From positions 1 to 29,032 of IMG/VR virus record IMGVR_UViG_3300042691_015524: a stretch of 29,032 nt of DNA; one strand, written 5' to 3'. This DNA is from a virus. Made by a program: the position numbers and the translations under genes. Below the pieces are notes generated by a model, which saw only the letters and a list, made by a program, of their open reading frames with translations, was not told where the DNA came from and made no database searches. This document shows, piece after piece, positions 1-29,032 of this stretch (positions are counted from its first letter, which is position 1; each line of letters begins with the position of its first letter).

Positions 1-2
1 AC

Positions 3-203
3 AAATCAACAGAGCAAAATGGTGATTTCAAGAAGTGGACAGGTAAACAATACGCCCGTATCAAATCTAAACCCTCCTGCTCTAACTGCGGTAGTGAGTG
101 GGGGAATGTGTCCCCTATGGAACCGGACAACCCGAATAGCCTCCACTACTGCCAAGATTGTAAAACTGATTATCAAACAGATAATTGGGAAGACTTTATT
201 TAG
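3..203 (+). CDS. Zinc-ribbon-like protein, 5' end outside window
   Basis: Open frame running in from the left edge (third base is codon position 1) to TAG at 201-203; 66 residues are visible. It has two cysteine knuckles, CSNC and CQDC, about 30 residues apart, the spacing of a small zinc ribbon, and an acidic-aromatic C-terminus (NWEDFI). Phage proteins with such ribbons often bind nucleic acid, but no specific function can be given. No start is visible, so it is a C-terminal fragment. The next gene starts 14 bases later from what looks like its own leaderless promoter. The reading frame is convincing because the paired CxxC motifs are unlikely in a random frame. Confidence 0.7.
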   Translation, partial: KSTEQNGDFKKWTGKQYARIKSKPSCSNCGSEWGNVSPMEPDNPNSLHYCQDCKTDYQTDNWEDFI

Positions 204-205
204 GC

Positions 206-211
206 TAAACT
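206..211 (+). promoter_or_regulatory. -10 element TAAACT for a leaderless gene
   Basis: TAAACT ends six bases before the ATG at 218, which would place the transcription start at or next to the start codon. There is no Shine-Dalgarno sequence before that ATG. No clear -35 is seen. Confidence 0.45.
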
Positions 212-217
212 AGCGAT

Positions 218-484
218 ATGAACCAATACCCCCGAATTACCCGCCTGCTGGCCGCGCATGAGTCAGAAATGAACACTGAGCACTCGTACGCTGGTATTCC
301 CCACCGTATCGGTGGCGAAGATTTGGATAGTGTTCGCCGCCGAGTGCAGGATGTGGCAACCAATAATCCCGAATCTGACAGCGTAGATGTGGACCGGTTC
401 CTGATTGGGCATACCTTCCGTTTCCGCCACGCCATGCGCCGACGAAACCCCCAACTGTTTTACCCTGTGACTAAGGAGGGTTAA
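218..484 (+). CDS. Small unknown phage protein, PRIxRxLA family copy 1
   Basis: 88 residues, highly charged and Arg-rich, with no signal peptide or membrane segment. The N-terminus reads YPRITRLLAAHE, which is closely matched by the next gene (YPRIERLLALSR) and the one after it (LPRISRALAAHL). The three are therefore probably tandem paralogues that have diverged outside this motif. No Shine-Dalgarno precedes the ATG, but a TAAACT hexamer sits six bases upstream, so it is likely leaderless and first in a three-gene operon. The end of this gene contains the strong ribosome-binding site (AAGGAGGG) of the next gene. Function unknown. Confidence 0.75.
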   Translation: MNQYPRITRLLAAHESEMNTEHSYAGIPHRIGGEDLDSVRRRVQDVATNNPESDSVDVDRFLIGHTFRFRHAMRRRNPQLFYPVTKEG

Positions 485-486
485 TT

Positions 487-768
487 ATGGCATCGTATCC
501 TCGTATTGAGCGACTGTTGGCACTTTCCCGCGCCAACACCCGGACACGCGAAGATTATGAAACCAGTGGTGGCGCCCCTATTGACCCGGCTGGTTCTAGT
601 AGGCGAGTGTTCCACGATCCTGCCACCTACCCAGCCATATGGGACGCCACGGACCGGTTGGCGGCGGGTACGGCCTCGCCCAAGACACAACGAGAACTCT
701 CGTGGGCGTTTGCAAACCGCCATTATCTAAATAGGCGATACGGGCAGTACTACCCCTTTGGGAGATAA
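487..768 (+). CDS. Small unknown phage protein, PRIxRxLA family copy 2
   Basis: 93 residues, basic and aromatic at the C-terminus (RRYGQYYPFGR). ATG at 487 follows AAGGAGGG at 473-480 with good spacing, and the gene starts two bases after the stop of copy 1. It shares the N-terminal YPRIxRLLA motif with its upstream neighbour. Its C-terminal NRxY...YPF pattern loosely recalls the YDQPFSRED part of copy 3. No known domain is recognised. Translational coupling within a small operon is likely. Confidence 0.75.
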   Translation: MASYPRIERLLALSRANTRTREDYETSGGAPIDPAGSSRRVFHDPATYPAIWDATDRLAAGTASPKTQRELSWAFANRHYLNRRYGQYYPFGR

Positions 769-770
769 CT

Positions 771-1115
771 ATGGCAACTCGTGAGCAACACAACCAGCGG
801 ATTGGCCGCTCGGGCCTCCCCCGTATCTCCCGTGCACTTGCGGCACATTTGGAGAACACTCGTGAGCAACATGTTGAGGATTTAGACCTCAGCCCTTGGA
901 CTGACCCCGAGGACGCTGAAGAGGATTTTCGTATGACTCACTCCATCACTAGTGAGACCCGACAACGGGAGGGCTCGCGTATCCACGACCCCGTGGACGA
1001 GTATCAGGCTGAGCGCATGCTCCATAACTACCGTAAGAATCGTATCGTCGGATATGATCAGCCGTTCAGCCGTGAGGACATCCGAGACGCTTACAACTCC
1101 CGCTTTGACTACTGA
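771..1115 (+). CDS. Small unknown phage protein, PRIxRxLA family copy 3
   Basis: 114 residues, very rich in charged residues, with no membrane segment. The family motif is displaced inward (GLPRISRALAAHLENTREQH at about residues 15-34) by an N-terminal extension. Starts two bases after the stop of copy 2, with GGGAGA as ribosome-binding site. The end reads YDQPFSREDIRDAYNSRFDY, a probable helix. The family motif and the conserved order suggest the three proteins do related jobs, perhaps binding a common partner; this is inference. Confidence 0.75.
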   Translation: MATREQHNQRIGRSGLPRISRALAAHLENTREQHVEDLDLSPWTDPEDAEEDFRMTHSITSETRQREGSRIHDPVDEYQAERMLHNYRKNRIVGYDQPFSREDIRDAYNSRFDY

Positions 1116-1176
1116 CCGGTGATTAATTGGGATGACCTCGTGGGGGAGTGAAAAATTCGCCGCGTAATGGGCATGG

Positions 1177-1182
1177 TAAAAT
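1177..1182 (+). promoter_or_regulatory. Extended -10 TGGTAAAAT for a leaderless gene
   Basis: TAAAAT preceded by TGG (extended -10 form) ends six bases before ATG 1189, which has no ribosome-binding site. Almost the same GTAAAATA string recurs at 5255 and 5644, upstream of other genes. The 73-base gap 1116-1188 contains nothing else recognisable. Confidence 0.5.
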
Positions 1183-1188
1183 AAAGCC

Positions 1189-1968
1189 ATGCCGTACTTC
1201 GTCAGTCACGATCCGCACTCTTCAACGTACAACGCATACTTAGACCCCACTCGTGGCGATGGGGGCGTTGATGCCACCGCAAATATATGGCATCGTCCGG
1301 GTGACACCACAATGACTGTCGGTGTTGGTAAATGGTTATCGGGTGATCAATTCTATAAAGACACCGTTGGGGCTATTGCTGAAGACGGTGTTGCTAAGCA
1401 CATTATGGAACTTCAGGACACGAAGCGGGATTATGACAAAGGCGTACCGTTCTCGGAGTCCGATCTGACGTATTGGCATAAAGACGGTGTTTTCCGCCGC
1501 GCTGATAAAGACGATCAGTTGCAGTTGTTTGCTCATAACCCCCCGAAACCCTCATACGTTAACTACCTAGCCTCCCGTAATAACCCGGGCGCCAAGGTGG
1601 CCGCGATGACGATGCTGGGTATGGCCGATATGGACGTACGGGCAGAGACGGGGCACCCACTGGCCCCCTCGGACAACTTATCGGAACATAGCCTGCGTAT
1701 TGTGCGCCATTTGGGCGCTCGTGGAGCCGTAAATAAAGAAGACATCCCTACAAGCGAGAGTAATGATTTAAGTTTCTGGAACACCGCAGAAGAATTAGAT
1801 CAATCTGTTGATCTTGACGACGCCCGAGACCTCCCAGACTATTACACAGATGTATCCGACCGGGCCCGAGACGCCCGCAAGCACATTAAATCACTGCTCC
1901 GCCCCGCCAAGGCAACGCCCAAACCGCGGGGTCGCAAGCCTCAGCAACTGAAACTCTTTGAGGATTGA
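1189..1968 (+). CDS. Unknown phage protein with two beta-clamp-binding-like motifs, copy 1
   Basis: 259 residues, soluble. The central region is paralogous to the 2546-3241 product: both have a QLF motif followed by (A/K)H(N/T)PP(K/Q)P, a helical segment, then a DNLSEHS/SNLSGHS signature with xRGxV shortly after. Two pentapeptides, QLQLF (residues 110-114) and QLKLF (253-257, three residues from the C-terminus), match the general QLxLF form of bacterial sliding-clamp-binding peptides. The C-terminal tail is basic and Pro-rich, suggesting an exposed tail. The N-terminal ~100 residues differ from the paralogue. Predicted leaderless. No enzymatic motif is recognised; a DNA-replication-linked role is only a hypothesis. 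Confidence 0.75.
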   Translation: MPYFVSHDPHSSTYNAYLDPTRGDGGVDATANIWHRPGDTTMTVGVGKWLSGDQFYKDTVGAIAEDGVAKHIMELQDTKRDYDKGVPFSESDLTYWHKDGVFRRADKDDQLQLFAHNPPKPSYVNYLASRNNPGAKVAAMTMLGMADMDVRAETGHPLAPSDNLSEHSLRIVRHLGARGAVNKEDIPTSESNDLSFWNTAEELDQSVDLDDARDLPDYYTDVSDRARDARKHIKSLLRPAKATPKPRGRKPQQLKLFED

Positions 1969-1970
1969 CC

Positions 1971-2492
1971 ATGGCCGCACGAAGCAAACTCCACCAAACC
2001 CAGTTTGTTGATTTCTTCCATGCATCTCAGGACGAGTTCCCCCCGCATACAGCCATGCATAACCGCCGCCAGTATCTTTTCGGTGGCACCAAGGAGGCGG
2101 CTCTTGACCGCTCTGAGGTGGACGTAGATCGCCCGTACCTGCACCACTACCGCATTCCCCGTTCCATGATCCGCCCAGAGGTATGGGGGGATGACTTGCA
2201 CGAGCCGGATAAGAAATGGAGCATGGAAAACGTCCACCACCTCGCTGACGACCCCGGCCCGACCCTCTGGGAAGATGTGCCCGCTGATCCCGACAGCGTT
2301 AAACAGGGAGAGGTCATGCAGTACCGCAACCACCATGAGGATAAGGGCAGTATCTCGTACATCATCCACAAGCAAGACACCCGCCGTGGGGGGCCGATTT
2401 CTTATGTTGGGGTAACCAAACTGTTTGAGCCCCATGACTCTGAGAGCGACGATGGCGAGCGCGAGCCAATTAGGTGGCGTTCGTTCAAGTAA
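1971..2492 (+). CDS. Putative ADP-ribosyltransferase-fold protein
   Basis: 173 residues from ATG 1971, which follows GAGG with seven-base spacing; an in-frame TTG two codons earlier is less likely. The N-terminus has FFHAS (His17) followed about 20 residues later by LFGGTKEAALDR. This H-x-[GA]-[TS] ... FGT..AA pattern is seen in many phage proteins thought to adopt the ADP-ribosyltransferase fold. A later segment, YRNHHEDKGSISYII, also looks like a conserved phage signature. The catalytic Glu cannot be placed with confidence, so it may be inactive or unrelated. It sits between the two paralogues that carry clamp-like motifs. Confidence 0.6.
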   Translation: MAARSKLHQTQFVDFFHASQDEFPPHTAMHNRRQYLFGGTKEAALDRSEVDVDRPYLHHYRIPRSMIRPEVWGDDLHEPDKKWSMENVHHLADDPGPTLWEDVPADPDSVKQGEVMQYRNHHEDKGSISYIIHKQDTRRGGPISYVGVTKLFEPHDSESDDGEREPIRWRSFK

Positions 2493-2515
2493 GAGTTATC
2501 CACAGGCTGTTGTAC

Positions 2516-2521
2516 TAAAAT
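2516..2521 (+). promoter_or_regulatory. -10 element TAAAAT with upstream DnaA-box-like 9-mer
   Basis: TAAAAT lies 24 bases before ATG 2546, leaving a short leader containing AGGA as weak ribosome-binding site. The 9-mer TTATCCACA, identical to the strong DnaA box of Escherichia coli oriC, occupies 2496-2504, about where a -35 element would be. Confidence 0.4.
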
Positions 2522-2545
2522 GCCCGTGGGTAGATAGGATTAACT

Positions 2546-3241
2546 ATGGAATATAGACGTAACATAGAACGCTCAAAACGCTCCGGGCAACCAACGCAGG
2601 TAGAACTTGGAGTTTTTGAGGATCGCCCGGATTTAAAGACGGGTTGGGGCACTTCTGGTGGTGCGGTACAGGTCCATTCCGCATTGAGCATGATACGGGA
2701 ATCTGCCGAACCGGAGAAACTTCAAGAAATAAAACCCGACCCATCGGGAGAAAACCGCGTTGAACACATAAACGCGGCGCTTACTGTCTTAAACAGGGGA
2801 GTACACCCCGGGCAACAGCAACAACTCTTTAAGCACACACCTCCCCAGCCTGCCACCTATACCGTCCATTACTTAGCGGGTAGTCGTATTGGGCGCATCC
2901 ACTCTATGAACTTGCTGGGCATTGCCAAAAACATTGCCGATGAGCAGGGTATTGACATACGTCCCGATAGCAATCTTTCCGGACATAGCATGTCATTAGT
3001 AAAAAACTTGGCAGATCGCGGTGTTGTGCGCCCTAGTGATGTCCCAAAAACAACGGAGAACACATTAGATTTTGCGGAAAACCGCATAATTGGTAAGGAC
3101 AGTATTTACGAGGTATACAACGAGAGTATTCCCAAAGAAGAGATAGCGGCTGGACGACAAACCGTCCGTAATATCCTGAAGAGCACCCGCACCCCCAAAA
3201 CGCCCCCTCTCAATCCAGATCAGTTGCAATTAGACCTCTGA
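2546..3241 (+). CDS. Unknown phage protein with two beta-clamp-binding-like motifs, copy 2
   Basis: 231 residues, soluble. Paralogue of the 1189-1968 product from about residue 90 onward: QQQQLF (90-95) is followed by KHTPPQPA, then SNLSGHSMSLVKNLADRGVV. The protein ends exactly on QLQLDL (226-231), a hexapeptide resembling the second class of clamp-binding motif (QLxLxL). The N-terminal 85 residues are charged and unlike the first copy. An AGGA six bases before ATG is the likely ribosome-binding site. The intervening gene 1971-2492 suggests a duplication around it or an insertion between copies. No function is recognised. Confidence 0.75.
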   Translation: MEYRRNIERSKRSGQPTQVELGVFEDRPDLKTGWGTSGGAVQVHSALSMIRESAEPEKLQEIKPDPSGENRVEHINAALTVLNRGVHPGQQQQLFKHTPPQPATYTVHYLAGSRIGRIHSMNLLGIAKNIADEQGIDIRPDSNLSGHSMSLVKNLADRGVVRPSDVPKTTENTLDFAENRIIGKDSIYEVYNESIPKEEIAAGRQTVRNILKSTRTPKTPPLNPDQLQLDL

Positions 3242-3250
3242 CCAGCACTT

Positions 3251-3889
3251 ATGTCAGACATTCGGATACACCATTTCTACCATCTGTACGCAGACGGTAA
3301 CTGGCAATTGTGTGTGCCTGACCACATTCGCGCCTTGGTGCACTATGGGCTTTACTCCAACCTTGCATCATTGAATATTGGGTTTGTGGGGACCCCCGCA
3401 AACATCACCATGGCGCAGGAATACCTTACTCTGCACGGATTGACATTTAACGTGGCCGCAACCGCCCCCTCAGGGTGGGAGCAGGTAACGCTTGACCCCC
3501 TGTACGACAAGGCCAAAGAGGACCCAGATTCATACTTTGTGTACGCCCATACAAAAGGCGCGGCAAACTTTGCCACGATTAATGACCGGTGGCGTCTTGG
3601 TATGACCCGCGTCAACATTGTGGAGTGGGAGCGAGCGGTTCAGGCTTTGAAGGATGGGGCCACTACGGCGGGATGCCATTACTACCCAATAAACCCGGAT
3701 AACCCTAACCCTTTCTGGGGAGGTAATTTCTGGTGGGCCACCGGGGAGCACATCAACAAATTACAACGATGTGGGCGTAACCACCGCCACGAGGCTGAGG
3801 CATGGGTCGGCAGTATTAATACGGACCCGTTTTACCGCCCCCACGACCTGTGGCCCGTTGTTATTGGTACAGAGTGTCAGCCGTTTTGA
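3251..3889 (+). CDS. Glycosyltransferase-like protein
   Basis: 212 residues. It shows a set of signatures found in a bacterial and phage glycosyltransferase-like family related to capsule or rhamnan synthesis proteins: YAHTKGA near residue 97, a W-R-x-x-M helix about 15 residues later, then FWGGNFWWATGEHI (about 155-168) and a downstream basic HRHEAEAWVGS segment containing the E-x-W pair. These proteins are thought to move sugar residues on surface glycans. No transmembrane segment is seen. There is no good ribosome-binding site before ATG 3251; the preceding stop is nine bases upstream, so re-initiation is likely. It overlaps the minus-strand methyltransferase tail-to-tail by 13 bases. Confidence 0.7.
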   Translation: MSDIRIHHFYHLYADGNWQLCVPDHIRALVHYGLYSNLASLNIGFVGTPANITMAQEYLTLHGLTFNVAATAPSGWEQVTLDPLYDKAKEDPDSYFVYAHTKGAANFATINDRWRLGMTRVNIVEWERAVQALKDGATTAGCHYYPINPDNPNPFWGGNFWWATGEHINKLQRCGRNHRHEAEAWVGSINTDPFYRPHDLWPVVIGTECQPF

Positions 3890-4389
3890 TTATGATTTAT
3901 GGCCTCAACATAGAGGTCGCCATGATAGCGGTCAATAATTAAATCCATGAACTCCCATGAATTTTCCTGTAGCGCGGCCCGGAGGTCGTACGGGTCTACA
4001 TTTCCGTAAAACTCATCCTGAGGCATGCCCGGGGTACCCCACGCTGAGTGTGGTTCTCGGGGATCAGTAGCACAGGTTATGAGCAACACCCCTCGGTACT
4101 TAATTGCCCGTCCCAGAACCCCCAAGACAAGCCGGTAATCCGCTGGGGAAATGTGCTCAAACACCTCGGTGCACAGCCCCATGTCCCACTGGCGGTCAGG
4201 CACCCAAGTAGTTGCGTCTGCAACTATATCCACGCCGTCGCCCTTGATATGGTCCAGCGCCGTATAAGCCGCATTAGGCCAAAGGTCTCGGGGGCTTCCG
4301 TTAATGTTTCGGCCCCCAACGTCCAAAATAGACGAAGGATTTAACTCTTTAGCCCTATTACTCAAAAACGTCCATGCTTCTGTATGCAC
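3877..4389 (-). CDS. Class I SAM-dependent methyltransferase
   Basis: 170 residues, one of only two minus-strand genes supported here. Motif I is ILDVGGRN (about residues 20-27), the acidic end of strand 2 is TALDHIKGDG, then VDIVADAT, and motif IV is WDMGLCTEVFEH. This is the methyltransferase-11-like layout common in glycan-modification clusters. The start is GTG 4389, placed seven bases after a minus-strand TATACT, so probably leaderless. Convergent with and overlapping the glycosyltransferase gene, it may modify the same glycan, but the substrate is unknown. Expression would be independent of the + strand operons. Confidence 0.85.
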   Translation of the reverse strand: MHTEAWTFLSNRAKELNPSSILDVGGRNINGSPRDLWPNAAYTALDHIKGDGVDIVADATTWVPDRQWDMGLCTEVFEHISPADYRLVLGVLGRAIKYRGVLLITCATDPREPHSAWGTPGMPQDEFYGNVDPYDLRAALQENSWEFMDLIIDRYHGDLYVEAINHNQNG

Positions 4390-4396
4390 GGTTTTT

Positions 4397-4404
4397 AGTA
4401 TACT
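4397..4404. promoter_or_regulatory. Palindromic bidirectional -10 AGTATACT
   Basis: AGTATACT reads the same on both strands. On +, TATACT is followed by six bases and then ATG 4411. On -, TATACT is followed by seven bases and then GTG 4389. Neither start codon has a ribosome-binding site, and only 21 bases separate the two genes. This fits one shared element driving two divergent leaderless transcripts. No -35 is obvious on either side. Confidence 0.55.
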
Positions 4405-4410
4405 TGGTGC

Positions 4411-4656
4411 ATGAACGACATTACGAATTTCAAAGCCATCAGCATGCGAATTCTCGCAGTATTTGCCGCCTCCGCCCTCGGTGTGGTTGGTGCTGGCGCC
4501 ATCGCGGGAGTACCTTTGTGGAAAGCCTGCCTCATGGCCGGTATCGGCGGCATCTCCACGGTGATTGAGGGGTTGGCGCGTGCGTACATTGACGATGGTA
4601 AGTTGGATGTGAACGAGATCAACGCGGTGTTTGACAAGATTGAGAAAACTGAGTAA
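4411..4656 (+). CDS. Small membrane protein, possible holin or holin-like
   Basis: 81 residues with two hydrophobic stretches, about residues 12-32 (ILAVFAASALGVVGAGAIAG) and 34-54 (weaker, ACLMAGIGGISTVIEGLA), joined by a short turn. An acidic C-terminal helix follows: YIDDGKLDVNEINAVFDKIEKTE. Similar two-helix proteins with a conserved ARAYxDDGKL segment occur in actinophages near lysis genes; role unproven. Predicted leaderless from the shared AGTATACT element. The last codons (VNEINAVFDKIEKTE) are repeated, diverged, at 5206-5253 beyond the next gene. The stop overlaps the next start (TAATG). Confidence 0.75.
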   Translation: MNDITNFKAISMRILAVFAASALGVVGAGAIAGVPLWKACLMAGIGGISTVIEGLARAYIDDGKLDVNEINAVFDKIEKTE

Positions 4657-5204
4657 TGCCTGCTTACGAGTACATCAACAAAGATCAAGTCCTCTTCCAT
4701 GGAACCAGTGAACAGAACGTCCACAGCATTCTGAAGACTGGTTTGGAACCCTCCAGTGATCATGTCATTGCCGGGATTCCCGGTGTCTACTTAACTACAA
4801 GTGACGATACCGCCCGGGGGTGGGGAGACCATGTCATTACAGTTAGCCCCACTCGTCGCTTAAAGATACACGGAGACATTGAAGCCAACCCTCATCTTGA
4901 AAACCAACGCCGAACTACTCAGGCACTTCAGGATTATCATGATTTTGGTGCATCTGACCCACAGGAATGGTTGGAATACCATGGTGCTTATTATGGTCTG
5001 GACTCTTCTAAAAGAAGGCACCAAGAAGTACATGACTGGGCTAAAGACAATGCAAACACCGAGAATGTTGCTGACACTTTGTCAAGTTGGGGGTACCATG
5101 GCAACCGCGATAGTATTGCGTCACAAGACAGCACCCCGGATGTCACAATCTACAACCCCCGACATCTGCGTGTAACTGGCGTGAACGGCCCGTCTTTCAC
5201 ATAG
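4656..5204 (+). CDS. Putative ADP-ribosyltransferase-fold (PARP-like) protein, probable moron
   Basis: 182 residues. The N-terminal LFHGTSEQNVHSIL (His15) and GVYLTTSDDTARGWG (Tyr45) match the His and Tyr motifs of the H-Y-[E/x] ADP-ribosyltransferase and RNA 2'-phosphotransferase-like fold: HGTS, I..GL, YLT, A..WG. The C-terminal strand may be DVTIYNPRHLRV. The usual catalytic Glu of motif three is not evident, so activity is uncertain. The start overlaps the previous stop. The gene is flanked by two copies of the 48-bp 3' end of the upstream membrane-protein gene, which marks it as an inserted cassette. Possible targets, such as host or rival-phage proteins, are unknown. Confidence 0.7.
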   Translation: MPAYEYINKDQVLFHGTSEQNVHSILKTGLEPSSDHVIAGIPGVYLTTSDDTARGWGDHVITVSPTRRLKIHGDIEANPHLENQRRTTQALQDYHDFGASDPQEWLEYHGAYYGLDSSKRRHQEVHDWAKDNANTENVADTLSSWGYHGNRDSIASQDSTPDVTIYNPRHLRVTGVNGPSFT

Positions 5205-5205
5205 T

Positions 5206-5253
5206 GTGAACGAGATCAACAACGTGTTTGACAAGGTTGAGAAGTCGGACTAG
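5206..5253 (+). pseudogene. Duplicated 3' end of the 4411-4656 membrane-protein gene
   Basis: Sixteen codons, GTG to TAG, encode VNEINNVFDKVEKSD. They match VNEINAVFDKIEKTE at 4609-4656; I count 39 of 48 identical bases. It starts one base after the stop codon of the ADP-ribosyltransferase-like gene and has no start region of its own, so it is a stranded gene tail and not a gene. Confidence 0.8.
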
Positions 5254-5255
5254 GG

Positions 5256-5261
5256 TAAAAT
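5256..5261 (+). promoter_or_regulatory. -10 element TAAAAT (GGGTAAAATAG)
   Basis: TAAAAT directly after the stranded gene tail, in the same GTAAAATA context as 1176 and 5644. The predicted transcript would have a leader of about 75 bases, A-rich, with a GCCCATGGGC palindrome at 5274-5283, before the ATG at 5345. Confidence 0.45.
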
Positions 5262-5344
5262 AGAGAGCCGCAAAGCCCATGGGCAATTTCGGCACAAAAA
5301 ACACAAAAAGATGCATTAAAAGTAACATAAGAATTGAGGCACAA

Positions 5345-5629
5345 ATGTTCAACACCGTGAATAACAATGACATTAGAGAGCACATTGTCTCCATTACCGA
5401 CGACGCGGATGTGCTACTGATCGACGGTTTTGACGAAGCGATCATTGGCCTGACTAACCGGATCAACACCCCCACTCTGGCGGTGTACTCGTGGGAAGCC
5501 ATTGTCAACATCCTCGTAGAGCGCGATGGCCTTTCTCTGGACGAAGCCATGGAGTATGTAGATTTCAACATCCTTGGCGCATGGGTGGGAGAAAGAACAC
5601 CCATCGTTGTGATGCCTCTGGATATGTAG
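5345..5629 (+). CDS. Conserved small phage protein of unknown function
   Basis: 94 residues from ATG 5345, preceded by GAGG with good spacing. An in-frame ATG at 5279 would add 22 basic residues (GNFGTKNTKRCIKS...), but it sits inside a palindrome with no ribosome-binding site, so the shorter form is preferred. The body has the pattern DADVLLIDGFDEAIIG, then AVYSWEAIVNIL, then LDEAMEYVDFNILGAWVGERTP. I recognise this as a widespread small phage and bacterial protein pattern (AI-IG, VYS, EA-EY-xFN, GAxxGExTP) without an assigned role. Soluble, acidic. Confidence 0.8.
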   Translation: MFNTVNNNDIREHIVSITDDADVLLIDGFDEAIIGLTNRINTPTLAVYSWEAIVNILVERDGLSLDEAMEYVDFNILGAWVGERTPIVVMPLDM

Positions 5630-5644
5630 CCTCCAAAAATCGTG

Positions 5645-5650
5645 TAAAAT
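5645..5650 (+). promoter_or_regulatory. -10 element TAAAAT upstream of 5679 gene
   Basis: GTGTAAAATAAAA, about 28 bases before ATG 5679. The leader contains a strong GGAGG ribosome-binding site (ATGGAGGTTTAAAATG). Third member of the GTAAAATA promoter-like set. Confidence 0.45.
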
Positions 5651-5678
5651 AAAACCATCCGATCTATGGAGGTTTAAA

Positions 5679-5915
5679 ATGGCATACGATCACAGAGGCC
5701 GTCCGATTAACGATCCCCACATGCATGTGGTGGAGGCTATGCGTTCTCGCGCCCGCGCCGGTCGCTCTGGCCGCGCCATGTCCTTGGACACTGGCCGCGA
5801 GGGCTACGTTGACCCTGAGGACATGCATGGTTTCTCGTTTGTGGACGAGAACGAAGGTTACGATGACGAAGATTACGTCAACGACCCGTACAGCACCAAG
5901 GGCTACAACCGCTGA
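5679..5915 (+). CDS. Small acidic-tailed unknown protein
   Basis: 78 residues with a strong GGAGG ribosome-binding site seven bases before ATG. The N-terminal half is basic and Arg/Ala-rich (VVEAMRSRARAGRSGRAM). The C-terminal half is strongly acidic and aromatic (DENEGYDDEDYVNDPYSTKG). This charge split is common in small phage proteins that bind nucleic acid or a partner, but no family is recognised. It lies just before the tRNA gene and has its own predicted promoter. Confidence 0.75.
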   Translation: MAYDHRGRPINDPHMHVVEAMRSRARAGRSGRAMSLDTGREGYVDPEDMHGFSFVDENEGYDDEDYVNDPYSTKGYNR

Positions 5916-5925
5916 CTTTGCCTCT

Positions 5926-5954
5926 TTGACCTCGCACCACCCGGGCCTTATACT
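5926..5954 (+). promoter_or_regulatory. Sigma70-like promoter of the tRNA
   Basis: TTGACC (5926-5931), a 17-base spacer, then TATACT (5949-5954). The expected start, about seven bases downstream, is 5961, the first base of the tRNA. This is the best -35/-10 pair in the window. Confidence 0.65.
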
Positions 5955-5972
5955 GATGGTACCGGGTGGTGC
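5934..5972. repeat. 11-bp inverted repeat across the tRNA promoter
   Basis: GCACCACCCGG (5934-5944) and CCGGGTGGTGC (5962-5972) are perfect inverted copies separated by 17 bases that include the -10 element. The right arm lies inside the tRNA acceptor and D-stem. It could be an operator, or an RNA hairpin in read-through transcripts that would compete with tRNA folding. Confidence 0.6.
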
Positions 5973-6034
5973 GTCTGGTTGACGCAAGGTGTCTTATATA
6001 CACTCGTAGACGGGTTCAATTCCCGTACCCGGTA
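5961..6034 (+). tRNA. tRNA, anticodon UAU by reading (Ile, AUA codon)
   Basis: A 74-base cloverleaf can be drawn. The acceptor stem is ACCGGGT/ACCCGGT (7 of 7 pairs), the D-stem TGCG/CGCA with GG in the loop, and the anticodon stem GGTGT/ACACT (one G-U) with loop CTTATAT. The variable loop is CGTAG, and the T-arm ACGGG-TTCAATT-CCCGT is canonical. The discriminator is A6034 and no CCA is encoded. The loop gives anticodon TAT (UAU), with U33 and A37 as expected. Oddities: position 8 is G instead of U and position 14 is U instead of A, so the usual 8-14 tertiary pair is missing. The fold is clear; the isotype is less certain because UAU isoleucine tRNAs are uncommon in bacteria. Confidence 0.75.
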
Positions 6035-6047
6035 CTGAGGTTCTTGC

Positions 6048-6206
6048 ATGATCATCACTTACGACATCAACACGCCGTACATAGGTGATGTAAGAACCAT
6101 TGCCCTGCGTCGGGCAAAGGCAGAAGGATGGAGAAGCGCCACCGTGATTAGCACCTATCCGACAGGCCCGGGATCGTTCTCAGTGACATTGACGGTGGTT
6201 AAGTGA
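6048..6206 (+). CDS. Small unknown protein (52 aa)
   Basis: 52 residues, ATG 6048 preceded by GAGG at seven-base spacing, stop TGA 6204-6206. Begins MIITYDINTPYIGDVRTIAL and ends FSVTLTVVK: a beta-strand, helix (RRAKAEGW), strand pattern that would make a compact alpha-beta unit. It fills the space between the tRNA and the first holin-like gene, which begins one base after its stop. No family is recognised. Confidence 0.65.
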   Translation: MIITYDINTPYIGDVRTIALRRAKAEGWRSATVISTYPTGPGSFSVTLTVVK

Positions 6207-6207
6207 C

Positions 6208-6471
6208 ATGTGGGCCATTACTGTTGCTGAGGGTGTTCAAGCCGCCGCTGTTACTGCGGTAGGCGCAATCATCGTCGCTATCATCACGCGATTTAGCCGT
6301 CAAAATGCCAAAGATCACGCGGTGGTACAACAGAAGTTGGATCGCTTGTCTGATAGCCTTACTGACACGCACACAACAATTGTTGAGGTTCAAGCAGATG
6401 TAAAATACCTGCGTAAAGACCACGACCGTGTTGAGGAGCGACTTAACCGCCATTTGGAGGAAAAGAAATGA
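6208..6471 (+). CDS. Holin-like membrane protein with coiled coil
   Basis: 87 residues. One N-terminal membrane helix at about residues 8-28 (EGVQAAAVTAVGAIIVAIIT) is followed by a charged heptad-type region (residues 35-87; KLDRLSDSLTDTHTTIVEVQ and onwards) ending HLEEKK. This plan, one membrane anchor plus a cytoplasmic coiled coil with DHAxVxxKLDxL, resembles small actinophage membrane proteins annotated as holins or DUF2746-like. It overlaps the next gene by ATGA, and a cluster of small membrane proteins follows. Assignment as holin is inference; the endolysin is more than 11 kb downstream. Confidence 0.75.
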   Translation: MWAITVAEGVQAAAVTAVGAIIVAIITRFSRQNAKDHAVVQQKLDRLSDSLTDTHTTIVEVQADVKYLRKDHDRVEERLNRHLEEKK

Positions 6472-6695
6472 AGACTCAAATTATGGACCAGACCGGCAAG
6501 GGCGCTGTGCTTGCACTCGTTGCTTACGGTTTCCGCAGTAACCCTGAACTCGCCGTAGTCCTTATCCCCGCTATCTCAGCGGCGATGGCATGGGCTTCTA
6601 CCTTGGTGGGTAACCCTAACATCGCCTCTTTCTTTGATAAGGCGACGAAAGAACTGGCCAAGGTCGCAGAGCAAACTGTCGCAAAGAAGAAGTGA
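6468..6695 (+). CDS. Small membrane protein, holin-like
   Basis: 75 residues with one or two hydrophobic stretches, roughly 13-20 and 27-47 (LAVVLIPAISAAMAWASTLVG). An amphipathic Lys-rich C-terminal helix follows (ATKELAKVAEQTVAKKK). The start overlaps the stop of the preceding gene (ATGA), indicating coupling, and its end overlaps the GTG start of the secreted protein gene. Size and topology suit a holin or its partner. No specific family is recognised. Confidence 0.75.
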   Translation: MKTQIMDQTGKGAVLALVAYGFRSNPELAVVLIPAISAAMAWASTLVGNPNIASFFDKATKELAKVAEQTVAKKK

Positions 6696-7909
6696 CTCGC
6701 GCCGCATTTTGGCGCATAACACGAGCACTCCAATGGCTACTCATAGCCGTTGCCATATTCCCCGTTAGTACCGCTAGAGCGGAAGCAGTTACTTATACGG
6801 TTACTGGGGCAAATGACCTTTGGTTTACCTACACGGAACCTTCAGATTTCAAGGTTCGCACTTACGCATGGGAATACAGCATTGACTCCATGCTCTGGTT
6901 GTACGACGCAAACGGTGTCTTACTTGCCCAAAACGACGATTACTTCGGGCTGGACTCTTGGATTGAAATACCCGTCCAACCGGGCTCGTATAGGCTTCGC
7001 ACAGGTGTGTGCTGTGGGAATCCCGACGCATGGTATGGTACGTCATACCGAGTTGAACTAAACACCACCCCCACTAACGCCCCAGAGACAACGACGACAT
7101 GGCCGGAAACTACAACATCCACGACTACGACGACGACCAGTACTACTACTGTCCCCGAAACGACTGTCCCTGTCACGGAACCTCCAACTACCACGAGTAC
7201 CTCAACGACGACCGAGGCTCCGACTACTACGACGACGGAACCTACAACTACGACTGTTACTGTGGCCCCGACTGTTACATCTGTTACCCCGGTACTACCC
7301 AGTGTTCCTGTGGAGCCCACTACGACGGCGCCATCATTGCCGACTGTCCCCACTGTAATACCCCCAACCCTTCCCCCTTCTACTACCACTACAACAACGG
7401 TCGCCTCAACATCTACGAGCACCTCCATACCGGAGTCAACCAGTCCGTCTACGACGCCCCCTGAGGAGCCGGTTACCCCTGAGGAGCCCGCTGACTCAAC
7501 GGAGTCAGTTAACGAGTTGGTCTCGTCTATTGATGAACTAAGTACGGAAGAAATATCTGAACTTATTGATACAATTGACGTTGAAGAACTAAACGTAGAG
7601 GTTATTGAAGAACTCTTCAGCGAAGACGTTTTGGTGGAGTTGACCGAGGCGCAGGCCGAAGTCCTGATTGAGGCTATTGCCGAGGCAGAACTGACCGATG
7701 ATCAGGCAGAAGCCATTGCTGAAGCCCTTAGCGACGCCCCTGAAGCCGTCAAGGAGGAGTTTGAGGCTCAAATAAATGTCTTTGGTGGACAATTTGATAG
7801 TTATGTACCTACCGGGTCATCCGTCTCGGTTGGGGTACGGCGTGTAATAGTCGCGGCAACAGCGGTTGTATTTGCAATGCCCACCCCGACCACCCGAGTA
7901 AGGAACTGA
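6692..7909 (+). CDS. Secreted, membrane-anchored Thr-rich protein (host-like)
   Basis: 405 residues from GTG 6692, overlapping the preceding stop. Residues 1-31 form a signal peptide (basic start, WLLIAVAIFPVS core, ARAEA cleavage region). Residues 32-120 form a beta-rich domain with the DLWFTYTEPS ... WLYDANG ... PGSYRLR pattern of prepeptidase-C-like or bacterial surface domains. Residues about 125-265 are a Thr/Ser/Pro low-complexity stalk. Residues about 268-345 are acidic helical repeats (LTDDQAEAIAEALSDAPEA). A conserved-looking SYVPTGSSVSVGVRR leads into a C-terminal membrane helix. This plan is typical of secreted proteins of aquatic Actinobacteria. It may remodel the surface, block superinfection or help lysis; unknown. 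Confidence 0.8.
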   Translation: MTRAAFWRITRALQWLLIAVAIFPVSTARAEAVTYTVTGANDLWFTYTEPSDFKVRTYAWEYSIDSMLWLYDANGVLLAQNDDYFGLDSWIEIPVQPGSYRLRTGVCCGNPDAWYGTSYRVELNTTPTNAPETTTTWPETTTSTTTTTTSTTTVPETTVPVTEPPTTTSTSTTTEAPTTTTTEPTTTTVTVAPTVTSVTPVLPSVPVEPTTTAPSLPTVPTVIPPTLPPSTTTTTTVASTSTSTSIPESTSPSTTPPEEPVTPEEPADSTESVNELVSSIDELSTEEISELIDTIDVEELNVEVIEELFSEDVLVELTEAQAEVLIEAIAEAELTDDQAEAIAEALSDAPEAVKEEFEAQINVFGGQFDSYVPTGSSVSVGVRRVIVAATAVVFAMPTPTTRVRN

Positions 7910-7912
7910 CAA

Positions 7913-8080
7913 ATGAAGAAACTTTGGAAAGAATCAGCCGCGCTGGCGTGGACGCTGGCTGGAACCGGCCTAGTCCTGATTACTTTGAGCGGCGATGTTA
8001 AGAAGACCGGAATTATTATCTCCGTAGCCGCACTAATCTTCCATCTTGCTGGGGTTTTTACCCCTGACGACAAGGAATGA
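7913..8080 (+). CDS. Small two-helix membrane protein (55 aa)
   Basis: 55 residues; ATG 7913 follows AAGGA and begins four bases after the previous stop. Two membrane helices are visible, at residues 10-25 (LAWTLAGTGLVLITLS) and 33-49 (GIIISVAALIFHLAGVF), joined by a short GDVKKT loop, with charged ends (MKKLWKE, TPDDKE). This is the topology of a class II holin. It is the last of the membrane-protein group before the tail genes. No sequence family is recognised. Confidence 0.7.
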   Translation: MKKLWKESAALAWTLAGTGLVLITLSGDVKKTGIIISVAALIFHLAGVFTPDDKE

Positions 8081-8082
8081 GG

Positions 8083-8088
8083 TATTAT
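8083..8088 (+). promoter_or_regulatory. -10 element TATTAT for leaderless tail operon
   Basis: TATTAT is followed by seven bases and then ATG 8096, which lacks a ribosome-binding site. It would start the long tail and fibre operon. Confidence 0.45.
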
Positions 8089-8095
8089 TGCAGTT

Positions 8096-8833
8096 ATGGT
8101 TTCGCGGGCGTCATACACACTCACTAAAGGGCTCCCTTGGGAGCGGATGGTTGTCGTAAAAGACCGCCGTACCCGTCGCCTTATTAAGGTTACCGAGGCC
8201 CGCGGGGCCGTAAAAACGAGCGCCACGGGACGAGTAGAGTTTGACATCACCATAACTAACAAAGGTGAAATCCTGATTGCCTTGACGGACGAGGAGACCA
8301 ACAACCTCCCGACCGGCGATCTGGAGTTTGATGTTATTGCTACCTGCACTAGGTCAATCGTGTACCCCGGGCAGACCGCCACAATTACCCAGCCCGTAGT
8401 CCGGGGGATTATCTCGGTAGAGGCATCAAATACCATCACCCCCTCGGAGGACTCGCAGACCATGGAAATTCGGTTCAAACAGCATGTGGACTTCCGCCGC
8501 ACATTCACTTGGCGCGATTCCGATGGGGACGTTATTACCATTCAAAACGCCTACTTGCAGGCCGTGGATTCCACGGGAGCCACGGTCCTTGATCTTCGCT
8601 GGTACGCCACGGTGCCGAACGAGGGGACAATTACTGGACTGACGGGTAATCGCCGTGGTTACTTGGCTCCCGCGACTGGGGCCACGCTTGAGATGCATGT
8701 GTCTGATAAGAACACCATTGCCGCTGGTAGTTACGCATTTGACTTGTTTGTTCAAGACACGGCGGGCGACTGGGATAACTTGGCGGCAGGAACCATCATT
8801 GTTACGGCCGCGGTGGCGTCGCCCCCGGCATGA
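8096..8833 (+). CDS. Minor tail or baseplate protein with two beta-sandwich-like repeats
   Basis: 245 residues. Two halves share one plan: a W/F-containing opening (GLPWERMVVVKDRRTR; FRRTFTWRDSDGDV), a middle with GRVEFDIT or LDLRW, then NKGEILIAL / NEGTITGL, and a closing (T/A)GDLEFDVIA / AGSYAFDLFVQDTAGDW. The second half resembles the LtfC/Gp6-type beta-sandwich of actinophage minor tail proteins and N-terminal domains of baseplate proteins. No signal or membrane segment. Predicted leaderless. It overlaps the next gene by ATGA. A virion role is well supported by context. Confidence 0.7.
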   Translation: MVSRASYTLTKGLPWERMVVVKDRRTRRLIKVTEARGAVKTSATGRVEFDITITNKGEILIALTDEETNNLPTGDLEFDVIATCTRSIVYPGQTATITQPVVRGIISVEASNTITPSEDSQTMEIRFKQHVDFRRTFTWRDSDGDVITIQNAYLQAVDSTGATVLDLRWYATVPNEGTITGLTGNRRGYLAPATGATLEMHVSDKNTIAAGSYAFDLFVQDTAGDWDNLAAGTIIVTAAVASPPA

Positions 8834-9252
8834 GTAGCGTAGAGGTCAGCCGCCCGGCCGGTAAGTTTGTTACCGTTACCCGTACTAAGACTAACTCGGT
8901 CGTTGACGAGCCCGCTGATCGCACCCTTGAAGTCCACGATCCCGGTGTCGCTGGCCCTGCCAACGTCCTGACTGTCGGAACCGTCACTGCGGGTCCCGCG
9001 GCGGTGAGCATTACCGGTACGGCCCCCAATCAGGTCATCAACTTTGTCTTGCCAACGGGTGGTTCTTACATCCACACGCAAAGCCTTTCGGCGGCTACAT
9101 GGGTTGTAAACCACAATTTGGGGTTCTATCCGGCCGTTACCGTGGTTGATAGCGGTGAAAATGTTGTTATTGGTGATGTAACATATACATCGGTTAATTC
9201 GCTCTCAATATCCTTTACGGCCGCTTTCGGTGGTAAAGCCTATCTATCGTGA
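8830..9252 (+). CDS. Short tail-associated protein
   Basis: 140 residues. It has a central collagen-like-substitute segment (GPAAVSITGTAPNQVINFVLP), then a C-terminal domain of about 60 residues with WVVNHNLGFYP, VVDSGENVVIGDV, and FGGKAYLS. The same C-terminal pattern (HNLGTTDVVVSLY ... VVFADV ... YKVVVIG) closes the next gene product, so this is a recurring fibre tip or trimerisation module. ATGA-coupled to the previous gene. Probably a minor tail or fibre-base protein. Confidence 0.7.
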   Translation: MSSVEVSRPAGKFVTVTRTKTNSVVDEPADRTLEVHDPGVAGPANVLTVGTVTAGPAAVSITGTAPNQVINFVLPTGGSYIHTQSLSAATWVVNHNLGFYPAVTVVDSGENVVIGDVTYTSVNSLSISFTAAFGGKAYLS

Positions 9253-9258
9253 GGTCAT

Positions 9259-10479
9259 ATGTCTAAGTTCCTAAATAATGTTGATCTAAATGGTAACGAG
9301 ATTCGCAATGTCGTCATCCACAACCTTGGAACCCCGCCCTCTCCGAGCGCGAAGGCTGGTGGAATCTACTTTGACACTTCGGCTAGCGTCATGGCGCTCA
9401 AGTACCATAACGGGACTACTTGGGTAGAGATCAGCGCCGGGCCCTCGGGCACTTGGCAACCCTATGACGGTGACCTCTCGGCTATCGCCGCACTGACGGG
9501 TACTTCGGGACTTCTGAAAAAGACCGCGGCTAACACTTGGTCACTGGACACCAACGTCTACCTAACCTCCAGCACCGGCGTTACGAGCGTCAACGCAAGT
9601 GTTGGAGCAATTGTTGATGTGGCTCTGACCACCGGAACGCTTGGGCAGTTTGCGTCCACGACCTCGTCAGCCCTTGCTGGCGTTATTTCAGATGAAACTG
9701 GTAGCGGGTCATTGGTGTTTGGTACCTCTCCCCAAATCACCACCAGCCTGACCACGAACAGCACGACTTTTTCCCTGCTCAACACCACCGCCACAACCAT
9801 TAACTTTGGTGGAGACGCCACGACAATCAACGTGGGTAACGCCTCAGGTACGGTTGTTATTGCTGGTAACTTGACGGTTAACGGCACGACCACCACAATT
9901 AACTCTACGACCATCAGTATTGACGATAAAAACATCGTTTTGGCTGATGGCAACACCCTTGACTCCGCCGCTGACGGCGGTGGTCTTACGCTGAAGGGCG
10001 CCAGCGACAAGACTTTTATCTGGGTTGACGCCACTGATGCGTGGACCTCGTCTGAGCATTTTAATCTGGCCAGCGGTAAGGCTTATTACATCAACGGTAC
10101 TCAGGTCCTTTCCGGGTCAACTTTGGGTTCGGGAGTTACCTCGTCCAGCCTGACCTCGGTTGGCACCATCGCTACCGGTGTTTGGCAGGCTACTGTGGTG
10201 GGCGTTGGTTACGGTGGTACGGGGGCCAGCACGGCCGCTGGTGCCCGGACCAACCTTGGAGCCACGACCAAGTACTACACAACCGTGGGTGACAACAGTG
10301 CTAGCACCATTACGGTTACCCATAACCTCGGAACCACCGATGTCGTCGTTAGCCTGTACACCGCCGCCACAGGAGAGGTTGTTTTTGCGGATGTTACCCA
10401 TGCGACCAACAATACGGTTACACTTGCATTTGCTACGGCCCCCACGACCGACCAGTACAAGGTAGTTGTAATCGGTTGA
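9259..10479 (+). CDS. Tail fibre protein
   Basis: 406 residues, Thr/Ser/Gly-rich and repetitive as in beta-helical fibres. The N-terminus reads MSKFLNNVDLNGNEIRNV, then a GGIYFDTSASVMALKYHNGTTW module. The centre has stacked TTINFGGDATTINVGNASGT and NLTVNGTTTTINSTTISI strands. Next come SSLTSVGTIATGVWQAT and YGGTGAS, which are frequent in phage fibres. The final domain matches the end of the preceding gene product (HNLG ... FADV). GAGGT ribosome-binding site before ATG. It likely assembles as a trimer and takes part in host binding. Confidence 0.8.
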   Translation: MSKFLNNVDLNGNEIRNVVIHNLGTPPSPSAKAGGIYFDTSASVMALKYHNGTTWVEISAGPSGTWQPYDGDLSAIAALTGTSGLLKKTAANTWSLDTNVYLTSSTGVTSVNASVGAIVDVALTTGTLGQFASTTSSALAGVISDETGSGSLVFGTSPQITTSLTTNSTTFSLLNTTATTINFGGDATTINVGNASGTVVIAGNLTVNGTTTTINSTTISIDDKNIVLADGNTLDSAADGGGLTLKGASDKTFIWVDATDAWTSSEHFNLASGKAYYINGTQVLSGSTLGSGVTSSSLTSVGTIATGVWQATVVGVGYGGTGASTAAGARTNLGATTKYYTTVGDNSASTITVTHNLGTTDVVVSLYTAATGEVVFADVTHATNNTVTLAFATAPTTDQYKVVVIG

Positions 10480-10497
10480 TAACCCAAAGGGTAGAAC

Positions 10498-11346
10498 ATG
10501 GCTAACTTTCTAAAGTCCCTCTTTGTCAAGGGGGTTGAGATTGACACGACTGGTGCATCCACCGGGTATGTTCTTAAGTACGACGGCACAAAGTTTGGCG
10601 CGGCTTCTGTTGGTGCTGGCGGGTCTAATGTTGGCGCCCTAGACGACCTTTCCGATGTTGTTATTACATCTCCTGAGGAGTTCCAAGGGCTTTCGTACAA
10701 CGGCACATCGTGGGTAAACAGCCACATCCCGCTAATTTCTTATGTTCGTAACGCTGAAGCGACCACGCTTACAACCGGTACTTGTGTCTACCTGTTTGGC
10801 GCTACTGGTGACCATGCCACAGTAAAACGGGCCGATAAATCAAGCGACACCACCTCATCAAAGACCATTGGTGTCGCCGGTGCCAACATCACCGCTAGTA
10901 ACAATGGGCCTATTGTTACCCGTGGGTACGTTGATGGTATTGACTTGAGTGTCGGGTATACCGCTGGTGACATCCTGTGGCTGGGCGATGACGGCGCATT
11001 TACCACGACCAAGGCTACTGCCCCTGATCACTTGGTGTTCATCGGTGTCGTTGTCCGAGCCACCAACAACGGTATTATTTATGTTGCTACTCAAAACGGT
11101 TACGAATTGGATGAGTTGCACAACGTCAGTTTGCCTTCCCCCAACTCTGGTGAATTTCTTGGGTATAACGGCTCTCTGTGGGTATCTCGTAAAGTTGTTA
11201 CCACATCCGATACCGCGCCAGCATCTCCGTATGCCGGACAACTGTGGTTTAAATCAGACACAGGAAACCTACTTGTATACTATGATTCTTACTGGATTGA
11301 CACGATGACACCATCGTACGGAGGACTAGACGGAGGTAGTGCATAA
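10498..11346 (+). CDS. Tail fibre or receptor-binding-associated protein
   Basis: 282 residues. The N-terminus resembles the previous fibre (MANFLKSLFVKGVEIDTTG). It has a GALDDLSDVVIT and YNGTSWVN module. A central globular domain (about 80-215) has the pattern YVRNAEATTLTTGTCVYLFG, VTRGYVDGIDLS, GDILWLG and TKATAPDHLVFIGVV, which I associate with phage tail structural proteins. The C-terminal TAPASPYAGQLWFKSDTGN ... YYDSYW module is shared with the next fibres. AAAGGG ribosome-binding site. The stop overlaps the next start (TAATG). Confidence 0.75.
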   Translation: MANFLKSLFVKGVEIDTTGASTGYVLKYDGTKFGAASVGAGGSNVGALDDLSDVVITSPEEFQGLSYNGTSWVNSHIPLISYVRNAEATTLTTGTCVYLFGATGDHATVKRADKSSDTTSSKTIGVAGANITASNNGPIVTRGYVDGIDLSVGYTAGDILWLGDDGAFTTTKATAPDHLVFIGVVVRATNNGIIYVATQNGYELDELHNVSLPSPNSGEFLGYNGSLWVSRKVVTTSDTAPASPYAGQLWFKSDTGNLLVYYDSYWIDTMTPSYGGLDGGSA

Positions 11347-12443
11347 TGGCGATTGACTTCCCGAATAGCCCCACAAATGGTGATTTGTACACTGTTGGCG
11401 GCAAAACTTGGCAGTGGAACGGCACTTTCTGGGCCGGTTATGGCACTTCCCCAGACCTGACCATCTCTGATACACCACCGGCGTCACCAAACATTGGTGA
11501 CCAATGGTTTGAATCTGACACTGGTAGGTGGCTGGTTTACTACGATAATGCTTGGGTAGAACTTACTTCTTCCGCCGTAGTAAGCCCAAATGCCAATGAC
11601 CTACAGGGAACCACGTTAGCCTCTAGCGTAGTGTCATCGTCGTTGACAAGCGTCGGAACACTTGGGTCGTTGTCGGTGACTGGCGATCTGACTGTGGACA
11701 CCAATGTTCTGAGAGTTGACACAACCAACAACCGTGTCGGAGTCAACGTCTCTTCCCCGACATCCAATCTTGACCTTGTCGGCAACATGGTGATCCGTGA
11801 AGCGAGTACACAGGACGGCATCCAGTTAGCGGGGCGTGCTGGTGGTACGGGGTCAGCCACAGTAAAACTTATCCCTACCACACTTACCGCCAACCGCACA
11901 CTAACTCTGCCCGATGCGACCGGGACGGTGGCACGAACCGCTGATGTGGGGATGCGTTTCATCACTTCTGGAACATTCACTAGCCAGTCGTCGGTGAGCA
12001 TCAACAACTGTTTCTCGTCTGATTACACGAATTACAGGGTTGTGGTCGGTAATATTACCCAATCAACGACACTCGTTATGCGTATCCGCATGAGGTCGGC
12101 AGGCGCAGATAATTCGGTGGCGGCATACGACCATGCGTATCCCTACCTCTACACAACAGGTGGTGCAGTTAACATAAGCGCTGGAGCGGCGCAGACTGGT
12201 TTATACGTTGGTGACACAAACTCGTCGTCAAACTCTCTTGCGGCTTTTTCATTTGATGTATTTCAACCATTTCTTGCGCGACGAACAATATGGCTTGGGA
12301 CTGCTATGAACTTATACAACAACTTCTTTACAATGTCTGGAGGTGGAGTTCACAGCGTTGAATCCTCTTTTGATGGGTTTACGCTCTACACCGCTACTGG
12401 CACTATTACTGGCAACTACCAAGTTTACGGGTACACGATATGA
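11346..12443 (+). CDS. Tail fibre 1 of the mosaic set (DFPNSP head, SLTSVGT centre)
   Basis: 365 residues. The N-terminal module is AIDFPNSPTNGDLYTVGGKT-W-x-W. Then comes the PASPNIGDQWFESDTGRW ... YYDNAWVEL module. The centre is SSLTSVGTLGSLSVTGDLTV, then ASTQDGIQLAGRAGGTG and TLTANRTLTLPDATG. The C-terminal domain has FSSDYTNYRVVV, FDVFQPFLARRT, FDGFTLYTATGTITG and YQVYGY. The C-terminal domain is homologous to that of the 12591 fibre, and the centre to that of the 16490 fibre. Followed by an ATGA-coupled accessory gene. Probable receptor-binding fibre. Confidence 0.8.
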   Translation: MAIDFPNSPTNGDLYTVGGKTWQWNGTFWAGYGTSPDLTISDTPPASPNIGDQWFESDTGRWLVYYDNAWVELTSSAVVSPNANDLQGTTLASSVVSSSLTSVGTLGSLSVTGDLTVDTNVLRVDTTNNRVGVNVSSPTSNLDLVGNMVIREASTQDGIQLAGRAGGTGSATVKLIPTTLTANRTLTLPDATGTVARTADVGMRFITSGTFTSQSSVSINNCFSSDYTNYRVVVGNITQSTTLVMRIRMRSAGADNSVAAYDHAYPYLYTTGGAVNISAGAAQTGLYVGDTNSSSNSLAAFSFDVFQPFLARRTIWLGTAMNLYNNFFTMSGGGVHSVESSFDGFTLYTATGTITGNYQVYGYTI

Positions 12444-12601
12444 CAAGATATAAAACCGAAGTCAATGCTTTAACCGGCGAAGTAATCGTCCGACCCTACA
12501 CCGACGAAGAAAACGCCCAAGCCGACATAGACGAAGCCTCGGAATTAGGCAGGCAAGGAAACATACCCGAACTGCGGGAAGAGGTAAACGATGCCAATTG
12601 A
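12440..12601 (+). CDS. Fibre accessory protein (53 aa)
   Basis: 53 residues, ATG 12440 overlapping the fibre stop (ATGA), stop 12599-12601 inside the next fibre gene. Reads MTRYKTEVNALTGEVIVRPY, then TDEENAQADIDEASELGRQG. The RPYTDEExAQ segment is like the RxMTxEE opening of phage tail-fibre assembly proteins and resembles RPMNDEEYAN in the accessory after fibre 2. Acidic, helical. Likely a fibre-specific chaperone or assembly factor by position and size. Confidence 0.65.
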   Translation: MTRYKTEVNALTGEVIVRPYTDEENAQADIDEASELGRQGNIPELREEVNDAN

Positions 12602-13469
12602 CTTTCCTAATTCTCCGTCCGTAGGACAAACGTACTCAGTTGGTAACCGTACTTGGAAATGGGACGGTACCTCTTGGGCTGTTGGCACCGGGGCGCCGTC
12701 TATATATGTACAAGATACCGCGCCAGCGTCACCACAAACCGGCGATCAATGGTATGAATCTGATACCGGGCGTTGGTTTTTACGGTACGACTCGGCGTGG
12801 GTGGAGATTGGTAACGCAACTGATATTGCTGGAGCACTACAGCCGGGGCAGGTGACCGCGTTGTCGGCGGTGACCTCATTGACGAGCGACGATGTGTTTC
12901 CGGTCATTGACAATCCAAGTAGCGCCACAGCGGCGAATAAGATCACTTACGGCAATCTTGTGACGGCGATGTCATCCAGTCTTGCGCCGGGGATGGTTTT
13001 GGTTAAAGCACAAGCAGTTACCGGCAACTCGTCTAGCGTTGTTGTTACTAACGCATTTTCGTCTACATACGATAATTACGAAATTATTTATACAGGAACC
13101 GCGCTTGCTGGCACAGACGCCCAATTTGTCTGTCAGTTGGGTTCAGCCACCACAAACTATAGAACAACGCTTTTGTATAATGTCAATAGCACAACGCCAT
13201 TGGCGGCGACTACGTCAGCACAGGCAGGATTTCCGTGGGTTGGTGGTGGGTCTGGGAATGACGCATACGCTCATTTTAAATTATTTACTCCGTTTTTGAC
13301 CAGACATACCCGCATGGAAACAAATTCTTATATTGCATGGCCCGACGCCGGGTTTGGGCATGCATCAGGAGTTCACGCGGCATTTACTTCGTTTACTGAC
13401 TTTACTTTAATTTCCACCGCAGGTACATTTACCGGTGGGACAATCCGTGTATATGGATATAGGAATTGA
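12591..13469 (+). CDS. Tail fibre 2 of the mosaic set
   Basis: 292 residues. The N-terminal module is PIDFPNSPSVGQTYSVGNRT-W-K-W. Next is PASPQTGDQWYESDTGRW ... RYDSAWVEI. A short linker, ALQPGQVTALSAVTSL, replaces the SLTSVGT centre of fibre 1. The C-terminal domain has FSSTYDNYEIIYTG, FKLFTPFLTRHTR, FTDFTLISTAGTFTG and IRVYGY, homologous to fibre 1. ATG chosen by match to the sister starts, with AAGAGG upstream. The start lies inside the accessory gene (11-base overlap). Confidence 0.8.
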   Translation: MPIDFPNSPSVGQTYSVGNRTWKWDGTSWAVGTGAPSIYVQDTAPASPQTGDQWYESDTGRWFLRYDSAWVEIGNATDIAGALQPGQVTALSAVTSLTSDDVFPVIDNPSSATAANKITYGNLVTAMSSSLAPGMVLVKAQAVTGNSSSVVVTNAFSSTYDNYEIIYTGTALAGTDAQFVCQLGSATTNYRTTLLYNVNSTTPLAATTSAQAGFPWVGGGSGNDAYAHFKLFTPFLTRHTRMETNSYIAWPDAGFGHASGVHAAFTSFTDFTLISTAGTFTGGTIRVYGYRN

Positions 13470-13471
13470 TG

Positions 13472-13624
13472 ATGGAACCAGAACGCCCTCTTATTCAAAT
13501 TGGCGACCTAGTTCGCCCCATGAACGATGAAGAGTACGCCAATCTTTTAAAGGTACGCGAATTGGCTCAAATACCCATAAGTGAGGGCGGTTTTATGTTG
13601 CCGGGGGTACCAAGTGGCGATTGA
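13472..13624 (+). CDS. Fibre accessory protein (50 aa)
   Basis: 50 residues from the second of two adjacent ATGs (13469 and 13472); AGGA at 13461-13464 gives better spacing for 13472. Reads MEPERPLIQIGDLVRPMNDE, then EYANLLKVRELAQIPISEGG. The VRPMNDEEYAN core resembles the 12440 accessory protein. Its end overlaps the next fibre gene by 11 bases, the same arrangement as for the first accessory gene. Likely a fibre-assembly helper. Confidence 0.6.
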   Translation: MEPERPLIQIGDLVRPMNDEEYANLLKVRELAQIPISEGGFMLPGVPSGD

Positions 13625-14732
13625 CTTCCCTAACTCCCCCACCAACGGCCAAATATATACGTCCGGCGACAAATCGTGGATTTGGGACGGAACGACATGG
13701 AAAGCCTACGGTGCATCCCTGTCCCCGACCGTGTTGAAGGTAGACTCCACCAACACGCGGGTTGGTATCAACAACCAGTCCCCTGCATACACGTTGGATG
13801 TGGACGGGACGGTTGAGGCCACCCAGTTCCTTCAGGGTACGAACTACCTGACCCCATACACCGGGTTCCGTAATGCAGTGATCAACGGTAACTTTGATGT
13901 GTGGCAGAGGGGAACTTTTGTTTATCCCTCAACAACTCCTCTCATTATTAGCGCAGACAGATGGTATATGTCGTCTGCGGCGGGGGGTGGTTACTCACAA
14001 GTAGGCCGAGAAGTATTGGCGCCCGGGAGCATTTCAGGCTATGACGCACCGTGGTTTTTGGGTAGCGTACAGTCGCTAAATGCACCAAATATTTTCAGTC
14101 AGCGTATTGAGGATGTTCGCACATTTGCTGGACAAACAGTCACACTTTCTTTTTGGGTAAACAACTTTGGTTATGGTAACAACCCCATTAGTTCTTCTCT
14201 CACACAGAACTTTGGTTCTGGTGGTTCTACAGCAGTAACAACAAACTTTTCTACTGTGACCAGCGCATTTGGATGGGTACGGCGGTCGGTGACGCTTACG
14301 TTGCCGTCAATTTCTGGAACAACTGTAGGTACAAACAGTTATTTGCAACTTACGTTGAACACCAATAACCATTACTATGTCGGTATTGCTGGTGTCCAAC
14401 TTGAATTAGGTTCTGTTGCAACTCCGTTTGAACGCCGCCCACCCGGAACGGAGTTGGCGTTGTGTCAACGGTACTTCTACTCTTCGGGAACAGTCCACCA
14501 ACACTTTGTGTCAATGAACGCAAACCAGTTTGGAGAGGCTCATATATACTCGTATCCTGTTTCAATGAGAGCAGTTCCAACTATTACAGGAAGTTTTACA
14601 AGTAATGATAACGCAACCTTGCTTACAACTACCGCGAATATTGACAGGATGTATATTCGTGTAACGTGTACAAACAACGGTTTTGCCTACGGATCATTTA
14701 ATTATTCATTTACTGCGGCATCGGAACTTTAA
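13614..14732 (+). CDS. Tail fibre 3 of the mosaic set (DFPNSP head, carbohydrate-binding-like centre)
   Basis: 372 residues from GTG 13614. This start gives VAIDFPNSPTNGQ, matching the sister fibres, and GGGGG lies upstream; an in-frame GTG at 13581 is less likely. The centre opens TNYLTPYTGFRNAVINGNFD-x-WQRG, then IEDVRTFAGQTVTLSFWV, FGSGGS, and AGVQLELGSVATPFERRP ... CQRYFY. This is a jelly-roll carbohydrate-binding-like domain frequent in phage fibres. It shares this domain with fibre 4 but not its N-terminus. The C-terminal ~90 residues are unique. Confidence 0.8.
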   Translation: MAIDFPNSPTNGQIYTSGDKSWIWDGTTWKAYGASLSPTVLKVDSTNTRVGINNQSPAYTLDVDGTVEATQFLQGTNYLTPYTGFRNAVINGNFDVWQRGTFVYPSTTPLIISADRWYMSSAAGGGYSQVGREVLAPGSISGYDAPWFLGSVQSLNAPNIFSQRIEDVRTFAGQTVTLSFWVNNFGYGNNPISSSLTQNFGSGGSTAVTTNFSTVTSAFGWVRRSVTLTLPSISGTTVGTNSYLQLTLNTNNHYYVGIAGVQLELGSVATPFERRPPGTELALCQRYFYSSGTVHQHFVSMNANQFGEAHIYSYPVSMRAVPTITGSFTSNDNATLLTTTANIDRMYIRVTCTNNGFAYGSFNYSFTAASEL

Positions 14733-14733
14733 T

Positions 14734-14928
14734 ATGTACAGAGAACTAAAATACATAACTCCCCGAGGAGATGTTGTTGATGAACCATGCGTTTATCGCA
14801 TTTCTGACGGGGCAGTAATCCCTTTTGATTTGAATAATATTGATTACCTTGATTACCTACAGTGGGTTGAAGAGGGGAACACCCCCGAACCTTGGATAGA
14901 CCCTAGAGAGGTAACAGATGGCTCGTAA
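14734..14928 (+). CDS. Fibre accessory protein (64 aa)
   Basis: 64 residues from ATG 14734, just after the fibre 3 stop; in-frame starts further upstream lie inside the fibre and are rejected. The C-terminal half, YRISDGAVIPFDLNNIDY ... YLQWVEEGNTPEPW, closely matches the 16132 gene product and resembles phage tail-fibre assembly proteins with a DGAxIPxDxxNxDYxxYLxW core. Overlaps fibre 4 by 11 bases. Probably assists folding or trimerisation of fibre 3 or 4. Confidence 0.75.
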   Translation: MYRELKYITPRGDVVDEPCVYRISDGAVIPFDLNNIDYLDYLQWVEEGNTPEPWIDPREVTDGS

Positions 14929-16132
14929 TGCATTAATTCAAGTACGGCGGGACACCGCCGCTAACTGGACCTCAGTCAACCCTACTCTTGCCTCTGGGGA
15001 AATTGGGCTAGAGACTGACACCGGCAGATACAAGATTGGCAACGGAAGCACACCGTGGAACTCTCTTCAGATATCTCTTAAGGCCGATGAACTCCGCCTC
15101 GGTAATGACTATCTAACCCCATACACCGGCTTTCGCAACGCGATCATCAATGGTGACTTCCGCATCAACCAGCGGGCGTGGTCATCGTCTTCAACAAGTG
15201 CAACCTACGGTTACGACCGTTGGCGAGTATTCCACACCGGTGGTACGGTCGCCATGTCCAGCCAACAGTTTACGGTTGGTTCACCTGCCGCCACAGGCTA
15301 TGAGTCTCCCAATTTTGTCCGACTTGTGACAGGTGGTCAGTCGTCATCTGGAGATTATTCTGTTCTTCAACAGCCAATTGAAGACGCTAGAACATTTGCC
15401 AACAGCACAGTCACGATTTCATTTTGGGCTAAAGCGGCTTCGGGAACACCAAAAGTTGCTGTTGAACTAGCACAGGTATTTGGAACTGGTGGTAGCCCAT
15501 CGGCAGATGTCAATACACTCGGCGGTCAAGTAACACTTTCTACATCATGGACCCGCTATTCGGTGACTATGACCGTCCCTAACGTCAACGGCAAGACGTT
15601 TGGCACGACAGCAAACACCAGTAGCCTAAACTGCAACCTATGGGTTTCGGCGGGTAGCACCTTCAATGCGCGGCTAAATAGCATTGGCACCCAGAATGCA
15701 ACGATTGACTTCTGGGGTGTGCAGGTTGAGCGTGGGTCGGTGGCAACACCGTTTGAGCAGAGGCCGATCCAGACAGAGTTGGCAATGTGTCAGCGGTACT
15801 ACGAAAAATCGTATGCTCTTGCAACCGCACCGGGAACAAACACCGCGGCTGGCCTTATGTTGTTTTTTGGAACTACAGCCGGTTCCAATACTGCACAACT
15901 GGTAGTTAGGTTCTTAGTGCCCAAACGATACACTGCCTACACAGTTACTGGATACAATGGTTTTGGAAACAGCGGTGTATGGGAGTATTATAGAAGTGGT
16001 GCCAGTAATACTTCCGCAGGATTAACCGTAGACCTACAGACGGAACAAAGTTTCCGTGGCTACGTTGAAACTGGTGCGGCCTATGTCGCCGTTCAAATAA
16101 ACGCTCATTGGGTCTGTAACGCGGAGTTCTGA
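14918..16132 (+). CDS. Tail fibre 4 of the mosaic set (Mtd_N-like head, carbohydrate-binding-like centre)
   Basis: 404 residues. The N-terminal ~45 residues, IQVRRDTAANWTSVNPTLAS then GEIGLETDTGRYKIGNGST, match the major-tropism-determinant N-terminal domain type (capsid-distal fibre attachment). The centre, DYLTPYTGFRNAIINGDFRI ... IEDARTFANSTVTISFWAK ... VQVERGSVATPFEQRP ... CQRYYEKS, is homologous to fibre 3. The C-terminal domain (VPKRYTAYTVTGYNGFG) is unique. Start ATG follows AGAGAGG. TGATG coupling to the next gene. Probable receptor-binding fibre. Confidence 0.85.
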   Translation: MARNALIQVRRDTAANWTSVNPTLASGEIGLETDTGRYKIGNGSTPWNSLQISLKADELRLGNDYLTPYTGFRNAIINGDFRINQRAWSSSSTSATYGYDRWRVFHTGGTVAMSSQQFTVGSPAATGYESPNFVRLVTGGQSSSGDYSVLQQPIEDARTFANSTVTISFWAKAASGTPKVAVELAQVFGTGGSPSADVNTLGGQVTLSTSWTRYSVTMTVPNVNGKTFGTTANTSSLNCNLWVSAGSTFNARLNSIGTQNATIDFWGVQVERGSVATPFEQRPIQTELAMCQRYYEKSYALATAPGTNTAAGLMLFFGTTAGSNTAQLVVRFLVPKRYTAYTVTGYNGFGNSGVWEYYRSGASNTSAGLTVDLQTEQSFRGYVETGAAYVAVQINAHWVCNAEF

Positions 16133-16353
16133 TGAAGCACTATTTACACACACTCACAAACCCTGAAGGCGCAGAAACCACAGTCTTGCGTCGTGAGGAC
16201 GGGGCACAAATCCCAATGGACGAAGCCAATCCCGACTACCAGCAGTACTTAGCATGGCTAGAAGAAGGCAACACCCCCGAACCGTGGGGTGAGCCTGATA
16301 CAGTCATCACAAACCCTGAGGAGCACCATGACTACGAAGACCCCCAATACTGA
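16132..16353 (+). CDS. Fibre accessory protein (73 aa)
   Basis: 73 residues, ATG overlapping the fibre 4 stop (TGATG). Core REDGAQIPMDEANPDYQQYL then AWLEEGNTPEPWGEP matches the 14734 product. The extra acidic tail HHDYEDPQY is encoded in the part that overlaps the next small gene. Probable fibre assembly helper. The pair formed with the 14734 gene shows that the accessory genes have duplicated along with the fibres. Confidence 0.75.
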   Translation: MKHYLHTLTNPEGAETTVLRREDGAQIPMDEANPDYQQYLAWLEEGNTPEPWGEPDTVITNPEEHHDYEDPQY

Positions 16354-16477
16354 CAACCCGATTGACATCAACAAGATCGTGGAGAGTCTGTCAAATACAA
16401 TTGCCCAGCAGGCAGTACGCATTGCCATGCTTGAGGCCACCTTGGCGGCTAAGCCCGCAAAAGACACGAATGACTGA
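16328..16477 (+). CDS. Small coiled-coil-like protein (49 aa)
   Basis: 49 residues from ATG 16328, preceded by GAGGAG; it overlaps the previous gene by 26 bases in another frame. A longer in-frame start at 16289 has no ribosome-binding site. After a polar N-terminus (MTTKTPNTDNPIDINK) comes one amphipathic helix, IVESLSNTIAQQAVRIAMLE then ATLAAKPAKDTND. It may form an oligomer and act with the neighbouring fibre genes. No family recognised. Confidence 0.6.
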   Translation: MTTKTPNTDNPIDINKIVESLSNTIAQQAVRIAMLEATLAAKPAKDTND

Positions 16478-16489
16478 GGGTTGGGTGTA

Positions 16490-17299
16490 ATGCCTCGTAA
16501 CGACCTAATCCAAGTACGTAGCGACACTGCCGCCAACTGGGCTTCAGTTAACCCCATCCTTGCCTCAGGCGAGCACGGATTTGAAACCGATACCGGCAAG
16601 TTTAAAATCGGAAATGGTTCAACGGCGTGGTCAGCATTGCTTTACGCTACTGACGCATCTGAAATTACGGGTACCACCCTTCCCGCCAACGTCGTCTCAT
16701 CGTCGCTAACTAGCGTCGGAACTCTTACGTCTTTAAATGTGGCTGGCACAGCAACAGTCCGGGCGGCGTCCTCGCAAGACGGTGTGGCCTTGGCCGGGCG
16801 TACGGGGGGCACTGCTTCTTATGAAGTCACACTACGCCCCACCACATTGACCGCTGACCAGACTCTCACATTACCAAACAACACTGGCGAACTTGTCTCG
16901 TTCACTAGCGCACGAGGCTCTAGTTTTGGTTGGACCAATTACACCACAACCATAACGCAACTAGGAACAGTTACATACGCAACATATGTCAGTAGGTACC
17001 AGCAGATCGGTAAATTAATAAATTGGGAATACGCTTTTTATATTACCGGCACTGGCACCATTAATAACGCTATCCGTATTAATATCCCGCAAACGGCACA
17101 AGGTAGTGCCATATACTCTAATTTTGGCACTATGCACGTTTACGATGCCAGCACTAATACGCATTATTGTGGGCACGCCTTTGCGTACTCAACCACACAA
17201 GCCGCGATGATGTTAGACGGCGGGAACACCTACTTTCAGTCAATTGCGCTCGCTAACGGCGATGTCATCAGTGGCCATATCCTGTATGAGGCGGCATAA
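16490..17299 (+). CDS. Tail fibre 5 of the mosaic set (Mtd_N-like head, SLTSVGT centre)
   Basis: 269 residues from ATG 16490, chosen because it aligns with the fibre 4 start (MPRNDLIQVRSD against MARNALIQVRRD); a TTG nine bases earlier is possible. N-terminal module IQVRSDTAANWASVNPILAS ... TDTGKFKIGNGST. Centre SSLTSVGTLTSLNVAGTATV ... ASSQDGVALAGRTGGT ... LTADQTLTLPNNTG, homologous to fibre 1. C-terminal domain (QQIGKLINWEYAFYITGTG onward) unlike the others, resembling a beta-rich fibre tip. TAATG coupling to the next gene. Confidence 0.8.
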   Translation: MPRNDLIQVRSDTAANWASVNPILASGEHGFETDTGKFKIGNGSTAWSALLYATDASEITGTTLPANVVSSSLTSVGTLTSLNVAGTATVRAASSQDGVALAGRTGGTASYEVTLRPTTLTADQTLTLPNNTGELVSFTSARGSSFGWTNYTTTITQLGTVTYATYVSRYQQIGKLINWEYAFYITGTGTINNAIRINIPQTAQGSAIYSNFGTMHVYDASTNTHYCGHAFAYSTTQAAMMLDGGNTYFQSIALANGDVISGHILYEAA

Positions 17300-17535
17300 T
17301 GGAAGTGTTCCTACGTGGTGTCTACGACGCAGAAGAAATACCTGAGGTATGGTTGTGGGAACGTATGCGCGTTCAGCGCGACAAACTCCTAGTTGCTTGT
17401 GACTGGACACAGGTTGCGGATGCCCCGGTGGATAAGCAGGCATGGGCTACCTATCGGGAATCTTTACGTAACTTTCCTGAAACGTGGGTGCCCTCCGAAG
17501 TTGTTATCTTCCCAGATACCCCATCGTCCACGTAA
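17299..17535 (+). CDS. Phage tail assembly chaperone-like protein
   Basis: 78 residues, start overlapping the fibre 5 stop. The core MRVQRDKLLVACDWTQVADA, then PVDKQAWATYRESLRNFPE, is the RxxRDxLLxxxDWTxxxDxP ... YRxxLRxxP pattern of the phage tail assembly chaperone family (Phage_tail_APC type), also found with fibre genes of other phages. Soluble. It closes the fibre and accessory series, giving fibre 5 its own partner. Confidence 0.85.
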   Translation: MEVFLRGVYDAEEIPEVWLWERMRVQRDKLLVACDWTQVADAPVDKQAWATYRESLRNFPETWVPSEVVIFPDTPSST

Positions 17536-17564
17536 CCACTAGTCAGCGCATCTAGGAGAGCCCT

Positions 17565-17825
17565 ATGTTTAATCCCGGTGGTAAGGTCTACAGAGCACTG
17601 GTTACCTCAGCCAACAGCACCACAGGAGAGATTTACGTCTCTATACCTCAAGTTATGGGCCAAGACAGTTCTGTACCGTTGTCGTACGTAGGACGGTCAG
17701 CGGCTAATGGTATTTGGGCTGTGCCCGACCCGGGGGAGGTCATTGTCGTAGCAAGCGACGACGACCAGTTTTCTAACGTATTCTGGATTAAAACAACTTC
17801 GGGAACTAACGGCGGCTCAGCCTAA
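17565..17825 (+). CDS. Baseplate or tail-spike OB-fold-like protein
   Basis: 86 residues with AGGAGAG ribosome-binding site. Pattern YRALVTSANSTTGEIYVSIP, then DPGEVIVVASDDDQFSNVFW. The short beta-barrel plan with a GxxVxVxxP strand and DPGExVxVA turn recalls the N-terminal OB domains of phage baseplate hub and spike proteins, but the protein is only one domain long. A structural role at the tail tip is plausible. It sits between the fibre cluster and the endolysin. Confidence 0.65.
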   Translation: MFNPGGKVYRALVTSANSTTGEIYVSIPQVMGQDSSVPLSYVGRSAANGIWAVPDPGEVIVVASDDDQFSNVFWIKTTSGTNGGSA

Positions 17826-17882
17826 AACTGCTAACGCTTTTGGTCTGCTAACCTATAGGCAACCAAGTCTTTAGGAGGATAT

Positions 17883-18626
17883 ATGGGCCGTAAGTACACC
17901 GGATTTGATGGGAACGCCAGCGGTAAGCGTGCTGGTTTGGAAAAGTTTGTTGAATTGACAATCGCGCATTTCAACAAGGGCGTATGGAACAACGGCACAT
18001 GGTCGGTTCGCAACATGAAGAACCCCAACCTTGCCACCCCCCGCCCCTCGGTGCATGGAACCGGCCGCGCCGCCGACCTGTCGTGGCGCAAGACCGGCAA
18101 CAAGGGTTTCGGTGATTACGCGACCGCTTGCCAAGTTGTTGACTTTTGGGTGGCCAACGCTGAACTGTTCCTCGTTGAAGAAATCCACGACTATTGGCCT
18201 GCCCCGCACGGACGCGGCTGGCGTTGTGACCGTTCCGTGTGGACGGTGTATAAGAAGCCGTCCATCGGCTCAGCCCCCGGTGGCGATTGGTTCCACGTTG
18301 AGATTGCCCCCGACCACGCTGACAACCCGGCCTTCTACGAGCAGGCTTTCACCAGTCTTGGCGGCGCACCCGCACCCGCCCCGGCTCCGGCTCCCGCACC
18401 GGCGCCTGCGTCGGCCCCGGTACTAAAGTTTGAGTACCCCGGCACACCTGTCAAGCAGGGTTCCAAGGGTGATGCCGTCAAGTTGGTGCAGGCCATCGTG
18501 GGCGCCAAGCCCGATGGAGACTTTGGCGCCAAGACTTACGAATTGGTTCGCAACTGGCAGAAGTCCAAGGGTCTCACTTACGACGGAGTGGTGGGCCCGG
18601 CCACATGGAAGGCAATGTTCGGATGA
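17883..18626 (+). CDS. Endolysin: M15-like peptidase plus peptidoglycan-binding domain
   Basis: 247 residues; strong TTAGGAGG ribosome-binding site. The N-terminal domain has VHGTGRAADLSW (His58, Asp65) and DWFHVEI (His138, Glu140), the zinc-binding and catalytic pattern of M15/VanY-type D,D- or L,D-peptidases used by many actinophage endolysins. An Ala-Pro linker (about 161-178) follows. Residues about 185-247 are a peptidoglycan_binding_1 domain: VKQGSKGDAVKLVQ, DGDFGAKTYELVRNWQKSKG, DGVVGPATWKAM. No signal peptide, so export needs a holin. Its stop overlaps a tiny membrane-peptide gene (ATGA). Confidence 0.9.
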   Translation: MGRKYTGFDGNASGKRAGLEKFVELTIAHFNKGVWNNGTWSVRNMKNPNLATPRPSVHGTGRAADLSWRKTGNKGFGDYATACQVVDFWVANAELFLVEEIHDYWPAPHGRGWRCDRSVWTVYKKPSIGSAPGGDWFHVEIAPDHADNPAFYEQAFTSLGGAPAPAPAPAPAPAPASAPVLKFEYPGTPVKQGSKGDAVKLVQAIVGAKPDGDFGAKTYELVRNWQKSKGLTYDGVVGPATWKAMFG

Positions 18627-18694
18627 TTCTCGCCCTTACCCTGTCGCTTTGCTTTGTGGCGCTCGGTTATCTACTCAAGAATGGGGTTCGTTGA
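18623..18694 (+). CDS. 23-residue single-span membrane peptide after the endolysin
   Basis: ATG 18623 overlaps the endolysin stop (ATGA) and the frame ends at TGA 18692-18694. The product MILALTLSLCFVALGYLLKN-GVR is one hydrophobic helix with a basic end. The next gene starts four bases later. Overlap with the lysin stop and the strict membrane-helix composition favour a real gene over chance. It could be a mini-holin, a lysis regulator or a leader. Too short for family assignment. Confidence 0.5.
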   Translation: MILALTLSLCFVALGYLLKNGVR

Positions 18695-18697
18695 CCC

Positions 18698-19291
18698 ATG
18701 GCCAGCAAAAAGCGCGGCCTTGGTCTCGCTATCGGGGACTTGCGTGCCCGTATGCGGGAACTAGAGACCACGGATCAAAGGTCGCAAGGTAAGGTTGACC
18801 AAACCACTGGTAGGCGTCTCCCCCCGTCGCGGTTGTACCCGCGGGGGGCAAATGCCCTTATCCCCAGTGGCGCTGACTTTGAGGTTTATTGGGTCTCACC
18901 AACCGACCAGTATTACCAAGGGCCCGGGCTCAGCACCTGCGTTGTAGCCCATGTATTTGTCCCCACACTTAGCCGTGACGAACTGGCTGAGATTGAGCAG
19001 GGCGGTGAATACGAGCAGAGCATGGAAGAGGGGATGGAACGCCTTGGTGAGCAATTCAAGGAAGCCAGTAGTGGGCGCCTAGACCGCTCACAGTTGGGCG
19101 TGGATTACAACATCCTCGGGTACACCTACGTGATGTTCCGTAACCGCGCCGGTGTCACCAGCGGTGTGTACAAATACGGCCCCATGCCATTGCATGTGTA
19201 TCGTAGTTACCGCGAGTTCACCTCTAAGGGTCAGGGTGTCCGTCGCATCCTTGAGCCGTTTGGCTACACTAAGTCTTCTTGGCCCGTCTAA
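18698..19291 (+). CDS. Unknown phage protein with KTSC-like C-terminus
   Basis: 197 residues, soluble. A basic N-terminus with a short helix (LAIGDLRARMRELETTDQRS) leads to a globular part with VYWVSPTDQYY and an acidic helix (SRDELAEIEQGGEYEQSMEE). The end, VYKYGPMPLHVYRSYREFTS-KGQGVRRIL, recalls the small KTSC domain (Y.YG.xP..VY..F..A.SKG), whose function is not known. Starts three bases after the mini-peptide stop. Could be a minor structural protein. Confidence 0.65.
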   Translation: MASKKRGLGLAIGDLRARMRELETTDQRSQGKVDQTTGRRLPPSRLYPRGANALIPSGADFEVYWVSPTDQYYQGPGLSTCVVAHVFVPTLSRDELAEIEQGGEYEQSMEEGMERLGEQFKEASSGRLDRSQLGVDYNILGYTYVMFRNRAGVTSGVYKYGPMPLHVYRSYREFTSKGQGVRRILEPFGYTKSSWPV

Positions 19292-19306
19292 CAGAAGGAT
19301 CACAAC

Positions 19307-19714
19307 ATGAAGTCATTTTTGGTGATGTCAGCGTGGCTGGCATCGGTTGTTTGGTTTGGCATCGGCATCATTAATTGGGACGCAATGGCTATTCCTGCCG
19401 CGATTATTGCGTCTCTGTTGGGGTTTGCGATCTTCAAGGACACCATGAACACCGTGCAGGCCGTGGGACCGATCTATTGGATTACCCGTGATCTGGTGCC
19501 CACAAACACCCCGTTGATTGGCCTCGGATTCATGCGCCAAACCTCATACCCGTGGCGCATCGGTAAGGGGATTCAGATTCGGTTTCCGCGTCACATCTTC
19601 CAGATTGGCTTCTGTATCCGACCGGCTGAGTTCTCGGACAATGACGGCCTCCTTCACGCCCTCAAAGGCCGGTTCCTTGAGCACAAGGCGGAGGACATTC
19701 GTTCATGGGACTGA
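19307..19714 (+). CDS. Membrane protein of unknown function
   Basis: 135 residues with AGAAGGA ribosome-binding site. Two membrane helices, about residues 3-23 (SFLVMSAWLASVVWFGIGII) and 28-43 (IPAAIIASLLGFAIF), are followed by a soluble C-terminal part with many aromatic and basic residues (RQTSYPWRIGKGIQIRFPRH). No lytic motif is visible. It overlaps the next gene by ten bases, and its position near the endolysin allows a lysis-related role. Confidence 0.7.
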   Translation: MKSFLVMSAWLASVVWFGIGIINWDAMAIPAAIIASLLGFAIFKDTMNTVQAVGPIYWITRDLVPTNTPLIGLGFMRQTSYPWRIGKGIQIRFPRHIFQIGFCIRPAEFSDNDGLLHALKGRFLEHKAEDIRSWD

Positions 19715-19929
19715 AGCGCAAGAAGGAAAAAGAGAAAGACCTACCCAAGATCGCACGCATTGAGAAGATGAGTAATGCGGAACTTGCATCATGGGGAGAG
19801 CAATCGCTAGTCTACCTGTGCGTTGCGTTTGACAACTGGCGCTACCACGGACACAGCCACAAGGAGGCCACTCGTGCAGTGGAAACACTTAATGCGATCT
19901 TAAATGAAGTAAATTCTAGAGACAACTAG
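19705..19929 (+). CDS. Small helical unknown protein
   Basis: 74 residues starting inside the previous gene (ten-base overlap). A Lys/Glu-rich N-terminus (MGLKRKKEKEKDLPKIARIE) precedes two helices: MSNAELASWGEQSLVYLCVA and KEATRAVETLNAILNEVNSR. Last gene before the terminator-like hairpin and the packaging block. No known domain. Confidence 0.7.
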   Translation: MGLKRKKEKEKDLPKIARIEKMSNAELASWGEQSLVYLCVAFDNWRYHGHSHKEATRAVETLNAILNEVNSRDN

Positions 19930-19962
19930 AGGTACTTCATCGTGCCGTAGGATGGACGAAGC

Positions 19963-19980
19963 GTTAGCCCTGCGGGTAAC
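19963..19980 (+). other. Small hairpin in the gap before terL
   Basis: GTTA-g-CCC-TGC-GGG-TAAC can pair as a seven-base-pair stem with one bulged G. The 114-base gap 19930-20043 contains this, the strong hairpin at 20000 and a -10 element, but no open frame. Confidence 0.35.
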
Positions 19981-19999
19981 ACACGATTTCTATATTATA

Positions 20000-20027
20000 G
20001 AAAATGCCCCCACAAGGGGGCATTTTC
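20000..20027 (+). terminator. Rho-independent-like terminator, 12-bp stem
   Basis: GAAAATGCCCCC (20000-20011), loop ACAA, GGGGGCATTTTC (20016-20027): a perfect stem with A-rich left and T-rich right flank, so it may work on both strands. It ends the fibre and lysis transcription unit just before the terminase gene. Confidence 0.8.
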
Positions 20028-20030
20028 ATT

Positions 20031-20036
20031 TATACT
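20031..20036 (+). promoter_or_regulatory. -10 element TATACT for leaderless terL
   Basis: TATACT starts four bases after the terminator hairpin and is followed by seven bases and ATG 20044, which has no ribosome-binding site. The -35 position falls inside the hairpin stem. Confidence 0.55.
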
Positions 20037-20043
20037 TACTCTT

Positions 20044-21618
20044 ATGACAGACCTATCAGATGTTGAAGAATCCGGCGCACAAGACGACGTTGGTGACTAT
20101 CCGCAGGAAGAACTGGACGAAACATCAGCAGAGTTTGTTGACCAGTTGGTCATGAAACTAATCGTGTTTACGGAAGAGTTCTGTAATGTGAGCCTCTTCC
20201 CCTACCAAGTACCGATTGCCTATCGCATCATTGAATCCATCGTGTTGGGTGATGGTGAGGAGTTGACCTTGGTTGCCACCCGCCAGTCGGGTAAGTCCGA
20301 GGTGCTTTCCAACGTGATGGCTTCCATGATGGTCATCCTCCCGCGCCTGTCCAAGGTGTATCCCACATGGCTGGGTAAGTTTGAGAAGGGGTTCTGGTGC
20401 GGCGTGTTTGCCCCCGTGGAGGATCAGGCCGACACCGTGTTTGGGCGTATTGTCAGCAAGTTGACCAGCGAGCACGCCATGGATTTCCTGCTGGACCCGG
20501 AGATTGACGACAAGGCGTCTTCGGGGGGTGCGCGAGGTAAAGGGCGCATTATTAGCCTTAAAAAGTCTGGATCGCTTTGTCGCATGCAAACTTGTAACCC
20601 TAAGGCTAAGATTGAATCAAAGACCTACCACTTTGTAATGATTGACGAGGCTCAGGAAGCCGACGAGTTCATGATTTCAAAGTCCATCAAGCCCATGTTG
20701 GCCTTTAATAACGGGTCTATTGTCCTCACGGGAACTGCTACCCGTAGTAAGTCATACTTCTATAAAATGATTCAATTCAATAAACGGCGTGACACTAATG
20801 CCCGCCGTGGGCACAGGCAGGCCCATTTTGAGTATGACTGGCGCACAGCGGCCAAATACAACGATAACTACGCCAAGTTCATTGCGAAAGAAAAGACCCG
20901 CATCGGAGAGGACTCCGACGAGTTCCAGATGTCTTATTGCAATAAATGGATTCTGGAAAAAGGCATGTTTGTCACCGAGGAGCGCATGGAGCGCCTCTAC
21001 GACCCCTCCATGACCCTCATTAAGAAGTGGTGGCGTAGCCCGATTGTTATGGGCATAGACGTAGCCCGAACGAATGACTCCACCGTTGCCACGGCGGTGT
21101 GGGTGGACTGGGATCACCCGGACGGTTTCGGGTTCTTTGAGCACCGTGTCTTGGACTGGCTGGAAATCAACAATGTGGAGTGGGAACAGCAGTACTTTGA
21201 GATCATTGACTTCATCCGAAACTTTGATGTGTACCGGATCGGAGTTGACTCTCAGGGCGTCGGCGGGGCCGTCACGGAGCGCCTCCAGTTGCTTCTACCT
21301 GAGATTGAGGTCGTGGCCGTGTCCTCGGACGCCAAGGCCCAGAACGAGCGCTGGGTGCACCTCATGGAACTCATCCAGCGTGAGCAACTGATTATCCCCG
21401 GGCACTCCAAGGCCCGGAGAACCCGGTCGTGGAAAAAGTTCAACCAGCAGATGTGTGACTTGGAGAAGGTGTACCGAGGCCCGTACCTGCTGGCGGCGGC
21501 TCCGGACGAGAAGGGCGCGTTTGACGACTTCCCAGATTCACTGGCAATTGCCTGTTCCATGACCGTTTTAGACGTAATGCCGATGGTTGAATCTTTCAAC
21601 TCCCCCTTCTACACATGA
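20044..21618 (+). CDS. terL: Terminase large subunit (ATPase and nuclease)
   Basis: 524 residues. The ATPase domain has Walker A ATRQSGKSE (about 78-86), Walker B FVMIDE (about 197-202, with Asp201 and Glu202) and coupling motif LTGTA (228-232). The RNase H-like nuclease domain shows GIDVART (Asp339), VDSQG (Asp402) and DFPDSLA (Asp498). All three acidic nuclease residues are present, so it should be active. It packages DNA into the prohead through the portal encoded at 26142. No recognisable small subunit gene lies next to it. Predicted leaderless, with its own -10 right behind a terminator. Confidence 0.93.
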   Translation: MTDLSDVEESGAQDDVGDYPQEELDETSAEFVDQLVMKLIVFTEEFCNVSLFPYQVPIAYRIIESIVLGDGEELTLVATRQSGKSEVLSNVMASMMVILPRLSKVYPTWLGKFEKGFWCGVFAPVEDQADTVFGRIVSKLTSEHAMDFLLDPEIDDKASSGGARGKGRIISLKKSGSLCRMQTCNPKAKIESKTYHFVMIDEAQEADEFMISKSIKPMLAFNNGSIVLTGTATRSKSYFYKMIQFNKRRDTNARRGHRQAHFEYDWRTAAKYNDNYAKFIAKEKTRIGEDSDEFQMSYCNKWILEKGMFVTEERMERLYDPSMTLIKKWWRSPIVMGIDVARTNDSTVATAVWVDWDHPDGFGFFEHRVLDWLEINNVEWEQQYFEIIDFIRNFDVYRIGVDSQGVGGAVTERLQLLLPEIEVVAVSSDAKAQNERWVHLMELIQREQLIIPGHSKARRTRSWKKFNQQMCDLEKVYRGPYLLAAAPDEKGAFDDFPDSLAIACSMTVLDVMPMVESFNSPFYT

Positions 21619-21626
21619 AAATATGG

Positions 21627-21632
21627 TACGAT
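21627..21632 (+). promoter_or_regulatory. Extended -10 TGGTACGAT upstream of 21670
   Basis: TGG followed by TACGAT, in a 51-base gap that also carries AGGAGGAAA, the ribosome-binding site for the gene at 21670. No clear -35. Confidence 0.4.
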
Positions 21633-21669
21633 AGGAACCACAAGGACCCTTATTAGGAGGAAACCCTAC

Positions 21670-22071
21670 ATGACAGTTGCACCCGTTCCCATGTTCCCCG
21701 AGAAGGGCACTCCCGTGTTTGAGCGCTCCTTCGCCCCGAGCATCCCCGGTAACCGTGGACCGCTCCGTTTTGAGGAAGGTGTCGCCACCGACACGGACGT
21801 TCCTTACGACTTCGGCGTTGGCGCTTACGAGGACACCGCTCCCTCGCCCATGCGGATGAACCACAATAACCCTGAGATGTTCTACAAGTACGCTGAGGAG
21901 ACCATGCGTGAGCGTGCTCACGTTGGTTCGGCCTCTTGGATTGAGGCCCCCACCGTGCTCGGTGAGTTCGTTCAGGGTTCCATGGCTGGCGACATGATGC
22001 CGCAGTTTGAGTACTCGTACAACACGGGTGGTCACATGAACCGCCCGAACCCGACCGTCGTTTACGACTGA
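21670..22071 (+). CDS. Probable head-associated protein of unknown function
   Basis: 133 residues with a very strong AGGAGG ribosome-binding site, suggesting high expression. Pro/Met-rich, few long helices; patterns MNHNNPEMFYKYAEETMRER and GEFVQGSMAGDMMPQFEYSY look conserved-type but are not a family I can name. No membrane segment. Its location between terminase and portal suits a minor capsid or decoration component. It ends two bases before the next start. Confidence 0.7.
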   Translation: MTVAPVPMFPEKGTPVFERSFAPSIPGNRGPLRFEEGVATDTDVPYDFGVGAYEDTAPSPMRMNHNNPEMFYKYAEETMRERAHVGSASWIEAPTVLGEFVQGSMAGDMMPQFEYSYNTGGHMNRPNPTVVYD

Positions 22072-22073
22072 GC

Positions 22074-22517
22074 ATGTACGGCACCGAGAACTTCTCGGTG
22101 ACTTACCCGAAACCTGTCAGCGCCATCGGGGAGTCCCCGCAACTATCGTCGTACGCGGAGATGGCAAGCCGCTTTGCCCGCGTGCGTAGTGGCTTTGGCA
22201 TTACCCCTGCAAAGTCATACCTGACGGACACCGCCGTATCCAACCCGTTCGTACCCAGCCCCATGGGGGGCAAGCGTGCGTTGCTGGGACCCCGGCGCCT
22301 AGAGGGCATGGGTGAGTTTGTATTGGACCCCATGCAGAACTTTAAGCCGGAAACGCTGGACTTGGAGGGCTACAAATACCGCTCTAAGATCGCGGCCCCT
22401 CAGAAGGACAGCAACGGTACGGCATCCATTAGGCGTAAGGGGCTTAGCGCCTATAAGCGCGTTAAGGCTGGTAAAAACCCTAACCCGCCCGCACTCCCGA
22501 AAACGAAGGTGTACTGA
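22074..22517 (+). CDS. Unknown protein, basic C-terminus
   Basis: 147 residues. N-terminal part YGTENFSVTYPKPVS, middle SPMGGKRALLGPRR, C-terminal Lys/Arg-rich tail RRKGLSAYKRVKAGKN ending PPALPKTKVY. The strong positive tail suggests binding to DNA or to an acidic partner. There is no convincing ribosome-binding site; the start is two bases after the previous stop, so coupled translation is likely. The stop overlaps the next start (TGATG). Confidence 0.7.
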   Translation: MYGTENFSVTYPKPVSAIGESPQLSSYAEMASRFARVRSGFGITPAKSYLTDTAVSNPFVPSPMGGKRALLGPRRLEGMGEFVLDPMQNFKPETLDLEGYKYRSKIAAPQKDSNGTASIRRKGLSAYKRVKAGKNPNPPALPKTKVY

Positions 22518-23437
22518 TGGCTTTTTTTGATGTACCCAAGAGTACCGGACCTGATGACAAGACACCGGAACAGTTCATGGCTAACACGGCTAGGCGGCTA
22601 GTTACCATGGGGATGCACTTGCCTAACCACGTTATTGAGTCAGGGCGCCAGTGGTACCCAGTCGTACATGAGGCGGCGAAAAAGACGGTGGGCATGGATA
22701 CCGCGGAGGGTCGTCGCATTAAAGACATCAGTACTGCGGGGGGCATTATTGCGGCAGTGTCCCCTAATCTGGACTTTGACTCCCGAAACATTCACGCTGT
22801 AACTGAATTGGCAGGTTTGGAGTCTTCTGACTGGGACATGATCCGCCGCAGTGCTACCGCTAAGCAGGCTGACGGTAAAACACAGGCACCGCGTAATCCT
22901 GAAGTGACCGCAATGCTTCGGGAAAAAGCCCCATCTTTGGTTAGTTCTTACGATACCGGGTTGGTTAAGGCGCACAGATTGCTTAGTGGCGATCAACTCC
23001 GAGATGTCCTACCGCGGGCATCGGCACCAAAAACCTCGCATTTTGCCGATAACATTATTAATCCATTTGAAGATACCGGAGTCACGGTGGATTATCGCCA
23101 CCACGACATTGTTGCGAATCAGATGATATCTCCAAAAGTCTCTCGTGGCATCAGCACCGCAGATTTGAAGACTGCGGGGCGGCGTACTCGGTATGAGGAC
23201 ATTGAACATATAACACGGCTGGCTTCCACTCTTGCCGGTAAGCGTGACGAGCGCTTCCGCGGCATCTTGCCCCATGACATGCAGGCCATTCTATGGATGG
23301 GTGGCAAGCATATTGAGACGCAAGGCGGAGCCCGCAGAGTCGGTCCCGCAAGAAAAGGTCAACCGTATACTACGGAGACTGGTGCGCCGCTACCCCGAGA
23401 CGCTCACTTCTGGGTTGGTACCGCGGATCACTTGTAA
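22517..23437 (+). CDS. DNA-glycosylase-like (HhH-type) phage protein, tentative
   Basis: 306 residues. Signature segments in order: RQWYPVVHEAAKKTVG (about 44-59), GGIIAAVSPNLDFDSRN (about 75-91), VKAHRLLSG, SHFADNIINPFEDTGVTVDY-RHHD (about 173-196), then an RYEDIEHITRLAS helix and LPHDMQAILWMGG. The combination of SPN, a kinked helix and T-V-D-x-x-H is shared with a widespread phage family that I associate with base-excision-type helix-hairpin-helix folds. No [4Fe-4S] cysteines. Enzymatic role unproven. It overlaps a minus-strand gene tail-to-tail by ten bases. Confidence 0.6.
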   Translation: MAFFDVPKSTGPDDKTPEQFMANTARRLVTMGMHLPNHVIESGRQWYPVVHEAAKKTVGMDTAEGRRIKDISTAGGIIAAVSPNLDFDSRNIHAVTELAGLESSDWDMIRRSATAKQADGKTQAPRNPEVTAMLREKAPSLVSSYDTGLVKAHRLLSGDQLRDVLPRASAPKTSHFADNIINPFEDTGVTVDYRHHDIVANQMISPKVSRGISTADLKTAGRRTRYEDIEHITRLASTLAGKRDERFRGILPHDMQAILWMGGKHIETQGGARRVGPARKGQPYTTETGAPLPRDAHFWVGTADHL

Positions 23438-23583
23438 TCTTGAAGAACGTCCCAAGCGTCTTCAAGTAACAGCATTGTTTCTTGGATATTATCCATAGTT
23501 ATTGAACATGTGTAACTTTCTAGCGCTTTAAATACAACTTCAAAATCATCTCTTGTAAGGGTCACATACTGTCCGTCAGTCAT
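23428..23583 (-). CDS. Small minus-strand protein (51 aa)
   Basis: 51 residues from ATG 23583: MTDGQYVTLTRDDFEVVFKA, ... LLLEDAWDVLQDYK. Acidic, helix-rich. The frame stays open to 23745, so a longer start (ATG 23667, 79 residues) is possible, but a promoter-like pair on the minus strand, TTGTTA (23616-23621) and GATAAT (23593-23598) with a 17-base spacer, favours the short form. It fills a 242-base region without any + strand gene and converges on the preceding gene, as the methyltransferase does. Function unknown. Confidence 0.55.
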   Translation of the reverse strand: MTDGQYVTLTRDDFEVVFKALESYTCSITMDNIQETMLLLEDAWDVLQDYK

Positions 23584-23592
23584 GGTACAAAC

Positions 23593-23621
23593 ATTATCAG
23601 AACCTTGAATTGAGATAACAA
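23593..23621 (-). promoter_or_regulatory. Minus-strand sigma70-like promoter
   Basis: On the minus strand: TTGTTA, 17 bases, GATAAT, then nine bases to ATG 23583. Matches to consensus are 4 of 6 and 5 of 6. Confidence 0.45.
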
Positions 23622-23648
23622 TCTCGGCGTCTTTGGCCCTCTGATAAC

Positions 23649-23675
23649 CTCTCCTTCCCAACGACATAAGGAGAG
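23649..23675 (+). promoter_or_regulatory. Hairpin sequestering a ribosome-binding site
   Basis: CTCTCCTT (23649-23656) is the perfect complement of AAGGAGAG (23668-23675), with an 11-base loop. The right arm is the Shine-Dalgarno of GTG 23680, so the mRNA can hide its own ribosome-binding site. Confidence 0.6.
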
Positions 23676-23679
23676 AACA

Positions 23680-23838
23680 GTGCACCCCGGAGATGCGGAA
23701 CTGCTTGAAACATACTTGACAAGAATCGCCCCCAGAGGCTATCAAGAAGAGCAGGAAGTGCTACGGTTACTGTCGGTGCTTAAGGGCATCCAGAAGTCGT
23801 CATACCATAAGGAGCAGAAAGTTGAGCGAGTTAAGTAA
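23680..23838 (+). CDS. Small unknown protein, GTG start (52 aa)
   Basis: 52 residues from GTG 23680, four bases after AAGGAGAG; stop TAA 23836-23838. Reads VHPGDAELLETYLTRIAPRG, then YQEEQEVLRLLSVLKGIQKS and a basic end. Two helices and strong charge; no known domain. The ribosome-binding site of the next gene (AAGGAG) lies in its 3' part, and the two genes overlap by 17 bases, so they are probably co-translated. Its own Shine-Dalgarno sits in a hairpin. Confidence 0.65.
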   Translation: MHPGDAELLETYLTRIAPRGYQEEQEVLRLLSVLKGIQKSSYHKEQKVERVK

Positions 23839-24091
23839 GGAGTTACTCTCGCGTACGCCCGTGAACTGGGGTTGCGGTATTGCAACTTTGCGCGAAACCC
23901 TAAACGACGAAGACAGGAACACCCTTGATTTGTCGCTTGACCGTATCAAGGCAGACACCGGTCAGGGTCGTTCTAAGGTGTACTCTTCATCATGGCTTGA
24001 AAAAGTCCTTAAAAACCACGGACACTCAATCAGCAGAAGCACGATTGAACGACACATAAGAGGGAAGTGCAGTTGTGGCAAGTCTCAGTGA
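23822..24091 (+). CDS. Helix-turn-helix-like DNA-binding protein, TTG start
   Basis: 89 residues from TTG 23822, preceded by AAGGAG at good spacing. The C-terminal part, SWLEKVLKNHGHSISRSTIE-RHIRGKCSCGKS, fits a small helix-turn-helix with a terminal CxC. Similar proteins with YSxxWLxKVLxxxGHxVSxxTVxRHRxGxCxC occur in actinophages. It may be a transcriptional regulator or take the place of a terminase small subunit, which is otherwise missing here; that is speculation. Overlaps the next gene by 17 bases. Confidence 0.7.
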   Translation: MSELSKELLSRTPVNWGCGIATLRETLNDEDRNTLDLSLDRIKADTGQGRSKVYSSSWLEKVLKNHGHSISRSTIERHIRGKCSCGKSQ

Positions 24092-25214
24092 CGATCTCAA
24101 CACCCCGCCGTCAAAGGTAACCCTCGGCAAGATTGCCGACCTCCTTCAGCGCAATAACATTGACGTTGACGAGGTTGGTTCAATCAAGCGGGTGTCTCTG
24201 TACCAGAGCATGATCAAGAACGACGTTGGTCAGGCCGAGGTGCACGACCTCATGGGCATCCAGTTCAACCCCAAGTGGGCAGACGGACCCGAGTGGCCGG
24301 TGGTCCAACCCGGCCCCGCAATCAAGGTACCCATTCGTAAAGCCACCGCCAAGGACACCGAGGGCTATAAGACGGCGGTAATCCTTCCCGATATGCAGAT
24401 CGGCTATTATCGGGGGCCCAACGGACTGGAGCCCACTCATGACGAAGAAGCGCTTGCCATTGCTCTGGCAATTACCCGAAAACTCAACCCCGATAGAGTC
24501 GTCATGGTCGGAGATAATCTGGATTTCCCCGAGTTTGGAAAGTACCGGTTATCTAGTGCCTACGCTCTCACAACCCAAGCCTCCATTGACCGAGCCACAA
24601 CGCTCTGCGCGGAAATCCGGGCGGCGGCGCCGAACGCAGAAATAGATTGGATTTCTGGTAACCATGAAGAACGCCTCAGTAATTTCCTTATTGACAACGC
24701 AAAAGCCTCGTTCGGCATTCGGAAAGGTAACACTCCAGATTCTTGGCCTGTTCTTAGCGTTCCTTATCTATGTCGTTTTGATGATTACGGGATTAACTAT
24801 GTGGCTGGTTATCCGGCTGGACAAGTCTGGATTAATCAAAGGCTTAAAGTCATTCATGGCAACAAAGTCCGGTCTAATGGTTCAACCGCTCACGCCTACC
24901 TCAACGACAGCAAGGTCAGCGTCGTCTACGGGCACATTCACCGTAGGGAATGGTGCGAAAAGACCCGTCAGGATTGGGACGGTGCAAAGACCGTCATGGC
25001 GGCGTCACCGGGCACGTTAGCCCGCTGTGATGGGGCTGTGCCCAGCACCAAGGGCGGAATTGACTTGGACGGGCGCCCTTTGACCATTGTTGAGGACTGG
25101 CAACAGGGCCTCGCGGTGGTGACGTATGAGGAAGGCGAAGGGCAGTTCTGGTATGAGCAGGTTCCGATTCACAATACGAGTGCCTTTTTCCGTGGTAAGG
25201 TTTACCAGCCGTAA
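24075..25214 (+). CDS. Calcineurin-like metallophosphoesterase
   Basis: 379 residues from GTG 24075. Residues 1-95 are an N-terminal extension with a possible small DNA-binding or helical unit (SKVTLGKIADLLQRNNIDVD). The catalytic domain follows with LPDMQIG (Asp106, Gln108), VGDNLDF (Asp147), SGNHEER (Asn196, His197), VIHGNKV (His261) and YGHIHRR (His287, His289). The first motif is D-x-Q instead of the usual D-x-H, a change seen in several phage members. Likely a DNA or nucleotide phosphoesterase; substrate unknown. It lies in the packaging block between a helix-turn-helix gene and the portal. Confidence 0.85.
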   Translation: MASLSDDLNTPPSKVTLGKIADLLQRNNIDVDEVGSIKRVSLYQSMIKNDVGQAEVHDLMGIQFNPKWADGPEWPVVQPGPAIKVPIRKATAKDTEGYKTAVILPDMQIGYYRGPNGLEPTHDEEALAIALAITRKLNPDRVVMVGDNLDFPEFGKYRLSSAYALTTQASIDRATTLCAEIRAAAPNAEIDWISGNHEERLSNFLIDNAKASFGIRKGNTPDSWPVLSVPYLCRFDDYGINYVAGYPAGQVWINQRLKVIHGNKVRSNGSTAHAYLNDSKVSVVYGHIHRREWCEKTRQDWDGAKTVMAASPGTLARCDGAVPSTKGGIDLDGRPLTIVEDWQQGLAVVTYEEGEGQFWYEQVPIHNTSAFFRGKVYQP

Positions 25215-25227
25215 CAAAGGGATTACC

Positions 25228-25509
25228 ATGTCAAAAAAGCACAAAATCAAGGCTGTCATGGTGGTTTGGGACGATGCGTTTGACGGGCCCGGGGGGTGGG
25301 TGTACCCCGACAAATACCGACCCTTCATTGTTGACCCCCTTACTATTGGCTGGATGCTGAGCAACGATGACGATAAGTACCTCACCCTGTACTCCTCGTA
25401 TTATTACGATGAGGAGGGGGATTTAATATGCTCAAATCCTATGCATATTCCTCGTGGTATGATTAAGTCCATTACTCCCATTAAAACGAAGAAGATCGGG
25501 GGCCGGTAA
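25228..25509 (+). CDS. Small unknown phage protein
   Basis: 93 residues from ATG 25228 (AAAGGGA upstream); an in-frame start at 25126 lies within the phosphoesterase gene and is rejected. Pattern KHKIKAVMVVWDDAFDGPGG-W, then LTIGWMLSNDDDKYLTLYSS and MHIPRGMIKSITPI. The layout of VxVxWDDA, a GW strand, and IPxGxIxxI is repeated in small phage and bacterial proteins of unknown role. Stop overlaps the next start (TAATG). Confidence 0.75.
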   Translation: MSKKHKIKAVMVVWDDAFDGPGGWVYPDKYRPFIVDPLTIGWMLSNDDDKYLTLYSSYYYDEEGDLICSNPMHIPRGMIKSITPIKTKKIGGR

Positions 25510-26135
25510 TGGCGCGACGCAAGGCACGGGGTAGTCGGGCAGGTCTCCGACGAGGGGAACTTTCTCAGGCTGAAATTGAAAAGAGCGGCCCCCAGCAACC
25601 CGGGGAAGGTTTTTCTATCCGTACCTCCGGTCGTGGCGCCGGTGGCCCCGCACGCAATGTGTTCTCTGTGGGGTACGCCCCGGAGGCTGGGCGTGGTGCT
25701 GAAGTCGCTGTAGACCCCCGCGAACCCGCGGCCGACCAGTTGCTGGCATTTAACCGTGCTAATGCTGACGTACTCGGTACCCCCGGTGCCAACATGATTC
25801 AGGGTGGCTGGCATGATCCTGATTCTGGTGTCGTTCAGCAAGACACCTCGGTGGCTTTGCCCCTGACTGCCTCCGGACTCGGAGCCGCTATGGCTATTGG
25901 TGCACAGAGCCGTCAGGAAGCCATTGGCATGCTCGGACCATCGGCTAAAGCCCCGTACATCAGGGATGTCAACATCCCGAAGCACTTGCATCCAGACCAG
26001 TTCGTCTGGGAAGAGGGCACTTCTCCCCGCGTGGAAAAGGCGGGGGGAGTCGTGCGTATTACGCCAACCCGTGGTGAGATGATCGGCGTAGAAGCCGACA
26101 TTCTTGCTGAGCAAATGGGTCTACCTAAGGACTAA
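25509..26135 (+). CDS. Unknown structural-block protein
   Basis: 208 residues. A very basic N-terminus (MARRKARGSRAGLRRGELSQ) and Gly/Pro-rich middle lead to a conserved-looking core: GANMIQGGWHDPDSGVVQQD-TS, then helix SRQEAIGMLGPSAKAPYIRD. No catalytic motif or membrane helix. Translation is coupled to the preceding gene, and the portal begins six bases after its stop. Probably head-related by position; function not known. Confidence 0.7.
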   Translation: MARRKARGSRAGLRRGELSQAEIEKSGPQQPGEGFSIRTSGRGAGGPARNVFSVGYAPEAGRGAEVAVDPREPAADQLLAFNRANADVLGTPGANMIQGGWHDPDSGVVQQDTSVALPLTASGLGAAMAIGAQSRQEAIGMLGPSAKAPYIRDVNIPKHLHPDQFVWEEGTSPRVEKAGGVVRITPTRGEMIGVEADILAEQMGLPKD

Positions 26136-26141
26136 TACTTA

Positions 26142-27812
26142 ATGCCTGTTGATTTTTGGTCGCCATCCTATAGAGCCTCGTCCAGTGACCTGACGGTCGC
26201 CATCTCGCCCCTTGGGCTGGTGGAGTTGGCTGACGAAGAGTTTGAGGTCCATGGCCCCCGCCTGAATCGCTACTCGTCCTGCTGGGCGTGGTATTTGGGA
26301 CACCACTGGTCGTACCGCCGTGAGATGGGCGAGCAGAACATCACCATGAACTACGTCCGTACCATGTCGGACTACATCACGAACTTCTGTTTTGGTAAGG
26401 GCATCCAGTTCAAAGTGCCTGAGCAGAACGGCGCCATCATTCCCCATCTCCTCCATGAGGTCTGGGAAAACCATAACTCTAAGCATTATGTGCTTTGGGA
26501 GATGGGTCAGTTGGCCGGTGTTACTGGCGATTGCTTTGTCAAGGTCGCTTACGAGGAGCCGTACGTTGACCCCGCTGGTATTGGTCATGCAGGCCGAGTT
26601 CGTATTATCCCCCTTAACCCCGCGCACTGCTTCCCTGAGTACCACCCCCATGACCGCGACCGTATCCTGCGTTTTAAACTGAAGTACCGCTTCTGGGGAA
26701 CCAGCCCCGAGGGTACCCGGCAGGTCTATACCTTCACGGAAATCCTCACTGACGAGTCGGTAGAGCAATATATCAACGACGAGTTGATTGACCAGTACCC
26801 GAACGCCATTGGTCTTATCCCTATTGTCCACATTCCTAACATGACGATCTCGTCGTCGCCATGGGGTCAGTCGGACATCTGGGACATCATCTCTCTGAAC
26901 CGTGAGTTGAACGAAAAGATGACCGAGGTCTCGGACATCATCAACTACCACGCCGCCCCGGTGACCATCATTACCGGCGCTAAGGCCAGCCAGTTGGAGC
27001 GTGGCCCTAAGAAGGTCTGGGCCGGTCTACCCAAGGACGCCTCGGTGTACAACTTGGAGTCCCGTGGCGAGATGGCTGGCGCTCTGGAGTACATCCAGTT
27101 CATTAAGCGGGCTATGCACGAGATCACTGGTGTGCCTGAGACTGCATTGGGACAATTCCAACCCGTGTCTAACACCTCTGGCGTTGCCTTGGCCATCCAA
27201 TACCAGCCCATGATGAATCGCTATAACCAGAAGAAGATTCACTTTACGAAGGGTCTGGAGAAGGTTAATGAGATCATCATCCGTACATGCGCGGTATTTG
27301 AGCCTCAAATGCTCCAGTTTAATCCCGGGGTGGCGGCACCTCCCGAGCCCGATCAAGCGTTGGTTCTTGACCCCGCCGACCCCGTGGTTTACCAGACGCA
27401 AATCCACTGGCCGGAACCGCTTCCGGTGGATGTCCTTATCAAACTTAATGAAGTTCAGGCCAAGTTGTCGCTTGGCTTGGAGTCCAAGCGCGGTGCTCTC
27501 AAGATTCTTGGGGAAGAGTTCCCGAACGAGAAAATGCTTGAAATCTTTGAGGAATTGCGTGATGATGCTCTTGATCAGGGTGCGCTAGATATGTTGCGTG
27601 CTCAGATTCAGCAAGCCGTAATGCTAACTACAGGTATTATTCCCGGACAAGAGGGAGAAAGTAGTGTAGTATCTGCGGGAGGTGAAGCAGGTGGTGGTCC
27701 TCTCCCGGGAGTACCAGCCATCGGTGACGCCGAAGGACAGATGATTAACAACATAATCCAAAGGGCATACGGAGCAAGGTTCGCCCAGCGCCGTTTGCCA
27801 GACGAAGAATAA
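26142..27812 (+). CDS. Portal protein
   Basis: 556 residues. Typical portal order: early helix YVRTMSDYITNFCFGKGIQF; LWEMGQLAGVTGDCFVKVAY (wing strand); RVRIIPLNPAHCFPEYHPHD; then PIVHIPN, SPWGQSDIWDIISLNRELNE-KMTE (stem helix), MHEITGVPETALGQFQPVSN-TSGVAL and MNRYNQKKIHFTKGLEKVNE. The C-terminus is variable, Gly-rich, with a helical end. It forms the ring through which TerL packages DNA and to which the tail attaches. Size and motif order fit actinophage portals. Confidence 0.92.
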   Translation: MPVDFWSPSYRASSSDLTVAISPLGLVELADEEFEVHGPRLNRYSSCWAWYLGHHWSYRREMGEQNITMNYVRTMSDYITNFCFGKGIQFKVPEQNGAIIPHLLHEVWENHNSKHYVLWEMGQLAGVTGDCFVKVAYEEPYVDPAGIGHAGRVRIIPLNPAHCFPEYHPHDRDRILRFKLKYRFWGTSPEGTRQVYTFTEILTDESVEQYINDELIDQYPNAIGLIPIVHIPNMTISSSPWGQSDIWDIISLNRELNEKMTEVSDIINYHAAPVTIITGAKASQLERGPKKVWAGLPKDASVYNLESRGEMAGALEYIQFIKRAMHEITGVPETALGQFQPVSNTSGVALAIQYQPMMNRYNQKKIHFTKGLEKVNEIIIRTCAVFEPQMLQFNPGVAAPPEPDQALVLDPADPVVYQTQIHWPEPLPVDVLIKLNEVQAKLSLGLESKRGALKILGEEFPNEKMLEIFEELRDDALDQGALDMLRAQIQQAVMLTTGIIPGQEGESSVVSAGGEAGGGPLPGVPAIGDAEGQMINNIIQRAYGARFAQRRLPDEE

Positions 27813-27865
27813 AACCGTTATCCCAAATCAGTCAGTAAAAGCCCAACAAGCAAGAGGTAAAAGAA

Positions 27866-28645
27866 ATGAATATTCAGGACGGTGACGGGATCGTGATCCC
27901 GGTATCCAACGACACTCAGGAAACACCCACGGCTCGCCCGGAAGGTCGTGTTTTCACCGAATCCGAGGTTGAAGCAATTCGCCGTCAGGAGAAGGACAAA
28001 CTGTATAAGCGTGTTGAAGACGCTGACGGTCGTGTCCGTACCCTTGAGGAGCAGTTGTCTGTCATCTCTCAGGAGCGCGAAGCGGCCCGCCAAGAGGCCG
28101 CAGAACGAGCCCGCGCCGAGGCGGAGATTCTCCGTCAGCGTGAAGCCGAGGAATTGAGCGCCAAGGAACTTCTCTCCAAGCGTGAGGACGAGTTCAACCA
28201 GCGCATCAATCAGGTGGAGCAGGAATGGCGGAGCAAGTTTGAAGAAATTGAGCGCCAGCGTCAGGCGCAGGAGGCCCTCCTTGAGAAGGAGCGGCGCATC
28301 CAGCAGATTGAGTCTTACCGCCAGCGTCGTATGGCGGAGGAGCAAGAGACTATTATCCCCGAACTTCGTGACCTTATTTCGGGAAATAGTGAAGAAGATA
28401 TTGATAATAGTATTGCTGTACTCCGTGAGCGCAGTAATGCTATAATTGAATCAATCCAACAGGCGACTTCCCAAAGCCGTCTGCGGGGACCGCAGGTAAC
28501 TGCGCCCCCGACTGGGCCAATGGAAAACCAATCGGAATACCAGACGCTGTCGGCGGATGACATCCGCCAAATGCCGATGGATCAGTACATGAAAATGCGT
28601 GAACGGCTCATGCAAGCGGCTCGGTCCCCCCGAGGGCGCTTCTAA
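27866..28645 (+). CDS. Capsid scaffolding-like protein
   Basis: 259 residues, mostly a long charged coiled coil (about residues 30-165) rich in Glu, Arg and Gln (VEAIRRQEKDKLYKRVEDAD; REAARQEAAERARAEAEILR). A less regular part and a C-terminal basic segment follow (YMKMRERLMQAARSPRGRF). This composition, with a short basic end that could contact the capsid, and its place between portal and major capsid gene are those of a scaffolding protein. AAGAGG upstream as ribosome-binding site. Confidence 0.82.
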   Translation: MNIQDGDGIVIPVSNDTQETPTARPEGRVFTESEVEAIRRQEKDKLYKRVEDADGRVRTLEEQLSVISQEREAARQEAAERARAEAEILRQREAEELSAKELLSKREDEFNQRINQVEQEWRSKFEEIERQRQAQEALLEKERRIQQIESYRQRRMAEEQETIIPELRDLISGNSEEDIDNSIAVLRERSNAIIESIQQATSQSRLRGPQVTAPPTGPMENQSEYQTLSADDIRQMPMDQYMKMRERLMQAARSPRGRF

Positions 28646-28683
28646 CCAAAACCCAACAACAACCTATCCCGGAGGATATTCAA

Positions 28684-29032
28684 ATGGCCCTTCCCGCCCC
28701 TGTAGGGGGTGCGATCACCGGAGCAGGTCTTGGTTCCATCACCACGACCGGCTACTCCAGCGACGCGACCCTCTCGCCCGCAATCCAGCAAATCTGGTCC
28801 AAGGAGATTCTGTTTCAGGCGATGCCCGTGCTTCGCTTTGAGCAGTTCGCCGTGAAGAAGACCGAACTCGGCGTCATGCCCGGTCTGACCATCAACTTCA
28901 TGCGCTACAACAACCTCAGCGTCAACGAGGACTCGGGTGCGACCCTTACCGAAGGTGTTCGCATGGAGCCCACCTCGCTGTCGGCTAGCCAGATTCAGAT
29001 CACCGTGTCTGAGCATGGTCAGGCTGTTGCCG
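28684..29032 (+). CDS. Major capsid protein, N4-gp56-like, 3' end outside window
   Basis: 116 residues visible from ATG 28684 with strong GGAGG. The segment LSPAIQQIWSKEILFQAMPV-LRFEQFAV, then KTELGVMPGLTINFMRYNNL, TLTEGVRMEPTSLSASQIQI and TVSEHGQAV, matches the N4-gp56 type major capsid protein pattern found in actinophages. The frame is still open at the window edge, so the C-terminal part is missing. Confidence 0.88.
   Translation, partial: MALPAPVGGAITGAGLGSITTTGYSSDATLSPAIQQIWSKEILFQAMPVLRFEQFAVKKTELGVMPGLTINFMRYNNLSVNEDSGATLTEGVRMEPTSLSASQIQITVSEHGQAVA

Follow-up and report, generated by a model that had tools for sequence, protein, structure and literature searches.

A phage family of secreted, membrane-anchored proteins with exchanged heads and a constant two-helix partner, encoded near lysis genes

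The window, a 29,032-nucleotide stretch of viral DNA (IMG/VR record IMGVR_UViG_3300042691_015524), encodes a member of a protein family, here called THR, whose members are predicted to be exported, to carry a variable head on a Thr-rich stalk, and to be held in the membrane by a C-terminal helix, with a small protein of two membrane helices (2TM) encoded alongside. We are highly confident of this anatomy and of the partnership with 2TM, both read from sequence. Sequence comparisons across the family indicate that heads are swapped while the anchor and the 2TM partner stay constant. The complete proposal, to which we give slightly better than even chances, is that THR would be a paired, membrane-tied, glycan-binding late envelope component of an actinobacterial phage lysis/egress module.

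Results

THR is a conserved gene for a secreted, membrane-anchored protein

The THR open reading frame runs from a GTG start at 6692 to a TGA that ends at 7909 and encodes 405 residues, in agreement with an earlier sequence-only reading of the window. We take it to be a real gene because the frame is kept at 20 viral loci that encode close relatives of the whole protein or of parts of it, and because its dN/dS against the nearest relative, L005, is well below 1 (dN 0.11, dS 0.54 for the whole gene), with mostly silent changes. A 121-residue open reading frame in another frame (7099–7464) was rejected as a by-product of the Thr-codon repeats.

Table 1 Features of the THR region and its neighbours in the window.
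Feature	Position	Strand	Basis
Holin-like protein, 81 aa, 'hol4' group, recurrent neighbour	4411..4656	+	phrog_443 holin, E 3.6e-5
'TMcc' group protein, 87 aa, one membrane helix and coiled coil	6208..6471	+	
Small holin-like membrane protein, 75 aa, 'hol25' group	6468..6695	+	Hydropathy, neighbours
THR gene, 405 aa, secreted and membrane-anchored, variable head	6692..7909	+	ORF call and relatives
Sec signal peptide, residues 1–30	6692..6781	+	Hydropathy and family conservation
PPC-like beta head with invariant Cys-Cys pair, residues 107–108	6782..7066	+	AlphaFold2, Foldseek, alignment
Thr/Ser/Pro-rich stalk, residues ~126–272	7067..7507	+	Sequence
Acidic helical region	7508..7780	+	AlphaFold2 model
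Conserved anchor motif FxxxFDxYVPxGSxVxVxxRR	7781..7843	+	Family alignments
C-terminal membrane helix, residues 380–394, then basic tail	7829..7873	+	Hydropathy, AlphaFold2 model
2TM partner, 55 aa, two membrane helices, motif LVLITLSG (phrog_29041)	7913..8080	+	Pairing, fused forms
Endolysin with C-terminal PG_binding_1, downstream of tail-fibre genes	17883..18626	+	Homologues next to THR in many further phages

The N-terminus has a charged n-region, a hydrophobic segment (residues 9–27) and a cleavage-like ARA/EA site at 30/31, and a hydrophobic N-terminal segment was detected by hydropathy in 102 of 107 THR family members. The stalk has a median span of 169 residues across the family and is followed in the window's protein by an acidic part, which AlphaFold2 models as short helices and then as coil with the anchor motif. 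The modelled C-terminal helix is 15 residues long and of low model confidence, and falls within a hydropathy peak at residues 378–396. Signal peptide, Thr/Ser/Pro stalk, acidic helical part and C-terminal membrane helix had each been proposed by the sequence-only reading, and all of them hold, as does its description of the protein as phage-borne, secreted and membrane-anchored, given the viral loci, the signal peptide and the C-terminal helix. Weak Pfam matches on the acidic helices (Glycos_trans_3N, GatB, MMS19) were set aside as composition effects.

The signal-peptide-like N-terminus of nearly all members and the C-terminal membrane helix also argue against THR being a virion structural or tail protein, a reading suggested by the tail genes beside it in the window and the window group. 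In other groups, THR adjoins the endolysin and not tail genes, and we consider a place in the virion exceedingly improbable.

The head of the window's THR has a PPC-like fold

The head was modelled as an all-beta domain (AlphaFold2 pLDDT 90.3). Foldseek against the PDB ranked the PPC domain 5sv5 first (E 1.8e-4, TM 0.63), with the collagen-binding PPC domains of ColG close behind; VIA Z values to 5sv5 and ColG were 10.0–10.4, and the N-terminal domains of DeCLIC tied with them. At the level of fold, these matches agree with the prepeptidase-C-like beta domain of the sequence-only reading. 'PPC-like' is a statement on fold, because a search of the head with the Pfam PPC model (PF04151) gave no match above threshold; an NCBIfam DVUA0089 family match scored 25.5 bits, under its cut-off of 29. 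The window's head shares the fold of 5sv5 and the ColG collagen-binding domain at 11–18% identity, and sits on a phage stalk rather than on a protease. Proteins, too, are possible ligands of PPC folds (collagenases are an example), which weighs somewhat against the proposal that the window's own PPC-type head binds a glycan.

THR is paired with a two-helix membrane protein

THR loci flanked on each side by 3 kb or more all have 2TM (58/58), and in 52 it is fused to THR or lies no more than 60 nt away. When loci were sought by 2TM alone, 57 of the 58 that were examined had THR as the next gene upstream. The exception is L262, where THR lies one gene further upstream, and the interposed gene (L262:3433-4995), within a lysis cassette, encodes an LPXTG-type wall protein (LPVTGSDTG..., with a Big_1-like domain below cut-off), the only true LPXTG protein found beside THR. 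Fusions of THR and 2TM occur in several distinct contigs and in the GenBank phage DSL-LC01, the fused polypeptide running from signal peptide through head, stalk, helix and linker to 2TM. Because these forms run on into 2TM, we infer that the C-terminal helix passes the membrane from outside to inside, with the linker inside, so that THR would be oriented head-out, C-in.

The fused forms bear equally on the resemblance of THR to LPXTG wall-anchored proteins, which likewise run from a signal peptide and a head through a Pro/Thr-rich stalk to a hydrophobic C-terminal helix with a basic tail. THR instead has a YVPxGS motif in which T and G are not conserved, and some homologues continue into 2TM; a sortase (LPXTG) signal in the window's THR was ruled out by the motif, the T/G variation and the fused forms.

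A class II holin would be a small protein with two membrane helices, N-in/C-in, encoded beside the endolysin. The two helices of 2TM are evident from hydropathy, and its gene adjoins an endolysin in several lineages. Searches of PHROGs, Pfam and NCBIfam returned no match of 2TM to a holin family, and we gave up the idea that 2TM, as seemingly the sole multi-helix protein of some cassettes, is 'the holin', since other membrane-protein ORFs are present there. The fusion of an ectodomain to a holin-like hairpin and the strict THR–2TM pairing would suit an outside sensor of lysis timing, in which the head would sense glycans, neighbours or superinfecting phage and gate the hairpin, like the T4 RI/T lysis inhibition turned outward. 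As 2TM matches no holin family and no conserved signalling element was identified, we regard such a sensor as improbable.

THR and 2TM lie near lysis genes in many gene orders

The gene order in the window is holin-like (4411), TM-coiled-coil (6208), holin-like (6468), THR, 2TM, tail genes and endolysin (17883), so that THR does sit among membrane-protein genes, as the sequence-only reading had it. Its account of overlapping starts and stops is right upstream, where the stop of the preceding gene and the start of THR share 4 nt (GTGA), and wrong downstream, where the next gene begins at 7913, 3 nt past the THR stop. An endolysin, holin-like or TM-coiled-coil gene was found within 4 kb of the THR–2TM pair at 50 of the 58 loci, in ~20 distinct local gene orders; these loci are interdependent, since sets of neighbours are in part co-inherited. 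Two types of endolysin occur near THR, a VanY type and one with a C-terminal PG_binding_1. The label 'holin-like' denotes size, hydropathy and position, with a PHROGs holin match in one group only. Among the neighbours, PHROGs calls the holin-like group a nuclease and the VanY endolysin a tape measure, names that we judged misleading.

Several observations speak against a lysis role. The window's endolysin is ~10 kb from THR, past the tail-fibre genes; in L094, the homologues of the holin, coiled-coil and endolysin genes are on the strand opposite to the pair, as is the annotated endolysin of DSL-LC01; and at 8 of the 58 loci no lysis gene was recognised in the 4 kb around the pair.

Other genes in these regions were recorded in passing. 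The window has a tRNA-Ile (anticodon TAT, 5961–6035) beside the membrane-protein cassette, an ORF at 4656–5204 whose PARP-like match is weak (E 1e-4, under the cut-off), possibly a phage ADP-ribosyltransferase, and two fibre genes (14918–17299) that begin with an Mtd_N domain, one of them also with CBM_4_9. In L160, a secreted subtilase (L160:9757-10998; Peptidase_S8, E 3e-39; nearest NCBIfam mycosin, below cut-off) directly follows a fused THR–2TM gene. Small lipoprotein genes with a lipobox and a C(S/D)DxYRxP motif are found in four THR-bearing phages (L013:7197-7352, L069:8495-8650, L018:7234-7377 and L050:6224-6382), where they overlap a membrane-protein gene in a layout resembling Rz/Rz1 spanins. 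Genes that by eye look like glycosyltransferases and methyltransferases lie near THR in L142, L151 and their relatives, with the Thr stalk or the fibres as possible targets of modification.

Heads are exchanged independently of the anchor

Heads in the first set fell into four groups by sequence: PPC-like, PA14-like, SUEL-containing and one more. SUEL lectin, PA14 and LCCL heads, all from glycan- or ligand-binding families, were above Pfam cut-offs, and other heads resemble CBM_4_9 or beta-helix modules, judged by eye only. Exchange is visible at the DNA level between L063 and L152, which have DNA in common through the signal peptide and again over 4.2 kb that begin at the stalk, with different heads between, while the heads of the window and L006 are 98% identical and their anchors 66%. 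Over 45 interdependent pairs from 10 genomes, head identity showed no correlation with anchor identity (rho 0.02).

In the same 45-pair comparison, with fibre similarity scored on DNA, the similarity of distal tail fibres was linked to anchor identity (0.70) and not to head identity (Spearman -0.11). L005 and L008, for example, have 99% of the head in common and no fibre DNA in common. Covariation of head and tail fibre, hinted at by the window and L006 sharing both, was dropped over the 45 pairs.

This comparison weakly disfavours the main rival to a lysis/egress role, receptor masking or superinfection exclusion, in which the displayed head would cover or compete for the receptor, sparing infected cells re-infection and saving virions from loss on debris. 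Surface display, variable heads of glycan-binding type and the position of THR just ahead of tail genes in the window group are in its favour, and late expression would suit the protection of progeny; it leaves the obligate 2TM partner and the lysis cassette unexplained. We consider masking possible yet unlikely, and the outward sensor the more speculative of the two.

THR is a phage family of probable actinobacterial hosts

Profile-derived patterns located the C-terminal part at no fewer than 334 IMG/VR viral loci, the head at no fewer than 345 and 2TM at no fewer than 515. We found no description of the THR family in Pfam, PHROGs or NCBIfam, nor in literature searches. The window's protein had no match among GenBank phages, and DSL-LC01, reached through other members, was the only GenBank phage found with a family member: WJZ48438.1 (OQ999401), annotated 'hypothetical', which at 944 residues, fused to 2TM and with a different head, contrasts with the 405 residues of the window's protein. 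DSL-LC01 was assembled from a lake metagenome, and its predicted hosts are Actinomycetia (PMC10611076).

No relative turned up when 84,980 species genomes were scanned once with the C-terminal profile pattern. This is a strict pattern that recovers 44 of 98 viral members, so that the result is strong but not final. Genome scans with the C-terminal and head profiles found no actinobacterial relative, and the head relatives they returned were distant PPC-type domains, nearly all of planctomycetes. The sequence-only reading had called THR a protein of host type and expected a host origin, for which the hundreds of viral loci and the C-terminal scan give no support. It had named close homologues in phage virions only as a finding that would speak against it; as far as origin is concerned, the close homologues found are indeed those of phages, with nothing that marks THR as a virion protein. 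The case that THR is a phage family and not a host-derived protein, argued here from sequence searches, has the same strength as the C-terminal scan. Capture of a host surface protein (moron) without a part in the phage cycle would explain the host-like plan, and PPC, PA14, SUEL and LPXTG modules are also cellular, but hundreds of phage relatives stand against none in the 84,980 genomes scanned with the C-terminal pattern, and both the 2TM pairing and the position are conserved, which makes such a capture very improbable.

WhiB, an actinobacterial hallmark, was found in 32 of 45 THR-bearing records, the window's 29-kb fragment being without it; Corynebacterium served as the one positive-control genome. 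The window's terminase is closest to those of Streptomyces phages (46%). Because of the WhiB genes and the terminase, the hosts are very probably actinobacteria, as the sequence-only reading had supposed.

Discussion

Because of its anatomy, its pairing with 2TM and its gene neighbourhood, we propose that THR is an envelope component of the lysis/egress stage, a role that we consider evenly balanced between likely and unlikely. The stalk of ~140 residues, ~40 nm if extended, would be long enough to cross the cell wall, with the head bound to a glycan on the current host's surface and THR tied to the cytoplasmic membrane by its C-terminal helix and the 2TM hairpin. Together with holins and endolysin, THR would then help to detach or open the outer envelope as the wall is cut, an action also put forward for corynephage LysZ. 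In this proposal, differences in surface glycans from one host strain to the next would account for the exchange of heads.

LysZ of corynephages CL31 and Cog is described as a lysis protein of 177 residues with one membrane helix, N-in/C-out, and its proposed targets are lipid-anchored glycans on the outer side of the membrane (PMC13056207). A deletion phenotype of small plaques, rescued in lipoglycan-deficient hosts, would mark a lysis factor of this kind. LysZ is the closest tested analogue of THR in role that we found and, like THR at most loci, is encoded with lysis genes. Compared with LysZ as portrayed there, THR has a signal peptide, a C-terminal anchor, a Thr stalk, swapped heads and an obligate 2TM, and in place of the single N-in/C-out helix its signal peptide and C-terminal helix predict a head-out, C-in protein. 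Because topology and architecture differ, we do not claim THR as a LysZ member and liken the two by description. LysF1a/LysF1b, the holin-like pair of mycobacteriophages Girr and NBJ, combines a two-helix N-in/C-in protein with a one-helix charged protein in one cassette, by description comparable to 2TM and the TM-coiled-coil gene; unlike THR, no secreted ectodomain protein is described there (PMC13056207).

LysZ and LysF1 are the few tested cases that we found of actinobacterial phages passing the outer envelope. THR and 2TM form a widespread, previously undescribed pair near lysis genes in phages that probably infect uncultured aquatic actinobacteria, its modular heads evolving independently of the anchor. 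Hundreds of viral contigs can be annotated by means of the pair, which also suggests that a host-like plan can be that of a phage family rather than of a captured host gene. Tentatively, and with doubts that outweigh our confidence, THR and 2TM may represent a new class of phage egress, in which a secreted ectodomain that spans the wall and bears exchangeable glycan-binding heads would be joined to a holin-like hairpin, by coupling or by fusion, and so build recognition of the host surface into the lysis machinery.
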